Assembly: GCA_947628235.1 (NCBI GenBank) | Contig: CANQZC010000001.1 | Span: forward strand, 140,435-204,434 | Length of the DNA stretch: 64,000 nt | Reading direction: 5' to 3' | Source: an uncultured Bacilli bacterium | GTDB lineage: Bacteria > Bacillota_I > Bacilli_A > RF39 > UBA660 | Part shown: positions 1 to 64,000 of the stretch, piece by piece | Layout of the letters: every line of letters begins with the position of its first letter | How positions within the stretch are numbered: position 1 is the first letter of the stretch | Notes under the pieces: model-generated | Database searches by the model: none | What the model saw: only the letters and a program-made list of their open reading frames with translations | What the model was told of the DNA's origin: nothing | Translations under genes and position numbers: made by a program

Positions 1-535
1 AGAAATCTGATAAAACTTGGCTATCTCCCATGTTCTTCAGTTCTTGTGTTTTCACTTTTTGATATCCATTCGCTGTCAGTTCATAAATCGATGTCTCGGA
101 ACTATCAATATAGTTGTTTTTCCATTGTGGTGTTCCACCAGCAACCACAACAACATTAATATTTTTACTACTCGTTGTATTATAATCAATAGCTTCCAAA
201 TCTAAGGTTGCTAAACCTTTACTAGTTTCCAAACTCTTAGATCCTACCATATAAATCATAAAAGTTCTAGACTTTTCTTTATTTTCTGATTTAGAATGGA
301 AGAAAATAACTCCTACTATAATTAATGCAGCAATTGCAACAATCAATAGAACAATCCATACAAGTGGGCTTTTCTTCTTTTCTTCTTTGACCACTACGGC
401 TGGATTTCCATAAGTATTTAATACCTGCTGTGGTGGTGTCGGTACTGGATTATTATTCGGATATACGACTGGCTGATTGGTATAGATAGGCTGACCTGTT
501 TGTGGATCATATCCAACAAATTGTCCGTTATTCAT
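1..535 (-). CDS. Clostripain-like (peptidase C11) membrane-anchored protein, truncated by window edge
   Basis: The first 178 residues are present and the rest lies beyond position 1. A Pro/Asn/Gln-rich cytoplasmic tail (residues 1-50) is followed by a single membrane segment (about 57-79). Then comes an extracytoplasmic domain opening with TFMIYMVGS, LATLDLEAI and INVVVVAGGTPQW, the characteristic start of the C11 cysteine-peptidase fold. The catalytic His/Cys region would be further downstream and is not visible, so activity cannot be judged. The ATG at 535 follows an AGGAGGG ribosome site. An extended -10 (TGTTATAAT, -10 at 575-570) lies upstream. Secreted C11 peptidases are common in gut Firmicutes; here the protein would be anchored N-terminally rather than released. 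Confidence 0.75.
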   Translation of the reverse strand, partial: MNNGQFVGYDPQTGQPIYTNQPVVYPNNNPVPTPPQQVLNTYGNPAVVVKEEKKKSPLVWIVLLIVAIAALIIVGVIFFHSKSENKEKSRTFMIYMVGSKSLETSKGLATLDLEAIDYNTTSSKNINVVVVAGGTPQWKNNYIDSSETSIYELTANGYQKVKTQELKNMGDSQVLSDF

Positions 536-613
536 TCCTACAATCCCTCCTACCCTATTATCAATTTTAATTATAACATAGTTTTCTTAAAAAATCGACA
601 AAAAAATCAGTTT

Positions 614-1117
614 TTACTCTTTTTTAAAACGGTATTTACGAAGAAAAGAAAAGAAATTGGAAATAATCATAACTATATCCGTTAACATTCCTACATAAGA
701 ACCACATAGAAAATCATAACAAAGCCAGTAACTAGCATCGATTAATCCTCCTAAAACCATCCATTCAACAGCCATCGTCAAGGTATATCCATAAATGATT
801 CCTGATACGATTGGTAACATTTCTACAATACGATTCGTAAAAAGAAGACCGACTGTTAAATAAAGAGGCGTAATCACCCAAAAGAATTTCTTCTCCTCTT
901 CCTTCGTCTTACAAAAGAAAAAACCTACCTCTCGAAAAAGGCATACCAAAACAGTTAATGTTCCAACTACGGCCCCTAAGAAAAGATAATGAAAAGCATA
1001 GAGAATATCCGCTAATATCTGAATCCAAAGTACCTGTTTTTTTGTTTTTCCCCAATAACTAAAGACAACACATAACCAAGCAATCAGTCCTAATAATTGA
1101 ATTTCTAAAAACTGCAA
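614..1117 (-). CDS. YgjV-like multi-pass membrane protein
   Basis: This 167-residue protein is almost entirely hydrophobic, with about five membrane segments. It resembles the YgjV/Imp-YgjV family (N-terminal LGLIAWLCVVFSYW, then a conserved ADILYAFHYLFLGA segment). The family's function is not established. The frame starts with TTG at 1117, seven bases after AGGAAG; the nearby ATG is out of frame. An extended -10 (TGATATAAT, 1147-1142) lies about 25 bases upstream. The gene is divergent from the CIRCE-controlled htpG promoter, so the 65-base gap serves both genes. Confidence 0.7.
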   Translation of the reverse strand: MQFLEIQLLGLIAWLCVVFSYWGKTKKQVLWIQILADILYAFHYLFLGAVVGTLTVLVCLFREVGFFFCKTKEEEKKFFWVITPLYLTVGLLFTNRIVEMLPIVSGIIYGYTLTMAVEWMVLGGLIDASYWLCYDFLCGSYVGMLTDIVMIISNFFSFLRKYRFKKE

Positions 1118-1141
1118 ATAACATCTTCCTATTCTTGTTTC

Positions 1142-1150
1142 ATTATATCA
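1142..1150 (-). promoter_or_regulatory. Extended -10 promoter of the YgjV-like gene
   Basis: On the minus strand TGATATAAT (-10 at 1147-1142) is a full extended -10 just upstream of the TTG start at 1117. No good -35 is visible, which is typical of extended -10 promoters. Confidence 0.5.
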
Positions 1151-1181
1151 TGAAAAAATAGTTTCAGAAACCCATCTTGTT

Positions 1182-1208
1182 TTAGCACTCGCTCTTGACA
1201 AGTGCTAA
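1182..1208 (+). promoter_or_regulatory. CIRCE operator (HrcA binding site)
   Basis: TTAGCACTC, nine bases, then AAGTGCTAA: the consensus CIRCE inverted repeat with one mismatch (first base of the right arm, G to A). CIRCE is bound by HrcA, which represses class I heat-shock genes. The htpG -35 box (TTGACA, 1195-1200) spans the last five spacer bases and the first base of the right arm, so bound HrcA would block polymerase. Confidence 0.93.
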
Positions 1209-1223
1209 GAAGTGTGATAACAT
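1195..1223 (+). promoter_or_regulatory. SigA promoter of htpG, inside CIRCE
   Basis: TTGACA (1195-1200), 17-base spacer, TAACAT (1218-1223) preceded by TGA, i.e. an extended -10. The -35 overlaps CIRCE. Transcription would start near 1230, which rules out any start codon upstream of it and supports the ATG at 1264. Confidence 0.85.
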
Positions 1224-1263
1224 GAATAGTGTTGATAAGTCAACTAGAAAGAAGGCTTTTTTC

Positions 1264-3138
1264 ATGAAGAAAAAGCAATTTAAAGCAGAATCTCAAAAGC
1301 TATTAAACTTAATGATTAATTCTATTTATACAAATAAGGAGATTTTTTTAAGAGAACTTATCTCTAACGCTAGTGATGCAATCGATAAACTTTACTATCG
1401 TTCTCTTACCGATAAAAAAGTAAAAATAGATAGAGATGACTTTAAAATAGAAATTTCTATCGATAAGGAAAATCGTACTCTTACTATCTCTGATAATGGT
1501 TGTGGTATGACCGAAGAAGAGTTAGAAAACAACTTAGGTACGATTGCAAAAAGTGGTTCTCTTGATTTTAAAGAGAATCTAAAGAAAGAAGAAGAAATCA
1601 ATATTATTGGACAATTTGGAGTTGGTTTCTATTCTGCCTTTATGGTAAGTGATACTATTACGGTAAATAGTCGTTCTATTGACTCTTCTGATGCCTATAC
1701 TTGGGAATCTAGTGGTATAGATGGCTATAGTATTGAAAAAAGTAAAAGAGATACCGTTGGTACAACTATCACTTTAAAGATAAAAGAGGATACTGAGGAA
1801 GAAAAATATAGTGATTATCTAGATTCTAGTACAATTGAAAGAATTGTTAAAAAATATTCTGACTATATTCGTTATCCTATTCAAATGGAAGTAGAACATA
1901 TTGAAACAAAAGACGATAAAGAAGAAAGACATACAGAGACAGAAACTTTAAATAGTATGGTTCCTCTTTGGAAAAAAGAGAAAAAAGAAATTAAGGACGA
2001 AGAATATCAAAACTTTTATCATGAAAAATTCTTTGACTATGAAGATGCTCTTAAGACAATCCATACTAGTGTAGAAGGAAATGTTAGTTATACTTCCCTT
2101 CTTTATATTCCATCTCATGCTCCTTTCGACTTTTATACGAAAGAGTATGAAAAAGGATTAGAGTTATATTCTAATGGTGTACTTATCATGGATAAATGCG
2201 CTGATCTATTACCAGACTATTTCAGTTTTGTAAAAGGATTAGTCGATAGTAGCGATCTTTCTTTAAATATTTCAAGAGAGATGCTTCAACATGACCGTCA
2301 ACTTCAATTAATTGCGAAAAATATTGAAAAGAAAATCAAAAAAGAATTAGAGACAATGTTAGCTGAGAACAGAGAAGACTATGAGAAGTTTTTTAAAGCT
2401 TTCGGTATGCAGTTAAAATTTGGTATCTACAATCAATTTGGTATTCATAAAGATGTTCTTCAGGACTTGATGATTTTCTATTCTTCTAAGAGAAAGAAAA
2501 TGATTACATTTAAAGAATATATCGATGAGATGGTAGAAGGTCAAGATAAGATTTATTACGCTGCTGGCGAATCTATCGATAAGATTAATCTTTTACCACA
2601 AGTAGAAAAAGTAACAGAAAAAGGATACGAAATTTTATATTTAACAGATTATACCGATGAATTTGTCATTCAAACATTAATGAATTATGATGGTAAAGAG
2701 TTTATGAATGTCTCTTCAGAATCTTTAGATTTAGATACAGAAGAAGAAAAAGAAACTATTAAGAAAGAAAATGACGACAATAAAGATCTTCTAAGTTCTA
2801 TGAAAGAGGCTTTGAAAGAAAAAGTAACGGATGTTAAATTTACGAATCGATTAAAAAATCATCCTGTATGTTTAACTACGGAAGGTCCTGTTTCGATGGA
2901 AATGGAAAAAATTATGAGTGCGATGCCAACCGAAGAGAAAATTAAAGCAAATGCTGTGATGGAGATCAATAGTTCTCATCCAATTGCTGAAAAATTAAAA
3001 ACACTCTACCAAGAAAATCCGGAAGAAGTAAAAAAATATGCGGAAATTCTATATGCCCAAGCTCGTTTAATTGAAGGGTTAACGCTTGAGAATCCGGCTG
3101 AAATTACTTCTTTAATTGTCGATATGATGGCAAAATAA
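1264..3138 (+). CDS. htpG: Molecular chaperone HtpG (Hsp90)
   Basis: A 624-residue bacterial Hsp90, full length for the family. The N-terminal GHKL ATPase domain shows ELISNASDA (ATP-coordinating Asn), DNGCGM and GQFGVGFYSAFM. The middle domain carries the catalytic-loop Arg in LNISREMLQ, and the C-terminal dimerisation domain follows. It refolds or remodels client proteins in the cytoplasm in an ATP cycle. The frame is open further upstream to a TTG at 1195, but that codon lies inside the -35 box; the ATG at 1264 follows GAAGG by eight bases and gives the family N-terminus MKKKQFKAESQ. It is a single-gene unit ended by a bidirectional terminator. The CIRCE predicts HrcA repression, unlike Bacillus subtilis, where htpG is not in the HrcA regulon. 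Confidence 0.98.
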   Translation: MKKKQFKAESQKLLNLMINSIYTNKEIFLRELISNASDAIDKLYYRSLTDKKVKIDRDDFKIEISIDKENRTLTISDNGCGMTEEELENNLGTIAKSGSLDFKENLKKEEEINIIGQFGVGFYSAFMVSDTITVNSRSIDSSDAYTWESSGIDGYSIEKSKRDTVGTTITLKIKEDTEEEKYSDYLDSSTIERIVKKYSDYIRYPIQMEVEHIETKDDKEERHTETETLNSMVPLWKKEKKEIKDEEYQNFYHEKFFDYEDALKTIHTSVEGNVSYTSLLYIPSHAPFDFYTKEYEKGLELYSNGVLIMDKCADLLPDYFSFVKGLVDSSDLSLNISREMLQHDRQLQLIAKNIEKKIKKELETMLAENREDYEKFFKAFGMQLKFGIYNQFGIHKDVLQDLMIFYSSKRKKMITFKEYIDEMVEGQDKIYYAAGESIDKINLLPQVEKVTEKGYEILYLTDYTDEFVIQTLMNYDGKEFMNVSSESLDLDTEEEKETIKKENDDNKDLLSSMKEALKEKVTDVKFTNRLKNHPVCLTTEGPVSMEMEKIMSAMPTEEKIKANAVMEINSSHPIAEKLKTLYQENPEEVKKYAEILYAQARLIEGLTLENPAEITSLIVDMMAK

Positions 3139-3163
3139 AACTGCTACTGATTAGCAGTTTTTT
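3137..3163. terminator. Bidirectional terminator htpG / nudix gene
   Basis: AAAACTGCTA and TAGCAGTTTT form a 10-bp stem with a five-base loop; T-runs lie on both sides. It ends htpG on the plus strand and the nudix operon on the minus strand, overlapping both stop codons. Confidence 0.9.
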
Positions 3164-3539
3164 CTTGTACCATTTTTCGGAATGTCTCTTTCGCGGTATC
3201 AAAGGTAAGAAGGTTTTCCACTTCTTCTTGAGAAACCCACATAGCTTGAGCAATTTCTTTCTCTTGCGGTAGAATAGTTCCCTCTTCTTTATACGCGAGA
3301 AAGAAAACAACTTCTTTTTCTACATTTGGCTTAGGAGAATAGTGAACCACATGACGAAATGGTGTAAGACGAATTTTAATATTCGTCTCTTCCATCACTT
3401 CTCGTATAGCGGTTTCTTGTTCCGTTTCCCCTTTTTCCATATGCCCTTTCGGAAAATCAGTATGTCCTGCTAGATGAGTTACTAGCAATACCTTATCATT
3501 ATCAAATACAACCGCCCCACAAGATTTTTCAAATTTCAT
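3144..3539 (-). CDS. Nudix hydrolase, Ap4A-hydrolase-like
   Basis: A 131-residue nudix protein. The nudix box is visible from GHMEKGETEQ through REVMEETNI; the usual Gly of the EExG end is Asn here, a tolerated change. The FPKGHMEKGE context and small size resemble asymmetric bis(5'-nucleosyl)-tetraphosphatases, which cut Ap4A and related dinucleotides with Mg2+. Substrate cannot be fixed from sequence. The start at 3539 follows GAAGGGGA and begins MKFEKSCGAVVF, the family N-terminus. The ribosome site lies in the end of the upstream gene, so the two are translationally coupled in a minus-strand operon starting at gmk. Confidence 0.85.
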   Translation of the reverse strand: MKFEKSCGAVVFDNDKVLLVTHLAGHTDFPKGHMEKGETEQETAIREVMEETNIKIRLTPFRHVVHYSPKPNVEKEVVFFLAYKEEGTILPQEKEIAQAMWVSQEEVENLLTFDTAKETFRKMVQEKTANQ

Positions 3540-3550
3540 AAAATCCCCTT

Positions 3551-4144
3551 CTAATCTATTTGCCAACAGGCAATTCTTTCGTTTTGAATTCCTACTTCTT
3601 TTTCATAAAGAGTAGCTTCTATCGTTTTCCCTACGATATTTAATCCCATAGCCCACACCAAAATTCTTTCTATCTCTTTTTCCTCTAGTGGGTTAGCATC
3701 TTTTCGTAACCAAGTCATCTCTTTGATATTCTGACTTAACTTTCCACTTAGAATGGAAGTTTCATACTCATACATATCGCGCAGAGGTACTTTCTCTGTA
3801 CAATATTCCAATAGAAAAGTAGAATCTTCTTCGATTTTCATAACGAAATTTGCTAGTTCGATAGAATCATATTGATGCCCATTCGATACTAACATTGTAC
3901 ATCCTAATTCTTTCGCATGTTCTACAATTTTTTGAAAGAAAGATTCCTTGTCCAAAATTTTTCCCTCTTCATAAGTATAAAACGGAAGAGAGTGATAATC
4001 CTTATCACGATCAAAACGAATTGAAAATTGTGGATTTTCTTGAGCATAATTTTTTAATTTTTCTAAAGTAGAAAGACTTTGATAGGAATGAACATTAATT
4101 CCCGCTTCTCTTAATCGATTTAGACTATCGAATTTCTTTCCCAT
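3551..4144 (-). CDS. Conserved hypothetical protein
   Basis: A 197-residue soluble protein that I do not recognise. It begins MGKKFDSLNRLREAGINVH and has mixed alpha/beta composition, no signal peptide and no membrane segment. The opening and the FSIRFDRD segment are faintly reminiscent of the N-terminal lobe of ATP-grasp enzymes, but no catalytic motif supports that. It has a strong ribosome site (AAGGAGAA) and lies eleven bases before the nudix start, in the gmk operon. Small distance and coupling suggest co-expression with the nucleotide-metabolism genes around it. Confidence 0.6.
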   Translation of the reverse strand: MGKKFDSLNRLREAGINVHSYQSLSTLEKLKNYAQENPQFSIRFDRDKDYHSLPFYTYEEGKILDKESFFQKIVEHAKELGCTMLVSNGHQYDSIELANFVMKIEEDSTFLLEYCTEKVPLRDMYEYETSILSGKLSQNIKEMTWLRKDANPLEEKEIERILVWAMGLNIVGKTIEATLYEKEVGIQNERIACWQID

Positions 4145-4155
4145 ACCATTCTCCT

Positions 4156-5115
4156 TTACTTTTTAGAGGAAAATCCCCATTTTGGCTGATATATAAGCAT
4201 AATCACATTCATCATGGCAATATAAACCATATATGGAAAAACTTGTGGAAAAAGACCATGATAAACGAAGAAAATATACCAAATCTCGATTGGAAAAAGG
4301 ATTAGATAAATCACTTTAGAAACAGAATTTGCCTTTTTTGAAGTAAGTCCTAAAATGAAACCAAGGATAGAAAGAACTCCTATGATAACTACGGCAACTC
4401 TTCCTATGCTTGAAATTTCAACAGGTAGTGTTTGTAGAAATACCCACTCAAGGACAAGAAGAAGATTTGTCAAAATAGTTAAAAGCAAGGTAGTACTGAA
4501 AAAAGATTCTAGCGGTTTTTCCCTTTTCCCCGTTGCTATAACTTCTTCATTCGTTTCATCACTAACTGTTATTTCCTCTACCTTTTTTTCTTCCATAATT
4601 TCATGTTTTGGATGATATAAAAGCAAAATGATAGTAGATAAAAAAATAAAATAAGCTGATGGAAAGAAAAATGGGAAAAATGTTTGATGAAAAGGAAAAG
4701 CATAAAAAATTTCTAATAAAAGAAGAACAAAATATACGACCTTAGAAGCAGAAAATGTTTTTTTTAAAATGTATCCTAAAAAAAATCCAACAATGAAAAG
4801 AACTGCCATTCCTTTTAAAAGGAGCGTTCCAGTCGCAACCATCATTTCTTCTTCACGAGATAATACTACCCAAAAATTTCCAGTTAATACCATTGACATT
4901 TCTATCCGCTGAACAAAAAGAGCAGGAAGACAAAGTAAAGTAAGGAGAAAGGCAACATAAAAAAATACGCCTTCTCTTCCTCCCTCTTTAGATTCTACGA
5001 CTGATTCTGTTTTTTCAACAAATTCTGCTTTTGTTACTACCATTTTTTCAGCAGGCTCTGCTTCTTTTCCTACCGTTTCTTCTTTCATTTCTATTTGTTT
5101 TTCTTCATTTTCCAC
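4156..5115 (-). CDS. Membrane protein with internal tandem duplication
   Basis: A 319-residue protein with a charged Glu/Lys/Val-rich N-terminal tail (1-45) followed by two homologous four-helix membrane modules (about 47-175 and 205-319). The repeat is clear where SKVVYFVLLLLEIFYAF, then QTFFPFFFP, then ILLLYHPKH in the first copy matches SKVIYLILFPIEIWYIF, HGLFPQVFP and IMLIYQPKW in the second. The family is unknown to me. Start is GTG at 5115 after AGGTGG. It lies twelve bases after gmk and twelve before the next gene, so it belongs to the same operon. Confidence 0.65.
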   Translation of the reverse strand: MENEEKQIEMKEETVGKEAEPAEKMVVTKAEFVEKTESVVESKEGGREGVFFYVAFLLTLLCLPALFVQRIEMSMVLTGNFWVVLSREEEMMVATGTLLLKGMAVLFIVGFFLGYILKKTFSASKVVYFVLLLLEIFYAFPFHQTFFPFFFPSAYFIFLSTIILLLYHPKHEIMEEKKVEEITVSDETNEEVIATGKREKPLESFFSTTLLLTILTNLLLVLEWVFLQTLPVEISSIGRVAVVIIGVLSILGFILGLTSKKANSVSKVIYLILFPIEIWYIFFVYHGLFPQVFPYMVYIAMMNVIMLIYQPKWGFSSKK

Positions 5116-5127
5116 ATTTCCACCTAT

Positions 5128-5805
5128 TTATTCCATCCATTTATCTTTATTTTCAAATTCTTTTTCCATTAAAAGTTCATGAATCATCTCTTCCTCATTT
5201 TCTACTTTAATTTCTTCAATTCGATCTACTCTTAATTTTTCACTTACCAAAATAGCTTCTACTTTCTCTACTGTCTCTAACAAGTCATCATTGACAACAA
5301 CATAGTTATAATTGGTATATTGGTTAATCTCTTGGTAAGCTCTTTTAAAACGAGAAATAATTTGTTCTTGATTTTCATCCCCACGCATTTTTATTCTTCG
5401 TTTTACTTCTTCCATACTAGGTGCCATAATAAAAATTAAAATCGTCTCCGGAAACTGTTCCTTAATTTGTTTCGCACCTTGTACATCAATCTCTAAAATA
5501 ACATCTTTTCCCGTATCTAATTGCTTTATAATTTCTGCTTTGGGAGTACCATAATATGCTCCATATTGAACTTGTGCATATTCTAAAAAGTCCCCGGCTT
5601 CTATCTTCTTCTCGAATTCTTCCTTCGTCACAAAGTAATAATCTACTCCATCTTTTTCACTTTCTCTTTTAGGACGAGAAGTATAAGAAATAGATAGTAC
5701 GATATCATTATGGCGTTCTAATAATTTTTTGATAACGGTTCCTTTTCCAGCACAAGTTGTTCCCGAAATAATAATGAGAGAACCTTGTTTCTTGGTTTGA
5801 ATCAT
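5128..5805 (-). CDS. gmk: Guanylate kinase
   Basis: A 225-residue GMP kinase (ATP + GMP to ADP + GDP), essential for guanine nucleotide supply. The P-loop reads GTTCAGKGT (usual form GPSGVGKGT). SYTSRPKRESEKDGVDYYFV is the conserved GMP-binding segment, followed by YGAYYGTP and EIDVQGAKQIK. It is about 20 residues longer than usual at the acidic C-terminus. Start chosen at 5805 (GAAGGGGA ribosome site); an upstream in-frame extension would run into the promoter. The extended -10 TGCTATAAT (-10 at 5832-5827) heads the operon gmk - duplicated membrane protein - unknown - nudix. Confidence 0.96.
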   Translation of the reverse strand: MIQTKKQGSLIIISGTTCAGKGTVIKKLLERHNDIVLSISYTSRPKRESEKDGVDYYFVTKEEFEKKIEAGDFLEYAQVQYGAYYGTPKAEIIKQLDTGKDVILEIDVQGAKQIKEQFPETILIFIMAPSMEEVKRRIKMRGDENQEQIISRFKRAYQEINQYTNYNYVVVNDDLLETVEKVEAILVSEKLRVDRIEEIKVENEEEMIHELLMEKEFENKDKWME

Positions 5806-5840
5806 AATATTCCCCTTCCTAGTACTATTATAGCACATAT

Positions 5841-5869
5841 TTGACTTTTGGGAAGAAACTGATTATAAT
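5841..5869 (+). promoter_or_regulatory. SigA promoter of the DUF3419-like gene
   Basis: TTGACT (5841-5846), 17-base spacer, TATAAT (5864-5869), near consensus. It faces away from the gmk promoter, whose -10 is at 5832-5827 on the other strand. Confidence 0.85.
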
Positions 5870-5896
5870 ATTTCGCACGATGAAGGGGGAAATAGA

Positions 5897-6946
5897 ATGG
5901 TAACTTTACCAAATATTCTAGAAGCGAAAGAAGACGCTCTTGGTATGATTCAAGGCGTTCATGAAGGTTGGGATAGTGAGTTTGGAAAATACTCCCGTCT
6001 TTATAATATCGCAACAGAAGATGTAAAAACTTATACGGAGGCAATGAATTCTAAATTTGATACGACTTTAACGGTCGGTTCTTCTGCTGATCAAGGAATT
6101 GCGGCTACTTTAAAGGGTGCGAAAGATGTCTATTTCTTCGATATCAATAAAGCAGATATCTACTTTCTCGCTCTTAAAAAAGCTGCTATTTCCAATCTTC
6201 GTAGAAAAGATTTTTTAGACTTTATGATTGCCGAAAATCAAGGAAATATTATGGATTATCGGCTCTACCAAAAAATTCAAGAGAAACTTCCTCTTCCAAT
6301 TCGTATCTTTTGGGATACTATCTATGAATATTTTAGATATAATTCTTACTATTTATCAGAAGAACTTTTCCGTTCTCCTAAAAAACATGCGAAATTAGCG
6401 CGGGTCGTCAATGGTTATTATCAAAACAATGAGACTTATTATCACACACAAGAGTTAGTAAAAAGTGCGAAATGGCATTTTATCGAAAGTGATTTCTATG
6501 ATTTAGGAAGAACCCTTCCAAAAGGAGTTACTTACGATAGTATGATTCTATCAAACATTTATGAATACTTGAATTTTGGAGAAGAAGTAAGTCCGAAAAA
6601 AGCAAAAAAATATATTCGTTTTCTAAAAGAAGTGCTACTTCCTAAATTACAAGATGGTGGAACCCTAATGGCAGCATATCTTTGTCGTTATGATGAAGAA
6701 GTAGATGCTTATATAGAAAGAAAGTTAAAAGAAGATCCAAAAGGTTGGGCTCCTAGTACTGATTTTCTAGGAGGATTAGATAATATTGAGAAGTATTTTA
6801 CAGGATGGACAGGTCAAAATGTTTCTTATCACTATCTACTACAAGAATTAAAACAAGAGTTTCCAATCGAAGAAGTTCCTACGAACCATTCTGGTTATGG
6901 AATGAGTAGTGCTTCTAAAGATTTAGCTATTTTGATAAAAAAATAA
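5897..6946 (+). CDS. DUF3419-family protein (BtaA-like, SAM-dependent transferase fold)
   Basis: A 349-residue soluble protein. The segment TVGSSADQGIAATL, DVYFFDINKAD and ALKKAAISNLRRKDFLDFM matches the conserved core of the DUF3419 family, which includes the BtaA 3-amino-3-carboxypropyl transferase of betaine-lipid synthesis: a Rossmann-like SAM site, an acidic D-N motif, then a helix and a DFL segment. The C-terminal half (YDSMILSNIYEYLNF) fits the family's second conserved region. Substrate is unknown, and a betaine-lipid role should not be assumed in a bacterium of this type. It has its own strong promoter and terminator and a GAAGGGGG ribosome site. Confidence 0.65.
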   Translation: MVTLPNILEAKEDALGMIQGVHEGWDSEFGKYSRLYNIATEDVKTYTEAMNSKFDTTLTVGSSADQGIAATLKGAKDVYFFDINKADIYFLALKKAAISNLRRKDFLDFMIAENQGNIMDYRLYQKIQEKLPLPIRIFWDTIYEYFRYNSYYLSEELFRSPKKHAKLARVVNGYYQNNETYYHTQELVKSAKWHFIESDFYDLGRTLPKGVTYDSMILSNIYEYLNFGEEVSPKKAKKYIRFLKEVLLPKLQDGGTLMAAYLCRYDEEVDAYIERKLKEDPKGWAPSTDFLGGLDNIEKYFTGWTGQNVSYHYLLQELKQEFPIEEVPTNHSGYGMSSASKDLAILIKK

Positions 6947-6982
6947 AAAAACAGAGAATACGGTAACATTCTCTGCTTTTTT
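6944..6982. terminator. Bidirectional terminator
   Basis: CAGAGAAT (6952-6959) pairs with ATTCTCTG (6968-6975), flanked by an A-run on the left and a T-run on the right. It serves the DUF3419-like gene on the plus strand and the XRE gene on the minus strand. Confidence 0.88.
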
Positions 6983-7803
6983 CATTCTTCTATTTCTACT
7001 GGGACAACTCCTTTATCAATCTGTCTTTTTATTTTTTCATTTACTTCGTTTTTTATCTCTGTAGAATTTGTTTTTACAAAATAAAGTTTTGCGTCTTGAA
7101 AGGTAGGACTTTGAAAAAAAGAAAACTTTTTTAGATAGATTTGAGCTTCACTATCTATTCCAAAATAAATGTAAGAGAAATCCGTTCCCTCATCTTTTAG
7201 TTCCCCTGCCTGATTTCCAAACTTTTTTAAAACGATATTCGTAATAAATGGCTCTTCTTGATACTCTGATGAAATCAAATTTCCCTGAATATAAATATCT
7301 ACTTTATCTCCTGATTGAAAGTGTTCTTTCCCAAAGTCATTCGCTATATCTTCTCGTGCTAGATAGTAAGGTACTTGATTTTCTTCTAAAGTTTCTAGCC
7401 AGGTTTTCTTCTTTTCTATCGCAGCTACTCTTCGATTGGCATCTAACTTGATAAAGGTACTAACACCAATTCCTATCATCACTATCAAAAGAATCATAGC
7501 AGCACTCGTACGAATAATTTTTTTCACTTTTCTATCACGATTCTTTAAAATCTCAACCGTTACTTTATTTACTTCTTCTTGATTCTTTTCTGATTTCTTT
7601 TCTCCTAGTAAGATTTCATTTACGGTAATACCAAAAAAATTACTCAATTCTAAAAGCATTTCTGGAGTCGGAATATAGTATCCTTTCTCCCATTTTGAAA
7701 TCGTTGCTCGATCCACATAAAACTGCTGCGCTAATTCCTCCTGTGTTAATCCTTTCTCTTTTCTTAATTCTGCAATAAACAATCCCATTTTTTCTTTATC
7801 CAT
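6982..7803 (-). CDS. XRE-family membrane-anchored transcriptional regulator
   Basis: A 273-residue protein. Residues 5-60 are an HTH of the Cro/CI type (LRKEKGLTQEELAQQF, then DRATISKWEKG). A linker leads to one membrane segment (about 92-114) and an extracytoplasmic C-terminal domain of about 155 residues. The domain order suggests a one-component sensor that binds DNA and senses outside the membrane; the signal and targets are unknown. Start at 7803 is set by AGGAGGG upstream. The HTH is similar in sequence to the HTH fused to the ABC ATPase at 40834-41811. Confidence 0.85.
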   Translation of the reverse strand: MDKEKMGLFIAELRKEKGLTQEELAQQFYVDRATISKWEKGYYIPTPEMLLELSNFFGITVNEILLGEKKSEKNQEEVNKVTVEILKNRDRKVKKIIRTSAAMILLIVMIGIGVSTFIKLDANRRVAAIEKKKTWLETLEENQVPYYLAREDIANDFGKEHFQSGDKVDIYIQGNLISSEYQEEPFITNIVLKKFGNQAGELKDEGTDFSYIYFGIDSEAQIYLKKFSFFQSPTFQDAKLYFVKTNSTEIKNEVNEKIKRQIDKGVVPVEIEE

Positions 7804-7884
7804 GGTTTTCCCTCCTAAATTCACTATACCATAAAAGTTTCTAAAAAGTGCGTGCGGGTTAGGAACATATCGAAGAAGGATAGG

Positions 7885-7911
7885 CAAAAAAGCACCAAAA
7901 TAATGGTGCTT
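7885..7911 (-). terminator. Terminator
   Basis: AGCACCA and TGGTGCT arms with a six-base loop (7891-7910); T-runs on both strands. It ends the helical-protein gene on the minus strand. Confidence 0.88.
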
Positions 7912-7916
7912 TTTTC

Positions 7917-8354
7917 TTATAAATATTTTTTTAATTTTTCAATTTCACTTTGTTGAAATTTTAAGTACTCAGAAGCAAGTTTCAAAATCTTTTTATCCGC
8001 ATCTTTCTCATAATTTTTGATTTTGCTTTCCATGTCCACAACTCCCATCGTAAGTCCTTCTATTAATAGATGGGCAATGGAGGCATCACTATTGTCACTT
8101 TTTACTTCTTTTGAAATTCCCATTTTTGACATCATTTTCGTCATCATCGAATTTTCTTTGATGTCTATCTTCTCTTGTGCAATAAGTTTCTTACTCTTTT
8201 TTTGATACTTTTCATAAAAACTTAATTCATCACTAATCACGGGTTTTAGTTTATTCTCTTTCTCATTTAAATCTTTTAATAGATTGGTAAGAGAAACCAC
8301 TCCCATTTCACTAGATTGATAAATGTATTCTAATAACTCTTGATTGACATTCAT
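7917..8354 (-). CDS. Small helical protein of unknown function
   Basis: A 145-residue protein predicted to be mostly alpha-helical, rich in Lys, Glu, Ser and Met, without signal peptide or membrane segment. The pattern of four amphipathic helices suggests a helical bundle, but no metal-ligand set typical of ferritin-like proteins stands out. It has a clear ribosome site (GAGGTGG). It follows addA by about 45 bases and ends at a strong terminator, so it may be read with addBA or from its own promoter. I cannot name a family. Confidence 0.5.
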   Translation of the reverse strand: MNVNQELLEYIYQSSEMGVVSLTNLLKDLNEKENKLKPVISDELSFYEKYQKKSKKLIAQEKIDIKENSMMTKMMSKMGISKEVKSDNSDASIAHLLIEGLTMGVVDMESKIKNYEKDADKKILKLASEYLKFQQSEIEKLKKYL

Positions 8355-8398
8355 ATCTCCACCTCGTTATTAGAATATCCGAAGAGAAAAGAATTATA

Positions 8399-11300
8399 CT
8401 AAAGAATTGGTTCTATCTTACTATCTAAAATAGAATATAAATATAAGTTTACTTTTTTACTAGTAATCTTTTCGAGATAAGCTTGATATCCATGTAACTG
8501 TTCTTGATAAGCAGCATCTTCTACCCGTTTTAATTTATAATCAATTAAATCGATATGATCTGAATATTCTAACATACAGTCGATAATTCCATGATATTCT
8601 ACTTCTTTTTCTTGATAAGAAAATTCATGTTCTTTATAGATAATGGCGTTTTCTTTTTCTTTTAAGAGCGGATGATTTAGGAAGGTCTCTATTTTTTTAC
8701 GAAGGAAACGATCCGTAATTTCTTCCAAATTAGGATTCTTAAAATCTAAATATTCTAAATATTCATGAACAAGAGTTCCAAATCGCATATTTTCTTGTTC
8801 TTCCTTAGTTGGAAAATGCGTAGAAGTTTTCGAAAAATGTTTTGTCTCAACAGAGTTTGTTTCTAAGTGTAATTCTTCTACTTCTAGTAACTGAGAAGAA
8901 GAAAATCTTTGTTTTGTAATTTCTTTTGGGAAAAGATAAGCCTTTGTAAAATCCTTACTATTTAACTCTAACTTTGTATATTGATTTAGAATTTTTCCCC
9001 CTAAAACATTTAAAAAGTCGGCAAAGGTACGAAACTTTTTACGCATCAACGCAGGAATTAATTCTTCTCCTTTTGATTCTACTTCTTTATAAGGAAGTAA
9101 GAAAATCATTTTCTCACGAGCCCGTGTTAACGCAACATAGAAAAGACGAATCTTCTCAGATACTTCTTCTTTTAAATAAGATTCTTTTACTAATTCTTTG
9201 ACAAAAGTTTCCGAGATTCCTTCTTCGAAGAAAGGAACGACAAAGCCATAAGATTCTTGATATAAAAATTTATCTTTAATCTCTTGAATATTGAAACGAT
9301 TAAATAATCCCGTAAAATAACAAACAGGATATTCTAATCCTTTCGAAGTATGAATTGTCATAATTTTTACTCTATTTCCAGTATCTGTATTTGCCTTATA
9401 ACGAATACTATATCCATCTTCTAATAGAGTTTCTAGATAGTCTTTAAATTGGTAGATAGAATATCCACTTTGATCTAGACTATGAGCAAGTTCTAATGTC
9501 TTTCTCATTCGTACTTCGCGTTTTTCAATCATCGAAGAAGTAATTGACTTTTCATAGAAAGAAGTCGCTTCTAAGATATCTAATAGAAGATGATAAATAT
9601 CTTTTTCTTCTAAGTGAAAAGAAACCTTCTCTAAGTCTTTATAAATCTTTGTTTCCGAATAATTTTTAGACATTTTTACTTTTAAAATTTCTTCTTCCTC
9701 CATTCGATAAAGAAAACTTCTAGCGATACTCACAAAATCGTATTCGAAAGAAAGGTCCAGTTCTTTCTCATAAAGATGAATCACAAAATCGATTAAGTTT
9801 TTCGTTAGGGACAAATCTTCCCCATCTTCTAATCGTTCATCTCGATATACCGTAAGAGGAACATTTAAATACTCAAAGATTTTACGATAAAGTTCAAATT
9901 GACTAGAGCGATCCATTAAGATCACAAAATCTTGGTAAGTAGCAGGTCTTAGTTCCTTACTATCTTTATCATAGACAAGATATCCTTCTTTTACTTTCTT
10001 CTCAATATCACGCGCTACTAAGAAAGCTTCTACTTCTTCGTTTTTAAAGCCTTCTTTGTCGATAGGAGTATACTGCCATATCTCACTTTGATGAGATACT
10101 TTCGTAGCTCCTTTTTCTTCATAGTCTGTAAGTCCAAAAACCATTCGATGACTCTCTCCGTAGTTTGCGCCCCCTACTTCATCATCCATAATTTGATAAA
10201 AGATTTGGTTAATGTCTTCTAAGACTTCTCTTCTAGAACGAAAGTTTGATAGTAAATCAATTTTAGAACCCCCGAGATGATTCTCGTAATTATTATATTT
10301 CTTACGGAAAATATGAGGATTCGCGTTTCGGAATCGATAGATAGATTGCTTTACATCCCCTACCATATAAACATTTTCTTTAGCAATATAAGAAATAAAT
10401 GTTTCTTGTAGGTCATTCGTATCTTGATATTCATCTACTAAAATCTCTTCAAAAGAATTTTTGATTTCCTCCCGAATCGATGGATTTTCTTTTAGAATCG
10501 TAATCGCTAAATGCGCAATATCACTAAATTCGTAGAAGGAATTTTCTTTTTTAAATTTCGTAATCTTCTGAAAATAGCGTTTTAAAATCGTAAGAAGAAT
10601 GGTAACCGTAGATTTTGTTTTCCGATAATCTTTTTTCATATCTTCTTTGTCTCCATAGACCAATAAATCATCTAAAGCGCCTAATCGTTTACTCAATTCT
10701 GTTTTTTTCGTTTTCGCTTCTTCCTCGCTATTTCGAGGAAGCATTGGCATTTTTCTTTGCAATAAACTTTTTAAAGAAGAATAATCCTTCCAAGCGAAAA
10801 TTGGTTCAAAATAAGTTTCTATTTTAGAGACATAAGAAGATTCTACATAGTTTTCAAATTCATCTAGAAGAATTAAAATCTCTTCTAGTTTTTCTCGTAC
10901 TAAAGAATCATAAAGTTGAACCAAAAAATCTATTTTTTCTTCTTGATAGTAAGTATCTAGATAACTATCTAAGTAACTTTCTACTTCATAGCGAAGTTCT
11001 AACTTTTTAATCATTTCTAATAAAGACTTCTTTAGACTCTCGTCATCTTTTATCATAAAAGTAGAAATCAAAGTTTGAAAGTCTGGATTCTCTTCTTCAT
11101 AGAGTTCCTCAAAAACTTCTTCTAAGAGTTCTTTTTTCTTCATCTCTAAAAGAGAACTTTCCGTTACTCCAATCTCTTTATCAAGACCTAACACATAATG
11201 ATATTTTTTTAAAATAGATAAAGAATAACTATCAAAAGTAGTAATATACGCACTATCTAGATATTTTAATTCTTCTATTAGTTCTGGATTTTTTTCGATG

Positions 11301-11509
11301 GATTTTCGAATTCGATCTTTCATTTCAGCAGCTGCTGCTTTGGTAAAAGTTAAAATCAATAATTCATAAATGTGAGTTCCTGCTTTTAATTTTTCAATAA
11401 CTCGCGCCGTTAATACCGCCGTTTTTCCAGATCCTGCTCCCGCACTTACGATAATATTTTCGCCTGTACGATAAATCGCTTCTTCTTGTTCTTTGGTCCA
11501 TTTAGGCAT
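8399..11509 (-). CDS. addA: ATP-dependent helicase/nuclease subunit A (AddA)
   Basis: A 1036-residue UvrD-like helicase with C-terminal nuclease. Motif I is VSAGAGSGKTAVL, motif II LVDEYQDTN, and MVGDVKQSIYRFR and MTIHTSKGLEYPVC follow. The RecB-type nuclease motif is GIIDCMLEY followed by LIDYK. With AddB it resects double-strand breaks for RecA loading and degrades unprotected linear DNA. It is shorter than the roughly 1230 residues usual in Bacillus. The ATG at 11509 overlaps the addB stop by eight bases (ATGCCTAA) and follows AGGTGG; an upstream GTG sits inside that ribosome site. Co-translated with addB. Confidence 0.95.
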   Translation of the reverse strand: MPKWTKEQEEAIYRTGENIIVSAGAGSGKTAVLTARVIEKLKAGTHIYELLILTFTKAAAAEMKDRIRKSIEKNPELIEELKYLDSAYITTFDSYSLSILKKYHYVLGLDKEIGVTESSLLEMKKKELLEEVFEELYEEENPDFQTLISTFMIKDDESLKKSLLEMIKKLELRYEVESYLDSYLDTYYQEEKIDFLVQLYDSLVREKLEEILILLDEFENYVESSYVSKIETYFEPIFAWKDYSSLKSLLQRKMPMLPRNSEEEAKTKKTELSKRLGALDDLLVYGDKEDMKKDYRKTKSTVTILLTILKRYFQKITKFKKENSFYEFSDIAHLAITILKENPSIREEIKNSFEEILVDEYQDTNDLQETFISYIAKENVYMVGDVKQSIYRFRNANPHIFRKKYNNYENHLGGSKIDLLSNFRSRREVLEDINQIFYQIMDDEVGGANYGESHRMVFGLTDYEEKGATKVSHQSEIWQYTPIDKEGFKNEEVEAFLVARDIEKKVKEGYLVYDKDSKELRPATYQDFVILMDRSSQFELYRKIFEYLNVPLTVYRDERLEDGEDLSLTKNLIDFVIHLYEKELDLSFEYDFVSIARSFLYRMEEEEILKVKMSKNYSETKIYKDLEKVSFHLEEKDIYHLLLDILEATSFYEKSITSSMIEKREVRMRKTLELAHSLDQSGYSIYQFKDYLETLLEDGYSIRYKANTDTGNRVKIMTIHTSKGLEYPVCYFTGLFNRFNIQEIKDKFLYQESYGFVVPFFEEGISETFVKELVKESYLKEEVSEKIRLFYVALTRAREKMIFLLPYKEVESKGEELIPALMRKKFRTFADFLNVLGGKILNQYTKLELNSKDFTKAYLFPKEITKQRFSSSQLLEVEELHLETNSVETKHFSKTSTHFPTKEEQENMRFGTLVHEYLEYLDFKNPNLEEITDRFLRKKIETFLNHPLLKEKENAIIYKEHEFSYQEKEVEYHGIIDCMLEYSDHIDLIDYKLKRVEDAAYQEQLHGYQAYLEKITSKKVNLYLYSILDSKIEPIL

Positions 11510-13817
11510 TTGTATCACCACCTAAAAAATCTATATTTTCTTGTTTCTTGAGATTGACAATATCTTTTTCTTCATGATAACAAAGATCATGATAAGGACA
11601 GAATTCACATCCTAGATTCTCAAAACCAATTCGTTTTGGATTGATTGTGAAATTTCCTTCTTTCATCTCTTGAATGGCGTTTTTTATTTTTTCTTCAACC
11701 ATCTTTAACATCGTTTCCATCTCTTTCAAAGATAGTACTTTACTATTACTATAAAAACCCGTTGAGGTTGTTTTTAAACCTTTGATAACAGTACTATTTT
11801 GATAGGTAGAATCAAATTTCGATAGAATATCTTCTTGGGAAGTACTGTAACCCTGAAGACGAAGATTTTCTCTTTTTCCCTCTTCATAAGTCTTTTTAAA
11901 ATCTCTAGCAATTTCATTATGAAGAATTTTTTGTAGATAAAATCCTGCAATCTTCGGCTCTTTGATTTTGGAAAAATGATTTACTAAATATAAATAGATC
12001 GGTAGTTGCATCTCTAATCCGTAAGGTAAATTTCGAAGTTCTAAGTTTGGATTTCCTGTTTTATAATCAATTACCGCAACTACATTTGTCTCTTTGTCAT
12101 AGAGAAGTTTATCGATAATTCCCATAAAAGTAACATTCTCTTCCTCAGTAGGATGAGTATAAATTGCTTCTTCATAGAAAGCATCTTTGAGTCCGATAAA
12201 CTCATATTGTCTTTGGATTTCTGCGATGATAAATTTTAATTCTTCTTTTAATTTTTCCAGGAAGAATTTTTCTTTTTTGTTCTTTCCCATCTCATTTTCT
12301 TGGATAGAGAAATCCCATTCTTTGTCAAAATTGAAATCTTCTAAAAAGGCTTTAGATAAGACATAGTGATAAAGAGTTCCGATATTTTGTTGAAATGTAC
12401 TTTCTTGCTTATTTAATTTTAAAATTTTCTCTACATAATAACGGAATCCACAACGATAATAGGTATCTAAACTAGAATATGATAGTAAAAGTTTTTGATT
12501 CCGTGCTTGTTCTAAAGTTTCTTTAGAAATTTTTTGATATTGATTTTGATAGGTTCCATAAGGAATATCTGAATATTTCGTATAAAGATATTCTAACTTC
12601 GGATGATGAACATTATATTGATAATAATTATCTAACATCTTTCCTAATAAAAAGGTATTGACAAAATGACTATCTTCATATTCCCATTCAAAAGTAGCAG
12701 GCTCTGTTATCTTCATTTCTTCTAAATAAGAAGACGGATATAAAGTTTCTTCTAAAGTTTTCTTTTTATAACTTAAAAATACATTAGGATGATGTTTTAA
12801 AAAGTAACGAAGGGCATCTTTTTCTTCTTGGTTTTGATCTAGCGAGGTCAAACGACCTAGTTCTTTTTTCATAGCGTCACTAAAATAGTCTTCTTCTTTA
12901 TGAATGACTGGTAGTTTTCCTTGATTACATCCCACCAGGAAAAGAATGGTATCTTCTGGATATAAAGTATAAATATCCCCTTCTTCCACTCCTTCTTCTT
13001 TTTTCTTTATGGTACATCTTTTCAATTCTTCTTCTATCATTTGCCTTGTAATTTCATCTTCTGGAAAAGAAGCATATTTTTGAAAGATAGAAATCACCTT
13101 TTCGACAATTTCGGTAGGTTCTATTTCTTTCAATGCATCTTCTACTTGAGAAAGAGGCATCTTTAAAATTTTCTTTACCCATGGTGTTCCATAGATGGTT
13201 TTTTCGATTCCTATCGAAGTGGGAATATGGTACCACGCAAAAACCTTTTCAATCAACATTCGATAATTATCATCTAGATTTAAAATCTTGATTTTTGTAA
13301 CAGGAATACCCTCTTTTATCTTTTTCGCAATAGACTGCGCTAAAAAGTAAACTTCTTCCTCTTCTTGTTCAAAGACATAAAGAGGCTTTTTCTCCTCATA
13401 AGTAGGAGTCTTTAGAAACTCATAAGAGACTCCTTCTAATAATTTTTTTTCTTCCATAGAAAGAGTATCCTTACCATAGATAAAAACTTTTTGACGTTTT
13501 AAAAAAGAGTCAAATAAAGGATTCGAAGAAAGGAGTCCTTGCTCTTTTAAATAGATTTCTAAACTCTTTAAATACTCTACTTTTTCATTTGGAATCTCCT
13601 TTAAATCAAATAGATTTTGAAGATAAAGAGAAGCGATGGAATAAGAGATATGTTCCTTCTTCATTAAAGCATAGATAGCTCTTTCATCATAATCTCCATA
13701 TTTTTTTCTAGCAAGTTCTTGAAATGTCATCACTTTTCTAGGAGAGAGAGAGATACTATGCTCTTCAACATATCTTTTTTTATTACTATGATTTGTTAAA
13801 ATAAGAGTTTCTTCCAT
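11502..13817 (-). CDS. addB: AddB/RexB-type nuclease subunit
   Basis: A 771-residue partner of AddA, much shorter than Bacillus AddB (about 1160). The N-terminus (ETLILTNHSNKKRY) has no Walker A motif, as in RexB. The C-terminal nuclease shows GIIDKLL, VIDYKTG and MQLPIYLYL. The iron-sulfur staple cysteines are kept: one in RCGFRYY and three in CEFCPYHDLC near the C-terminus. It should cut the 5'-ended strand. The frame opens at an ATG at 13835, but that codon overlaps the -10 box, so 13817 is preferred despite a weak ribosome site (GGTG). It heads the addBA operon. Confidence 0.92.
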   Translation of the reverse strand: MEETLILTNHSNKKRYVEEHSISLSPRKVMTFQELARKKYGDYDERAIYALMKKEHISYSIASLYLQNLFDLKEIPNEKVEYLKSLEIYLKEQGLLSSNPLFDSFLKRQKVFIYGKDTLSMEEKKLLEGVSYEFLKTPTYEEKKPLYVFEQEEEEVYFLAQSIAKKIKEGIPVTKIKILNLDDNYRMLIEKVFAWYHIPTSIGIEKTIYGTPWVKKILKMPLSQVEDALKEIEPTEIVEKVISIFQKYASFPEDEITRQMIEEELKRCTIKKKEEGVEEGDIYTLYPEDTILFLVGCNQGKLPVIHKEEDYFSDAMKKELGRLTSLDQNQEEKDALRYFLKHHPNVFLSYKKKTLEETLYPSSYLEEMKITEPATFEWEYEDSHFVNTFLLGKMLDNYYQYNVHHPKLEYLYTKYSDIPYGTYQNQYQKISKETLEQARNQKLLLSYSSLDTYYRCGFRYYVEKILKLNKQESTFQQNIGTLYHYVLSKAFLEDFNFDKEWDFSIQENEMGKNKKEKFFLEKLKEELKFIIAEIQRQYEFIGLKDAFYEEAIYTHPTEEENVTFMGIIDKLLYDKETNVVAVIDYKTGNPNLELRNLPYGLEMQLPIYLYLVNHFSKIKEPKIAGFYLQKILHNEIARDFKKTYEEGKRENLRLQGYSTSQEDILSKFDSTYQNSTVIKGLKTTSTGFYSNSKVLSLKEMETMLKMVEEKIKNAIQEMKEGNFTINPKRIGFENLGCEFCPYHDLCYHEEKDIVNLKKQENIDFLGGDTNA

Positions 13818-13833
13818 ACTATTCACCAAATCC

Positions 13834-13842
13834 ATTATACCA
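13834..13842 (-). promoter_or_regulatory. Extended -10 promoter of addB
   Basis: TGGTATAAT (-10 at 13839-13834) on the minus strand is a perfect extended -10, about 17 bases before the chosen start codon; the -35 region is poor. It overlaps the alternative upstream ATG and so decides the addB start. Confidence 0.7.
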
Positions 13843-13850
13843 TATTCGAT

Positions 13851-13878
13851 AAAGAAAAGGAGTTAACTTTCGTTAACT
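13851..13878 (-). terminator. Terminator overlapping the rhodanese stop codon
   Basis: AGTTAAC, GAAA loop, GTTAACT (13861-13878), then CCTTTTCTTT. The last codons and stop of the rhodanese gene form the stem. It closes the uppS-cdsA-rseP-natAB-rhodanese operon. Confidence 0.7.
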
Positions 13879-14147
13879 CGCACAGCTCCTAAATCATAAA
13901 TTTTCGTATGTCCCATACTTGCTAAAAGATGGGCTGCTAATCGACTCCTACTTCCCGTCGAACAATAAACAATTAAAATTTGATCTTTAGGAAAGTTTCT
14001 AGTCTTTTCTAAAAGACTAGAAAGAGGAATAGAATGTGCTTCTAGAAGATGTCCACTTTGATATTCTGAAGTATCTCTAACATCAATTAAGACGCCTCCT
14101 AAACGCAAATACTTTTCTAATTCCCCCAAAGTAATTTTAGAAATCAT
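13863..14147 (-). CDS. Single-domain rhodanese-like protein
   Basis: A 94-residue rhodanese domain. The active-site loop is YCSTGSRSR with the catalytic Cys expected to carry a persulfide; VLIDVRDTSEYQSGHL is the conserved N-terminal signature. Such proteins move sulfane sulfur, but the partner is unknown. It is the last gene of the uppS operon, six bases after natB. Its size (about 95 residues) is normal for PspE/YqhL-type single-domain members. Confidence 0.92.
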   Translation of the reverse strand: MISKITLGELEKYLRLGGVLIDVRDTSEYQSGHLLEAHSIPLSSLLEKTRNFPKDQILIVYCSTGSRSRLAAHLLASMGHTKIYDLGAVRVNES

Positions 14148-14153
14148 ATACTC

Positions 14154-15473
14154 CTATCTAATGGAATCATTTTTTAAGGCTTTTACCATTTTCTTCCATA
14201 AACCGCTAGAAGAATAGTTCAAAATACCTACTTTATAGATTCTTAATCCATATCTGATTAAAAGGAAATTCGTAAGAACCATAATTCCAATAGAAAGAAT
14301 TAATTCACCAATTCCCATCTGTCCTAACACCAATAAAGAAGGCGCTAAAATAGAAGAGATAAAAGGAACAAAAGAGAAAATCTTAATCACTAAGGATCCT
14401 TTAAACATTCCTGCCATAATTCCCAAATAGTATCCTAATAAAGAAAGAACAATAATAGGTACCTGAACTTGTTGATAATCTTCGGTTGTTGTCGTCATAG
14501 ATGCCAACACTCCTGCTACTAAAGCATATGCAACAAAAGTAAGAAGGATAAGGATTATGACTAGAGGAACAATAATCGTCATATGACTTCCAATAGAACT
14601 TTCTAATAAAGAAGAAAACATTGGTCCAATCTCATCAAAGAAAGCAGCTCCTCCACTACCAAGAAGATGTCTTACAAAAATAGCAAGTCCTCCATAACAA
14701 CAAGCAAGAATTGCTTGTCCAATGACAAATAAGTTTCCAGCAATAACTTTGGCAAAGAAGTGTGTCGTTGGAGAGACATTAGAAATAATAATCTCCATGG
14801 CTTTAGTCGTTTTCTCATCATTGACTTCCGCACCAATCATCTGTACTAAGAATAAAGTTAAAATAAAAATTGGGAGAATAAGAATTGGAAAAACAGTTGT
14901 CATAATCATTTCTGTTCCTTCTTCTTCCGTCTTGGAATTTTCATTTACTAAAGAAGTAGTAATAGTAACATCCGACATAATCTTACTATAATCTTCCGCG
15001 GTAAGTCCTAATTCATTCATGACTAAAACAACTTTCGAACTGTTTAACGCACTACTGATAAGAGAATAATCATAAGTATCTACTGTCACTTTCGATATCA
15101 ACTCAGCCTCTAGCGTATTCTCAGAAGAAGGCTTCATATAGACAATAATCCCCCCTTCTTCTCCTACTTCTTCTTTTTTCGCATCTACACTATCAATTTG
15201 TTCAATATCATAAAGATGGGAATCTTCGCCATAAAGATTTTTCTCATTTAGTAAAAGAGCTTCTTTAAACACCTCATAAGAGACTCCGGTTTCATCTACG
15301 ACATAAATGGTCGTTGCTTTCTCAAAGTCTCCACCAAAATGTTTAATTAATATATCTAGGTTAAAGATACCAACCACTAATAGACAAAGAAGAATTTGGG
15401 CAATCAAGAACCACTTTGTTTTTACTTTTCTAGCTAAACTAACGCCAATTAAAAAATTCAACTTACTTCTCAT
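14154..15473 (-). CDS. ABC transporter permease, NatB-like
   Basis: A 439-residue ABC-2 type permease: one N-terminal membrane helix (about 22-42), a long extracytoplasmic domain (about 45-180), then five to six helices. Domain order and the neighbouring ATPase match NatB/YhaP exporters, which in Bacillus extrude sodium or unknown substrates. The ATG at 15473 is preferred because AGTAGGTG lies at the right distance; a GTG at 15482 is inside the ribosome site. It overlaps the ATPase gene by eleven bases. Confidence 0.88.
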   Translation of the reverse strand: MRSKLNFLIGVSLARKVKTKWFLIAQILLCLLVVGIFNLDILIKHFGGDFEKATTIYVVDETGVSYEVFKEALLLNEKNLYGEDSHLYDIEQIDSVDAKKEEVGEEGGIIVYMKPSSENTLEAELISKVTVDTYDYSLISSALNSSKVVLVMNELGLTAEDYSKIMSDVTITTSLVNENSKTEEEGTEMIMTTVFPILILPIFILTLFLVQMIGAEVNDEKTTKAMEIIISNVSPTTHFFAKVIAGNLFVIGQAILACCYGGLAIFVRHLLGSGGAAFFDEIGPMFSSLLESSIGSHMTIIVPLVIILILLTFVAYALVAGVLASMTTTTEDYQQVQVPIIVLSLLGYYLGIMAGMFKGSLVIKIFSFVPFISSILAPSLLVLGQMGIGELILSIGIMVLTNFLLIRYGLRIYKVGILNYSSSGLWKKMVKALKNDSIR

Positions 15474-16362
15474 AAGATTCACCTACTTTAGCTACAAAGA
15501 TTTCATTTAAAGTTGGTTCTTCTACCATAAACTTCGTAATATTTTTCTTTGTCTTAACAAGATCAAATACCTTTTCTACCACTTCTTCCGATTCTATTTT
15601 CACTTCTAATTCATCGGCATGTTCGACCACCTCTAAAACCCCACCTACTTTTAGAAGGTCTTCTTTAGAGACATCTCCTTTAACAAAGATATTTTTCTTG
15701 CGATAATCTCTTTTAATATCTTTGATATATCCAGAAATCACAGCTTTTCCATGAACTAAAATTACTAACTTCTTACAGAAAAGTTCTACATGATCCATTC
15801 GATGGGAAGAGAAAATAATCATACTTCCTTCTTCTGATAACCGAAGAATTTCTTCTTTAAATAATTCGATATTAAAAGGATCTAGTCCAGAGAATGGTTC
15901 ATCTAAGATTAAGAGTTGAGGATGATTTAAAATTGCCATAATGAATTGAACTTTTTGTTGATTTCCTTTTGATAACTCTTTAATTTTTTTCTCTTTATAT
16001 TCCGAAATTCCAAAACGCTCTAAAAGTTCGTCTAATCGTTTTAAAATTTCTTTATTCTTCATTCCCTTTAAGGCTCCAAAAAAGATAGCTTGTTCTTTGA
16101 CTGTCAATTTGGTAAGAAGACTTCTCTCTTCTGTTAAAAAGCCGATTTTATCTGTTTTGGAGTAATCGATAGGTTCGCCATTGAGAGTAATTTTTCCTTC
16201 ACCATACTCTAATAGTCCCATAATCATTCGGAAAGTCGTTGTTTTTCCAGCCCCATTCACACCAAGAAGGCCGAAGATTTCTCCTTCGTTTACTTCAAAC
16301 GATAGATCATCTACGGCTTTAAAATCACCATAATATTTTGTGATATGTTCTACTTTTAACAT
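15463..16362 (-). CDS. ABC transporter ATP-binding protein, NatA/YhaQ-like
   Basis: A 299-residue ATPase: Walker A GVNGAGKTT, signature LSKGNQQKVQF (the SKGNQQ form typical of NatA/YhaQ), Walker B LLILDEPFSGLDP, and the H-loop in SSHRMDH. It would power the adjacent permease as an exporter. It lies ten bases after rseP, in the same operon, and overlaps natB, so the exporter is expressed with envelope-biogenesis genes. Substrate is not predictable. Confidence 0.92.
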   Translation of the reverse strand: MLKVEHITKYYGDFKAVDDLSFEVNEGEIFGLLGVNGAGKTTTFRMIMGLLEYGEGKITLNGEPIDYSKTDKIGFLTEERSLLTKLTVKEQAIFFGALKGMKNKEILKRLDELLERFGISEYKEKKIKELSKGNQQKVQFIMAILNHPQLLILDEPFSGLDPFNIELFKEEILRLSEEGSMIIFSSHRMDHVELFCKKLVILVHGKAVISGYIKDIKRDYRKKNIFVKGDVSKEDLLKVGGVLEVVEHADELEVKIESEEVVEKVFDLVKTKKNITKFMVEEPTLNEIFVAKVGESYEK

Positions 16363-16372
16363 CCAACACCAC

Positions 16373-17449
16373 CTAAAAAATCCTTACAATATCCTGGAAT
16401 GTAATATAAATCATTAAAATCATCAAAAGAATAAAGCCAATATTATGAACCGTATTTTCTACTTTTGGATTCACTGGACTTCCTTTTATTTTTTCAATAA
16501 TTAAGAAGAGTGCATGTCCTCCATCAAATGCTGGAAGTGGTAATAAATTGATAAATCCAACATTGACACTAATCATTGCTAAAAGTGAAATTAAGGTCAT
16601 GATTCCTTGCTTTCCAGCCTCTCCTACGACCGTATAGATACCGACTGGACCAGAAAGCATATTCAAACTAAGTTTTCCAGTACATAGATAAAGGATTGTA
16701 AAGAACATCTGCTCTACCATACTAAAGAACTTTCCAAAAGCATAACGAATCGCTGCAAAAAAATCATGATGGTAGTGATCTCCATCTAATCCAAAACCGT
16801 ATTCATAACCTAATAATTCGCCATTTTCATCTTTTACCTCGACAGGAGTAATGGTAACAGTTTCTTTCGTCTTATCAGGATGTCTTACCGTCATCTCGAA
16901 AGGATGATCTTTTTCTACAGTAAGTTCAAGCGCTAATTTATCATAATTATTAATCTTTTTATTAGCAACTTCCAAGATTCTATCGCCCTCTTGTAAAGTA
17001 GGATACTTTTCTGTATCAATTTCTGTTAATTTCGTACTATTTAAAGTAATCTCATTTGTCATTCCAATAAAGAACAAAAGAAGAATGGCAAGAAGAAAGT
17101 TATTCATAACTCCAGCTACCATTACTAAAAAACGATTATGCCATGGTTTTGATTGAAGTCTTTTTTCTTCCGGAATATTTTCATCAACTTCTACTTCTTC
17201 TCCTGCCATTTGCACATATCCACCAATTGGTAGAAGACGGATACAATAATCTGTTTCATCTTTAACATAAGTAACTTTTCCCTTTTTATCTTTTACTTTT
17301 TTCTTACGATTAAATTTAAATAATCGAGGTCCCATTCCAATGGAAAATTCATATACATAAACGCCTGCTTTTTTAGCAAAGATAAAATGTCCAAATTCAT
17401 GAACTAAAACAACGATTCCAAGAATCAAGATAAAATATATTAAAGTCAT
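16373..17449 (-). CDS. rseP: Site-2 zinc metalloprotease RseP/RasP
   Basis: A 358-residue intramembrane protease. HEFGH (about residues 18-22) in the first helix supplies two zinc ligands and the catalytic Glu; NLLPLPAFDGGH near the C-terminus supplies the third ligand. A PDZ-like domain lies between about 130 and 210. It cleaves membrane anti-sigma factors or remnant signal peptides within the bilayer. It follows cdsA by nine bases with an AGGAGG ribosome site. In Bacillus dxr usually sits between cdsA and rasP; it is absent here. Confidence 0.96.
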   Translation of the reverse strand: MTLIYFILILGIVVLVHEFGHFIFAKKAGVYVYEFSIGMGPRLFKFNRKKKVKDKKGKVTYVKDETDYCIRLLPIGGYVQMAGEEVEVDENIPEEKRLQSKPWHNRFLVMVAGVMNNFLLAILLLFFIGMTNEITLNSTKLTEIDTEKYPTLQEGDRILEVANKKINNYDKLALELTVEKDHPFEMTVRHPDKTKETVTITPVEVKDENGELLGYEYGFGLDGDHYHHDFFAAIRYAFGKFFSMVEQMFFTILYLCTGKLSLNMLSGPVGIYTVVGEAGKQGIMTLISLLAMISVNVGFINLLPLPAFDGGHALFLIIEKIKGSPVNPKVENTVHNIGFILLMILMIYITFQDIVRIF

Positions 17450-17458
17450 TGTTGCCTC

Positions 17459-18259
17459 CTATAATAATGATATGAATAGACTAAACGCTAACATAACAAA
17501 GATAATACTGTCTAATCGGTCTAAAATACCCCCATGACCTGGCATAATATTAGAAAAATCTTTTTTATCGTAATATCTTTTAATAGCAGAGAAGAATAGA
17601 TCTCCTAACTGTCCAATAATACTTAAGAAAAGCGTAATTAAAATAAGAGGTATCATCTCTACTTCTGGATTAATAATAGTCCGATAGAATAAGACAGCGA
17701 TAAAGGTTCCAACGAGGCTTCCACCGACAAAACCTTCCCAAGTTTTCTTTGGAGAAACCACCTCTAATAACTTATGACGGCCAATTAACATTCCCGTAAA
17801 TAACGCATAAGAATCCGTTATAGTCGTAATTAAAAAGAGATAGACTAATAACCATTTATTAAGATTGTAATAAGTGATTAAATAAGACATTGAAAAGCCA
17901 ATAAATAACACTCCTGCTGTGACATAACAAGCATCATTAATGCTATATAATTTTCGTTCATGGAACAATACCATTGGCAACAAAAGAACCAAAAACAATC
18001 CACTTAAAATTCGAAAATCTATCGTTAATAAAGTATTTTCATCTACCTTGATAGTAAGTAAAATAAGAGGAATTAAAAGATACGCTAGAAGTTTAATAAA
18101 CATTGGAATTTCCTTTTTTGTCTCCTTCATATCTAAATATTCCTTTAACGCTAACATAGAAACTACTAATACACCTAAAGAATATACTAATCCTCCACTA
18201 AGAAATAAAGGGATTACAATAATAAGTGCGACTATTGCACTAATGATTCTTGTCTTCAT
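17459..18259 (-). CDS. cdsA: Phosphatidate cytidylyltransferase
   Basis: A 266-residue integral membrane enzyme making CDP-diacylglycerol from phosphatidate and CTP. The family signature appears at the C-terminal third: VSPKKTWEGFVGG, then GQLGDLFFSAIKR and PGHGGILDRLDS (metal and substrate binding). About seven membrane helices. The start at 18259 has AGGAGTG upstream and overlaps uppS by 20 bases, implying coupling. Confidence 0.96.
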   Translation of the reverse strand: MKTRIISAIVALIIVIPLFLSGGLVYSLGVLVVSMLALKEYLDMKETKKEIPMFIKLLAYLLIPLILLTIKVDENTLLTIDFRILSGLFLVLLLPMVLFHERKLYSINDACYVTAGVLFIGFSMSYLITYYNLNKWLLVYLFLITTITDSYALFTGMLIGRHKLLEVVSPKKTWEGFVGGSLVGTFIAVLFYRTIINPEVEMIPLILITLFLSIIGQLGDLFFSAIKRYYDKKDFSNIMPGHGGILDRLDSIIFVMLAFSLFISLL

Positions 18260-18974
18260 CTTTCACTCCTCCAAACCTACGATCTCTTTTATTATAAACT
18301 AGCATTGCCTCATCAAAACAGTTCTCATCAAAAGCAGGAAAATAAATACTTGGAAAATACATTTCCGCATAACTTAACTGATATAACATAAAGTTACTGA
18401 TTCTTACTTCCCCACTCGTTCGAATTAAAAAATCTATCGGTGGTAAATCTTGAAAGAGATAGTGAGAAAAACTTTCTTCTGTAATATCTTCTATTTTTAA
18501 TTTTCCTTCTTGAACGAGAGAACTAATTTTTTTCGTTGCTTCAACAATTTCTAGATGTCCTCCATAATTGATACAAATATTTAAAATCCCATTCGTATTT
18601 GTTTTCGTATCTTCTTCAATTTCTTTCATAATACGAATGACAGATTTTGGAAGTGGATCAGCCTTTTTTCCAGAAAAAACAATTTTGACATTTCTCTTTT
18701 TCATTAATTCTGAATATTCTTTAAACTTCTTTTCAAAAAGATTCATTAAAAAATCTACTTCTTGTTTACTTCGTTTAAAATTTTCTGTAGAAAAAGCATA
18801 CACACTTAGAACTTTGACACCTTTCGCATAAATATACTCACTTAATTTCTTTAAGTTTTCAAATCCTGCTTCATGTCCTTGACTTCGTGTCATACCTCTT
18901 TCTTTGGCCCATCTACCATTTCCATCCATGATAATTCCTACATGAAATGGAATCTTTAAGCCTTCATAATTCAT
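18240..18974 (-). CDS. uppS: Isoprenyl (undecaprenyl) diphosphate synthase
   Basis: A 244-residue cis-prenyltransferase. IIMDGNGRWAKERG carries the catalytic Asp and the diphosphate-binding Arg. VYAFSTENFKR and RTSGEVRISNFM are the other conserved blocks. It makes the C55 lipid carrier for peptidoglycan. In the last block the family usually reads GE-R-SNFLLWQ; here Met-Leu-Tyr-Gln replaces Leu-Leu-Trp-Gln. First gene of a six-gene operon, with GGAGGC ribosome site and extended -10 promoter. Confidence 0.96.
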   Translation of the reverse strand: MNYEGLKIPFHVGIIMDGNGRWAKERGMTRSQGHEAGFENLKKLSEYIYAKGVKVLSVYAFSTENFKRSKQEVDFLMNLFEKKFKEYSELMKKRNVKIVFSGKKADPLPKSVIRIMKEIEEDTKTNTNGILNICINYGGHLEIVEATKKISSLVQEGKLKIEDITEESFSHYLFQDLPPIDFLIRTSGEVRISNFMLYQLSYAEMYFPSIYFPAFDENCFDEAMLVYNKRDRRFGGVKDEDKNH

Positions 18975-19006
18975 ATTGCCTCCACTTTCTAATGTATTCT
19001 ATAATC

Positions 19007-19015
19007 ATTATAACA
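19007..19015 (-). promoter_or_regulatory. Extended -10 promoter of uppS operon
   Basis: TGTTATAAT on the minus strand (-10 at 19012-19007) about 33 bases before the uppS start. The -35 is poor. Confidence 0.6.
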
Positions 19016-19044
19016 TAATTCCTACTAAGGGAAAAGACGAAAAT

Positions 19045-19069
19045 AAAAAAAGTAGTTCTACTACTTTTT
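19045..19069 (-). terminator. Terminator of rpsP-khpA
   Basis: AAAAAGTAGT and ACTACTTTTT pair across a three-base loop; the 5' arm contains the khpA stop codon. T-run follows on the minus strand. Confidence 0.8.
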
Positions 19070-19303
19070 GGCATCAATATTGACTCTTACTCTTCCTTGA
19101 TTATTTGTATAAGCTGCTGCTTGAACAAGAGTACGAATAGCATTTGCTGTTTTTCCACCCTTTCCAATGACAGCTCCTAAATCATCTGAAGCAACAAGTA
19201 CTTCAATCATAGATTCATCATCTTCTTTAGTACTTACTGCAACACTTTCTGGATCACTAACGATGTTCTTTACTAAAAACTCTGTTAATTCTACCAAACT
19301 CAT
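19061..19303 (-). CDS. khpA: KH-domain RNA-binding protein KhpA
   Basis: An 80-residue single KH domain with the RNA-contacting loop VIGKGGKTANAIR. KhpA, often paired with KhpB/Jag, binds RNA and affects cell elongation and division in streptococci. Its stop and the rpsP frame meet at 19303 (one-base overlap), the usual rpsP-ylqC pair of Firmicutes, although ffh, rimM and trmD are not adjacent here. Confidence 0.93.
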   Translation of the reverse strand: MSLVELTEFLVKNIVSDPESVAVSTKEDDESMIEVLVASDDLGAVIGKGGKTANAIRTLVQAAAYTNNQGRVRVNIDAKK

Positions 19304-19584
19304 TATTTGTCTTCTTTCTTAGATTTTGACTCATGGAACTTTTTCATAATTCCAGCTCTACTGAATAAATCTCTTACAGTATCAGTTGGAGTAGCTCCAT
19401 TGTGTAACCAAGTTAAAGCTTTTTCTTCATCAATTTTTACTACAGCTGGAGTTTCAATTGGATTATAGTAACCAATTTCTTCAATAAATCTTCCGTCTCT
19501 TGGACTTCTAACATCAGCTGCTACGATACGATAAAATGGTCTTTTTTTAGCGCCCATTCTTCTCAATCTTAATTTAACTGCCAT
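19303..19584 (-). CDS. rpsP: 30S ribosomal protein S16
   Basis: A 93-residue S16: begins [19 protein letters not shown] and contains [13 protein letters not shown], both family hallmarks. It assembles into the small subunit. The ATG at 19584 follows GGAGGAGA. The promoter's -35 lies inside the terminator of cotE. Confidence 0.98.
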
Positions 19585-19607
19585 AATTCTCCTCCGTTCT
19601 GTTGTTA

Positions 19608-19636
19608 ATCTTATCACAAAAGGAAAAACATGTCAA
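19608..19636 (-). promoter_or_regulatory. SigA promoter of rpsP, overlapping the cotE terminator
   Basis: TTGACA (19636-19631), 17-base spacer, TAAGAT (19613-19608) with a TGA extension. The -35 is perfect and lies in the 3' arm of the cotE terminator stem. Confidence 0.8.
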
Positions 19637-19656
19637 CTATTTTAGGTTGACATGTT
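19618..19656 (-). terminator. cotE terminator
   Basis: AACATGTCAAC (19627-19637) pairs with GTTGACATGTT (19646-19656), 11 bp with an eight-base loop, followed by TTTTTCC. The 3' arm contains the rpsP -35 box TTGACA. Confidence 0.8.
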
Positions 19657-20185
19657 ATAAATATTCTTCTTTTACTTCTTCATCGATGGTATTTAACTCT
19701 TCTTCGCTTACCTCATCCTCAATGACATCCCAAGGATCTTCATCCTCTTCAATCGCAATCTTCATCTTTGTTTCCCCTACAATCTCTACTCCTAGTTCTT
19801 TTTCAATCGTAAATAAAATCTTATTTCCTTCAATTCTAACATCAGAACAATTTGGTTGATATAGGGTTCTTACGATGATATCTGTATCTTCGGATAAATC
19901 GGCATTATTACGAAGACGAACATGAAAAGTATCATTGTATTCTACTTTCTTATTCACTACCATCGTCTTACTATCATTCTCATAAGAATACCAGATATTG
20001 ACATCATAACTTCCTGATACTCCTATTTGTTCTCCCGTTTTATACCCTTTAAATTTATGATTGATAACCCAGCAACCTAACACCGTAGAGGGAGATTGTT
20101 CTACCTCAATATCATAATTATTTTTAAAACTCTTCTTCCCTTTTCCAATAATTGCTTTGGTCACAATTTCTTTATATGCTGCCAT
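19655..20185 (-). CDS. cotE: Outer spore coat morphogenetic protein CotE
   Basis: A 176-residue homologue of Bacillus CotE, which assembles the outer coat around the forespore from the mother cell. Matching blocks include YKEIVTKAIIGKGKK, SPSTVLGCWVINHK, YDVNIWYSY, LYQPNCSDVRI and VVGETK-type (IVGETKMKI). The acidic C-terminal tail (DEDPWDVIEDEVSEEE) is also typical. The ATG at 20185 follows GAGGAGTG; an upstream GTG lies near the predicted transcription start. It is preceded by a SigK-type promoter. miaB, the usual neighbour of cotE in Bacillus, lies 4.5 kb away on the same strand with two genes between. Confidence 0.95.
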   Translation of the reverse strand: MAAYKEIVTKAIIGKGKKSFKNNYDIEVEQSPSTVLGCWVINHKFKGYKTGEQIGVSGSYDVNIWYSYENDSKTMVVNKKVEYNDTFHVRLRNNADLSEDTDIIVRTLYQPNCSDVRIEGNKILFTIEKELGVEIVGETKMKIAIEEDEDPWDVIEDEVSEEELNTIDEEVKEEYL

Positions 20186-20202
20186 ATCATCACTCCTCAC
20201 TT

Positions 20203-20229
20203 TAATGTATGCGAATATCCTAAAAAAGT
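20203..20229 (-). promoter_or_regulatory. SigK-type (possibly also SigE) promoter of cotE
   Basis: On the minus strand AC (20229-20228), 16 bases, then CATACATTA (20211-20203), matching the SigK consensus AC-N16/17-CATANNNTA. The same -10 (GCATACATT) fits SigE, but the SigE -35 is poor. Bacillus cotE has both SigE and SigK promoters. Confidence 0.7.
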
Positions 20230-20250
20230 GCTAAAAAGTGATTCTACATA

Positions 20251-20277
20251 AAGAAAAGACTTATTAAATAAGTCTTT
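20251..20277 (-). terminator. Terminator of the M60 protease gene
   Basis: AAAGACTTATT and AATAAGTCTTT (20255-20277 region) form an 11-bp stem with a single central base, so the effective loop is opened by a few pairs. A moderate T-rich tract follows. Confidence 0.7.
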
Positions 20278-23200
20278 CTATCTACCTTTCTTAGTACCCC
20301 AAGCAATTTCTAATCCAATAATTAAAATACTTGTCACAATAATTCCAAAGAAGGATAAGAAATCTTCTCTTTTCATATAACGTTCTGCCTTTTTATATTC
20401 CTCTGTCTCTTCAAATGGAATCTCTTCTTCTGGCTCCTCAATGATATTAGTGTTGCTATTCATATTGGTATTGCTATTCGTATTAGTGTTACTATTCGTA
20501 TTAGTATTACTATTTGTGTTAGTGTTACTATTCGTATTAGTATTGCTATTCGTGTTAGTGTTACTATTCGTATTAGTATTGCTATTCGTGTTAGTGTTAC
20601 TATTCGTATTAGTGTTACTATTCGTGTTAGTGTTACTATTCGTGTTGGTATTGCTATTCGTGTTAGTGTTAATATTCGTATTAGTGTTACTATTCGTGTT
20701 AGTGTTAATATTTGTGTTGGTATTGCTATTCGTGTTAGTGTTACTATTCGTATTGGTGTTACTATTCGTATTGGTGTTACTATTCGTGTGAGTGTTACTA
20801 TTCGTATTGGTGTTACTATTCGTATTGGTGTTACTATTCGTATTGGTGTTACTATTCGTATTGGTGTTACTATTCGTGTTAGTATTACTATTCATATTGG
20901 TATTGCTATTTGTGTTAGTGTTACTATTCGTATTACCATTATCTACGATTTCTACTTGAATTTGATAAGTAGTTGTATTAGCATCACTATCTGTTACTTT
21001 AATGATAATTGGATAAGTGCCTACCTTCTTCCAATTGATAGAAGATTCAATACTTACTTTATCACTATTGATATCAATCGTTCCATCTTCTTTATCTGTA
21101 ATCGTTACTAATTTTTTAATAGATTCTAAGTCATGATCTTCTTGTAATTCAAACATATAGTAATTATTCTCAGAAGTAATTACTGGGAATTCTCCTGTTG
21201 TCATATTTTGAATTTTTTGAAGATATGATTTTTGATCTTCTTCTTTTAACTTTAAGATAGAATCTTTAAAAGCATTAATCTTTTTAGGACTATAGAAGGT
21301 TGGTAAGGTAGGTTCCATAAGTTCTAGTTGTGTAGTTACATAAGTATCTATTCTTGTTTTAAAAGCTTGATACATCGTTTCTTCTTCTAAGTAGATTTCT
21401 TCTGGGACTAAACCATATTCTGTTAAAATATAGGTCCTTTCCTTTGTATCACCCATTTCATATCCGGTTACTTTTTCCTTTGTTAAAGTACTGATAAATT
21501 GAATATCTTTTGGATCTCCTAAATAATAGAGTTTAATTTTATAGCCTAAATCGACAGGTACTTCTACAATCTCTTTCTCTTTTTCTGTCCAAGTAGAATA
21601 ATATCCACCTTGAACACTCTTCTCATAAATAGTATTGTTATCTCTATCTAAGATAGAAATTTTAGAGAAAGTCGTTTGATTATCGATGTTTCCACTATTT
21701 GGATATTGTGGATAATAAGTAAGTTTTACTTTTTTCTGATTGATTTCTAATCTAAGAATATCATCAAAAGGATTCCAATATCCCTTCATAGAAATAGAGA
21801 TATCATTTCCATAAGAAAGGTCTTCTATCTCTCGATAAGAAAGGGTTTTCTTCGTATTTTTTCCTTTGACAACGGTAAGATAAGTATGTTCATAATCCAA
21901 AGCACGATTAGGAAGTGGTAAAGCTACCCGATACTCTCCTACAGGAAGGGTTACTTTTATTTCTTTTCCAGTAATAGGAAGAGTTGCGACTACTTGACTA
22001 CCATCTTGAATTTTTAAACTCTTTCCTTGAATATCAGAAAAATCATCAATCTCGATTTGGAAAGTAACGGTTCCTGTCCATTTTTGTTTCGCTAATTGAC
22101 TCGTAGAAACTAAATCATAAATTCCTTCTTTAGAAAGTTCTTCTTGAACGGTTTTAGCATCTTTTTCTCCTACTAAATCTTTTAAATAGTAGATAGCAAC
22201 TGCATTACTTTGCATCAATTTTTCTTCTACTTCTTCAGATACTTCTATGCCCCATGATTCTAGATAAGGAATGACATTGATATGATAGGTTTCTTCTAAC
22301 GCTAAAGCAATAGCGTCTTGGGTTAATAATTTTTTTCCTGTTTTTTCATAGTAAGAACGATAATACTTGTGAACAGTAGCAATGGCATCTTCATAATTAT
22401 CAAAGTAATTGAATAGATTGATAAGAGAATAACTCATCGTTTTGATACCGAGAGTATTTTTACCACTTTCTTGATAAGCAAGATTTTGAAGTCTTTTTTT
22501 ATTGTACTCTGCTTCTTTACCAGGAATATCTAACCAACTATCAGAGTAGCGATAAAGGTCACTCTTTTCTTGAATTTTATAAGCAAAAAGGTTCGCAGAT
22601 GTCTCGGTAATATCAAAGCCTTCTTTGCCAATTCCTATTAGTCCTTGATAACCATGCGCTACCTCATGAAGGTTACTCCAATCCATTTGGAAGAAAGACG
22701 CAACAGACTCTCCTTGAATCGCGATATGATCAGAATAATCATAATAAGCACTTCCTTTGCCACTTCGATTCGCTTTAATAAAGTATTTCGTACGAAGCGC
22801 TTGTTCATAAGGATTCTTTGCATCGTAAGAAATTCCTATCATGGCATTATATTCTTCTATCACAGAATCCCACCAAGAAAAGAAATCTTCTAAGGAATCA
22901 TAGTTCTTTTTATTTTCTGCTTTTCCAAATTGTAGAGCAGAAGAATCTTCATAAGGAAGTAATACCATCATAGAATTTCCTTCGACAATAGCATAAGATC
23001 CAATTTGTTCTTTCCATGTCTTTAAAAATTCTTCTTGATAATCCGTATCTCCTTGATGATAATAAGGTAAACTTTGAATTCTCGTATCCGCACTATCATA
23101 TTTTATTTCATAAGTAGAAGTTTCTTCTTGTACTGGTGTTTTAATCGTAGGAACACTTAAATAAGTCGTTTTTATATCTCCTACCGAATATTCATTTTGA

Positions 23201-23826
23201 ATAGTTATCCAAGAATCATCCACTTCTTTTTCAGTTTCTTTTTGTTCATCATTGTTTTGAAGTTTTACTGTCAAAGGAGAAGTTCCCGAAGTCTTTCTCA
23301 TTTCAAAAGAACCACCCGCTTGGAGGAAAAGTCCAACCATTTGACGGTCCATATTGTTTCCTCGATAATATCCTAAAGCGGTTTGTTCCTCATAAGAAGG
23401 TAGCGAATAAACTTCTTTTTTTAACCAGATTTCAGTAGTATTTTCTACCACTTCGACAGGTACTGTCAATTTAGTTTCATTTCCATCACTATCTACGACA
23501 CTATAAAAAATAGAATATTTTCCTGCTTTGGTAGAGTCAATATTGTCATAGACTACCATCTTGCTAGTTAAATCGCCATCTTCATGATCGAACGCAAAAA
23601 GACGGAAGGCCGCATCATGATGATAATCTACTTCCGTTTCGATAGGTACTTTTATTTCTATTGTTCCATAGAAAATAGCAGCATTTTCCGTGCTCCAATA
23701 ATTTTTTTCTTCCTTTTCTTCTTCTTTTTGACTAGTTTTAGATGTCCGGATTTGGACAAGAAGTGCCATATCGACAATAAAAATGGCAACTAATAAGATT
23801 TTTAATACTCTGGAAAACCCCTTCAT
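20278..23826 (-). CDS. Membrane-anchored M60/enhancin-like metalloprotease with NTNTNS repeat stalk
   Basis: A 1182-residue surface protein. N-terminal signal anchor (about 8-26); Ig-like DUF5011-type domain (about 55-130, with DHEDGDLTSK and GKYSIFYSVVDSDGN); M60-type catalytic domain with H387-E388-x-x-H391 (HEVAHGYQG) and probable third ligand E408 (ITETSANLFAY); a second Ig-like domain (about 895-960, DKEDGTIDI, GTYPIIIKVTDSDAN); a repeat stalk (about 966-1127) of roughly 27 NTNTNS hexapeptides; and a C-terminal membrane helix ending WGTKKGR. M60 proteases cleave mucins or other O-glycoproteins. There is no LPXTG motif, so anchoring is by membrane helices. Its -35 overlaps the terminator of the preceding lipoprotein gene. 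Confidence 0.88.
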   Translation of the reverse strand: MKGFSRVLKILLVAIFIVDMALLVQIRTSKTSQKEEEKEEKNYWSTENAAIFYGTIEIKVPIETEVDYHHDAAFRLFAFDHEDGDLTSKMVVYDNIDSTKAGKYSIFYSVVDSDGNETKLTVPVEVVENTTEIWLKKEVYSLPSYEEQTALGYYRGNNMDRQMVGLFLQAGGSFEMRKTSGTSPLTVKLQNNDEQKETEKEVDDSWITIQNEYSVGDIKTTYLSVPTIKTPVQEETSTYEIKYDSADTRIQSLPYYHQGDTDYQEEFLKTWKEQIGSYAIVEGNSMMVLLPYEDSSALQFGKAENKKNYDSLEDFFSWWDSVIEEYNAMIGISYDAKNPYEQALRTKYFIKANRSGKGSAYYDYSDHIAIQGESVASFFQMDWSNLHEVAHGYQGLIGIGKEGFDITETSANLFAYKIQEKSDLYRYSDSWLDIPGKEAEYNKKRLQNLAYQESGKNTLGIKTMSYSLINLFNYFDNYEDAIATVHKYYRSYYEKTGKKLLTQDAIALALEETYHINVIPYLESWGIEVSEEVEEKLMQSNAVAIYYLKDLVGEKDAKTVQEELSKEGIYDLVSTSQLAKQKWTGTVTFQIEIDDFSDIQGKSLKIQDGSQVVATLPITGKEIKVTLPVGEYRVALPLPNRALDYEHTYLTVVKGKNTKKTLSYREIEDLSYGNDISISMKGYWNPFDDILRLEINQKKVKLTYYPQYPNSGNIDNQTTFSKISILDRDNNTIYEKSVQGGYYSTWTEKEKEIVEVPVDLGYKIKLYYLGDPKDIQFISTLTKEKVTGYEMGDTKERTYILTEYGLVPEEIYLEEETMYQAFKTRIDTYVTTQLELMEPTLPTFYSPKKINAFKDSILKLKEEDQKSYLQKIQNMTTGEFPVITSENNYYMFELQEDHDLESIKKLVTITDKEDGTIDINSDKVSIESSINWKKVGTYPIIIKVTDSDANTTTYQIQVEIVDNGNTNSNTNTNSNTNMNSNTNTNSNTNTNSNTNTNSNTNTNSNTNTNSNTHTNSNTNTNSNTNTNSNTNTNSNTNTNINTNTNSNTNTNINTNTNSNTNTNSNTNTNSNTNTNSNTNTNSNTNTNSNTNTNSNTNTNSNTNTNSNTNTNSNTNTNSNTNMNSNTNIIEEPEEEIPFEETEEYKKAERYMKREDFLSFFGIIVTSILIIGLEIAWGTKKGR
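20449..20931 (-). repeat. 18-bp minisatellite encoding the NTNTNS stalk
   Basis: About 27 direct copies of an 18-base unit (AACACTAATACGAATAGT on the coding strand) with scattered silent changes and a few replacements (Met, His, Ile for Thr or Ser). Units vary by one or two bases in patterned runs, which points to expansion by duplication of groups of units. Every step keeps frame. Confidence 0.95.
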
Positions 23827-23855
23827 GATACTCCCCCTTCATGTTTTTTTGTACT

Positions 23856-23883
23856 ATTATATAGAAAAAAAGAAAAAAGTCAA
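23856..23883 (-). promoter_or_regulatory. SigA promoter of the M60 protease gene
   Basis: TTGACT (23883-23878), 16-base spacer, TATAAT (23861-23856). The -35 lies within the left part of the preceding gene's terminator hairpin. Confidence 0.8.
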
Positions 23884-23899
23884 TTTTTTTGACTTTTTC
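23873..23899 (-). terminator. Terminator of the lipoprotein gene
   Basis: AAAAAGTCAA (23874-23883) pairs with TTGACTTTTT (23889-23898) around a five-T loop. On the minus strand the 3' arm carries TTGACT, used as the -35 of the M60 gene promoter. Confidence 0.8.
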
Positions 23900-23900
23900 T

Positions 23901-24626
23901 TTATTCCTCTTCGTCCGTTCTTAAAACAGCATTTTCTTTTACTTCATTAGGAATTTCTATTTCTTCTACCTCATTTGGATTAGAAACAAGAATTGTCATA
24001 ATAATCTTATTGACTCCTCCTAATTCAGTGGTATCTACAGATTTTCCTAAATCTAGGACCATACGAACAATATATCCAGACTTAACATAAACATCGATGG
24101 TTAAATCACTAGTTAACTTCATGCCACCAGCATTCTCTTTTTCCAATGCTTCATTCATCGTATCTTTATCGATAGTTAATTCATATTTTTCATGTCCATC
24201 AATATCTGAAGTTACTTTTTTAGCTTTCTTATACTCTCCTGCTAAATTATGAACCGTATCTAGATTAGCATCCGTATCGATAGATTCTTCAATCGTGTAT
24301 GCCCATGTTTTTCCACCATCTTGAGTGATATATTGATATACTTTATCATCTTTTTTCTCGGCATAACTTTCCGAAGCCATGGAAGTTCCACCAAGAGAAA
24401 GGACGGTTGTAGAATGCATCACTTCTCCATTTCGAACCATTTCCGAAGTAGAAGAAGTAATCATAGAATACTCTTCATTTCCAACTTCCATTTGAACACT
24501 AATTTTAGCGCTTTCTAGATTTTGCATGTTTTCTAATGCTTTGTCTAATTCTTTAGTATTATTTCCACATCCTGCCAAAAAGAAAAGGCAGAAGAAGAAA
24601 ATACTCATTTGTTTTACTACTTTCAT
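23901..24626 (-). CDS. Lipoprotein of unknown function
   Basis: A 241-residue secreted lipoprotein: signal peptide with lipobox LAGC (Cys about 20), then a soluble domain that resembles LppX/LolA-like lipid-binding folds (repeated beta strands, Met-rich turns, YELTIDKDTMNEAL) but without a firm family match. It has its own extended -10 promoter (TGATATAAT) and is closed by a terminator. It separates miaB from the M60 gene. Confidence 0.75.
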   Translation of the reverse strand: MKVVKQMSIFFFCLFFLAGCGNNTKELDKALENMQNLESAKISVQMEVGNEEYSMITSSTSEMVRNGEVMHSTTVLSLGGTSMASESYAEKKDDKVYQYITQDGGKTWAYTIEESIDTDANLDTVHNLAGEYKKAKKVTSDIDGHEKYELTIDKDTMNEALEKENAGGMKLTSDLTIDVYVKSGYIVRMVLDLGKSVDTTELGGVNKIIMTILVSNPNEVEEIEIPNEVKENAVLRTDEEE

Positions 24627-24651
24627 TTTATCACCATCTTCATTATATCAT

Positions 24652-24688
24652 AAAAAAAGGAGTTAGACTACCTTTCCATCTAAACTCC
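24652..24688 (-). terminator. miaB terminator overlapping its 3' coding end
   Basis: GGAGTTTAGA (24688-24679) pairs with TCTAACTCC (24667-24659) and is followed by TTTTTTT. The 5' arm is inside the last codons of miaB. Confidence 0.75.
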
Positions 24689-26078
24689 ATGTTTTAATAT
24701 CCGTAATTTCCACATCGACAATTTTTCCCAAAAGTTCTTCCTTCGCATCGACATTTACTAATTTCATCGTTTCTGTATATCCCATCAATTTTCCTTCTTT
24801 TTCGGAAGGTCCTTCTAACAGTACTTTCACTTTCTTACCTAGATATTGTTGATTTTTTAAATTGGCATATTCATTGATTAAATCATTTAATTCATAGAGG
24901 CGTTTATTTTTTTCTTCGATAGGTGTTTCATCTTTCATTTTTGCAGCAGGTGTTCCTTCACGAGGAGAAAAGATAAAGGTAAAAGCGGAATCATATTCAC
25001 AAGTTTTTACTACTTCTAAGGTTTCTTCAAAATCTTCTCTTGTCTCGCCCGGGAAACCGACAATAATATCAGTCGTAAGCGCTAAAGAAGGAATTCTTTT
25101 TTTCAATTTAGAGACAAGTTCTAAATATTCTTGTTTTGTATATCTTCTTCCCATTAATTTTAAAATACGATCAGATCCACTTTGTAAAGGAAGATGAACA
25201 TAAGGCATAATATTCTCATATTTTCCAATGATTTCAATCATTTCATCATTGAAGTCCCAAGGATGACTCGTCATAAAACGAATTCTTGGAATTCCTGTTT
25301 TAGCAACTAATTCTAGTAAGTTTCCCATATTGCAAGGTTCTTCTAAATCTTTACCATACGCATTTACATTTTGTCCTAATAAGGTAACTTCTTGATATCC
25401 TTGTTTCACTAAATCTTCTACTTCATGAACAATCCATTCTGGTTTTCTACTTCTTTGTTTTCCACGCGTATAAGGAACAATACAGTAAGTACAGAATTTA
25501 TCACATCCAAACATGATATTTACCCATGCTTTATACTTAGAATCTCTTTTGACAGGAATATTCTCAATAACTTCCCCTTCTTTACTATAGACCTCTATTT
25601 CTTGTTCTCTTCTAGACATAGCTCTTTCTAAGATAGTAGGAAGACGATGAATATTATGAGTTCCAAAGACAAGATCTACCCATTTATATTTTTTCTGTAA
25701 TTCTTCCACAACACTCTCTTCTTGGGCCATACAACCACAAATAGCGGTAATGATATGAGGATGATCTTCTTTTAAATGTTTAATTCGTCCTAAAAAGCCA
25801 AACATTTTATGATGTGCATTTTCCCGAATCGCACAAGTATTTAATAAAATGAGATCGGCATCTTCTAATTCTTCTGTTTCTGTAAAAGACATTTTTTCTA
25901 AAATCGCTTTGATATTTTCCGAATCATGAACATTCATCTGACATCCATAAGTTCGAATATAATACTTTTTACCACGACCTAATGTTTTTAATTCTTCACT
26001 TAGTTCGTAAGGTTCTTCGATAAAAGTTATTTTTTGTTGTGTTCTTTTTCTGGCTTCTTCTAGATTTGGTAAATTCAT
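24663..26078 (-). CDS. miaB: tRNA-2-methylthio-N6-dimethylallyladenosine synthase MiaB
   Basis: A 471-residue radical-SAM methylthiotransferase modifying A37 of tRNAs reading UNN codons. The N-terminal domain holds the three Cys of the auxiliary cluster (YGCQMN, NTCAIRE, GCMAQ). The radical-SAM motif is CDKFCTYC. A TRAM domain follows at the C-terminus. Residues 1-35 form a leader as in Bacillus YmcB. A promoter (TTGTAG, 17 bases, TATCAT with a TGG extension) lies upstream. cotE lies downstream, a relic of the miaB-ymcA-cotE order of Bacillus. Confidence 0.97.
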   Translation of the reverse strand: MNLPNLEEARKRTQQKITFIEEPYELSEELKTLGRGKKYYIRTYGCQMNVHDSENIKAILEKMSFTETEELEDADLILLNTCAIRENAHHKMFGFLGRIKHLKEDHPHIITAICGCMAQEESVVEELQKKYKWVDLVFGTHNIHRLPTILERAMSRREQEIEVYSKEGEVIENIPVKRDSKYKAWVNIMFGCDKFCTYCIVPYTRGKQRSRKPEWIVHEVEDLVKQGYQEVTLLGQNVNAYGKDLEEPCNMGNLLELVAKTGIPRIRFMTSHPWDFNDEMIEIIGKYENIMPYVHLPLQSGSDRILKLMGRRYTKQEYLELVSKLKKRIPSLALTTDIIVGFPGETREDFEETLEVVKTCEYDSAFTFIFSPREGTPAAKMKDETPIEEKNKRLYELNDLINEYANLKNQQYLGKKVKVLLEGPSEKEGKLMGYTETMKLVNVDAKEELLGKIVDVEITDIKTWSLDGKVV

Positions 26079-26132
26079 ACAATCACTTCCACTAATTCAT
26101 GATACCATAGTTTTTTCAATTCTACAAGAAAA

Positions 26133-26160
26133 AGAAAAAAGATAGATATCTATCTTTTTC
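26133..26160 (-). terminator. Terminator of the SASP gene
   Basis: Perfect palindrome GATAGATATCTATC (26141-26154) extended by A-run and T-run arms; T-rich on the minus strand after the stem. Confidence 0.75.
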
Positions 26161-26161
26161 A

Positions 26162-26368
26162 CTATTTTTGGAAGTTATTCATTCCTAATTGTTGCTCTCC
26201 CATTTTAACTAATCTCTTAGTGATTTCACCACCTACAGAACCATTAGCTCTAGAAGTAGCATCAGGACCCATAGCAACACCTAATTCAGAAGCGATTTCA
26301 TATTTCATCTTTTCGATAGCTTGTTTTGCTCCTGGAACTACAAATTTATTTGTATTACTGTTTTTCAT
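26162..26368 (-). CDS. Alpha/beta-type small acid-soluble spore protein
   Basis: A 68-residue SASP. The two family signatures are present: [10 protein letters not shown] (contains the GPR protease recognition site) and [23 protein letters not shown]. These proteins coat forespore DNA, giving UV resistance, and are degraded at germination. Strong ribosome site AGGAGGTGAG. Preceded by a SigG-type promoter, which agrees with forespore expression. Confidence 0.97.
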
Positions 26369-26390
26369 ATTCTCACCTCCTGTACATTAC

Positions 26391-26419
26391 TATCATGTGT
26401 ACAAAGAAGGCTTTCATAC
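26391..26419 (-). promoter_or_regulatory. SigG-type promoter of the SASP gene
   Basis: GTATG (26419-26415), 17-base spacer, CATGATA (26397-26391), matching GHATR-N17/18-CATNHTA. It lies 23 bases before the start codon. Confidence 0.75.
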
Positions 26420-26433
26420 CTGGTAATTATTGG

Positions 26434-27609
26434 TTATAATAAATCGTCTTCGTCTTTCTTTTGTTCTTTTAAAGAGATGACTTCGATATTGGAAACACAT
26501 TCTTCTAAAAGGGTTTCATAATCAAAACGAGATTCATATTCGATACATTTTTCTAATTCAGGATTAATGACAGGATGTTTTGGTAAAAAGATAGTACAAC
26601 AATCTTCATATGGTAAAATACTAGTTTCATAAGTACCGATTTTTTTAGAAATTTCAATAATTTCTAATTTATCCATACAAGCAACAGGTCTGATCACTGG
26701 AATTGTGGTTACACTATTAATAACTCTCATACTATCTAAGGTTTGACTCGCTACTTGTCCAATCGATTCCCCATTTAAAATAATTTTTAGTTTTCTTCTT
26801 TTAACTACTTCCGTCGCAATCCGATACATCATTCTTCGCATAATCGTAATAACATAACTTTCTGGAACATTTTTATAAATAGCTTCTTGTAATTTCGTAA
26901 AAGGAACTACTAATACTTTTAAGTTTCCAGAATAGGCATTGATGATAGACGCTAATTTCACAACTTTATTTTTCGCTTCTAAACTAGTATGCGGAGGAGA
27001 TTCAAAATAAAGACATTCTAAATCAACTCCACGCTTTAAAGATAAGTATCCAGCAACCGGAGAATCGATTCCTCCACTTAACATAAGAAGTCCTTTTCCT
27101 TGAATTCCAACAGGATATCCACCAATTCCAGGAATTTCTCTCACATAGAGAAAAGTTCCTTCCCTACGAATCTCTACTTTAACCGTAAGATCAGGATGAT
27201 GAACATCCACCTTACAAGGAATATTTTTTAAAATGACTCCTCCTAATTGACGACTACATTCTAGGTTTTCGATAGGAAAACTCTTATCTGCTCTTTTCGT
27301 TTCTACTTTAAAAGTTTGAAAAGGTACTTTCTTTAATAGTTCGACCAAAGAGGAAGAAATCTCTTCCATATTAGTATGAACTTGGTAACATTCGACAATA
27401 CTATGAATTCCAAAAACATGAACTAATTTTTCTTCAATGGCTTCTAAAGATTCACTTTCAATATACATTCTAACCCGATCATAATGAATTTGATATTCTT
27501 CGCCCATTAAAATGGATTGAATATTTTTTACTAATAATTTAATAAATGTTTTTCGATTTCCTTTTTTGGTAGTAAGTTCTCCATACTTAATTAATAATAA
27601 CTTTTTCAT
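26434..27609 (-). CDS. thiI: tRNA 4-thiouridine synthase ThiI
   Basis: A 391-residue enzyme adding sulfur to U8 of tRNA and supplying sulfur to thiamine. The N-terminal ferredoxin-like and THUMP domains occupy about 1-165; the adenylating PP-loop reads MLSGGIDSPVAGYL, followed by the conserved YFESPPHTS. There is no C-terminal rhodanese domain, as in other Firmicutes, so a NifS-type partner elsewhere is expected. It stands alone; no terminator is evident before the SASP promoter. Confidence 0.96.
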   Translation of the reverse strand: MKKLLLIKYGELTTKKGNRKTFIKLLVKNIQSILMGEEYQIHYDRVRMYIESESLEAIEEKLVHVFGIHSIVECYQVHTNMEEISSSLVELLKKVPFQTFKVETKRADKSFPIENLECSRQLGGVILKNIPCKVDVHHPDLTVKVEIRREGTFLYVREIPGIGGYPVGIQGKGLLMLSGGIDSPVAGYLSLKRGVDLECLYFESPPHTSLEAKNKVVKLASIINAYSGNLKVLVVPFTKLQEAIYKNVPESYVITIMRRMMYRIATEVVKRRKLKIILNGESIGQVASQTLDSMRVINSVTTIPVIRPVACMDKLEIIEISKKIGTYETSILPYEDCCTIFLPKHPVINPELEKCIEYESRFDYETLLEECVSNIEVISLKEQKKDEDDLL

Positions 27610-27660
27610 ATTTTCTCCCTAACTGACATGTACCATTTTATCATATTTTTTTCCTTTTGA

Positions 27661-27688
27661 AAACAAAAAAGACTATCCAAAGATAGTC
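27661..27688 (-). terminator. Terminator of the WG-repeat gene
   Basis: GACTATC (27671-27677), CAAA-sized loop, GATAGTC (27682-27688); T-run on the minus strand immediately after. Confidence 0.88.
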
Positions 27689-29038
27689 CTATGAAATTAC
27701 TTTCGTAAATTCTCCATTGACAGTGTTGAAACGATAAGTACTATAGTTTTCTAAATCTTCTTCTGATTCCATAATTTGAATAACGATAATCGTACCATCT
27801 ATTTCATATTTAAAAGTAGGAACTTCGACATTTTGTCTTCCTCGAAATCCTTTTACAGGAGCTGGAATTTTATCATGAAGTTGTTTTTCTCCTTCATAAT
27901 TTAAAATGTTAAATTCTTGATCCTTAGCAACTAAAATATAACTTTTTAATGGAACAATCATATCGTAAGTATCTTTGAAATATGGTTTTCCTTCTAAGTC
28001 AAAAAGTTTCCATGAAGAATCTTCTAAAACCGCTATCGCATCATATCCGCTATAATACATATCTTCATATTGAAAAGGTATTAATTCTTTCCCATTAGAA
28101 AGAGAAATCAAGCCCCATTTACCATCTTTAGAAGCGGTAATTAAATCTTTTTCATAAGAGTAATCACTAACTTCTCCTCCACCAAAAGAGTATCCTAATT
28201 CGTCATATTGGAAAGGAATCATTTCTTCTCCTTCGACATTGATAATTCCTACCATTCCTTCTTCATCTTGGGCGATAAACGCAACTGTTTCACCATCTTT
28301 TAAAAGATTTTTAAGAGTAAGATAAGAATTCGTAATTCTCTTTTGCTTGACAAAGTCATAAAGGAAAATATCATCGCCATCTTGAAGGGCAATTATAGAA
28401 TCTTTATGGTACTCATATCGTCCTACCGAATAAACAGAACATTTTTTGGAAGAGCAAGAATATCGATCAATTTCTTCATCACCTTGATAGAAAATAATTT
28501 CTCCTTCCCCTGGTTCATAGTGATATTCCGTCGATGGATTTACTTCTTCTTTCGTCTCTTCTTCTTGAGAAGGCTTTTTCTCCTCCTTTTGATAGAAGAA
28601 ATAATAGTAAGTAAAAGCACCTACTCCAGCAAGAAGAATTAAAATGAGAATCCAAATCCAAGTCCTTCCTTTTTTCATAGGCGCAAAATCTTCATCATCT
28701 GAAAAGATTTGCACTTCTTTGACTAAATCATCTAATAATTGTGTATGACTTGTCGTTGTTTGTTCTTCTTTCTTTGGTTCTTCTCCTTTTTCTATCGTAG
28801 CGATAGGTTCTATAGAAGGAGTCTCTTCTTGCGAAACAGGTTTTAAAGACATCGTATTTTGAACAGAAGTTTCTTCTTGGGTAACCGGTTCTGAGGGCAT
28901 CTCATTTTGAACAGGCGTTTCCGCATTCTGTTGCTGTTCTAATAACTCTTTTTCCCGTCTTCTTTCTTCCCGAAGTCGTTTTCTTTTGGCTTTCCTACTT
29001 TCTCTTGTAGGAGTAGTCATTTCTTTCTCTTCGTTCAT
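27689..29038 (-). CDS. Membrane-anchored WG-repeat protein
   Basis: A 449-residue protein: basic N-terminus (RKAKRKRLREERRREKE), a Gln/Pro/Thr-rich linker with repeated PVTQEETSVQN-like units, one membrane helix (about 128-148), and an extracytoplasmic domain with WG-like repeats (DGKWGLISLSNGKELIPFQYE, GMVGIINVEGEEMIPFQYD in two related copies) likely forming a beta-propeller-like fold. Function unknown. It shares architecture and a Cys-containing segment with the larger protein at 35003-37195, and lies between ezrA and thiI. Confidence 0.75.
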   Translation of the reverse strand: MNEEKEMTTPTRESRKAKRKRLREERRREKELLEQQQNAETPVQNEMPSEPVTQEETSVQNTMSLKPVSQEETPSIEPIATIEKGEEPKKEEQTTTSHTQLLDDLVKEVQIFSDDEDFAPMKKGRTWIWILILILLAGVGAFTYYYFFYQKEEKKPSQEEETKEEVNPSTEYHYEPGEGEIIFYQGDEEIDRYSCSSKKCSVYSVGRYEYHKDSIIALQDGDDIFLYDFVKQKRITNSYLTLKNLLKDGETVAFIAQDEEGMVGIINVEGEEMIPFQYDELGYSFGGGEVSDYSYEKDLITASKDGKWGLISLSNGKELIPFQYEDMYYSGYDAIAVLEDSSWKLFDLEGKPYFKDTYDMIVPLKSYILVAKDQEFNILNYEGEKQLHDKIPAPVKGFRGRQNVEVPTFKYEIDGTIIVIQIMESEEDLENYSTYRFNTVNGEFTKVIS

Positions 29039-29046
29039 TTTCTCAC

Positions 29047-30774
29047 CTACTTATTTGTATTGCTATATAAGAATACTAATTTCTCATAAACATTTGGTTC
29101 TATTTTATTTAAAAGGCTAATAGTAAGTTCTAAAGACTTTTGATATTCTCCTTTTAAAAATAATTGTTCTGAAAGATTTAGTTTATTACTAAGTCCTTCA
29201 TAACTACTACGATAACGATTACTATAGACAAGTGCTGTCTCAGCAAAAGTAGCAATACGGATTAATTCTTTGGTTCTCGTATAAAGTTTTAAAACCAAGT
29301 CACGAGCTGTATCTACTCTCGTATTTAAAACACTAATCGTAATTGGTTTTTTATCCAGTTCCCGAACAATTTCTCGAATTGCTCCCATCGCCTCTTTTAA
29401 TTCTACATAATAACTTTGTGGAATAAATGGTAAGTTATATTCCCTCATCTTTAACTTCGAATCTTTTAAAATAATTTTAATTTCATCTAGTTGTTGACGA
29501 GCTCGTAACTCATCATCTCTCATACTTCCAATAGCGTCTAAAGAATTATCTAGTTTATCCTCTATCTTAGCGAGAGATACGCCTAATCCTTCTAATTCTT
29601 TTAATAATTTAGAATACGCAAAAGTCGTATTATTCACAGTATGTTCTACTAGAATTTGATAGTTAGATCCTACCTCTTTTAGTTCTTCATAGAGTCCTTT
29701 TAAGACTTCAATATCTTCTTCTGATAAATTGTATAAGTTTTTAATATCTTCTAATTGATTAAAGATATTTTCTACTACAGAACTAATCTTATTTAATTTA
29801 TTACGGAAAGCAACATTACTATCTTCGTAATTAGCACGCGCTACTTTCTCTTTTTCAAAGTCATTGAAAAGAGAATCAAAATAATCTAGTAATACTTTTA
29901 ATTCAAAAAGTCCTTCCTCTAAGTTTAAATTTTGAGTTCGAACAATGATATCCCCAATTTTCTTATTCGCTTCATCGATATTATATTCCACATTTAAATA
30001 ATCTAATGGATACCCTGATTTTACCATTTGATTATAAACTTCACTTACTTCTTGAATTCTCTTAGGAAGAACATTATAAGCAAGTAAGACAATCGATGGA
30101 ACTTCTTCTATCACAATGGCCATATGTTTTAATAAATCATTGATGATACGAATAATCTCATTAACCTCGGTATACTCATTATTATCCATGATGGTTTCAA
30201 AATCTTCAAACCGCTTAGAAATCACTTCAAACTGTTTTTGAACAGCTTCTGTCATAGGTCCATATTCAGATTTTGTACTTTGAAATTTTTCATGGAGTTC
30301 ACGAAAACGGACTTTAAACTCCGTAATAATCTCTCTACTTCTTTCTTCACTAGAAGTAATTTCTTTAATTTCTCCTAATAAAAATTCAGAATTCGTACGA
30401 ACTTTATATACTTCCATTTCTAGTTTTGCTAATTTACAAAGTGTATTTTTATAACTCTTTTGAGAAAGAGAATACTCGGTATCCAAAATCATATCTGTCA
30501 ATTTTGGAATCTGTACATCTTTGATATTTTGGAGACGTTCACTCCACTCTTTATACATTGCTTCTAATTTTTCGTTATTTAAAATAGCTTCTACTTTCGC
30601 AAGTTCTGGAACGATAGGAGAAGAATCTATCTTGTTTTTTTCTATCTCTAACTGCTCTAAAACTTTTTTGATGCGTTTCGTCTTGCTGCTGCGAAGAAAG
30701 TAGATAACACTAACGATTAATAGGATTGCAACAATCACAATGGTAGCGATAACTAATGTTAAACTATTCTCCAT
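29047..30774 (-). CDS. ezrA: Septation ring formation regulator EzrA
   Basis: A 575-residue EzrA: one N-terminal membrane helix (about 5-26) followed by an almost wholly coiled-coil, spectrin-like cytoplasmic region. EzrA restrains FtsZ ring assembly and links division with cell-wall synthesis. The ATG at 30774 follows TAGGTGATG; an in-frame ATG at 30801 lies inside the promoter's -10 zone. Divergent from rpsD as in Bacillus, where ezrA is near rpsD and tyrS. The WG-repeat gene follows after eight bases. Confidence 0.94.
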   Translation of the reverse strand: MENSLTLVIATIVIVAILLIVSVIYFLRSSKTKRIKKVLEQLEIEKNKIDSSPIVPELAKVEAILNNEKLEAMYKEWSERLQNIKDVQIPKLTDMILDTEYSLSQKSYKNTLCKLAKLEMEVYKVRTNSEFLLGEIKEITSSEERSREIITEFKVRFRELHEKFQSTKSEYGPMTEAVQKQFEVISKRFEDFETIMDNNEYTEVNEIIRIINDLLKHMAIVIEEVPSIVLLAYNVLPKRIQEVSEVYNQMVKSGYPLDYLNVEYNIDEANKKIGDIIVRTQNLNLEEGLFELKVLLDYFDSLFNDFEKEKVARANYEDSNVAFRNKLNKISSVVENIFNQLEDIKNLYNLSEEDIEVLKGLYEELKEVGSNYQILVEHTVNNTTFAYSKLLKELEGLGVSLAKIEDKLDNSLDAIGSMRDDELRARQQLDEIKIILKDSKLKMREYNLPFIPQSYYVELKEAMGAIREIVRELDKKPITISVLNTRVDTARDLVLKLYTRTKELIRIATFAETALVYSNRYRSSYEGLSNKLNLSEQLFLKGEYQKSLELTISLLNKIEPNVYEKLVFLYSNTNK

Positions 30775-30791
30775 ATCATCACCTATTATTA

Positions 30792-30800
30792 AGTATATCA
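30792..30800 (-). promoter_or_regulatory. Extended -10 promoter of ezrA
   Basis: TGATATACT (-10 at 30797-30792) on the minus strand; it overlaps the upstream ATG of the open frame and supports the 30774 start. Confidence 0.6.
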
Positions 30801-30868
30801 TATTTTTTATGATTTTTCGATATTTCTCATCACTTTTCCCGAATTCCCTTTCTTTTCGCAGTTTTTTC

Positions 30869-30897
30869 TTGACTTTCCTTAGAATCCATAATATAAT
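30869..30897 (+). promoter_or_regulatory. SigA promoter of rpsD
   Basis: TTGACT (30869-30874), 17-base spacer, TATAAT (30892-30897): near consensus, about 158 bases before the rpsD start, leaving a long leader. Confidence 0.92.
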
Positions 30898-30903
30898 TAT
30901 AAC

Positions 30904-31040
30904 TGCGATGAATTAGCAGCGCATTTTAACAAAGATAATGTGTCTATTACCTATAGGGGTTATTTGTAATCTTGCTGCAGGTGAATATATTTGAATAGGA
31001 CACCCTATCTTTTGGGTAAAATAGCTTCATTCATCAACAG
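30904..31040 (+). ncRNA. Structured rpsD leader, probable S4 autoregulatory element
   Basis: The roughly 140-base leader has long-range pairs: GATGAAT (30907-30913) with ATTCATC (31029-31035), and GCAGC (30916-30920) with GCTGC (30974-30978). The closing stem ends just before the AAAGGAG site. Bacillus rpsD is autoregulated by S4 binding to such a leader. Assignment is by position and pairing, not by a covariance model. Confidence 0.65.
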
Positions 31041-31054
31041 AAAGGAGAATGAAG

Positions 31055-31657
31055 ATGTCAAGATATACTGACTCAAGTTACAGAAAGTCTCGTCGTTTAG
31101 GTTTCTCTATTCTTGAAACAGGAGAAGAATTAGGAAGAAAACCTTACGCTCCAGGACAACATGGAAGCAAGAGAGGTAAGAAATTATCTGACTACGGTGT
31201 TCAATTACAAGAAAAGCAAAAAGTTAGATTTATGTATGGATTAAATGAAAAACAATTCCATAAAACTTTTTTACTAGCTGGTAAGATGAAAGGTGTTCAT
31301 GGTGAAAACCTTCTTAAATTATTAGAGAGCCGTTTAGATAATGTTTGTTATCGTATGGGTCTTTCTACTACTAGAAAAGGCGCTAGACAACTTGTGAACC
31401 ATGGACATGTTACAGTAAATGGAAAGAATGTTAATATTCCTTCTTATACTTGTAAGCCAGGAGATGTCATTGCATTAAAAGAAAATGCAAAAGAATTAAA
31501 AGTTGTCAAAGCTTCTTTAGAAGCCTTAACAAGAAGAGTAGACTTTGTTACTTTTGATGATACAAAAATGACTGGTACTTATGTAAGATATCCAGAAAGA
31601 AGCGAACTTAACGCTGATATTAATGAATCATTAATCGTTGAATACTACAACAGATAA
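31055..31657 (+). CDS. rpsD: 30S ribosomal protein S4
   Basis: A 200-residue S4 with family N-terminus SRYTDSSYRKSRRLGFS, GRKPYAPGQHG, and the S4 RNA-binding domain (LESRLDNVCYRMG, QLVNHGHVTVNG). A primary binder of 16S rRNA in small-subunit assembly. Two ATGs are in frame: AAGGAG ends at 31047, one base before the first (31049) and seven before the second (31055), so the second is used. Monocistronic, ended by a strong terminator. Confidence 0.98.
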   Translation: MSRYTDSSYRKSRRLGFSILETGEELGRKPYAPGQHGSKRGKKLSDYGVQLQEKQKVRFMYGLNEKQFHKTFLLAGKMKGVHGENLLKLLESRLDNVCYRMGLSTTRKGARQLVNHGHVTVNGKNVNIPSYTCKPGDVIALKENAKELKVVKASLEALTRRVDFVTFDDTKMTGTYVRYPERSELNADINESLIVEYYNR

Positions 31658-31683
31658 AAAACTTAGATTTCTAAGTTTTTTTC
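31656..31683 (+). terminator. rpsD terminator
   Basis: AAAAACTTAG (31657-31666) and CTAAGTTTTT (31671-31680) with a four-base loop, T-run following. Confidence 0.9.
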
Positions 31684-31689
31684 TGGCTC

Positions 31690-31718
31690 AAAAAAAGAAC
31701 TGTGAAAGTTCTTTTTTT
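31690..31718 (-). terminator. tyrS terminator
   Basis: AGAACT (31696-31701) and AGTTCT (31707-31712), extended by A and T runs, ending the T-box operon on the minus strand. Confidence 0.85.
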
Positions 31719-32940
31719 ATTCAAAAATTCCCATATAGTACTTTTTCTTTCCTTTTCTGACAATGATAACCTTTCCTTCTTTCGCCATGGAAGAATCAAT
31801 CATTTGATTTTCATCAGTCATCTTATCTCCATTAATACTGATAGATCCAGCATTTAAAAATTCTCTGGCTTCTCTTCTACTAGTTGCAATTCCATTTTCT
31901 ACAAGTAAATCAATTAAAGGGAGTGGTTTCGCTGAAAAGTTTGGTACTGATTTAAAGCCATCTTCTATTTCCGCTAATGTTAAATCTTTGATATTCTCAC
32001 TAAAGAGTGCTTCACTAATATGAACCGCATGAAGATATTCTTCCTCTCCATGTAAGAAAGTAATAACTTCTTTCGCTAGAGATTTTTGAGCAAGACGATC
32101 TTCTGGATGTTCTGTATGCTTTTTTTCAATTTCGAGAATTTCTTCTTTGGTTAAGAAAGTTAATTTTTTTAAATAGTCAATGACACAACGATCATCTGTA
32201 TTAATCAAGTATTGATATAATTCATAACTAGAAGTTTTTTCTTTATCTAACCATAGAGCATTTCCTTCTGTCTTTCCAAATTTTACTCCATTAGCATCTA
32301 ACACGAGAGGCATCGTCATTCCAAAAAGTTCTACATCTTTCATCTTTCTAGCAAGTTCAATTCCAGTCGTAATATTTCCCCATTGATCAGAACCTGCTAC
32401 CTGTAAAGTAACGCCTTTATCTTCATAAAGATGAACAAAATCCATTCCTTGTAATAAAGTATAGGCAAACTCACAGAAAGTAATTCCAGAATCTAATCTT
32501 CTACTAATAATATCTTTATCTAACATGTAATTAACATTAATATATTTTCCATAATCTCTTAAGAAATCCAAAATGGTAATATCCTTTGTCCAATCATAAT
32601 TATTGACAACTTCAAAACCAAAAATTCTCTCTGCTTGACGAGTAAGTCCTTCCACATTTTTTAATACTTCTTCCTTACTAATCATTTGTCTTTCTTGACT
32701 TGGTTTAGGATCACCAATTAGTCCAGTCGCACCCCCTACTAGTAAAATAGGACGATGTCCATAACGCGCTAAACGAGTAGCAATTAAAAAGGAAGAAAAG
32801 TGTCCAATATGCATAGAATCCGCGGTTGGATCTGTCCCAATATAGAAAGTTAGTTTCTCCTCATTTAATTTTTTCTCTAATTCTGGACTACTAATATCTT
32901 TAATAAGTCCTCTCCATTTTAAATCTTCATATAATGTCAT
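31717..32940 (-). CDS. tyrS: Tyrosyl-tRNA synthetase
   Basis: A 407-residue class I enzyme. HIGH is in MHIGHFSSF; the KMSKS-equivalent loop reads KFGKT. The tyrosine-binding segment is QVAGSDQWGNI. A C-terminal S4-like RNA-binding domain (about 340-400) is present. It is the last gene of an operon headed by a T-box riboswitch and lies ten bases after the dUTPase gene with a GGAGGGA ribosome site. Confidence 0.97.
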   Translation of the reverse strand: MTLYEDLKWRGLIKDISSPELEKKLNEEKLTFYIGTDPTADSMHIGHFSSFLIATRLARYGHRPILLVGGATGLIGDPKPSQERQMISKEEVLKNVEGLTRQAERIFGFEVVNNYDWTKDITILDFLRDYGKYINVNYMLDKDIISRRLDSGITFCEFAYTLLQGMDFVHLYEDKGVTLQVAGSDQWGNITTGIELARKMKDVELFGMTMPLVLDANGVKFGKTEGNALWLDKEKTSSYELYQYLINTDDRCVIDYLKKLTFLTKEEILEIEKKHTEHPEDRLAQKSLAKEVITFLHGEEEYLHAVHISEALFSENIKDLTLAEIEDGFKSVPNFSAKPLPLIDLLVENGIATSRREAREFLNAGSISINGDKMTDENQMIDSSMAKEGKVIIVRKGKKKYYMGIFE

Positions 32941-32950
32941 ATTATCCCTC

Positions 32951-33445
32951 CTAATAATTTGTATTTAATCGTTCTTTGGTAATTTTTTGTTTTTGATAAA
33001 TCGCTTCCAATATCTCTTCCATAGAATATCCAAATAAAGTAGCTACATAAAGTAGATTGCTAAAAATGTTGCGAAGAAGGGTTTCTTCTTGAGAATCCAT
33101 CAATTTTGTTCCTTCGACATAAAGATAGTGAATTACTTTTAAAGGATTTCTTTCTTCGGTAGAAGGAAGAAGCGGTTCTATAGAAAGATTTTGAAGATGG
33201 AAAAAGAGAAGAATCATCGTAATACAATCTGCAAATTCATCTAAGACTTTTTCTTTGTCACTTTTTTTCACAGTCCAATATTTAAAACATTTTGTCTCGT
33301 TCGTAAACTCTCCTAATTCCACTAGAAACTCTAATACATTCTTTTCAAAATAAAACTCTTCTTGGCCATATCGTTCGATAAATAAATCATCTATCCTTTT
33401 ATTTTCTTCATAAACTTCTTGCCATCTAGGATCCATGGTGACCAT
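32951..33445 (-). CDS. Dimeric all-alpha dUTPase (dUTPase_2 / MazG-like)
   Basis: A 164-residue all-alpha NTP pyrophosphatase. The metal-binding motifs are ELGEFTNETKCFKYW (ExxE) and LDEFADCI (ExxD), typical of the dUTPase_2 family that converts dUTP to dUMP, limiting uracil in DNA. Start at 33445 follows GGAGAATTGTG and overlaps deoC by twenty bases. Located with deoC, consistent with deoxynucleotide metabolism. Confidence 0.85.
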   Translation of the reverse strand: MVTMDPRWQEVYEENKRIDDLFIERYGQEEFYFEKNVLEFLVELGEFTNETKCFKYWTVKKSDKEKVLDEFADCITMILLFFHLQNLSIEPLLPSTEERNPLKVIHYLYVEGTKLMDSQEETLLRNIFSNLLYVATLFGYSMEEILEAIYQKQKITKERLNTNY

Positions 33446-34100
33446 CACAATTCTCCTCTTCCTTTTGTAAGAAAGATATCGCACTACTAGTTCCTAATCT
33501 AGTGGCACCCGCTTCAATCATTGCTTCTGCTGTTTGTAGATCCCGAATTCCTCCAGAGGCTTTAATTTCTAACACATCATTTTTATGACTAGCGATTAAT
33601 TTTATATCTTCTACGGTGGCTCCTCGAGAACCAAATCCAGTCGAAGTTTTAATAAAGTTGACAAAGGTTTCATTACAAATTTCCGTCATTTTAATAATTT
33701 CTTCTTCTGTTAAATAACAAGTTTCAATAATCACTTTCAAAACATGTCCATCAATCGAATCCCTTATCTCTTCAATTTCTTCTTTGACATAATCAAAATC
33801 TTTATTTTTTAAAGCTCCTAAATTGATGACCATATCAATTTCTGTAGCACCATTTTCAATCGCATTAATGGCTTCAAAGGCTTTAGTCTCTATCGTATTA
33901 GCGCCTAATGGAAATCCTACTACGGTGCCAATTTCAACAGGTGTTCCCTTTAATAACTCTTTCGCTAACCGAACATAATAAGGATGAACACAGACACTAG
34001 CAAAATGATACTTACTAGCTTCCTCGCAAAGTTTTTGAATCTCTTCTATCGTAGCGGTTGCTTTTAAATTGGTATGATCAATATAACTATTTAATTCCAT
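33426..34100 (-). CDS. deoC: Deoxyribose-phosphate aldolase
   Basis: A 224-residue class I aldolase splitting 2-deoxyribose-5-phosphate to glyceraldehyde-3-phosphate and acetaldehyde. The Schiff-base lysine is in FIKTSTGFG; the second catalytic Lys sits in LEIKASGGIRD. DHTNLKATATIEEI and MVINLGALK are also conserved. Start at 34100 follows TAGGAGGA. No other deoxynucleoside catabolic genes are adjacent; it belongs to the tyrS T-box operon. Confidence 0.96.
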   Translation of the reverse strand: MELNSYIDHTNLKATATIEEIQKLCEEASKYHFASVCVHPYYVRLAKELLKGTPVEIGTVVGFPLGANTIETKAFEAINAIENGATEIDMVINLGALKNKDFDYVKEEIEEIRDSIDGHVLKVIIETCYLTEEEIIKMTEICNETFVNFIKTSTGFGSRGATVEDIKLIASHKNDVLEIKASGGIRDLQTAEAMIEAGATRLGTSSAISFLQKEEENCDGHHGS

Positions 34101-34108
34101 ATATCCTC

Positions 34109-34741
34109 CTATAATCTTTCTTGAATTTCTTTCCAAGAACATACTCTATCTGGTTCTTGTTCGTATTTCTTTTCATAATCAAATAATAGGGTTTGCATTC
34201 CTACCTCTTTAGCGCCCTTTATATCTACTTTCAAAGAGTCCCCTATCATGAGACATTCGGATGGTAGTACATTATCGAATATCTTTTGATATGCTTCTGG
34301 ATGTGGTTTTACCGGATGAATATCTCCTCCCTCAATTCTTTGAAAGTAAAAGGCAATTCCGGCCTTTTCTAATCGTTTTCTTTGACAATCCGTGAACCAA
34401 TTCGTCAATACTTCTAATTCATATTTTGAAGATAAGTATTCTAGCATTTGAAGGAGTTCTAAAGAAGCAGGTTCGGCCCAAGAAGAAGTAGAGTCAATAA
34501 TATCGATAACCAGTTCTTTGGAATAATTTTCCTTCTTCTCTAAAAAGTATTGATAAAGAGAATCGACACTAAAAAGATATGTCTTTTTTTCTACTTCATC
34601 AATATAACGATAAATCTTGAAAGCTTCTTCCTTAGTTCCTTCATAACCATACTTTTGGAGTACTTCTTGATAACTTTCTAGATATTCCTCTCGATTCATA
34701 ATGAGGGTATTATCTAAATCAAAAACAATTTTCTTTATCAT
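34109..34741 (-). CDS. HAD-superfamily hydrolase
   Basis: A 210-residue HAD phosphatase: motif I DLDNTL, motif II VLTNW, motif III Lys in VKPHPEAY, motif IV GDSLKVDIKGA. Cap domain residues 15-80. The substrate cannot be told; small phosphosugars or nucleotides are likely. First gene of the T-box operon, eight bases before deoC. The HAD start at 34741 lies shortly after the T-box terminator. Confidence 0.88.
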   Translation of the reverse strand: MIKKIVFDLDNTLIMNREEYLESYQEVLQKYGYEGTKEEAFKIYRYIDEVEKKTYLFSVDSLYQYFLEKKENYSKELVIDIIDSTSSWAEPASLELLQMLEYLSSKYELEVLTNWFTDCQRKRLEKAGIAFYFQRIEGGDIHPVKPHPEAYQKIFDNVLPSECLMIGDSLKVDIKGAKEVGMQTLLFDYEKKYEQEPDRVCSWKEIQERL

Positions 34742-34756
34742 ATAACCTCCCTCCAC

Positions 34757-34963
34757 AAAAAAATATTATGAAGTATAGGAACGAGTTTCCCCGCGGTACC
34801 ATCCTATTTCATAATATTTCTTTATGCTCTTTTATCTTAACGCGATCTACGATTTGACTCCCAACGGTAACTTCCTAAGAAAGCTTGTCTAGTTTTCATC
34901 CTCCACTAGATTTCTAATTTCCACTTCCCTTGTACTAACATCTTTCTTCGTCAATTGAAAACT
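34757..34963 (-). ncRNA. T-box riboswitch, tyrosine type
   Basis: Minus-strand leader with the T-box sequence AGGATGGTACCGCGG (34805-34790). Stem I is closed by TTGAC (34954-34950) and GTCAA (34858-34854). AGTA (34936-34933) faces GAAGTTAC, giving UAC (34869-34867) as the likely specifier, matching the operon's tyrS. An apical hairpin TCTAGT/ACTAGA is clear. The antiterminator pairs AGGA with TCCT and GCG with CGT around UGGUACC. The terminator uses AAATATTATGAA (34819-34808) with TTCATAATATTT (34772-34761), then T7. Confidence 0.93.
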
Positions 34964-34969
34964 ATCCCC

Positions 34970-34997
34970 ATTATATCATAATTCAAAGGAAAGTCAA
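34970..34997 (-). promoter_or_regulatory. SigA promoter of the T-box operon
   Basis: TTGACT (34997-34992), 16-base spacer, TATAAT (34975-34970) directly upstream of the T-box leader. Confidence 0.9.
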
Positions 34998-35002
34998 CTC
35001 TT

Positions 35003-37195
35003 TTAGTAAACGACTCCGCCCCATTCTACTACCGTAAATCCAGTTCTCTGAAATGGCTTTAAAGTCTGTGGTGGAAGAGATACTTTTTTATCTACTTTTT
35101 TCACATGAATCGCTACTCTTAAAAGAGAATCTGGAGCTGGAGAAATATGAATTGGACTAAAGAGATTTCTCTCTTGTGTAAGTTCAAAATAAACTAGACT
35201 CTTCTCATTCTTCTCTAAAATAGGAAGCCAGTACATGATAAATTCATTTCTTTCTCTATCGTTAAATCCTAGTTGTGTTAACTTCTCTTCTAAGAAGGGA
35301 ATCGCATCTTCTTTTTCTACATAGAATCCTTCTTTAAAATCAATTGGATGACTCGCTAACTCTTCCCAATAAAGAGCATAGTAAGATTTTTGATTCTCAT
35401 CTAATAAATTTCCATTAGGACTCGCCAATACCTTCCATGATTCTTGATATTTTGGATAGGTCGTTGTCAATCTTTCGGGATGTTGGAAGGTTACTGTAAC
35501 TACTGTGGGAACAGTTGGATAAAGATAGAGAATAGGTTTCGCATATCCTCCTATATAAGTAGCTATCTTTCCAGATTCCTTCGTAGATGGAATATAGTAG
35601 TACTCATATCCTAAATCATAATCCTTTAACTCTTCTATACTCATATCTGGATTTTCTTTATGAACATCTTCGATAGGTACGGAATCACTTTGAATAATTA
35701 AATAAATACCATTCTTTCCCTTTTCTTCATACCATCCAGATAACATCGTATGGAAATATTCTTTTTCTCTATCCCAATTTTCAAGGAAAGTATGAACCGT
35801 ATTGCCTGCATAATCCACTAAGTTTAAACTAGTTCCTTCACTTACTACCACATAATCTTGTACTAGTAATTCGACACTCGTATATTCTTTACTCGTATAA
35901 AGTAGTTTTTGATTGGCATCATAAACTTTAAATCCCGTCTTGGTAGCTGTCACAAAATTCTTATCAAAAATAGAAAATAAAGTAACATTCTCTCCTCCAA
36001 ATACGGCTTTACCACTTTGATTATAGATTTTAAAAGAATCATCACTTCCAATACCAATATAAACATCTTTACTGTTTTCACCCTTAAAGAAATTGTAAAA
36101 TTGGCCAGGAAGAGAAAACGCTAAAGAAGAAGTCTTTAAATCGAAACAATTTACATTCTTACTTGTTTGATAACATACACTTCCGGCTTCATACGCATAC
36201 TCTGCCGGAATGTAAGGTCCTGGTTCTATTAAGTCTCCCTCTACATTTCGAATTTTCTTTTTACTAGCAATACTATAAAGATAATTGGTTGTAGATTTTT
36301 CTGGAATAGAATAAACAGCATATAGCTCTGCTCCAGAAGAAATCTCCATATATTCATATTCTATTAAATCATCTAATAATTTGGTATTTGTCGTATAATC
36401 ATAAAGAAGAACAGAATTAGAACCTACTTCTTTGATAAAGGCATATCCATGATAAGCAGAAAGTCCTGTACATCCATCTTTTTCACAAACGATTTTTCCT
36501 ACTTCTTCAGATTTATCTCCTTTCGTAAAAGAATAACTATCTCCATATTCTTCTTTTGTCTTATAGATAGTTAAAGTCCTAGACGTAACATCTTCTACTT
36601 TTTCACCATAAGTATATTTTTCTGTAGACCCATCAATAGTACAATCTGCTAAATAGACTTTTCCTGTTGGATAAATATCTGCTTTCTCACAGACAATCTC
36701 ATGATCTGCTACTTTCGCATAAGGAGAAATTTCACTATACTTTGGTAATTTCTTTGTTTCTGCCGCACTAGTAGCCACTAACTCTTCTATCTTTTGACCA
36801 TATTCCTGCATAATTTCTTCCTTCGTTTTCTCCTCTACTGGAGTCGATGGAGAATCTGGTTTCTCTCGCTCTGTTGGCTCTTTTTTATCCTTCTTGAAAA
36901 CAAGGAGAACAATTACCAGTATAAGTAGTAATAAGAGAATAACTCCCCCTACAATCCAAAGAATTTTTTTGTTCTTTTCTTTCTTTTCCTTTTCTCTATT
37001 TTCTTCTAAAAGGTCACTTCGTGTAGGCTGTTCTTCTTTAGGAGCTTCTTCATGAGAAGCCATTTGTTCTTTTAATTCTTCTAAGGCCTTTTCATCTTCT
37101 TCAATCGAATTTAATAAATCGGCTTTAGGAGGCATCGTCTCAAAAACTTTGGTTTGGCCTTCTTTTTCTTCTAATTTCTCTTTTTCTTCTTCCAT
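35003..37195 (-). CDS. Membrane-anchored protein with propeller-like and KPILYLYP domains
   Basis: A 730-residue protein: acidic/basic N-terminal cytoplasmic region (1-80), one membrane helix (about 84-104), a Lys/Glu/Pro linker, a beta-rich extracytoplasmic region (about 150-530) with Cys pairs, and a conserved C-terminal domain (about 555-730) opening AKPILYLYPTVPTVVTVTF, then TTTYPKYQESWKVLASPNG and YYALYWEE. That C-terminal domain recurs in surface proteins of gut Firmicutes but I know no assigned function. The propeller part resembles that of the WG-repeat protein at 27689-29038, indicating paralogy. Transcribed from an extended -10 (TGATATACT, -10 at 37226-37221). Confidence 0.7.
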   Translation of the reverse strand: MEEEKEKLEEKEGQTKVFETMPPKADLLNSIEEDEKALEELKEQMASHEEAPKEEQPTRSDLLEENREKEKKEKNKKILWIVGGVILLLLLILVIVLLVFKKDKKEPTEREKPDSPSTPVEEKTKEEIMQEYGQKIEELVATSAAETKKLPKYSEISPYAKVADHEIVCEKADIYPTGKVYLADCTIDGSTEKYTYGEKVEDVTSRTLTIYKTKEEYGDSYSFTKGDKSEEVGKIVCEKDGCTGLSAYHGYAFIKEVGSNSVLLYDYTTNTKLLDDLIEYEYMEISSGAELYAVYSIPEKSTTNYLYSIASKKKIRNVEGDLIEPGPYIPAEYAYEAGSVCYQTSKNVNCFDLKTSSLAFSLPGQFYNFFKGENSKDVYIGIGSDDSFKIYNQSGKAVFGGENVTLFSIFDKNFVTATKTGFKVYDANQKLLYTSKEYTSVELLVQDYVVVSEGTSLNLVDYAGNTVHTFLENWDREKEYFHTMLSGWYEEKGKNGIYLIIQSDSVPIEDVHKENPDMSIEELKDYDLGYEYYYIPSTKESGKIATYIGGYAKPILYLYPTVPTVVTVTFQHPERLTTTYPKYQESWKVLASPNGNLLDENQKSYYALYWEELASHPIDFKEGFYVEKEDAIPFLEEKLTQLGFNDRERNEFIMYWLPILEKNEKSLVYFELTQERNLFSPIHISPAPDSLLRVAIHVKKVDKKVSLPPQTLKPFQRTGFTVVEWGGVVY

Positions 37196-37235
37196 AATTC
37201 ACCCGTCCTATCTTTTCTAAAGTATATCATTTTTT

Positions 37236-37264
37236 AGAAAAAAAAAGAAGACTATTTCTCTTCT
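37236..37264 (-). terminator. rpmF terminator
   Basis: AGAAGA (37246-37251) with TCTTCT (37259-37264) and a nine-T run on the minus strand. Confidence 0.7.
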
Positions 37265-37437
37265 TCTTGTTTAACAACTTCTTTTCCTTTGTATGTTCCA
37301 CAATTTAAACATACTCTATGTGGTCTAATATCAGCTCCACACTTTGGACATTTTGTTGTTCCATTCTCACTAATTTTATAATGAGTTCTTCTTTTTCTTG
37401 TTCTTGTATTACTTACTTTTCTAAATGGTACAGCCAT
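37252..37437 (-). CDS. rpmF: 50S ribosomal protein L32
   Basis: A 61-residue L32 starting [19 protein letters not shown], with the four zinc cysteines intact ([17 protein letters not shown]). The retained zinc ribbon marks the C+ type. The ATG at 37437 is chosen over a GTG nine bases upstream that overlaps the GAGGTGAG ribosome site. Transcribed with yceD. Confidence 0.98.
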
Positions 37438-37455
37438 CCTACTCACCTCACGATC

Positions 37456-37935
37456 TTATAGTAAATCTTTTAATTTGGATAGTTCCGAATTTTCACTTTC
37501 TTCTCTGCCAGTTATTAGTCTCCATCCGTCGCCTTTTAATTCTACATCTTCGGCTCCTTCACTAACAACCCGCATGGGAATTTCCATTAATATATTTTCC
37601 CATATTATCGGTAAAATATCAAGACTATTTTGACAATTTATCTTATTTTCTTCGGTTTCTTCTAACAATTCCCCTAAGGTACCAGAAATTTCGATAGAAA
37701 AAGGATAATCTACTGGTTTTAAAGTAATCGCACAAGGAATAACCATAACCCCTTCGACAGAAAGATCTAAATAGAGTTCGTCTAAAGCATCCTTCGTAAT
37801 CGTTCCCTCTATCAAAACATCATCGATAGAAGTAACTCCCGTATGTTCTAAATCTTCTTTGGGAACAGAATACTTCTCGTGTACTACAATTTCTTTCTCT
37901 ATTCCACTTCTTAGTCTTGTTATATCGATATTCAT
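37456..37935 (-). CDS. yceD: YceD/DUF177 family protein (rRNA accumulation factor)
   Basis: A 159-residue member of the YceD family, needed for 23S rRNA accumulation in plants and Escherichia coli. Conserved features: LDLSVEGVMVIPCAITLKPVDYPF-type core (only partly quoted), the family Cys in VIPCAI, and an acidic second half. It precedes rpmF by 18 bases, the canonical gene order. Start at 37935 begins MNIDITRLRSG. Confidence 0.88.
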   Translation of the reverse strand: MNIDITRLRSGIEKEIVVHEKYSVPKEDLEHTGVTSIDDVLIEGTITKDALDELYLDLSVEGVMVIPCAITLKPVDYPFSIEISGTLGELLEETEENKINCQNSLDILPIIWENILMEIPMRVVSEGAEDVELKGDGWRLITGREESENSELSKLKDLL

Positions 37936-37954
37936 AGTATCACCCGACTCAAAC

Positions 37955-37983
37955 ATTATACAGAATATTTTCTAAAAATGCAA
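37955..37983 (-). promoter_or_regulatory. SigA promoter of yceD-rpmF
   Basis: TTGCAT (37983-37978), 17-base spacer, TATAAT (37960-37955); divergent from tmcAL. Confidence 0.85.
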
Positions 37984-38015
37984 GAAAATATGATATGATA
38001 TTAAAAGGTGATTGG

Positions 38016-39152
38016 ATGAAATCGGTAGGAATTATTTGTGAGTATAATCCATTTCATTATGGACATCTCTATCATATTGAAAAAGTAAAGGAACTTTTCC
38101 CCGATGCGGTAATTGTTCTTGTGCTTTCTGGAAATGTTACCCAACGAGGCGAATTAAGTGTTTTAACAAAGTGGGAAAAAACCGCTTTAGCGCTTTCTTA
38201 TGGTGTCGATTTAGTCGTCGAACTTCCTTTTGTATTTGCAAGTCAAGCTGCCGATATTTTTGCGAAAGGTGCGATTTCAATATTAAAAGATTTAGAAGTA
38301 GAAGCTCTTGTTTTTGGTTCCGAAATGGGAGAAATCGAACCTTTTTTAAAAAGCGCCGAAACCTCTCAACAAGAAAGCTATCAGCAAAAATTAAAAACTT
38401 ATTTAGAACAAGGATGGAACTATCCTACTAGCCTTTCTAAAGCCTTAGAAGAGGAATGTCATATTTCTATCTCACAGCCGAATGATTTACTAGGATATAG
38501 TTATGTCAAAGAAATTTTAGCGCAGCACGCAAAGATAAAACCAGTAACGATTAGAAGAACCAATTCCTACCATCATCAAAAGTTAGAGGGCAAAAATAGT
38601 AGTGCCACAAGTATCCGCGAAAGTTTAAAGAAAAAAGAAGATATTTCTTCTGCTGTTTTGAAAGAAGAAGTAGAACTGTTAAAGGAACCCATCTTCTTAA
38701 GTGATTTCTACCCTCTTATTCGTTATAAAATTATCACGGAAGAACATTTAGAAAAATATCAAACCGTCGATGAAAGAATTGCGCATCGACTAAAAAAGAT
38801 GGCTTTATCTTCTTCTACTTTAGAAGAATTTCTTACCAAAGTAAAAACCAAATATTATACCTATAATCGATTGATGAGAATGTGTAGTCATCTCCTTTTT
38901 TCCTTTACCAAAGAAGAGAATCAATACTATCAAGAAAAAAGATATCTACGAATTTTAGGATTTAGTAAAAAAGGAAAACAATATCTTCATGAAAAGAAAA
39001 AAAAGACGACCATTCTCTCTAACTACGCAAGTGATAAAGAAAATCTGTTAACATTAGAACTTAGAGTAGCAAAAATACTAAGTCTAAAAAAAGGAGAAGC
39101 CTTCCTAAAAGAAGAAATTTCTCATAAACCAATTCAAAAAGAAGAAAATTAA
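38016..39152 (+). CDS. tmcAL: tRNA(Met) cytidine acetate ligase TmcAL (YlbM)
   Basis: A 378-residue nucleotidyltransferase-fold enzyme forming N4-acetylcytidine at C34 of elongator tRNA-Met from acetate and ATP. Begins VGIICEYNPFHYGHLYHI (the HxGH adenylylation motif is HYGH), then VLVLSGNVTQRGE and VELPFVFASQAAD. Start at 38016 follows AAAAGGTG. The tmcAL/ylbM - yceD/ylbN - rpmF neighbourhood is that of Bacillus, but here the first is divergent. Confidence 0.95.
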   Translation: MKSVGIICEYNPFHYGHLYHIEKVKELFPDAVIVLVLSGNVTQRGELSVLTKWEKTALALSYGVDLVVELPFVFASQAADIFAKGAISILKDLEVEALVFGSEMGEIEPFLKSAETSQQESYQQKLKTYLEQGWNYPTSLSKALEEECHISISQPNDLLGYSYVKEILAQHAKIKPVTIRRTNSYHHQKLEGKNSSATSIRESLKKKEDISSAVLKEEVELLKEPIFLSDFYPLIRYKIITEEHLEKYQTVDERIAHRLKKMALSSSTLEEFLTKVKTKYYTYNRLMRMCSHLLFSFTKEENQYYQEKRYLRILGFSKKGKQYLHEKKKKTTILSNYASDKENLLTLELRVAKILSLKKGEAFLKEEISHKPIQKEEN

Positions 39153-39164
39153 TTTCTTCTTTTT
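39136..39164. terminator. Bidirectional terminator tmcAL / ABC permease
   Basis: AAAAAGAAGAAA (39136-39147) pairs with TTTCTTCTTTTT (39153-39164) across a five-base loop. Confidence 0.85.
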
Positions 39165-40837
39165 CAGTTATTTTTTGCTTCTCTTTTAGAATATATCCAA
39201 TGTCCCATACCATAGCAAATCAAAAATGTCATAATAGAAATAATAATACCCGTACTATCTTTGATATCAACAATCGTTAAAGCATTTTGATAATCCATCG
39301 TATGATTTAAAATCGTCGTATAATCTAAATATGGGAAAATCGTATACGCTAAAATACTCGTTTTAGATTTTAAAATAATTGACCAAGAAACAGTTGATAA
39401 GGCAACTCCAAGTAAGGAGATTCCTGCAACAACAAATGTTTTTCGACTAAAAAGAGATAATAAAAAGTAAATGGATAAAAAGGATAAAACAGGAATACTA
39501 GCAAGGAAAATATCTTTGAGAATGGTAAGTAGATAAAAGTTCTCTACTACTCTACCTCCCCTATAAACTAAGGCTGGAGTAAAGATTTCATGGAATCCAA
39601 AAAGACTACCAGAAATGATAACAAAGAAAATAAGACCAATCAACCATAAGAAATAACATTTCAGTGTCACATAAAGAAACTTCGCTAAAAAAATCTTTCC
39701 TCTTTTATTAGGACTAGTAAGAATGATATTTTCTTCCCCACTTGCTTGTTCTTTGGTGAGAATATCCCCACTCGTTAAAAGAATCAAAATGAAAATAACA
39801 ATTCCTAAGTGTTTTACACCATCGACTATTGTTTTAGAAGAAAGTGTCGTATGCTCTAAACCGTCCTCTTCGGTCTTTTCGACTGGAATCGCAGATAAAA
39901 TGGCATGCATAGTACTATACTTTAAAATTTCTTTTTTCTCATTCGCCCATTCTTCTTGGCGCTTACATGCTCTTTGTATTCCTTCATAATTAGGAATACT
40001 TCCGATATTCAGTTGCTCAGAAGGATCACAACTAGGAATTGTTTGGATACGATACACATTTTGAACACGATAATCTTGTTCATCTTCTATCTTTTGTTCT
40101 ATAATCGAATCCGCTAATTCTGGATAAGTAAGAAAAGTTTGGATAAAGTAGTCCGTATCTTTTGTTCTTCCAGTATCTTGATGGATATCATATCCTGATT
40201 TGATTACTTTTAACATGTACTCTAAATAGCGATAATAAATCCCCTCTTCTAAAAGTTGTTCAACATTCTTTAAATACTCTTTTTTGGCGTTAATCGCACT
40301 TTCTATTTCGGAAGATGGTTTTTGATAATACTCTTTTAAAGTTTGATAAAAAGTATCTTTTCCATAGCTTAAATCACTATCCTCAGAAAGAAAATCTTGA
40401 AGTTCTTTATCCTCTCTATGATGGGAATATCTCTCTAATATATAGATTTCTTCTTTGACCGCAATCAGTTCTTCTCTTACAAAATACTGCCAACTAGAAA
40501 TAGAAGGAATTTCTTTTTTTAAGGAATCTATTTCGCCAACAAATTCCTCTAAATACTGAGAATGAAGAGCGACTAATTCCTTTTCAAGTTCCGTATTCAA
40601 ATCAAGTGTATTTTCTTTCAAATCTTTTTGAAGTCTTTGATATTCTTCTCTTTGAATATCCAAAAAAAGATCTAGTTCAAATAGAGTGTCGCTTACCTGA
40701 AGAGTGGGGTTATTGTTTAGAGCAGTCCAACCAATTATCGCACTACTTGCCAAGAATAAAATGACAATTCCAAAAATGCTTTTGAACCAACTTCTATTTT
40801 TGATATTTTCAGCTTTGATTAAATCCCAAATTTTCAT
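39164..40837 (-). CDS. ABC-2 type permease
   Basis: A 557-residue membrane protein: one N-terminal helix (about 19-39), a large mostly helical extracytoplasmic region (about 45-330, rich in Glu/Leu/Tyr), then five to six C-terminal helices. This is the layout of large ABC-2 exporters of the BcrB/SalY-like bacitracin or lantibiotic type. Its start overlaps the stop of the HTH-ATPase gene by four bases (ATGA), so the two are a translationally coupled pair. Substrate unknown. Confidence 0.85.
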   Translation of the reverse strand: MKIWDLIKAENIKNRSWFKSIFGIVILFLASSAIIGWTALNNNPTLQVSDTLFELDLFLDIQREEYQRLQKDLKENTLDLNTELEKELVALHSQYLEEFVGEIDSLKKEIPSISSWQYFVREELIAVKEEIYILERYSHHREDKELQDFLSEDSDLSYGKDTFYQTLKEYYQKPSSEIESAINAKKEYLKNVEQLLEEGIYYRYLEYMLKVIKSGYDIHQDTGRTKDTDYFIQTFLTYPELADSIIEQKIEDEQDYRVQNVYRIQTIPSCDPSEQLNIGSIPNYEGIQRACKRQEEWANEKKEILKYSTMHAILSAIPVEKTEEDGLEHTTLSSKTIVDGVKHLGIVIFILILLTSGDILTKEQASGEENIILTSPNKRGKIFLAKFLYVTLKCYFLWLIGLIFFVIISGSLFGFHEIFTPALVYRGGRVVENFYLLTILKDIFLASIPVLSFLSIYFLLSLFSRKTFVVAGISLLGVALSTVSWSIILKSKTSILAYTIFPYLDYTTILNHTMDYQNALTIVDIKDSTGIIISIMTFLICYGMGHWIYSKREAKNN

Positions 40838-41811
40838 ACTTCTCCTCCAATTTGATGATGAGAACCACTTGTCAAAGTAAAGAATTCTTCCTCCAATGTC
40901 TTTTCTTGATTTTGAATTTCTTCCATTTCTATATCATCAATGATATAGCCATTATCTAAAATGATAATTCGATCACAGACATTTTCCATCTCGGATAAAA
41001 TATGACTACTCATTAAAATAGATATCTTCTCCTTTTGACTAATTTCTTTTAAAAGTTCTCTTAATTCTTTTATACCGAGTGGATCTAATCCATTCATAGG
41101 TTCATCTAATAATAAGATTTTAGGCTTCTTCATGAGCGCTAAAACAAGTCCAAGTCGCTGTTTCATTCCTAAAGAATAGGTTTTTACTTTCTTATGGATA
41201 ACATGATTTAATTTTAATTTTTCAACAAGTATTTTCGAATCTCCTAAATCTTTCATATGATTCATAAGCGCTACCACCTTGATATTTTCCATCCCTGTTA
41301 AATCGGAATAAGAACTAGGTCCATCTATTAAACTTCCTATTTGGGAAATGGCTTCTTCAAAGTTCTGTTGCATATTTCGTCCCATCACAAAAACTTCTCC
41401 TTTAGAAATAGAATAAAGATTTAAAATAGATTTTAAGAGAGTTGTTTTGCCTGCTCCATTTGGTCCTACTAACCCAACAATTTCACCTTCATAAATCGTC
41501 ATAGATATATCCTTTAAAATAACTTTTTTTTGAAATTTTTTCTCGACTCCTTTTAACTCTAACACCTTTTTTTGATGTTTTAATTTTGTTTTTTTCGGTT
41601 TCTTTCTTTCGCCGTTTAAAAGTTCTTTAATACTCACTCCTAGAAGTTCTGATAGAGGTCCTAAATAATAGATATCTGGAGCATTAATTCCTCTTTCCCA
41701 TTTGGATACTGAACTATCATTAATTCCAAAGTGATTGGCAATATCCTTCTGACTAAGTCCCTTTTCTTTTCGAAGTTCTGTGATAAATTTTCCCATTTTC
41801 ACTGGATTCAT
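40834..41811 (-). CDS. HTH-XRE domain fused to ABC transporter ATPase
   Basis: A 325-residue fusion. Residues 6-65 are an XRE-type HTH (LRKEKGLSQKDIANHF, DSSVSKWERG). After a Lys-rich linker (about 68-82), residues 83-310 are an ABC ATPase: GPNGAGKTTLL, signature YSLGMKQRLGL, Walker B ILLLDEPMNGLDP, and SSHILSEM. The ATPase part is of the BcrA type. One frame, no stop or frameshift signs, so the fusion is real in this sequence. It may bind DNA to control its own operon according to transporter state; this is inference. Confidence 0.92.
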   Translation of the reverse strand: MNPVKMGKFITELRKEKGLSQKDIANHFGINDSSVSKWERGINAPDIYYLGPLSELLGVSIKELLNGERKKPKKTKLKHQKKVLELKGVEKKFQKKVILKDISMTIYEGEIVGLVGPNGAGKTTLLKSILNLYSISKGEVFVMGRNMQQNFEEAISQIGSLIDGPSSYSDLTGMENIKVVALMNHMKDLGDSKILVEKLKLNHVIHKKVKTYSLGMKQRLGLVLALMKKPKILLLDEPMNGLDPLGIKELRELLKEISQKEKISILMSSHILSEMENVCDRIIILDNGYIIDDIEMEEIQNQEKTLEEEFFTLTSGSHHQIGGEV

Positions 41812-41888
41812 AAGTTCCCTCCTTCAGTACCATCATAACATAAATTGTAACAAAAAATACTGGCCTATTGCGCCACTTTCTTGGAAAA

Positions 41889-41915
41889 AAGAAAAAGGCT
41901 TTCTATAAAGCCTTT
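41889..41915 (-). terminator. Terminator of the sortase/pilin operon
   Basis: AAAGGCTTT (41894-41902) and AAAGCCTTT (41907-41915) with a four-base loop; T-rich tract on the minus strand. It overlaps the stop codon of the last gene. Confidence 0.85.
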
Positions 41916-42504
41916 AAATCATTTCTATTCTTCGTAAACGAATCGTCGTACGGGATTGATTATCGAATGTACAAGTAAATAGTGTTAAATCCCAATCTCC
42001 CTCTCTCATTTTTTCAAAATCTTCTTTTCGAATCGTTTCTTTTTGAATCACTTCATACACAAAGACATGTCCATCAACATCGGTAAAGATGACTTGATCT
42101 TGTTTTTTTAACTGTCCAATTCTTCCAAAATAATTTCGATAAGCATGCGCGATTAAAATCATGTTGTCTTGATAAAGAGAGCCTTCATAACGATTTGGTC
42201 CTAGTTTTAAATTACTTTCACTATATTCATCTAAGACAGGAAGTTCAATTCCTAAACTAGGAATCGCTATCCATCCAATATATCTTTTCCCACGAATCTT
42301 TTTCGTAGGCATTTCCATATCAGGATTTTTTACATATTCCTCTTTTGAAGGATTATCTTCTATCTCTTCTTTTAAATCCATTAATGCCTCTTCCGCCACC
42401 AAACTTGCTTTTTCTTCCTCATAGAGATTATACCCTGCCAAGAAAAGACCAAGTCCTAAAAAGAGAAGTCCTAAAAGAAGAAAAATATTACTCTTTTGTT
42501 TCAT
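41914..42504 (-). CDS. Sortase, second enzyme of the pilin locus
   Basis: A 196-residue sortase: N-terminal membrane anchor (about 7-27) and catalytic domain with His in LIAHAYRNYFG, Cys in LTLFTCTFD and Arg in TTIRLRR. It lacks the C-terminal helix of class C enzymes and so is more like housekeeping or class D/E types; the class is uncertain. The start overlaps the pilin gene by 17 bases. It likely attaches the pilin or polymer to the wall. Confidence 0.85.
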   Translation of the reverse strand: MKQKSNIFLLLGLLFLGLGLFLAGYNLYEEEKASLVAEEALMDLKEEIEDNPSKEEYVKNPDMEMPTKKIRGKRYIGWIAIPSLGIELPVLDEYSESNLKLGPNRYEGSLYQDNMILIAHAYRNYFGRIGQLKKQDQVIFTDVDGHVFVYEVIQKETIRKEDFEKMREGDWDLTLFTCTFDNQSRTTIRLRRIEMI

Positions 42505-43396
42505 GTTTCTTCCTTGTAAGAAGTCCTAAAAGAAGGAATATGCCACCCATTCCTAGAAATAGAACTGCATAAATCCAAGTTGTTCCTGTATTTGGAAGGG
42601 TTCCTGTAGATTCTTTCTTTTCTTCTTGAAGATTCGTTATCATATAGGTATTTTTTTCTTCACTTACCCAAACCGTATATCCCTTTTCTACTTCTTTTTC
42701 TACAACTTGATATCGTGCATTTGCCTCTAACTCAGAAAAAGTATAACGCCAATCATTCTCTTTGGAAAGTTCTACGCTTTCTACGACTTCGCCATCCTTT
42801 AAAAGTTCTACTGTAATCTGATTAGGACGGTCTTTAGATTCTTCATCTTTCCAAATCTTTAAGACCGTTTTTGAAAGTTTCTGATCCGTTTCTTCTCTAC
42901 TTTCATATTTCAAATTGGCTTCTACTTGATAATTCCAATCCTCTTCTAAATTAGGAAGAGAAACTAAAATACTTTCAGGAGTATAAATCATTCCCTTTTC
43001 TTTTTTCGCAGTTCCAATCACTAGATAAACCCCAGGTTCTAAAGAAGAGAATGTTACTTTTTGATTTTTCACTTTAGCTTCCTGATATGGTTTTATATCA
43101 TCACGAAAAACATATCCTTCTAAAGTAAACGCTAAATCTTTAAAATTTTCTTCCTTTAACACAATCGGATACTTTTGAAAATCTTTCGTTATTTCATAAG
43201 TTTTTGAATCTTTTCTATACGCTACCTGATAGAGGGAAAAAGAGACATCTGAAGTATCTACCTCTTCTATCTCATAGAAAAGCGTCAAGCTACTTTTCTT
43301 CTCAGGATTAAATTCTTTCGCCTGAGTTGTTGGAAGGAAAAGAAAACTAATCATTCCAAGAAACAAAAGAGAAATCCATATTTTATTTTTTTTCAT
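42488..43396 (-). CDS. LPXTG surface protein with Cna-B-type domains (pilin-like)
   Basis: A 302-residue secreted protein: signal peptide (1-26), an N-terminal SpaA-like domain (about 32-155), a Cna-B-type domain (about 165-262), the sorting motif LPNTG, a hydrophobic helix and a basic tail (RKKHETKE). Such proteins form the shaft or base of sortase-made pili. It lies between two sortase genes and overlaps both, so one mRNA would make substrate and enzymes together. No large tip adhesin is encoded next to it. Confidence 0.88.
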   Translation of the reverse strand: MKKNKIWISLLFLGMISFLFLPTTQAKEFNPEKKSSLTLFYEIEEVDTSDVSFSLYQVAYRKDSKTYEITKDFQKYPIVLKEENFKDLAFTLEGYVFRDDIKPYQEAKVKNQKVTFSSLEPGVYLVIGTAKKEKGMIYTPESILVSLPNLEEDWNYQVEANLKYESREETDQKLSKTVLKIWKDEESKDRPNQITVELLKDGEVVESVELSKENDWRYTFSELEANARYQVVEKEVEKGYTVWVSEEKNTYMITNLQEEKKESTGTLPNTGTTWIYAVLFLGMGGIFLLLGLLTRKKHETKE

Positions 43397-44213
43397 GTTT
43401 TTTCCTTCCTTTCTTTTTTCTCCAGTAGAGAAAAAGTCCTAACAAGAGAAGGAAGAGGAAAAGAACTAAGAAGAGAATCCAGATTGATTTTTTCTTGGTA
43501 GATTGTTCTAATTCTTCTTGCATCTCTTGACTGATTGGTACTTGGTGGCCGCGAACGAGGAGACGATGACTGTTAATTCCATAAGGAGTACAAGTAACTA
43601 GTGTAACTAAATCTTTTCCTTCTTCAATTTGAAGTTGATTTAGTTCTTCTGGCTCCACTACTTTAATTTCATCTACTTCATAAGCAATCTTTTGATTTAG
43701 ATAAGAAAGATAGAATAAATCTCCTAATACCAACTTGTCTAAACTAGTAAAGAGTTTAGCGGATGGTAATCCACGATGTCCTAATAAAACAGCATGTGTA
43801 CTTTCTCCCCCAATTGGAAGAGAAGAACCTTCTAAATGTCCGGCCGCAATTTGTAAAATTGCATCACTCGTGCCATGATAAATCGCTAATTTTACATGAA
43901 TTTTAGGAATTTCAATATATCCCATAATGCCATCTTGAGTTGGATTTAATGCTTTTTGATAAGCGATATCTTCCTCCTCTGTTAGAGGAAAATGAAGTCC
44001 TGTTTCCTCTAAAGACTGATTAAAAGTTTTCGCTTCTTGTAATATTTCTTCGTAATTTTTAGAATCTAGTTTTTCGACTGCTTTTACATAATTCGCAATT
44101 ACTTTCGATTGATGTCTCTCATTCCAAAAATTACTGACGGTTGGATAAAGTAATAAAGATACCCCTATACCAAAAATAAGGATAATGAATATTGTCGAAA
44201 TATTTTTTTTCAT
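43383..44213 (-). CDS. Class C (pilin-polymerising) sortase
   Basis: A 276-residue class C sortase: N-terminal helix (about 7-27), catalytic His in LLGHRGLPSAKLF, Cys in LVTCTPYGINSHRLLVRG (Cys and Arg), and a C-terminal membrane helix with basic tail, the class C hallmark. The lid region before the core contains the conserved Pro-rich family segment in weak form. First gene of the operon, with AGGAAGG ribosome site and a near-consensus promoter. Confidence 0.93.
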   Translation of the reverse strand: MKKNISTIFIILIFGIGVSLLLYPTVSNFWNERHQSKVIANYVKAVEKLDSKNYEEILQEAKTFNQSLEETGLHFPLTEEEDIAYQKALNPTQDGIMGYIEIPKIHVKLAIYHGTSDAILQIAAGHLEGSSLPIGGESTHAVLLGHRGLPSAKLFTSLDKLVLGDLFYLSYLNQKIAYEVDEIKVVEPEELNQLQIEEGKDLVTLVTCTPYGINSHRLLVRGHQVPISQEMQEELEQSTKKKSIWILFLVLFLFLLLLGLFLYWRKKKGRKKHEKK

Positions 44214-44257
44214 AACCTTCCTCTATTCTTCTAGGATTTATCTTATTTACTAGTCAT

Positions 44258-44286
44258 ATTATATCAAATATACCCTTCTTTGACAA
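44258..44286 (-). promoter_or_regulatory. SigA promoter of the sortase/pilin operon
   Basis: TTGTCA (44286-44281), 17-base spacer, TATAAT (44263-44258). Confidence 0.85.
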
Positions 44287-44291
44287 CTAAA

Positions 44292-45089
44292 CTACATTCT
44301 TCTACCGCCGCCACCAAAACCACCACTATGGCTACTTCCACCAACATGACCACCAGATGAACTACTAGACCCAATATAGTGACTAGTCGTATGCGTATGT
44401 CTAAAGTTCTGTGTTTGTCTTGTAATATGAATACTATTTTGAACGATATATTCTTTCGCTCGTGTCTCTTTTTTTACCATTTTATGTTTCGATAGTAAAA
44501 AGATCATGATAACAATGGTAAGAACAAGAGAAAAGAACAAATAACCTAGCCATGGCATTTTTCGAATAGGTGATAAATTCCCCTCTTCATTCACATAAGT
44601 ATCTCGATTGCTAGGAGCAACTCCTAACGCTGCATAAGAAGAAGCACTCTCTACAAAGGCTTCATACATTTTTCCATAGTTTCCTTTATAGACTTCTACA
44701 TCATCTAACATACCATCGATTCTAGCATCATCATAGACACGAATAGCTTCTCCATGCGTCAATATATATACATCGTTATAACCACTACTTCGATCAATCA
44801 AGAAAAGGATGCCATCTTCTTTATCACCAATTCCAAAGTGATAAGTAGTAAAAAACCAAATCGCATATTCTCTTGGAGTAGAAAAATCATTGTCACGCGT
44901 AGATACCAAAATCATATCCATTTCATAAGTATTGATAAAGTCTTTCACTTTTTCTTGAAGGCTAATCTCTTCGGCATCTGTTAATAAATCCGCATCATCA
45001 TAGACTTTTAAAGAGGTATCTATCGCTTCTACCTTAGAAAATAGGAAGAAGAAAGAAAGGAAAAGAAAGAAGAAATATCTTTTTTTCAT
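44292..45089 (-). CDS. TPM-domain membrane protein
   Basis: A 265-residue secreted protein: signal peptide (1-22), a TPM domain (about 27-155; VYDDADLLTD, GILFLIDRSSGYNDVYILTHGEA-type core), a membrane helix (about 180-200), and a Ser/Gly-rich tail (GGSSHSGGFGGGGRRM). TPM proteins (TLP18.3/Psb32/MOLO-1) act as phosphatases or assembly factors. It overlaps the upstream zinc-ribbon gene by four bases, so the pair is co-translated. Confidence 0.88.
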   Translation of the reverse strand: MKKRYFFFLFLSFFFLFSKVEAIDTSLKVYDDADLLTDAEEISLQEKVKDFINTYEMDMILVSTRDNDFSTPREYAIWFFTTYHFGIGDKEDGILFLIDRSSGYNDVYILTHGEAIRVYDDARIDGMLDDVEVYKGNYGKMYEAFVESASSYAALGVAPSNRDTYVNEEGNLSPIRKMPWLGYLFFSLVLTIVIMIFLLSKHKMVKKETRAKEYIVQNSIHITRQTQNFRHTHTTSHYIGSSSSSGGHVGGSSHSGGFGGGGRRM

Positions 45090-46162
45090 CTACCTCCACC
45101 TCCCATAAAAAACCAAAGGAGACAAAGTCCAAGGAAGATTCCAACAAAAAGAAGAATGGCTGTTAAGGCCGCTTTTTTCTTATCAATAGGAAGATCTCCT
45201 ATCATTTCTCCGGTTTGTCCATTCATCGCAAACATATATCTTTTTCCATGATATTCAATATTAAGCATCCAAACTGGTAATAAAACATATTCTTGCTTCG
45301 TAACAGATACTTGATTTTCTTTTTTCTCAATATCGACACTTTGAAACCCATGAATGGACTCTCGTAAGGTATCTACCGTTGAATTTTCTGCTCTTTCGCG
45401 GGCATCTTTTTCCGCAACAGAACTTTCTACATCATATTTTTCGGCATAAAAACCAGAAAGATAGGAAGGCGAAAAAGTTTGTAATTCTTGATAATCGAAG
45501 GGTTCAATAGAATTCATTAGCTCATCATAAAACCGCGTCGACCCATCCACAGGGATTTTTTCAAATTGCATATTTCCATCCCGATAAATATCATAAGTAT
45601 CTGTTTTGGTATATTGATAGTCCCCACTACGCCAAGTTCGAATCTTTTTTCCTTCCGCAGTAATAGAACTAGAAACTTCGATATCATAGAGCCAAAAAGG
45701 AATATAAACACCTTTCATTTTCGCAATATTTTCTTTCGCAGTAAAACTTTTGGGAAGAAATGGTTTTCCCTTTCCTACCTTTATAAATGCTTCTTGAGCA
45801 TCTTCTTTCGTTTTATGAAAAGGAATTACTTTGGAAGGATTAAACTCTCCTACTAACCGGTTCTTTAAAATAGCCGTACTTCCACAGTAGACACAAAAAG
45901 TAGCAGAAGTTTCTTCATCAGCAACTATTTCTGCTCCACAGTTAGGACAAGTATAGATATCGATTCCCTCTTCATTCTTTTCTACTTCGACAGGTTTCGT
46001 TTCTTCATTAATAGTATGTCCTTTTTTCGCTTCGACAGCTTCTATTTCTTCTCTTGTAAAAACGCTTCTACAATATTCACATTGCCAATTTTGACCATGC
46101 GGTTGAAATTTTAAAATGGCATCACAATTCGGACATTTATGATCTAGTGTAGCATTCTTCAT
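45086..46162 (-). CDS. Zinc-ribbon membrane protein
   Basis: A 358-residue protein with two zinc ribbons (CPNCD... WQCEYC, residues 10-36; TCPNCG... FCVYCG, about 70-95), a conserved soluble domain containing GVYIPFWLYDIEV and VLLPVWMLNIEYHGK, and a C-terminal membrane helix ending FFMGGGGR. This family is common in Firmicutes; its role is unknown, though it recurs next to TPM proteins. Extended -10 promoter TGATATAAT (-10 at 46190-46185). Confidence 0.8.
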   Translation of the reverse strand: MKNATLDHKCPNCDAILKFQPHGQNWQCEYCRSVFTREEIEAVEAKKGHTINEETKPVEVEKNEEGIDIYTCPNCGAEIVADEETSATFCVYCGSTAILKNRLVGEFNPSKVIPFHKTKEDAQEAFIKVGKGKPFLPKSFTAKENIAKMKGVYIPFWLYDIEVSSSITAEGKKIRTWRSGDYQYTKTDTYDIYRDGNMQFEKIPVDGSTRFYDELMNSIEPFDYQELQTFSPSYLSGFYAEKYDVESSVAEKDARERAENSTVDTLRESIHGFQSVDIEKKENQVSVTKQEYVLLPVWMLNIEYHGKRYMFAMNGQTGEMIGDLPIDKKKAALTAILLFVGIFLGLCLLWFFMGGGGR

Positions 46163-46202
46163 TTTACCATCTCTATTCTTTTTTATTATATCATAAAGAT
46201 AT

Positions 46203-46234
46203 GAAAAAAAGATATTTCTATGTTAGAAATATCT
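46203..46234 (-). terminator. Terminator of the AT-hook gene
   Basis: AGATATTTCTA (46210-46220), three-base loop, TAGAAATATCT (46224-46234); seven-T run on the minus strand. Confidence 0.9.
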
Positions 46235-47246
46235 ATTTCGTATCCTTTAAAGCTTCTACTTCTTTAATAAGTTGTTGTTCTAGAATTTGGACTAATTGTT
46301 CATTATTTACTTCTTTTGCTTTATCTAAGGCTTTCTTAATCAATTGAATTCTACTTAAATCTACTTTCTTCGTTGGTTCCTCTTTCTTTTTTGGAGCCTT
46401 CTTCTCTGCTACTTTTGCTTTCTCTGTAGATTTTGGTCTTCCGACTGGTCGTTTAGAAGGCTCTATTACCTTCTCTTCGGCCATCGAAGCATTCTCAATC
46501 GGATCCATTGCTTTCGTATCTAAACTTTGTAATTTTTGATACTGTTCTTCATTTACAGAAAGCGCTCTACTGGTATCCTCCCAATGAATATTACTTGGAT
46601 AACTTTCTTGAGATAAAAGTTCTTCTTTGGGAAGGATGGCAGGAACTTCTTTGGTCTCTGGAGTTTCCTCTTTAGAAGATAAAGATGGCATACTTTCTTC
46701 AAATCTTGGAACGGCAAAATCAAAGTCAAACTCTTTTTTAGGCTCTTCTTTTGGTTCTTCTTCCTTAGGCTTTTCCTCTTCCTCATCATCGATAATTTCT
46801 TCAAATAAGTCGAATCCTTTTTGTTCAAAGAGTGGAACTTCTTCCTCCACTTTGACAGGCGCTACTTTAATAGAAGAAAGAGGTAGAGAGACTTCTCCCA
46901 ATTTCTTTACAAACTCTTCTTGCGCTGCTAACTTTCTTTTTTCTTCTCCATCTAAATACCTAGTAGAAATCTTAAAAATGTTTGACGCAGCAATTTCTTT
47001 TAATTCTTTTTCTAATTCTTCACGAATTACTTTATTACCTTCATCGACTACTCTTTCAAGAGCCTCAATGGCTTTTCTAAGGGCTTGTTCTTGTTCTTCT
47101 TGTAATGGACTTTTTTCTATTGTATCGTATTTTGCATTTAAGACACTATAGTCATCTAAATATCCATTCGCCTTCGAACAATCTAGAATGGCTTTTAACG
47201 CTTGAATAATTTCATCATATGTGACCATAGGATTACTATAATTCAT
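46233..47246 (-). CDS. Unknown acidic/basic protein with AT-hook-like motif
   Basis: A 337-residue cytoplasmic protein: N-terminal helical region (1-115), a long acidic, Pro/Glu/Lys-rich middle (about 120-255, low complexity), and a C-terminal segment with an AT-hook-like KRPVGRPKS followed by a Lys/Ala tract and a final helix pair (LIKKALDKAKEVNNEQ). It may bind DNA or RNA, but nothing shows this beyond the motif. There is no ribosome site, and the start lies two bases after the DUF1292 stop, so translation is likely coupled. Confidence 0.6.
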   Translation of the reverse strand: MNYSNPMVTYDEIIQALKAILDCSKANGYLDDYSVLNAKYDTIEKSPLQEEQEQALRKAIEALERVVDEGNKVIREELEKELKEIAASNIFKISTRYLDGEEKRKLAAQEEFVKKLGEVSLPLSSIKVAPVKVEEEVPLFEQKGFDLFEEIIDDEEEEKPKEEEPKEEPKKEFDFDFAVPRFEESMPSLSSKEETPETKEVPAILPKEELLSQESYPSNIHWEDTSRALSVNEEQYQKLQSLDTKAMDPIENASMAEEKVIEPSKRPVGRPKSTEKAKVAEKKAPKKKEEPTKKVDLSRIQLIKKALDKAKEVNNEQLVQILEQQLIKEVEALKDTK

Positions 47247-47248
47247 CG

Positions 47249-47506
47249 CTACTTACTCACAATCTCGCTCATTAATTTTTTCGCGTTCATCCATTCTTCT
47301 TCATCCGTTATATTTTCTAATTCGTACCCTTTTTCACCAACCGTCAATTTGGAAATGTATAATACCTTATTTCCACTTTTTTGAGTTTCCCCTTTGGTAT
47401 ATACCAAATATTTATTCTTTTCTGATTCCCCTTGTAAAATAGAAACGAGTTCTACTTCTCTTTCCACACCGTCAACGTCAATGATTTTAATCATTTCTTT
47501 CTCCAT
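47249..47506 (-). CDS. DUF1292 family protein
   Basis: An 85-residue protein of the YrzB/DUF1292 family: KIIDVDGVEREVELVSIL, KYLVYTKGE and VLYISKL are conserved. Function unknown; in Bacillus it sits with yrrK-yrzL in a conserved operon. Start at 47506 follows GGAGGA; upstream in-frame ATGs would lengthen it without support. Confidence 0.85.
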   Translation of the reverse strand: MEKEMIKIIDVDGVEREVELVSILQGESEKNKYLVYTKGETQKSGNKVLYISKLTVGEKGYELENITDEEEWMNAKKLMSEIVSK

Positions 47507-47564
47507 TTTTATCCTCCTACACTCTGTCAACATTATAACATTAAAATGATTGGTTTGCAATTCC

Positions 47565-47876
47565 TCAAGCTTGGATTTTTTCCTTTTTTTCTGTCTTCTC
47601 TTTTTTTACTTTACTAATCAAAAACCATTTACATTCATAACTACAAAAATTTTGAATATAGTCCTCTTTAAATTTAATATCGTTTCCTTTGTTACAAATT
47701 TTATTAATCTTTTTACAGAATCCTTTTAATCTAAGTTTTCCATAAGACCAATCCCCTAAAATATAATCGTAAGGTTCAAAATAATCGGTATAACGACTCT
47801 TTAAGGCTTCTAAATCAAAGCCATCTTTATATTGTTCTTCTAGTACCCATTCTGTTCCTTCTAATTGAATTGTCAT
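47565..47876 (-). CDS. YutD-like (DUF1027) protein
   Basis: A 103-residue protein. YDYILGDWSYGKLRLKGF is the conserved YutD/DUF1027 signature; YIQNFCSYECKWFLISKVK follows. It probably functions near envelope or transcription genes in Bacillus but no role is established. It has a strong promoter, and yutD and yunB also neighbour each other in Bacillus. Confidence 0.85.
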   Translation of the reverse strand: MTIQLEGTEWVLEEQYKDGFDLEALKSRYTDYFEPYDYILGDWSYGKLRLKGFCKKINKICNKGNDIKFKEDYIQNFCSYECKWFLISKVKKEKTEKKEKIQA

Positions 47877-47895
47877 TTTATCACTTCCTAGTAGT

Positions 47896-47924
47896 ATTAT
47901 ACCTTTCTATTTTATTTCTAGCAA
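47896..47924 (-). promoter_or_regulatory. SigA promoter of the yutD-like gene
   Basis: TTGCTA (47924-47919), 17-base spacer, TATAAT (47901-47896). The following gene DUF1292 lies 58 bases downstream of yutD with no terminator visible. Confidence 0.8.
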
Positions 47925-47930
47925 GTCTTC

Positions 47931-48644
47931 TTAAGAAAGTGGAAGGGAAAAAAGTGGACTAGAAAGATTTCCGGCATAATATTCTGGAATATTTCCTGGC
48001 ATTAGTTTTAAAGCGATAGGTACTAAAGTATCTACCTCTACCTGTTTCGATAAAAAAGGAAGAAGAACTTCTAACTGAACGAAGAGATGAACATATACTT
48101 CAATCATCGCATTATTGATTCCATAATTGGTAATTTTCGTTTCAATCGTACTGGTAATAGAACCTACGAAATGAAACTGAAAAGGAATTTTCGGTCCAAA
48201 ATTAGAAAGAATGGGATTTTCAAAGACGACACCTAGAGGAATGGCATAAAAAAGGCCTTTCTTTTTTTGATATTCTAACAAAAGATGGTCAGAAAGTTCT
48301 AATTCCTCTAATCTCCCCTCTTCAATATAGCGAAGATTTTGTTCTACTTCTTTAGTGGAAGTCGATAATATTTTATTGACAATGGCAGAATTAAAATCGA
48401 TACTTACAATATTCCCATTCGTATCTTTCGTCGTAAAAAATAAGTTTTCTATGGTTAACTCCTCTACCACTTTTTTTCCAATCGCATCATTGATGAGAAA
48501 AGTCGCTAAAGTCTCTGCCTTTTTAGAAGCATATGCTAGTAGAAATGGCATGATCTTGCGATTCAAAAAAGAAAAGGAAAGAAGGAAAGAAAAGAAAAAG
48601 AAAAGAAGAGCGAGTGTTAATCTCTTTGTCCAATTTTTTCTCAT
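47931..48644 (-). CDS. yunB: Sporulation protein YunB
   Basis: A 237-residue protein with an N-terminal membrane anchor (about 9-32) and an extracytoplasmic domain. GVVFENPILSNFGPKIPF, ITNYGINNAMIEVYVHL and VPIALKLMPGNIPEYY match the YunB family, needed for normal sporulation in Bacillus (SigE-dependent, mother cell). The start at 48644 has no clear ribosome site (TAAAGTATG). I could not identify a convincing SigE promoter. Confidence 0.88.
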   Translation of the reverse strand: MRKNWTKRLTLALLFFFFSFLLSFSFLNRKIMPFLLAYASKKAETLATFLINDAIGKKVVEELTIENLFFTTKDTNGNIVSIDFNSAIVNKILSTSTKEVEQNLRYIEEGRLEELELSDHLLLEYQKKKGLFYAIPLGVVFENPILSNFGPKIPFQFHFVGSITSTIETKITNYGINNAMIEVYVHLFVQLEVLLPFLSKQVEVDTLVPIALKLMPGNIPEYYAGNLSSPLFSLPLS

Positions 48645-48675
48645 ACTTTAGTTTATTTTTTTTTTGAAAGAAAAT

Positions 48676-48705
48676 GTATAGAGGATTCATCATCTTCGCA
48701 TACTA
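48676..48705 (+). promoter_or_regulatory. SigG-type promoter of the CBS gene
   Basis: GTATA (48676-48680), 18-base spacer, CATACTA (48699-48705): full match to GHATR-N18-CATNHTA, 15 bases before the start codon. Confidence 0.8.
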
Positions 48706-48719
48706 AGAATGGTGATACA

Positions 48720-49196
48720 ATGAAAGTAAAAGAGATTATGACAAAAGATATGATTATCATTTCTCCTCAAGATACACTGGAAGATGCAAGTAGTATCATG
48801 AGAAATTATGATATTGGATTTCTTCCAGTTGTGGAAGAAGATGATGTGGTAGGTGTCATTACTGATAGAGATATTGTCATTAGAGCTATCGCTTTAGGAA
48901 AAAATAGTAAAGATTCCGTAGAACCTTATATGACTACTTATCTAATTTGTGTCGATAAAGAAACTACCTTAGAAGATGCCTTAGAAAGAATGGCGGAAGA
49001 AAAAGTAAAACGACTTTTAGTCGAAGAAAAAGAGAAAATTATCGGTCTTCTTTCCCTTTCTGATATTTTAGAAAAGAGAAAGGATGATACCTATACTTTA
49101 GAGATGATTGAAAAGATTTTTCAACCTGTCGAAGAGATTTCAATGACCGATGAAATTGCTATCAAAGAAGCAGAAGTAGATGAGTTTGAATTATAA
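48720..49196 (+). CDS. Tandem CBS-domain protein (YhcV-like)
   Basis: A 158-residue protein with two CBS domains (about 1-60: VKEIMTKDM, IGFLPVVEED, GVITDRDIV; and about 68-122: VEPYMTTYL, RLLVEEKEKIIGLLSLSDIL), forming a Bateman module that binds an adenine nucleotide, plus an acidic tail. Bacillus YhcV is a similar forespore protein of the SigG regulon. A consensus SigG promoter directly upstream supports the same role here. Confidence 0.9.
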   Translation: MKVKEIMTKDMIIISPQDTLEDASSIMRNYDIGFLPVVEEDDVVGVITDRDIVIRAIALGKNSKDSVEPYMTTYLICVDKETTLEDALERMAEEKVKRLLVEEKEKIIGLLSLSDILEKRKDDTYTLEMIEKIFQPVEEISMTDEIAIKEAEVDEFEL

Positions 49197-49228
49197 AAGG
49201 ATGCCTTTTTTTTAAAGACATCCTTTTC
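49195..49228. terminator. Bidirectional terminator CBS gene / ftsX
   Basis: AAAAGGATG and CATCCTTTT arms around a roughly 15-base loop; it serves both converging genes. Confidence 0.8.
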
Positions 49229-49229
49229 T

Positions 49230-50144
49230 TTATATTTTTAAGTGTTTCTTGACTGCTCGCCAAGAACCAAACATACCTACTACTACTCCAATTAAGAGAA
49301 GAATTCCAGAAACGATAAAGATAAATGGTTCTGGTTTTACTAATGTTACAAACTTACCAAATAGTTGTCCATCAAACTTCGTATAAAGAGCAGAATATCC
49401 ATATGTAATCATGACAATAGGAAGAACTGCCCCTAAAACACCAAGAAGTAATCCTTCAAAAACGAAAGGAATCTTAATATTCATGTTAGATGCTCCTACT
49501 AAACGCATAATATCGATTTCTCTTTTTCTAGAGAAGATAGTAATTTTAATCGTATTGGCAATCAAGAAAGCCGTTACTAAAATAAGGGCGATAACAATCG
49601 CATAGGTACCTTTCGTAATCCCATCAAAGACAGTAATTAATTGATCTACCATCTCTTCACTATCTTTGACAACAGAGACACCCTCAATCTTACGAATCGC
49701 ATCAGATGTCTTATTCATTTCATTGATATCTACGACTTTAATATGATAAGCATCCTTTAAAGGATTGTCTTTTCGATCTTCCCAATTTTGCATAATCTCT
49801 TTATAGGTATCAGAAGATTCCATCATTTCCTTACGAATACTTTCTTTATCATCTAGAACAATTGCTTCTTTTCCTTCTTGAATATTAGGAAGTTTCCTAA
49901 TTTCTTCCCCGATTTCTTGAATTCTTTCCTCGGTAATATCGACATCTAGAAACGCCACAATCGTCACATCTTCTTCAATTTTCTTTGTCATATTGTTCAC
50001 ATTAGCAGATAAAGTAATTGAAAGCGCTACCACAATTAAGGTAATCGTAATACAACTAATAGACGCTAAAGAAAGAGAAAAGTTACGAATAATACTCTTA
50101 AAAGAGTCCCGAATGTTTCGAAATAAAATTCTAATTAACTTCAT
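49230..50144 (-). CDS. ftsX: Cell-division ABC transporter subunit FtsX
   Basis: A 304-residue permease-like protein: helix 1 at about 19-41, an extracytoplasmic domain (45-165), three C-terminal helices, and the MacB/FtsX core MRLVGASN. FtsEX controls cell-wall hydrolases at the septum or during sporulation. AAGGGGAG is one base from the ATG at 50150 and seven from 50144, so 50144 is used. It overlaps ftsE. Confidence 0.96.
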   Translation of the reverse strand: MKLIRILFRNIRDSFKSIIRNFSLSLASISCITITLIVVALSITLSANVNNMTKKIEEDVTIVAFLDVDITEERIQEIGEEIRKLPNIQEGKEAIVLDDKESIRKEMMESSDTYKEIMQNWEDRKDNPLKDAYHIKVVDINEMNKTSDAIRKIEGVSVVKDSEEMVDQLITVFDGITKGTYAIVIALILVTAFLIANTIKITIFSRKREIDIMRLVGASNMNIKIPFVFEGLLLGVLGAVLPIVMITYGYSALYTKFDGQLFGKFVTLVKPEPFIFIVSGILLLIGVVVGMFGSWRAVKKHLKI

Positions 50145-50826
50145 GAACATACTCCCCTTCTTGATACTCCTTCAATATTCTTCCAGAGTCTAGTTCAATG
50201 ACCCTCTTCTTCATCTTTCCAACAATCTCTGTATCGTGAGTAACCATAATAATTGTCGTTCCTAGTTTATTGATAGCTTCTAGAACATTCATAATTTCCA
50301 TACTAGTCTTTTCATCCAAGTTTCCGGTTGGCTCATCACAGATTAAAATCTTAGGTCCATTGACAATCGCACGCGCTATCGCAACACGTTGTTGTTCTCC
50401 CCCAGATAGTTGCGTAGGATACTGTTTAGCTTTATTTTTAAGCCCTACAAGTTCTAGAACCTTTACTACTTTATTATAGATTTCTGCTTTAGGAAGTCCA
50501 AAAATCTCTAAAGCAAAAGCCACATTTTCATATACTGTTAACTTTGGTAACAATTTGAAATCTTGGAAAACAACTCCTAATTTTCTTCTAATCTTATAAA
50601 TTTTTCGATTCTTGATTTTAGCAACATCAATTCCTCCTACGAGAATTTGACCATCCGTTGGCCTTTCTTCTCGATAGAGCATTTTTATCAAAGTAGATTT
50701 TCCACATCCTGTTGCGCCAATAATGAAGACAAATTCTCCCTTTTTAATGGATAAATCTAAATCATGAATCGCAGTCACACCATTTTTATAAACTTTGTGA
50801 ACATGTCGCATCGTTATTAAATCCAT
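50131..50826 (-). CDS. ftsE: Cell-division ATP-binding protein FtsE
   Basis: A 231-residue ATPase: Walker A GATGCGKST, signature LSGGEQQRVAIARA, Walker B KILICDEPTGNLD, H-loop VTHD. Full length. With FtsX it couples ATP hydrolysis to activation of peptidoglycan hydrolases. Fifteen bases after yitT; part of prfB-yitT-ftsEX. Confidence 0.97.
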   Translation of the reverse strand: MDLITMRHVHKVYKNGVTAIHDLDLSIKKGEFVFIIGATGCGKSTLIKMLYREERPTDGQILVGGIDVAKIKNRKIYKIRRKLGVVFQDFKLLPKLTVYENVAFALEIFGLPKAEIYNKVVKVLELVGLKNKAKQYPTQLSGGEQQRVAIARAIVNGPKILICDEPTGNLDEKTSMEIMNVLEAINKLGTTIIMVTHDTEIVGKMKKRVIELDSGRILKEYQEGEYVHEVN

Positions 50827-50841
50827 AGCAAACTCCTTTCT

Positions 50842-51693
50842 CTATGCCCCACCAGATACTTCATAAGCATCTGTGATAACAAAGAAGGCATCTTTGTCAA
50901 TCTTTTTAATTCCCTCTTTTAAAGCATAATACTGACTCGTTGGAATAATACACATAATCACTTTTTTAAAGTCTCCGGTATATCCTCCCCGTCCTTCTAA
51001 GACGGTTACCCCATGAGCCATTGAATTCATAATATATTTTTTTACACTCGTCTCTTCCTTCGTAATAATAAAGAAAGCTTTGGACTGAGAGATTCCTAGT
51101 ACTACTTTATCTGTTAAAGTACTAATAACAGCGAGATTGATAACAGAGTAGATAAGGGTCGCAAAATCAAAGACGATAGATGAAAGAAGAATGATAATGC
51201 CATCCGTATAAAGCATAGACTTTCCAACATTCATCTTTCCATATTTACTGACAATATGATTTAAAATATCTGTACCTCCAGTAGTAAATCCCGCTTTAAA
51301 GACAAGTCCTAATCCTAATCCAGCAACGGTTGCCCCGCATAATACTTCTAGTAAAATTTCCATCTCTCCTAGAGGATACATGCTAGGTAAGGTCGCTGTT
51401 AATTTCACAAATAAGGGATAAAGTAACGATCCTAAGATAGTTCTTTTCGTATTTTCTAGTCCTAAGAGCGCAAAACTAAAAAGCAATAGAATCGCATCTA
51501 GGACAAAAATAACAAGAGAAGGATCTAATCCATACAATTTTTTAAGGATGATTCCGGCTCCACCAATCCCATACGCAATATTGTTAGGAATGAAAAAATA
51601 GTTATAAGCAAGAGCGGCTAATAGAACGCCTAGGACAAACTCGCCATAGCGAATCACGATTGGAAAAAACTTGATTTGCTTTTTCTTTGTCAT
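50842..51693 (-). CDS. YitT-family membrane protein (DUF2179)
   Basis: A 283-residue protein with five to six N-terminal helices and a cytoplasmic DUF2179 domain (about 200-283: FFIITKEETSVKKYIM, GRGGYTGDFKKVIMCII). Transport function suspected, not known. Its ATG overlaps the prfB stop by four bases (ATGA). It stands where cccB lies in Bacillus between prfB and ftsE. Confidence 0.88.
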   Translation of the reverse strand: MTKKKQIKFFPIVIRYGEFVLGVLLAALAYNYFFIPNNIAYGIGGAGIILKKLYGLDPSLVIFVLDAILLLFSFALLGLENTKRTILGSLLYPLFVKLTATLPSMYPLGEMEILLEVLCGATVAGLGLGLVFKAGFTTGGTDILNHIVSKYGKMNVGKSMLYTDGIIILLSSIVFDFATLIYSVINLAVISTLTDKVVLGISQSKAFFIITKEETSVKKYIMNSMAHGVTVLEGRGGYTGDFKKVIMCIIPTSQYYALKEGIKKIDKDAFFVITDAYEVSGGA

Positions 51694-52794
51694 GCTTCCA
51701 CACCTTTCTTAAGATAGGCTTCGATAAATAAATCTAAGTCCCCATCTAATACTTTTTGAACATTTCCTGTTTCTTCATTAGTACGATGATCTTTCACTAA
51801 AGAATAAGGATGCATCGTATAAGTACGAATTTGGGAACCAAAGTTAATTTCTGTTGCTTCTCCTTTAATGGCTCTCAATTCTTGTTCCCTTTTTTCTACC
51901 TCGCGTTGATAAATTTTATTTTTTAAAACCGTCATCGCAATTTCTTTATTTCGAATTTGACTTCTTTCATTTTGGCAAGTAACGACAATTCCGGTTGGAA
52001 AATGGGTAATACGAACGGCACTATCGGTCGTATTGACACCTTGTCCCCCTTTACCACTACTGCGATAAACATCGATACGAATATCGGTATCCTTGATTTC
52101 TACATTGACATCTTCTTCTTGATAAAGTGGCGTAATATCCACCGAAGCAAAAGAAGTATGCCGCCTACTATTGGAATCAAAAGGAGAAATTCGAATTAAC
52201 CGATGAACCCCTTTTTCACTCTTTAAATAACCATAACATTTCTCACCATGTACTAAAAGAGAAACACTTTTGATTCCGGCTTCTTCCCCATCTTGATAAT
52301 CTATTAATTCCACTTTATAATTTTTCTTTTCAAAATATCTAGTATACATACGATATAACATGTTCGCCCAATCACAAGACTCGGTTCCTCCCGCTCCTGG
52401 GTGAATTTCTAAAATGACATCACAATCATCGTAAGGACCATTTAAAAGAAGTTGAAGATGATATTTTTCTACTTCCTTTTCAACGGTAGATAATTCTTCT
52501 TCTAAAGAACGGGACATCTCTACATCTGGTTCTTCTTTCAAATATTGAGCAAGTTCTAAATGAGAAGTAATCTCTTCTTTTAGTTTTTTTACTCCCTCAT
52601 ACTCTTCTTTTAAAGAATTACATTTGGCAATGATTTCATTCGTATCTTCCCGTGTCCAAAAAGAAGGAGAAGAAATACATTCTTCTAGTTCTTGTATTTG
52701 TTTTTCTTTTTTTTCAGGGTCAAAGAGACCTCCATAATTCATCTACTTCTTCCTGATAGGACTGATAAGCACTGATTAATTCATTAAGTTCCAT
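51690..52794 (-). CDS. prfB: Peptide chain release factor 2, with programmed +1 frameshift
   Basis: RF2 of 367 residues read from two frames. Frame 0 begins at ATG 52794 (MELNELIS) and runs 24 codons to TGA (52722-52720). The preceding GGAGG (52733-52729), three bases and CTT (52725-52723) are the classic shift signal; reading resumes at GAC (52721). The body has the GGQ motif in SSGKGGQGVN and the RF2 anticodon-like SPF (ISPFDS). RF2 terminates at UAA and UGA, so a low RF2 level raises frameshifting. The second-frame ATG at 52742 is not the start. Extended -10 TGTTATAAT (-10 at 52823-52818). Confidence 0.97.
52720..52734 (-). promoter_or_regulatory. prfB +1 frameshift site
   Basis: Internal ribosome-like GGAGG, TCT, CTT, TGA, C on the minus strand. 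Ribosomes slip from CUU by +1 when RF2 is scarce. Confidence 0.95.
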
Positions 52795-52857
52795 ATTATC
52801 TATCCTCCCTATTAACCATTATAACATGATTTATGTCGTTTGAAAATAAAAAACATA

Positions 52858-52882
52858 TGAAAAAACACCTTATTTCTAAGGT
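52858..52882 (-). terminator. Orphan minus-strand terminator
   Basis: ACCTTA, GAAA tetraloop, TAAGGT, then GTTTTTT on the minus strand. It lies about 75 bases beyond the yebC terminator and just upstream of the prfB promoter. Confidence 0.65.
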
Positions 52883-52954
52883 AATTATTTCTGTTGGAAG
52901 ACTTTTCTTCCCCAAGTCCTCTTTGCGAAGAACTTTCTCTAACTTTGATAGGCA

Positions 52955-52982
52955 AAAGAAAAACTATAGAATACTCTATAGT
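52955..52982 (-). terminator. yebC terminator
   Basis: ACTATAGA (52963-52970), four-base loop, TCTATAGT (52975-52982), followed by TTTTTC on the minus strand; overlaps the end of yebC. Confidence 0.85.
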
Positions 52983-53689
52983 TCGACATTATGATATACA
53001 TTTTGAACATCGTCTACTTCATCTAATAAAGAAAGTAGTCGATTGAACTCTTCTAGTGCTTCCCCTTCCAAAGTAATTCTTTCCTTTGGTAAAAGAGAAA
53101 TATCATCCACTGTAAATTCTACTTTTGGATAAGCATCGCTAATGGCAGTTTTAATTTTAAATAAATCTTGTGGATTTCCATAAATCATAATCGTATTTCC
53201 ATCCGCTTCTAAATCAACAAAATCGACATCTGCCGCAATTAATGCTTCCATCGTCTCTTCTTCTGAAATTCCTTCAAAACCGACAACACATAAATTATCA
53301 TACATGTAAGCAACACTTCCCATTGCTCCCATTTTCACATGACATTTGTTGATAACAGCACGTAAATCACTAACACTTCGATTTACATTATCTGTTAAAC
53401 ACTTTACCATCAAAGTAGATCCTGCTGGTCCAAAAATTTCATAAGTAAGAGTTTGATAATCTTCTCCAACTCCACTACTTACCTTATCGATTGCTCTTTT
53501 AATAATATCGGCAGGAACTTGTTCCTTCTTTGCTTTTTCAATCAATCTTTTTAAACTAGGATTCCCCTCTGGAGTAACACCACCTGTCTTGGCTGTTTGA
53601 TAAATTTCTTTTGCATACATTCCATATAACTTACCTCTCGCAGCGCCTGATTTTGCTTTCGCAGCTGCAATATTTGGAAATCTTCCCAT
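52976..53689 (-). CDS. YebC/PmpR-family protein
   Basis: A 237-residue protein of the YebC/TACO1 family, starting MGRFPNIAAAKAKSGAARGK. Family members are transcriptional regulators or ribosome-associated factors that help translate proline stretches. The acidic groove residues of domain 3 are typical. Own promoter (TTGTGT, 17 bases, TAAAAT with TGT extension) and terminator, so it is monocistronic. YebC-II types in Firmicutes act on ribosomes; which subtype this is cannot be told here. Confidence 0.93.
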   Translation of the reverse strand: MGRFPNIAAAKAKSGAARGKLYGMYAKEIYQTAKTGGVTPEGNPSLKRLIEKAKKEQVPADIIKRAIDKVSSGVGEDYQTLTYEIFGPAGSTLMVKCLTDNVNRSVSDLRAVINKCHVKMGAMGSVAYMYDNLCVVGFEGISEEETMEALIAADVDFVDLEADGNTIMIYGNPQDLFKIKTAISDAYPKVEFTVDDISLLPKERITLEGEALEEFNRLLSLLDEVDDVQNVYHNVEL

Positions 53690-53745
53690 GTTACACTCCC
53701 TTTCTCACACTATTTTAACATATTCTTTCTTTTGACACAACCATT

Positions 53746-54411
53746 CTAAAGTCCATTTTGGGCCTTTTGTAAGGCATCTTTCGCGGCCAATTGTTCTGCT
53801 TCTTTCTTACTATGCGCCGTTCCAGCTCCATAGACAATTTCATCGATTTTGACAACGACACTAAACTCTTTATCATGCGCTGGGCCCTTTTCTTCCACAA
53901 CTTCATATTCTAGGCTTTTCTTATCCGTCTGTACCAATTCTTGAAGAACAGACTTATAATCGTTAATAAAGTCAATACTCTTATTTTCGATTAAAGGAAT
54001 AATATGCGTATAGATAAACTTTCTAACTTCTTCGATACCACAATCTAAGAATAATGCGCCAATAAAAGATTCAAAGATGTCCGCTACAATCGCTCGATTA
54101 TGCTTTCCATCTCTTTCTAATTCTCCCTTTCCCAAAAGAAGTTCTTCATTAAAACCTAATAGGATAGAATATTCATATAACGCGTTTTCACAGACATAAT
54201 AACTTCTTAATTTCGTCATTTTTCCTTCTGGTTCATCTGTATTTTTATATAAATATTCACTCATAATAAGTTCTAATACAGCATCTCCCAAATATTCTAA
54301 GCGTTCATAACTTTCTACTCCCGCTTCATGAGCATAAGAAGTATGCGTAAATGCTTTTCGATAAAGTTTTTCATTGGTATAAGGAATATTTAATTTCTCT
54401 AGAATTTCCAT
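53746..54411 (-). CDS. rnc: Ribonuclease III
   Basis: A 221-residue RNase III: signature [13 protein letters not shown], second catalytic Asp/Glu in [13 protein letters not shown], and a C-terminal dsRNA-binding domain (about 150-218; [20 protein letters not shown]). It processes rRNA precursors. In Bacillus it lies with smc and ftsY; those are not adjacent here. No terminator was seen before the yebC promoter. Confidence 0.97.
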
Positions 54412-54469
54412 ACATCTTTCCGTCCTTTCTCATCCTCTATTTCATTATACCAAAAAAAGTGAATTATGT

Positions 54470-54498
54470 TTTACTTTTTTAAGGTTTTTTAGTATAAT
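54470..54498 (+). promoter_or_regulatory. SigA promoter of yidD
   Basis: TTTACT (54470-54475), 17 bases, TATAAT (54493-54498). It overlaps an ATG at 54497 and so rules it out as start. Confidence 0.75.
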
Positions 54499-54514
54499 GT
54501 TTTTGGTGTTTACT

Positions 54515-54730
54515 ATGAAACATATCTTAATTGGTATCATCAAAATCTATCAAAAAATTCCTGGTCCATGGCACAATCAATGTCGATTTCTTCCCACTTG
54601 TTCGAATTATGGAATTGAAGCCTTAGAGACATATGGTGCTTGGAAAGGTAGTATTTTAACACTAAAAAGAATTTTACGATGCAATCCATGGGGAGGATAT
54701 GGATATGATCCGGTACCCCCTAAAAAATAA
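54515..54730 (+). CDS. yidD: Membrane protein insertion efficiency factor YidD
   Basis: A 71-residue Yid[24 protein letters not shown] and [16 protein letters not shown] are the conserved Cys-containing segments (only partly quoted). It helps YidC insert membrane proteins. The ATG at 54515 is preferred; the upstream ATG lies in the -10 box. The ribosome site is weak (GGTG). It is followed after ten bases by a lipoprotein gene. Confidence 0.94.
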
Positions 54731-54740
54731 GGAGGAAAAA

Positions 54741-55613
54741 ATGAAAAAATGGAAATATTTACTTCTCATTCTTTTATTTAGTTTGACAGGTTGTCTACAA
54801 AATGATTCTATGGAAGATATCGATATTGAAACGACTGCTTATCCCATTCAATATGTCACCGAACGACTCTATCAAGAACACGGAAATATTAAAAGTATTT
54901 ATCCTAATGGTAGTACCAAAGAAGAGACTGTTTCGGATAAGCTTTTAGAAGATTATAGTGCGAATGACTTATTTATTTTTGTAGGTGCGAATAAAAAAGA
55001 ACAAGATTATCTATCTAAGATGTTAGAACACAATAAAAAATTAAAAATGATTGATGCTTCTATCTCTATGAGTAAAGAAACAATCAATCTTCAAAATATG
55101 GAATCTTTATGGTTAGATCCTATGAATTTACTAACGATGGCAAATGATATCAAAAAAGGATTTGAAGAATATACAAGCAGTGCTTACCTCATCAATGATA
55201 TTGAAGAAAATTATCAAGTATTAAAACAAGATTTAATTCAATTAGATGCAGACTATAGTGATATGGCATCCCGGGCAAATAAAAAAACGATTATTGTAAC
55301 AAGAGATGCTTTTCAATATTTAGAAAAATATGGTATTGAAGTTATCTCGCTAGAAGAAAATGAAAACCTAACAGAGAAAACAATTCATACCGCAGAAGAA
55401 AAAATTAAGAACAAAGAAATTCTCTATATCTATACTCTTCCTAACGAAGAAGTAAGCGATACTGTAAAAAGAATTACCCAAAATCAAGAAGTAACCTTCT
55501 TAGAACTTCATAATTTATATGCTCGTAGTGAAGAAGAAGCAAGTCAAGATCTAGATTATTTAAGTTTAATGAGAAATAACTTAGAAGCTTTAAAGAAAGA
55601 ATTATATAGGTAG
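54741..55613 (+). CDS. TroA/ZnuA-like lipoprotein lacking metal ligands
   Basis: A 290-residue lipoprotein (lipobox LTGC, Cys about 18) with the fold outline of zinc-type ABC solute-binding proteins: TTAYPIQYVTERL near the start, NDLFIFVGAN, ESLWLDPMN and a final LSLMRNNLEALKKEL. The His residues that bind metal in the family (in PH-Y-E and DPH-type motifs) are missing: STKEET and ESLWLDP stand in their places. It may therefore not bind zinc. No permease or ATPase is adjacent. Starts 54741 after AAGGAGG. Confidence 0.7.
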   Translation: MKKWKYLLLILLFSLTGCLQNDSMEDIDIETTAYPIQYVTERLYQEHGNIKSIYPNGSTKEETVSDKLLEDYSANDLFIFVGANKKEQDYLSKMLEHNKKLKMIDASISMSKETINLQNMESLWLDPMNLLTMANDIKKGFEEYTSSAYLINDIEENYQVLKQDLIQLDADYSDMASRANKKTIIVTRDAFQYLEKYGIEVISLEENENLTEKTIHTAEEKIKNKEILYIYTLPNEEVSDTVKRITQNQEVTFLELHNLYARSEEEASQDLDYLSLMRNNLEALKKELYR

Positions 55614-55622
55614 GTGTTGGTT

Positions 55623-55811
55623 ATGTTTATGCATAGTTGGAATCAAAAAGTATTAGTAGGTGTTGGATTGATAATCGTTCAAGCGATTATCTATATGGTT
55701 GCCTTAAAAAGAGGTGGCGGTTTTTCTATTCCTGCCTTCTTTGTTTGTTCTCTTCCTGGAATCATTGGAGCCTTTCTAATTTGGTTAGAAAGAGAACGCG
55801 GAAGATTTTAA
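55623..55811 (+). CDS. Small two-helix membrane protein
   Basis: A 62-residue protein with two hydrophobic helices (about 9-27 and 36-53) and a Gly-rich loop (RGGGFS). No family recognised. Last gene of the yidD unit, nine bases after the TroA-like gene. The start at 55623 is preferred to a GTG at 55614 in the ribosome site. Confidence 0.55.
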   Translation: MFMHSWNQKVLVGVGLIIVQAIIYMVALKRGGGFSIPAFFVCSLPGIIGAFLIWLERERGRF

Positions 55812-55850
55812 AAAGAAAAGAACTCATTTTTGAGTTCTTTTTCTTTTCCT
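55811..55850. terminator. Bidirectional terminator
   Basis: AAAGAACTCA (55817-55826), four-T loop, TGAGTTCTTT (55831-55840); it serves the yidD unit and the carboxypeptidase gene. Confidence 0.9.
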
Positions 55851-57023
55851 TTTCTTTCTTTTCCGATGAATAAAGAAGACTGTAAGAAATAAAATTCCTA
55901 ATAAAATCAAAACAATTCCCAAAAGAATCTGCTGTTCAGGAAGAGGTTTTAAGATTCTATATTCTAAATAAAATGGTTCTTCAAAGAGAACTTCTTCCCC
56001 GATAGAAATACGATATTCCCCTATCTTATCTCCTGCTTTCATCGTATAAAGTAACTTTTCTGCTCCTTCATATTCATAAGAAATTTCCGTAGATTTTGGT
56101 AAATATTTTATTATTTCCGTATCAGATTGATAAGTATGTATCTTACCATTCTCATCAGGAATCTCTTTTAAGACATCCCCTTTTTTTAAAATCGTCTTAT
56201 ATTCATAATTCGTAAAAAAGTATTGATAAAGTTTATCACTATCAATTACTTGATTTGGTTTTCCACTCTTATAATCTGCCCCAGCTGTAATTAATAGATA
56301 TTGTTCTCCATCATGAGAAGCAACACTCGCTAAGCATAATCCCGCATCATAGGTATATCCAGTTTTACTTCCCTGAATATAGGAAGTATCTATCTTCGCA
56401 ATCCGCGAATTCTTTTCTAAAGTACTTTCAAAAGTATGATTCTTATTACTCGTCGTATACTTTCTAGAAGAGAAAATCTTTTCAAAATCAGGGTTCTTTA
56501 GTCCTTCTCTTAGAATGATAGCGACTTCTTCTAGCGTAGAATAATGTCCCTCTTCATCTAATCCTGTCGTATTTACAAAATGCGTATTTTGAAGACCTAA
56601 AGTACTAGCTTTCTCATTCATCTTCTGTACCATGGCATTTTCACTTCCGACAAGATGATTCGAAAGCGCTAAAGCACATTCTGCACCACTAGGAAGAAGA
56701 AGTCCATAGAGAAGATCCCGATAAGTAACCACTTCTCCTATCCGAAATCCTGCTTGAGAAGCATGAGCCTCGACAAGTCCTTTAAAATCATTCGCCGTTA
56801 AAGTCACTTTGGCATCTAAATCTTTTATCTCATCCAAAGCAACTAAAGCTGTCATTAATTTCGTTAAACTAGCAATGGAAATCTTTTCTTTCGCACCTTT
56901 TTCATAGAGAACTTCCTCTCTATCTATTTCATAAAAATAGACATTGGTAGAACTGATACTAGGAATCGCATAGACGGGAAAAGAAAGGAAGAAAAGACAA
57001 AAAAACAAAATTATTTTTTTCAT
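55824..57023 (-). CDS. D-alanyl-D-alanine carboxypeptidase (DacA/DacF-like)
   Basis: A 399-residue S11 peptidase trimming pentapeptides in peptidoglycan: signal peptide (1-19), SxxK motif in ASLTKLMTA, KTG in GSKTGYT, a C-terminal beta domain and membrane helix with a very basic tail. The second motif reads SGA (LLPSGAECAL) where SGN is usual. In Bacillus dacF lies directly upstream of spoIIA; here a DacF-like gene follows the sigma factor gene after a tRNA. Overlaps its upstream gene by four bases. Confidence 0.92.
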   Translation of the reverse strand: MKKIILFFCLFFLSFPVYAIPSISSTNVYFYEIDREEVLYEKGAKEKISIASLTKLMTALVALDEIKDLDAKVTLTANDFKGLVEAHASQAGFRIGEVVTYRDLLYGLLLPSGAECALALSNHLVGSENAMVQKMNEKASTLGLQNTHFVNTTGLDEEGHYSTLEEVAIILREGLKNPDFEKIFSSRKYTTSNKNHTFESTLEKNSRIAKIDTSYIQGSKTGYTYDAGLCLASVASHDGEQYLLITAGADYKSGKPNQVIDSDKLYQYFFTNYEYKTILKKGDVLKEIPDENGKIHTYQSDTEIIKYLPKSTEISYEYEGAEKLLYTMKAGDKIGEYRISIGEEVLFEEPFYLEYRILKPLPEQQILLGIVLILLGILFLTVFFIHRKRKKRKRKRTQK

Positions 57024-57346
57024 TTTTTTCTCCTTTTTACCATTTCATCATATTGCTTATAAAGATATTGAACACCATTTTCTAAATGAAAATAATGAAT
57101 GACATATGGAAGTAAAAAGAGAACTAAAATAATTCCAATAAAGACAAACATCGGCGCGAATGTCGAAATTGCAAAACTGATAATAGCAAATAAAGCATAC
57201 GCTAATGTTACCAACAAATGAATTTCTCTTTCATGTTGAAAGAATTCTATTTTTAAGAGATGGTTTGCAATTGTCTCTTCCTCTATCTCCTGCTCCGCCA
57301 ATAACTTATCTACGGTATGGATATAATCATATAAATATTTTTTCAT
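57020..57346 (-). CDS. Small membrane protein
   Basis: A 108-residue protein: helical N-terminal cytoplasmic part (1-40), two membrane helices (about 44-64 and 67-87), and a charged tail (YKQYDEMVKRRKK). No family recognised. It overlaps the carboxypeptidase start by four bases (ATGA) and has an extended -10 (TGGTATACT, -10 at 57367-57362), suggesting a two-gene operon. Confidence 0.6.
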   Translation of the reverse strand: MKKYLYDYIHTVDKLLAEQEIEEETIANHLLKIEFFQHEREIHLLVTLAYALFAIISFAISTFAPMFVFIGIILVLFLLPYVIHYFHLENGVQYLYKQYDEMVKRRKK

Positions 57347-57383
57347 ATTCTCACCATTCTAAGTATACCATCATTTTTATAAA

Positions 57384-57412
57384 ATAAAAAGACTAACAAC
57401 TGTTAGTCTTTA
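57384..57412 (-). terminator. Terminator of the tRNA-Ser gene
   Basis: AAAGACTAACA (57388-57398) pairs with TGTTAGTCTTT (57401-57411); T-run on the minus strand. Confidence 0.88.
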
Positions 57413-57421
57413 AACTGCCAA

Positions 57422-57513
57422 TGGCGGAGCAGGAGGGATTTGAACCCTCGCGCCAGTTAACCCGACCTACACCCTTAGCAGGGGCGCCTCTTCAGCCTCT
57501 TGAGTACTACTCC
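57422..57513 (-). tRNA. tRNA-Ser (GCU)
   Basis: A 92-base class II tRNA with encoded CCA. Acceptor GGAGTAG pairs with CTGCTCC; the anticodon loop is CTGCTAA (anticodon GCT); a long variable arm lies between; the T arm is GAGGG-TTCAAAT-CCCTC. It reads AGC/AGU. Confidence 0.97.
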
Positions 57514-57566
57514 AAAATAAGCTACATATTGATTTTAACATAAATAGATAGCTTTTTCAATATTTT

Positions 57567-58193
57567 TTAAGCAACTAATTTGTTTTTTAATTTTTGTAAT
57601 GCCTTACTTTCTTTTCTAGAAACTTGAACTTGACTGATACCTAGGATATTCGCTGTTTCCTGTTGTGTACAATCTTCCATATATCGCTTATGTAAGATAT
57701 CCATTTCTTCTTTACTTAATTCTTTCAATTCTTCCCTTAAATAAATTTCCTCATCGATATCTTTTGTCATCCCGACTGGAATTTCATCCACATTGAGTAA
57801 AGCACGATTGCAGTAAAAGGCCTCTACAACATATTCCTCCCCTACTTCTAAAAAGTCGGCGATTTCTTTTATGGTCGGTTCTCTCATAAACCGTTGAGAT
57901 AAAAGAATACTTGCTTTTTCAATCTTTAAATGAAGAGCGTGTTGTTGTCTACTAATTTTAATACCTCGATCCTCGCGTACTAGTTTTTTCATTTCTCCTA
58001 AAATGTAACTATAGGCATAAGTAGAAAACTTGGTATGATAATCATCGCGATAACGATAATACGCCTCTATCAACCCGATACATCCTACTTGAAATAAATC
58101 CTCTTTGTTAGAATAATTTGGAAAATACTTCATAATTGCATAGATTAATTTTTCATGTTGTAAAAGAATTGTTTCTAATTCTGATTGCTCCAT
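57567..58193 (-). CDS. Sporulation-type sigma factor (SigF/SigB/SigG group)
   Basis: A 208-residue sigma-70 protein. Region 2 includes NKEDLFQVGCIGLIEA and FSTYAYSYILGEM; region 3 REPTIKEIADFLEVGEE; region 4 CTQQETANILGISQVQVSR. The last motif matches sporulation SigF/SigG. At 208 residues it is shorter than Bacillus SigF (255). Its start overlaps a SpoIIAA-like gene by 19 bases, as spoIIAA-spoIIAB-sigF order would suggest, but no spoIIAB lies between. SigF is favoured by context; a paralogue cannot be excluded. Confidence 0.82.
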   Translation of the reverse strand: MEQSELETILLQHEKLIYAIMKYFPNYSNKEDLFQVGCIGLIEAYYRYRDDYHTKFSTYAYSYILGEMKKLVREDRGIKISRQQHALHLKIEKASILLSQRFMREPTIKEIADFLEVGEEYVVEAFYCNRALLNVDEIPVGMTKDIDEEIYLREELKELSKEEMDILHKRYMEDCTQQETANILGISQVQVSRKESKALQKLKNKLVA

Positions 58194-58549
58194 TTCATCA
58201 CCTTAATAGCATTCAATTCATCAGAGATTTCATAAATGTAATTCAAAATCTTTGATTGTTTTAAATTCTTATTAACGCGATGATTCATACCACAAATCAA
58301 ACTATGACCAGATTTATCATGAATCGTCTCGTATAGTTGAAATAAGGCTTCAATTCCATACATATCAATCATCCGTAAATCTTGAAGATTGAACACGATA
58401 TTCGTAATTCCGGAATGTATCAATCCCTCAAATTCCTTCTGAAAAATAGGTACTGTCTTAGAAACAAGTTTTCCCTCTAGCCGTACAAACAAAATTCCCT
58501 CCCTATATTCTGTTTGAATCTCTAGCACACTATCACTCTCCATATTCAC
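58175..58549 (-). CDS. SpoIIAA-like STAS protein with altered phosphorylation site
   Basis: A 124-residue STAS domain aligning over its length with SpoIIAA (NIVFNLQDLRMIDMYGI, then HSLICGMNHRVNKNLKQSKI). Where SpoIIAA has Asp-Ser-Ser-Gly with Ser58 phosphorylated by SpoIIAB, this protein has Asp62-Met63-Tyr64-Gly65. It thus cannot be inactivated by the usual Ser kinase. GTG at 58549 is used (AGGTG spacing five); an ATG six bases downstream is an alternative. Sits directly before the sigma gene. Confidence 0.8.
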   Translation of the reverse strand: MNMESDSVLEIQTEYREGILFVRLEGKLVSKTVPIFQKEFEGLIHSGITNIVFNLQDLRMIDMYGIEALFQLYETIHDKSGHSLICGMNHRVNKNLKQSKILNYIYEISDELNAIKVMKWSNQN

Positions 58550-58550
58550 T

Positions 58551-59000
58551 CTAACACCTTTTTGGAAATCGTACTAGCGATTCGACAAAACTAGATAAAT
58601 TTAGTAGTGGTACTTCTTCCTCTTTCATCTTAACAAGCCGAAAACCAATTCGTTCGACCTGTTCTTGTAAGGTATAAAAATCATAGGTAGCATCTTCCAA
58701 AACCATATCCTCTGCTTGATAGATATCCTTCTTTTTAGGAAAGAGAGTAGCGACTAAGTCTTGATCATGATAAAAGCGAATTTCTCGAAAATCACCAGAG
58801 ATTTGAAAAGCATCAATAGGATAATAATTATTTAAATCGATTCTAGAAGAACTAGGATAAATAACCTCTTCTCCTAATACAATTTCAACTTGCTTTCCAC
58901 CTTCTATTTCTAAATAACGAACTTCTTCTTGAACTTGATATTGATATACTTTCACGGAAATTTTCCAAGACAAAAAAAATAATGTAGTAAATAGTTGCAT
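58551..59000 (-). CDS. Unknown protein at the head of the sigma operon
   Basis: A 149-residue protein with a short hydrophobic start and a beta-rich body (VRYLEIEGGKQVEIVLGEEV, EIRFYHDQDLVATLFP). No family recognised. Start at 59000 follows AGAGGTGAT but lies in the loop of a strong terminator-like hairpin; GTG at 58955, after the hairpin, is an alternative that would remove the hydrophobic start. One base before the STAS gene, so part of its operon. Confidence 0.6.
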   Translation of the reverse strand: MQLFTTLFFLSWKISVKVYQYQVQEEVRYLEIEGGKQVEIVLGEEVIYPSSSRIDLNNYYPIDAFQISGDFREIRFYHDQDLVATLFPKKKDIYQAEDMVLEDATYDFYTLQEQVERIGFRLVKMKEEEVPLLNLSSFVESLVRFPKRC

Positions 59001-59022
59001 AAATCACCTCTACTACATTATT
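58972..59022 (-). terminator. gltX terminator enclosing the next gene's ribosome site and start
   Basis: AATAATGTAGTA (59022-59011) pairs perfectly with TACTACATTATT (58989-58978), followed by T8 (58979-58972). The 21-base loop holds most of the AGAGGTGAT ribosome site and the ATG at 59000. Confidence 0.85.
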
Positions 59023-59031
59023 ATTTCTTTT

Positions 59032-60696
59032 TTATTGATTTCCTTTTATCCAAGCAGAATATCTTTCAAAAATTCTATCTTTTCCTAAAATGGTCATAAT
59101 ATCGTATAAATCTGGAGTCATAGAACGAGTTGTTAAAACAATTCGAAGAACTAAACTAATATCCCCGATATGTCCCTTATAAGCTTCTGGATTTTCTTTA
59201 TACTCTTTTACTTCCCTAGCATATCCAAATTCATCCGCTAAATCCTTCATATGATCAAACCATTCTTCTTTAGAATCTGTTTCATGATAATACTTTTCCA
59301 TATAAGCTTCTAGGATATTAGCGATTTCTTCTTTATCAGAAATAGTTTGGAAAACATATTCTTTCTCATGTTTCTCATAAAGTTCATCAAACATATACCA
59401 AGTCTGTTCTTTGATATCGGAATAACATCCATAATCTTTTCTAGGTTTCTTTTGTTCCCTTTCAACATTGAAAACAGAAATGGCATAATCTTTGTGGTCA
59501 ACTAATACTTGATAAAACTCTGTATCGTGAACCTGTGCCCAATTCGTTAATCCATCATAAACTTCTTTCGCGCTTAAACGACTAATATAGTTTCTAGAAA
59601 TGTTTAAAAGTTTTTCTACATCAAATAGTCCACCACTAGTAGACATTTTCTTAAAATCGAAAGGAAAATCCGCTAAAGACTTATCTTTATTACAATCATA
59701 CCATTGTTCGAAATTGGTATTCGCTAATGTCATTAAATAGAGTTTAACAGCTTCAACAGGAATTCCTTTTTCATGATAATAACTAACTGCTGCTTCTGGA
59801 TCTTTTCTCTTACTTAATTTTCTTTTAATACCATTTTCTTCCTTCATGATAGGAGAAATATGGGCATACTTAGGAGCTTCAAATCCAAAAGTTTCAAACA
59901 ATTGAAGATGAAGAGGTAAAGAACTTAACCATTCATCACCACGAATAACATGAGTTGTTCTCATTAAATGATCGTCTACTAAATGAGCAAAATGGTAAGT
60001 AGGAAGTCCATCAGACTTTAAAATAACAATATCTAAGTCATTTTCTGGAAACTCCAAAGTACCTTTGATAAGATCATGAGCCTTGATTTTATGTTCAAAA
60101 TCACCATGAGATTTTAATCGAATGATAAAAGATTCTCCCTTTTCTACTTTCTCTTGAATTTGTTCTGGAGTTAATCTTCTACATTTGGCAAATCTACCAT
60201 AATATCCTATTCTTTGTTTTTTCTTCTCCTGTAATAATCTTGTCTCTTCTATTTCCTCTGCCGAACAAAAGCATGGATAAGCCTTTCCTTGTTCTAACAA
60301 ATATTTTACATAAGATTGATAGATATCTTTACGTTTACTTTGAATATAGGGACCGTAAAGTCCTTTTTCCTCTTCTTCGTTGATCATTCCTTCATCAATT
60401 TCAATTTCAAAGTTTTTAAGGTCATCAACAATTCCTTTTACACTATTTTCTACTAATCTTTTTTGATCCGTATCTTCTACTCTTAAAAAGAAAACACCGT
60501 TTGTATCACTAGCTACTTTTCTAGAAATAAAAGATTGAAAAAGAGAACCCATATGAACAAATCCTGTTGGAGAAGGCGCAAAACGAGTAACTACAGCCTT
60601 TTCCCCTAATTGTCTTTTAGGATACATCTCTTCATACTTTTGAATATCAGAATCTACTCCCGGTAATAATAAATCTGCTAATTCTTTATTGGTCAT
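59032..60696 (-). CDS. gltX: Glutamyl-tRNA synthetase
   Basis: A 554-residue class I synthetase. The HIGH-equivalent is FAPSPTGFVHMGSLFQSF; the KMSKS-equivalent loop reads KRKLSKRKDP. CFCSAEEIE carries part of a zinc site. It is about 60-70 residues longer than usual, with a 40-residue N-terminal extension and an extended C-terminal domain. Discriminating versus non-discriminating type cannot be told. Read from its own start after GGAGGTGTC. Confidence 0.95.
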   Translation of the reverse strand: MTNKELADLLLPGVDSDIQKYEEMYPKRQLGEKAVVTRFAPSPTGFVHMGSLFQSFISRKVASDTNGVFFLRVEDTDQKRLVENSVKGIVDDLKNFEIEIDEGMINEEEEKGLYGPYIQSKRKDIYQSYVKYLLEQGKAYPCFCSAEEIEETRLLQEKKKQRIGYYGRFAKCRRLTPEQIQEKVEKGESFIIRLKSHGDFEHKIKAHDLIKGTLEFPENDLDIVILKSDGLPTYHFAHLVDDHLMRTTHVIRGDEWLSSLPLHLQLFETFGFEAPKYAHISPIMKEENGIKRKLSKRKDPEAAVSYYHEKGIPVEAVKLYLMTLANTNFEQWYDCNKDKSLADFPFDFKKMSTSGGLFDVEKLLNISRNYISRLSAKEVYDGLTNWAQVHDTEFYQVLVDHKDYAISVFNVEREQKKPRKDYGCYSDIKEQTWYMFDELYEKHEKEYVFQTISDKEEIANILEAYMEKYYHETDSKEEWFDHMKDLADEFGYAREVKEYKENPEAYKGHIGDISLVLRIVLTTRSMTPDLYDIMTILGKDRIFERYSAWIKGNQ

Positions 60697-60770
60697 AAAG
60701 ACACCTCCGACATATTCATTCTATCATAAATTCCTACTCTTGAAAAGAGAAAAGCCTTGAAAAGGAAAGA

Positions 60771-60797
60771 AAAAAACTAAAGAAAATCTTTAGTTTT
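60771..60797 (-). terminator. Terminator of the 60796 gene
   Basis: AAAACTAAAGA (60773-60783), AAA loop, TCTTTAGTTTT (60787-60797); T-run on the minus strand; overlaps the stop codon. Confidence 0.88.
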
Positions 60798-61128
60798 ATA
60801 AACTCTTTCCATTCGATAAATCTTTATCTTCCATACTCGATGTTAAAAGTGCGATTTTCACACTTTCCTGATACTTTTGATGAGCATGAGCCACTCTATC
60901 AGGATGCATTTCTTTGTTTGTAAACATTTCCGTTGTCGTAGGAAGAAAATCTCCAAATTTTTCGATATCCTCTTCACTACATAATCCTCTTTGAATCTGT
61001 GAAACGCGAATATCACTGAGACTTTCTAACACAATTGCAAACGCATCGGTTTGTTGATGTGGATTTGTTTCTTTCGCTGTTACTAGGTAGTCCATGTAAT
61101 CAAAAGCAGTTTCTGTTTTCGTTGCCAT
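60796..61128 (-). CDS. Unknown helical protein
   Basis: A 110-residue soluble protein, mostly helical, with His/Gln-rich NPHQQTD and a motif RVAHAHQKYQES. No family recognised. Its ATG overlaps the stop of the upstream unknown gene by one base (TAATG), so the two are coupled and probably work together. Confidence 0.55.
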   Translation of the reverse strand: MATKTETAFDYMDYLVTAKETNPHQQTDAFAIVLESLSDIRVSQIQRGLCSEEDIEKFGDFLPTTTEMFTNKEMHPDRVAHAHQKYQESVKIALLTSSMEDKDLSNGKSL

Positions 61129-61667
61129 TAACCAACCTCCGCTTCTAACATTTTCTTATAGATAATGTCAGAATCATTGTTAAAATATGCTTGGAAAAGA
61201 ATATCCTCACCAATAATTTGACTAATTAAATTCGTTGCTAACAACTCCTCCTCATAGTCACAAACACCTTCATTACCTACTAAGAAATTGGCTAACATCT
61301 CTGTATATCCAATATTTAAAGCTCGTAAGCTTCCGTTTTTATTAAATCCATAGTAGTCTTCATAAGAAGAAATCATTCCTAGGATACCTTTCATCATCAA
61401 ATGATCAATATCGTAGTCCTCTCCTAATTTCTTACTACTGAAACAAATTTCATTTTTTAAAGAGTCATATATGACAGGACCTTTTCTTTCAAAGACTCCC
61501 ATTTTTCCCAATTTTACATCTTTTATCTTCTCTTTAAGTCGATCCAAACTAACATCTGGAAACTTTTGATGAAAGAGTGTAGTAAGTTCAAGCATCTTAT
61601 CCTTGACCTCATCTGTAAGATTTTGATTGGTAGCTAGATTATTTCGTACTTCCTCTATGATATCCAT
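61128..61667 (-). CDS. Unknown conserved protein
   Basis: A 179-residue soluble protein beginning MDIIEEVRNNLATNQNL, with DHLMMKGILGMISSYEDYYGFNK and GYTEMLANFLVGNEG-type segments. The His/Met/Glu spacing in IDHLMMKGILG and TEMLANF vaguely resembles metallopeptidase helices, but there is no HEXXH motif. Family unknown. It follows the ClpC-type gene by about 80 bases and pairs with the next gene. Confidence 0.55.
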   Translation of the reverse strand: MDIIEEVRNNLATNQNLTDEVKDKMLELTTLFHQKFPDVSLDRLKEKIKDVKLGKMGVFERKGPVIYDSLKNEICFSSKKLGEDYDIDHLMMKGILGMISSYEDYYGFNKNGSLRALNIGYTEMLANFLVGNEGVCDYEEELLATNLISQIIGEDILFQAYFNNDSDIIYKKMLEAEVG

Positions 61668-61750
61668 CCTATCACCTTCATCTTAAGTTCATTATATCAT
61701 AAATTTAACCTTTGGAATAGTATTTTAAAAAATTTTTTCGTTTTTTGTCT

Positions 61751-63955
61751 CTAGGAATTTGGCAGCAATTTCTCCTTTTCCCTTTTCCTTAAAAGGCTTG
61801 GTATCTGTCTTGCCCCATATTCTAAATAGTTACTTTTTTCTATAATTTTTTTCTTTTCTAAAGCACTTAGACTCTTTTTTCCACTTTTCTTCTTCCATTC
61901 TTTATCAATGACTTTTTCTAAAACCATTTCATTCATCGATGCGAAAAAGATAACTTTTTCTAAGCGATTGATAAAAGGAATCCCAAAGGTATCATTTAAT
62001 TCCTGTAGAGAAGAATTTTTCTTTTGAAATCCTACTTCTTGCTTTTGAGAGATATTAGAAGTCATTAAGATAATTACATTGTGAAAATCAATTACATTTC
62101 CTTCCGAATCCTTGATTTCACTACGATCTAAGATTTGTAAGAACAAATTCCATACCTTAGGATGAGCTCGTTCTATCTCATCTAATATCAAGATACTAAA
62201 AGGATTGGTACGAATTTCATCAAAAAGATGGTTTCCATCCCGATACCCAACATACCCAGCAGGAGACCCTAATAGTTTACTGACAGTATGAGATTCCCCA
62301 TATTCACTCATATCTAGACGAATGACATGATAAGAAAGGAGTTTCCCAAAAGTTTCAGCTAGTAAAGTCTTTCCGACACCACTTCCTCCCGAAAATAAGA
62401 TGCCATAACACTCATGTCTTCCTTGATTTTCTAAATAAGTATCTACTAATTCCTCTATCGCTTCTTCTTGTCCTAAAACAGATTCTTTTAAAGGTCTTAA
62501 GAGTTGATTTTTTCGTTTCTTCTTAGAAGATAATTCATAGATAGGAACTTCTACTTTTTCCTCTAAGACTTCTTCTAAATCCTTCTTCGTTACCTTCCGA
62601 TAAGCATTCGTAGAGATTTCTACCTCTAGACGATTCATCTCATCTTGGATTTGTTTTTCTAGTTCTCTATCTTTCATAGCCTGTTCAAACTGCTGCGCTA
62701 AAATAGCCTCTTTCTTATGATCAATAATCTCTTTTAAACGAAGAGATAAAAGGCGATATTTCTTAATTTTTCGATTTTCTTTTAAGGTGGCATGAGAACA
62801 TACCTCATCTAGAATATCAATCGTTTTATCTGGATTCTTTCGTTGATAAAGATACTTTCCTGTTAGTTCTATTAAAGTATCTAGTAAGGATTCACTAAAA
62901 AGAACTTTATGATATTTTTCATAGATAGGTTTTAGTCCAAAAACGATCTTACGCACCTCTTCTAAAGAAGGTTCAGAAACTAGGACTGTTTGAAACCGTC
63001 TATCTAAGGCTTTATCCATTGCCATATATTTTTTATATTCTTGGATTGTAGTAGCGCCAATACAATGAATCTTATTTCTAGCTAACGCAGGCTTTAAAAT
63101 ATTAGAAGCATCAATGGCTCCTTCGGCTCCTCCCGCTCCTACGAGCGTATGAATCTCATCAATAAAAAGAATAAATTCATCATACTCCTCTACTTCTTTA
63201 ATCAATTTATTCATTTTATCTTCAAATTCTCCACGATACTTTGTTCCCGCCACCAAAGAAGCCATATCGACACTCATGACTCGTTTATTTAATAACTTAT
63301 TAGGGACTTCCCCACAAACAATTCTTCTGCTTAGTTCTTCGACAATGGCAGTCTTGCCTACTCCTGCTTCTCCAATTAAAAGAGGATTATTCTTATTTCT
63401 TCTCGTTAATACCTCTAGCAGTTGATGAAGTTCTTTCTCCCTTCCGATGACTGGGTCAAACTCCCCATTTCTTGCTTTCTTTGTAAAATCGATTCCTACC
63501 TCTTCAATCAATAGTTTTTTCTTTCTACTTTTTTTAGAACTTTTCATGACAAAATCTTGATAGAGTTTATCTAAATCTACTCCCATAGATAGAAGAATAC
63601 GAATCGCAATTCCTTCTCCTTCCTCTAAGAGTCCTAAAAAAAGATTTTCAATAGATACTTCTTCTCCTTGCTCCTTACTAATCTCTATCGCTGTTTCAAA
63701 GACATTCTTTAGAATAGGAGTATATAAAAACCACTCACTTTTCTCTTTCCCATAACCGATTACTTTTACTATTTCTTCTTTCAACTTCTCATAAGTCAAA
63801 GAATATTCTTTTAACTTTGAAGAAAGCGTTCCTTTTGTTTTTAATAACGCTAGTAGAAGATGCTCCGAACCTACATAAGGATGACGGAGTTGTTGCATTT
63901 CTTGTTTGGCTACCATAATGGTCTTTCTAGCTTCTTCTGAAAAATTTTGAAACAT
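61751..63955 (-). CDS. clpC: ClpC-type AAA+ unfoldase
   Basis: A 734-residue Clp ATPase, somewhat shorter than ClpC (about 810). Two N-terminal Clp repeats (1-140); AAA1 with [11 protein letters not shown] and FILFIDEIH; a short middle domain (about 400-430, [14 protein letters not shown]); AAA2 with [12 protein letters not shown] and [17 protein letters not shown] in the AAA2 loop is the ClpP-docking VGF motif, so it feeds ClpP. The start at 63955 follows AGGAGGA. Upstream mcsA/mcsB and CtsR control lie beyond the window and cannot be judged; no CtsR repeat is visible in the 45 bases shown. Confidence 0.92.
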
Positions 63956-64000
63956 ATCTTTCCTCCTTCTATATTCTATGTTTATAGTGTGCGAAAAAAT

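Follow-up and report, generated by a model that had tools for sequence, protein, structure and literature searches.

Loss of the SpoIIAA/SpoIIAB/SpoIIE partner switch and retention of a divergent spoIIAA beside sigF in a family of Bacilli

The SpoIIAA/SpoIIAB/SpoIIE partner switch, the textbook means of confining sigma-F to the forespore, is gone throughout the bacterial family studied here (probably UBA660, order RF39): the kinase, the phosphatase and the phosphorylation site are all absent. What is left is a spoIIAA-like STAS gene placed before sigF, which was analyzed in a 64 kb stretch of DNA (hereafter, the window; Table 1) and in relatives of the genome containing it (the window genome). 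We consider it likely that the spoIIA operon of this family has been reduced to this pair of genes, that Spo0A~P sets the timing of sigma-F, and that the altered SpoIIAA has been repurposed as a non-essential accessory. All of the family members sampled are draft metagenome assemblies, and we know of no member in which sporulation has been seen.

Table 1. Features of the spoIIAA-sigF locus in the window, with the observations on which each assignment is based.
Feature	Position	Strand	Basis
sigF orthologue, sigma-70 family, 208 aa	57567..58193	-	NCBIfam, tree, spoVA synteny in relatives
STAS gene, SpoIIAA orthologue without SpoIIAB	58175..58549	-	Pfam STAS, 55 bits; PDB profile matches
STAS/sigF gene overlap, 19 bases, no spoIIAB	58175..58193	-	sequence; order without spoIIAB in 135/139 loci
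Asp-Met-Tyr-Gly codons, D62 M63 Y64 G65 (B. subtilis D57 S58 S59 G60)	58355..58366	-	sequence and alignments
-10-like element TGTTAGAGT, 26 nt after the Spo0A box	58548..58556	-	fixed spacing in relatives
Predicted exported protein, 149 aa	58551..59000	-	upstream of STAS; short relative of a secreted/membrane family
Spo0A box TTTGTCGAA upstream of STAS	58581..58589	-	sole match in the 64 kb window

The STAS reading frame, as listed, encodes 124 amino acids (Pfam STAS, E = 7e-15). Since the listed GTG at 58549 is overlapped by the -10-like element of the promoter, a more likely start is the GTG at 58528-58526; it gives a protein of 117 amino acids, and in 87% of the relatives an ATG aligns with it. 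The nearest solved structure of this STAS fold was SpoIIAA by two routes: SpoIIAA proteins were the best PDB profile matches (1auz, 4e-21; 1th8, 1e-20), and the best Foldseek match of the AlphaFold model (pLDDT 91) was 1tid_B/1til_B, the model superposing best on the SpoIIAA of these SpoIIAA-SpoIIAB complexes (1TID and 1TIL). The protein scored 41.7 bits with the SpoIIAA equivalog TIGR02886, below the 114.75 bits required. It was the only STAS-family match in the 1.6 Mb window genome (94.1% complete, 38 contigs, 3.4% contamination).

For the adjacent sigma gene, the best NCBIfam models were SigBFG (159 bits) and sigF (158 bits), both far below their cut-offs (321 bits for the SigF equivalog TIGR02885), and in the tree the protein fell in a divergent, family-specific clade. 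Many relatives carry spoVAC, spoVAD, and spoVAE downstream of the STAS-sigma pair, and in B. subtilis, too, the spoVA genes come after spoIIA. The window genome also codes for a separate SigG, which lies apart from this sigma factor in the tree, as well as for SigE (downstream of spoIIGA), SigK, SpoIIGA, SpoIIR, and Spo0A. Given the spoVA genes downstream in relatives and the separate SigG, SigE, and SigK, we identify the sigma factor as SigF, with the STAS protein in the position of SpoIIAA.

Downstream of sigF, the window contains a tRNA-Ser(GCT) (57422-57513, minus strand), located between sigF and the gene of a 108-aa membrane protein, and a D-alanyl-D-alanine carboxypeptidase gene (DacF-like, peptidase S11; 55824-57023, minus strand). 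The dacF gene of B. subtilis lies upstream of spoIIAA.

In the earlier note, the STAS gene had been described as a minus-strand frame with an Asp-Met-Tyr-Gly motif, overlapping the sigma gene and leaving no space for spoIIAB. All of this was borne out by the sequence, as no gene separates the two. The absence extends to the whole family: SpoIIAB (TIGR01925) was over the cut-off in none of the 117 family genera, the window genome included (the B. subtilis control was positive), and SpoIIE in none of the 117, while Spo0A and SpoIIR were over the cut-off in 107 and 101 of them, respectively. In the class, SpoIIAB was over the cut-off in 58 out of the 296 genomes, which belonged to nine other families and none to that of the window. 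The genome search for a HATPase_c anti-sigma factor proposed in the earlier note yielded no SpoIIAB-type protein over the cut-off in the window genome, and a second, normal spoIIA operon, which it had named as possible counter-evidence, was not found there. For Gin/CsfB, considered as a replacement anti-sigma factor, the model gave no match even in the B. subtilis control, and its one match over the cut-off was a zinc-ribbon protein encoded beside a LexA-like repressor.

A 2024 survey reported that spoIIAB and spoIIE are reduced or absent in RF39, with other sporulation genes being kept (PMC10868615). Our results share this loss with the survey. Its main text says nothing about spoIIAA; new in the present analysis are the concerted decay of SpoIIAA at both the phosphorylation site and the docking surface, the continued selection on this protein, the STAS-sigF pair, the repeated loss of STAS, and the Spo0A promoter.

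The decay of SpoIIAA was described by comparing 96 different STAS proteins of the family with those of 28 class members keeping SpoIIAB. In this outgroup, F55, D57, S58, G60, G62, R67, and G95 were invariant and D23 was conserved at 96%. In the family, D57 (100%) and G60 (98%) were retained and F55 and G62 were variable. Ser58 was found in 9 out of the 96 proteins (28 out of 28 in the outgroup), with mostly Ile, Met, or Leu in its place, D23 in 5 out of the 96, and the SpoIIE-docking Arg67 in none (28 out of 28 in the outgroup). In B. subtilis SpoIIAA, the R67T substitution makes dephosphorylation by SpoIIE approximately 20-fold slower (PMC11418112). Judging from the alignment, both the kinase target and the phosphatase dock have been lost, which matches the absence of SpoIIAB and SpoIIE themselves. 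The earlier suspicion that the partner switch is broken or rewired is thus strongly supported, and for the family as a whole. Other residues have become invariant or nearly so in the family, namely E14, R16, G18, F21, R23, N54, G81, C86, and E111 (window numbering).

The phosphorylation loop of the window protein reads I-D-M-Y-G-I. It corresponds to M56-D57-S58-S59-G60 of B. subtilis SpoIIAA, in which S58, the first residue after the Asp, is the phosphorylated one. The claim that the Ser phosphorylated by SpoIIAB had become Tyr was correct as to the loss of the Ser but not as to the position: in the profile alignment of the window protein to 1AUZ and 1TH8, S58 pairs with Met63 and Ser59 with Tyr64, and no Ser is placed at the site. 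Nor is the Tyr fixed in the lineage, as had been considered; it was not conserved even within the genus, three congeners having D-L-S-G, D-R-S-G, and D-N-T-A, respectively.

The Spo0A box of the window is embedded in the 3' end of the gene upstream. Of the 96 relatives, 81 had the same box in the 200 bases before STAS, versus 3% of random stretches of the same loci, and it was mostly located 40-60 bases before the STAS start, a fixed upstream position such as a Spo0A-activated operon would have. In 50 of the 88 promoters with a box, a G[CT]TA[AG]A element followed after exactly 25 or 26 nt; no other spacing occurred within 45 nt. Moreover, the core of the box, TGTCGAA, was observed before sigF in 10 out of the 14 genomes in which STAS is missing or truncated.

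The 149-aa protein encoded directly upstream of STAS matched no Pfam or NCBIfam family and no PDB entry, and its model was only partly confident (pLDDT 68). It is a short form of a predicted exported family with the core Y-x-Y...IRYI...IDLNNYYPL, whose genes immediately precede STAS-sigF in about 40 of the 83 loci (for example, L056:1173-3032, L072:5437-5910, and L176:4301-4744) and which also includes long forms of 356-715 aa, ending in a transmembrane segment in the examples read. This family is a candidate sporulation protein. We rejected the 149-aa protein as an anti-sigma factor, based on its signal-like N-terminal helix and on its longer relatives, which look extracytoplasmic with a short basic tail. 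In ten other loci, the gene directly upstream of STAS encodes a protein of 85-92 aa that belongs to no known family and weakly resembles DUF2508 (for example, L059:4628-4906 and L052:4180-4452). Two uncharacterised genes (61128-61667 and 60796-61128, both on the minus strand) were observed between gltX and a ClpA/B-type ATPase gene, in the same order in the congeneric loci L173 and L174; the 179-aa protein of this pair had 20 members among the fetched loci.

A STAS homologue was detected in 83 of the 117 genera by single-sequence search, and in 218 of the 288 genomes by profile search. SpoIIR was present in 81 of these 83 genera. Six of the genomes without STAS and SpoIIR also had neither SigF nor SigG; the best sigma match in these, where there was one, was at housekeeping level. 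The sigma gene came directly after STAS in 135 of 139 loci, the two genes either overlapping by up to a few tens of bases or being separated by less than 90 bases; in one further locus, it lay 1.5 kb downstream. The STAS gene is usually under purifying selection: its dN/dS was 0.04-0.23 in 15 out of 16 close species pairs, similar to that of sigF, and 0.50 (relaxed) in the remaining one. Nevertheless, 14 genomes have an intact sigF preceded by a truncated STAS or by none at all, for which the sigF tree requires at least six changes. In two congeners of the window genome (G175 and G271), gltX is directly followed by sigF, with 195 and 83 bases in between, respectively, and STAS is gone. In the former, the upstream region and the STAS start can still be aligned in part with the sister species (score of 105; the highest shuffled score was 92). 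Despite the loss, this congener has retained the sigF start context GTGATGAAATGG. In a third genome (G085), STAS is a truncated frame of 67 aa.

Compared with spoIIAA-spoIIAB-sigF of B. subtilis, the family locus has in common the STAS fold, the place before sigF, the upstream Spo0A box, the downstream spoVA genes (in relatives), Asp57, and Gly60. It differs in having no SpoIIAB or SpoIIE, in the loss of Ser58, Arg67, and usually Asp23, in a variable Gly62, and in a STAS protein with new invariant residues that is dispensable in several lineages. The RsbV-RsbW-sigB system shows the same fold and general logic, with a STAS gene beside a sigma gene; unlike it, the window locus is sporulation-specific and has neither an RsbW-type anti-sigma factor nor a conserved phosphorylatable serine.

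Among the other explanations, the one that survives best, which we hold possible but do not favor, is that the altered SpoIIAA binds sigma-F directly and tunes it, as a weak anti-sigma factor, chaperone, or co-activator, thereby doing part of the job of SpoIIAB. Direct binding is attractive because of the STAS-sigF pairing, with genes that are almost always adjacent and often overlap at their ends, and the new invariant residues point in the same direction. Several sigma-F columns are also conserved together with STAS and relaxed in STAS-less lineages (for E92, 92% versus 36%), but this contrast, although suggestive, was not significant on independent pairs, of which three were usable (same direction 0.7 on average), and we did not retain these residues as support. 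Moreover, sigF has outlived STAS at least six times, so STAS cannot be the only inhibitor of sigma-F if uncontrolled sigma-F is toxic in these bacteria, as it is in B. subtilis (PMC11418112). The same losses make it unlikely that STAS controls the sigma factor directly as an essential regulator, one of the roles put forward earlier; another, that of a constitutively active STAS protein, is meaningless without a SpoIIAB to bind. A combined reading, in which a sporulating family runs forespore sigma-F with no partner switch at all and the orphaned SpoIIAA is now its direct, non-phosphorylated regulator, is rather doubtful as a whole.

We think it unlikely that the altered SpoIIAA is a relict, preserved for no other reason than that its 3' end holds the sigF ribosome-binding site and start region and serves to couple translation of sigF. 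The overlap of the two genes in the window would suit such a role, as would the repeated STAS losses, the truncated frame, and the STAS-less congener in which remnants can be aligned and the sigF start context is kept. The low dN/dS in all but one of the species pairs and the invariant residues across the entire STAS domain argue against it, and there would be little reason for a pure coupler to retain a conserved STAS protein in some 80 genera.

A hidden partner switch, in which a GHKL sensor kinase or an unrecognised kinase replaces SpoIIAB and phosphorylates another residue, seems improbable. Most genomes do contain several GHKL ATPase domains that weakly match the SpoIIAB model, and a minority of the STAS proteins have a Ser, Thr, or Tyr at position 58 or 59. 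However, nearly all of the weaker matches, among those listed, were in frames of sensor-kinase size (320-730 aa), with none at the cut-off, and the five matches in the window genome were domains of reading frames of 403-584 aa; the GHKL proteins were thus rejected as SpoIIAB. In addition, no phosphorylatable residue is conserved at the site, and both SpoIIE and its docking residue have been lost. Finally, it is hardly credible that spoIIAB and spoIIE have escaped notice through missing contigs or chimeric bins, even though the window genome is incomplete, fragmented, and slightly contaminated, as both are absent from all 117 genera, most of which have Spo0A and SpoIIR, and STAS and sigF adjoin on single contigs.

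Under the reduced operon that we prefer, spoIIAA-spoIIAB-sigF would have become an altered spoIIAA followed by sigF. Spo0A~P, rather than the partner switch, probably decides when sigma-F appears, and the restriction of sigma-F to the forespore, if any, would come from something else. The altered SpoIIAA would no longer be an anti-anti-sigma factor; probably it now serves its operon in a new role, as a non-essential accessory. A candidate surface, formed by the beta1-beta2 hairpin (E14/R16/G18/F21/R23) and the C-terminal helix with E111, might bind sigma-F itself or another partner; the conservation of R16, R23, and E111 might also reflect an internal salt bridge alone. The Ser still found at the site in nine STAS proteins and the one species pair with relaxed constraint on STAS speak against this account.

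In B. subtilis, uncontrolled sigma-F is lethal. A family of many genera that has kept Spo0A and SpoIIR (and, in the one genome where this was shown, all four sigma factors of sporulation) while its switch was dismantled amounts to a natural experiment, implying that compartment-specific activation can be reached by another route or is dispensable. Since intermediates exist, with the Ser present, the Ser lost, STAS truncated, or STAS deleted, the order in which the switch was dismantled can be tested.
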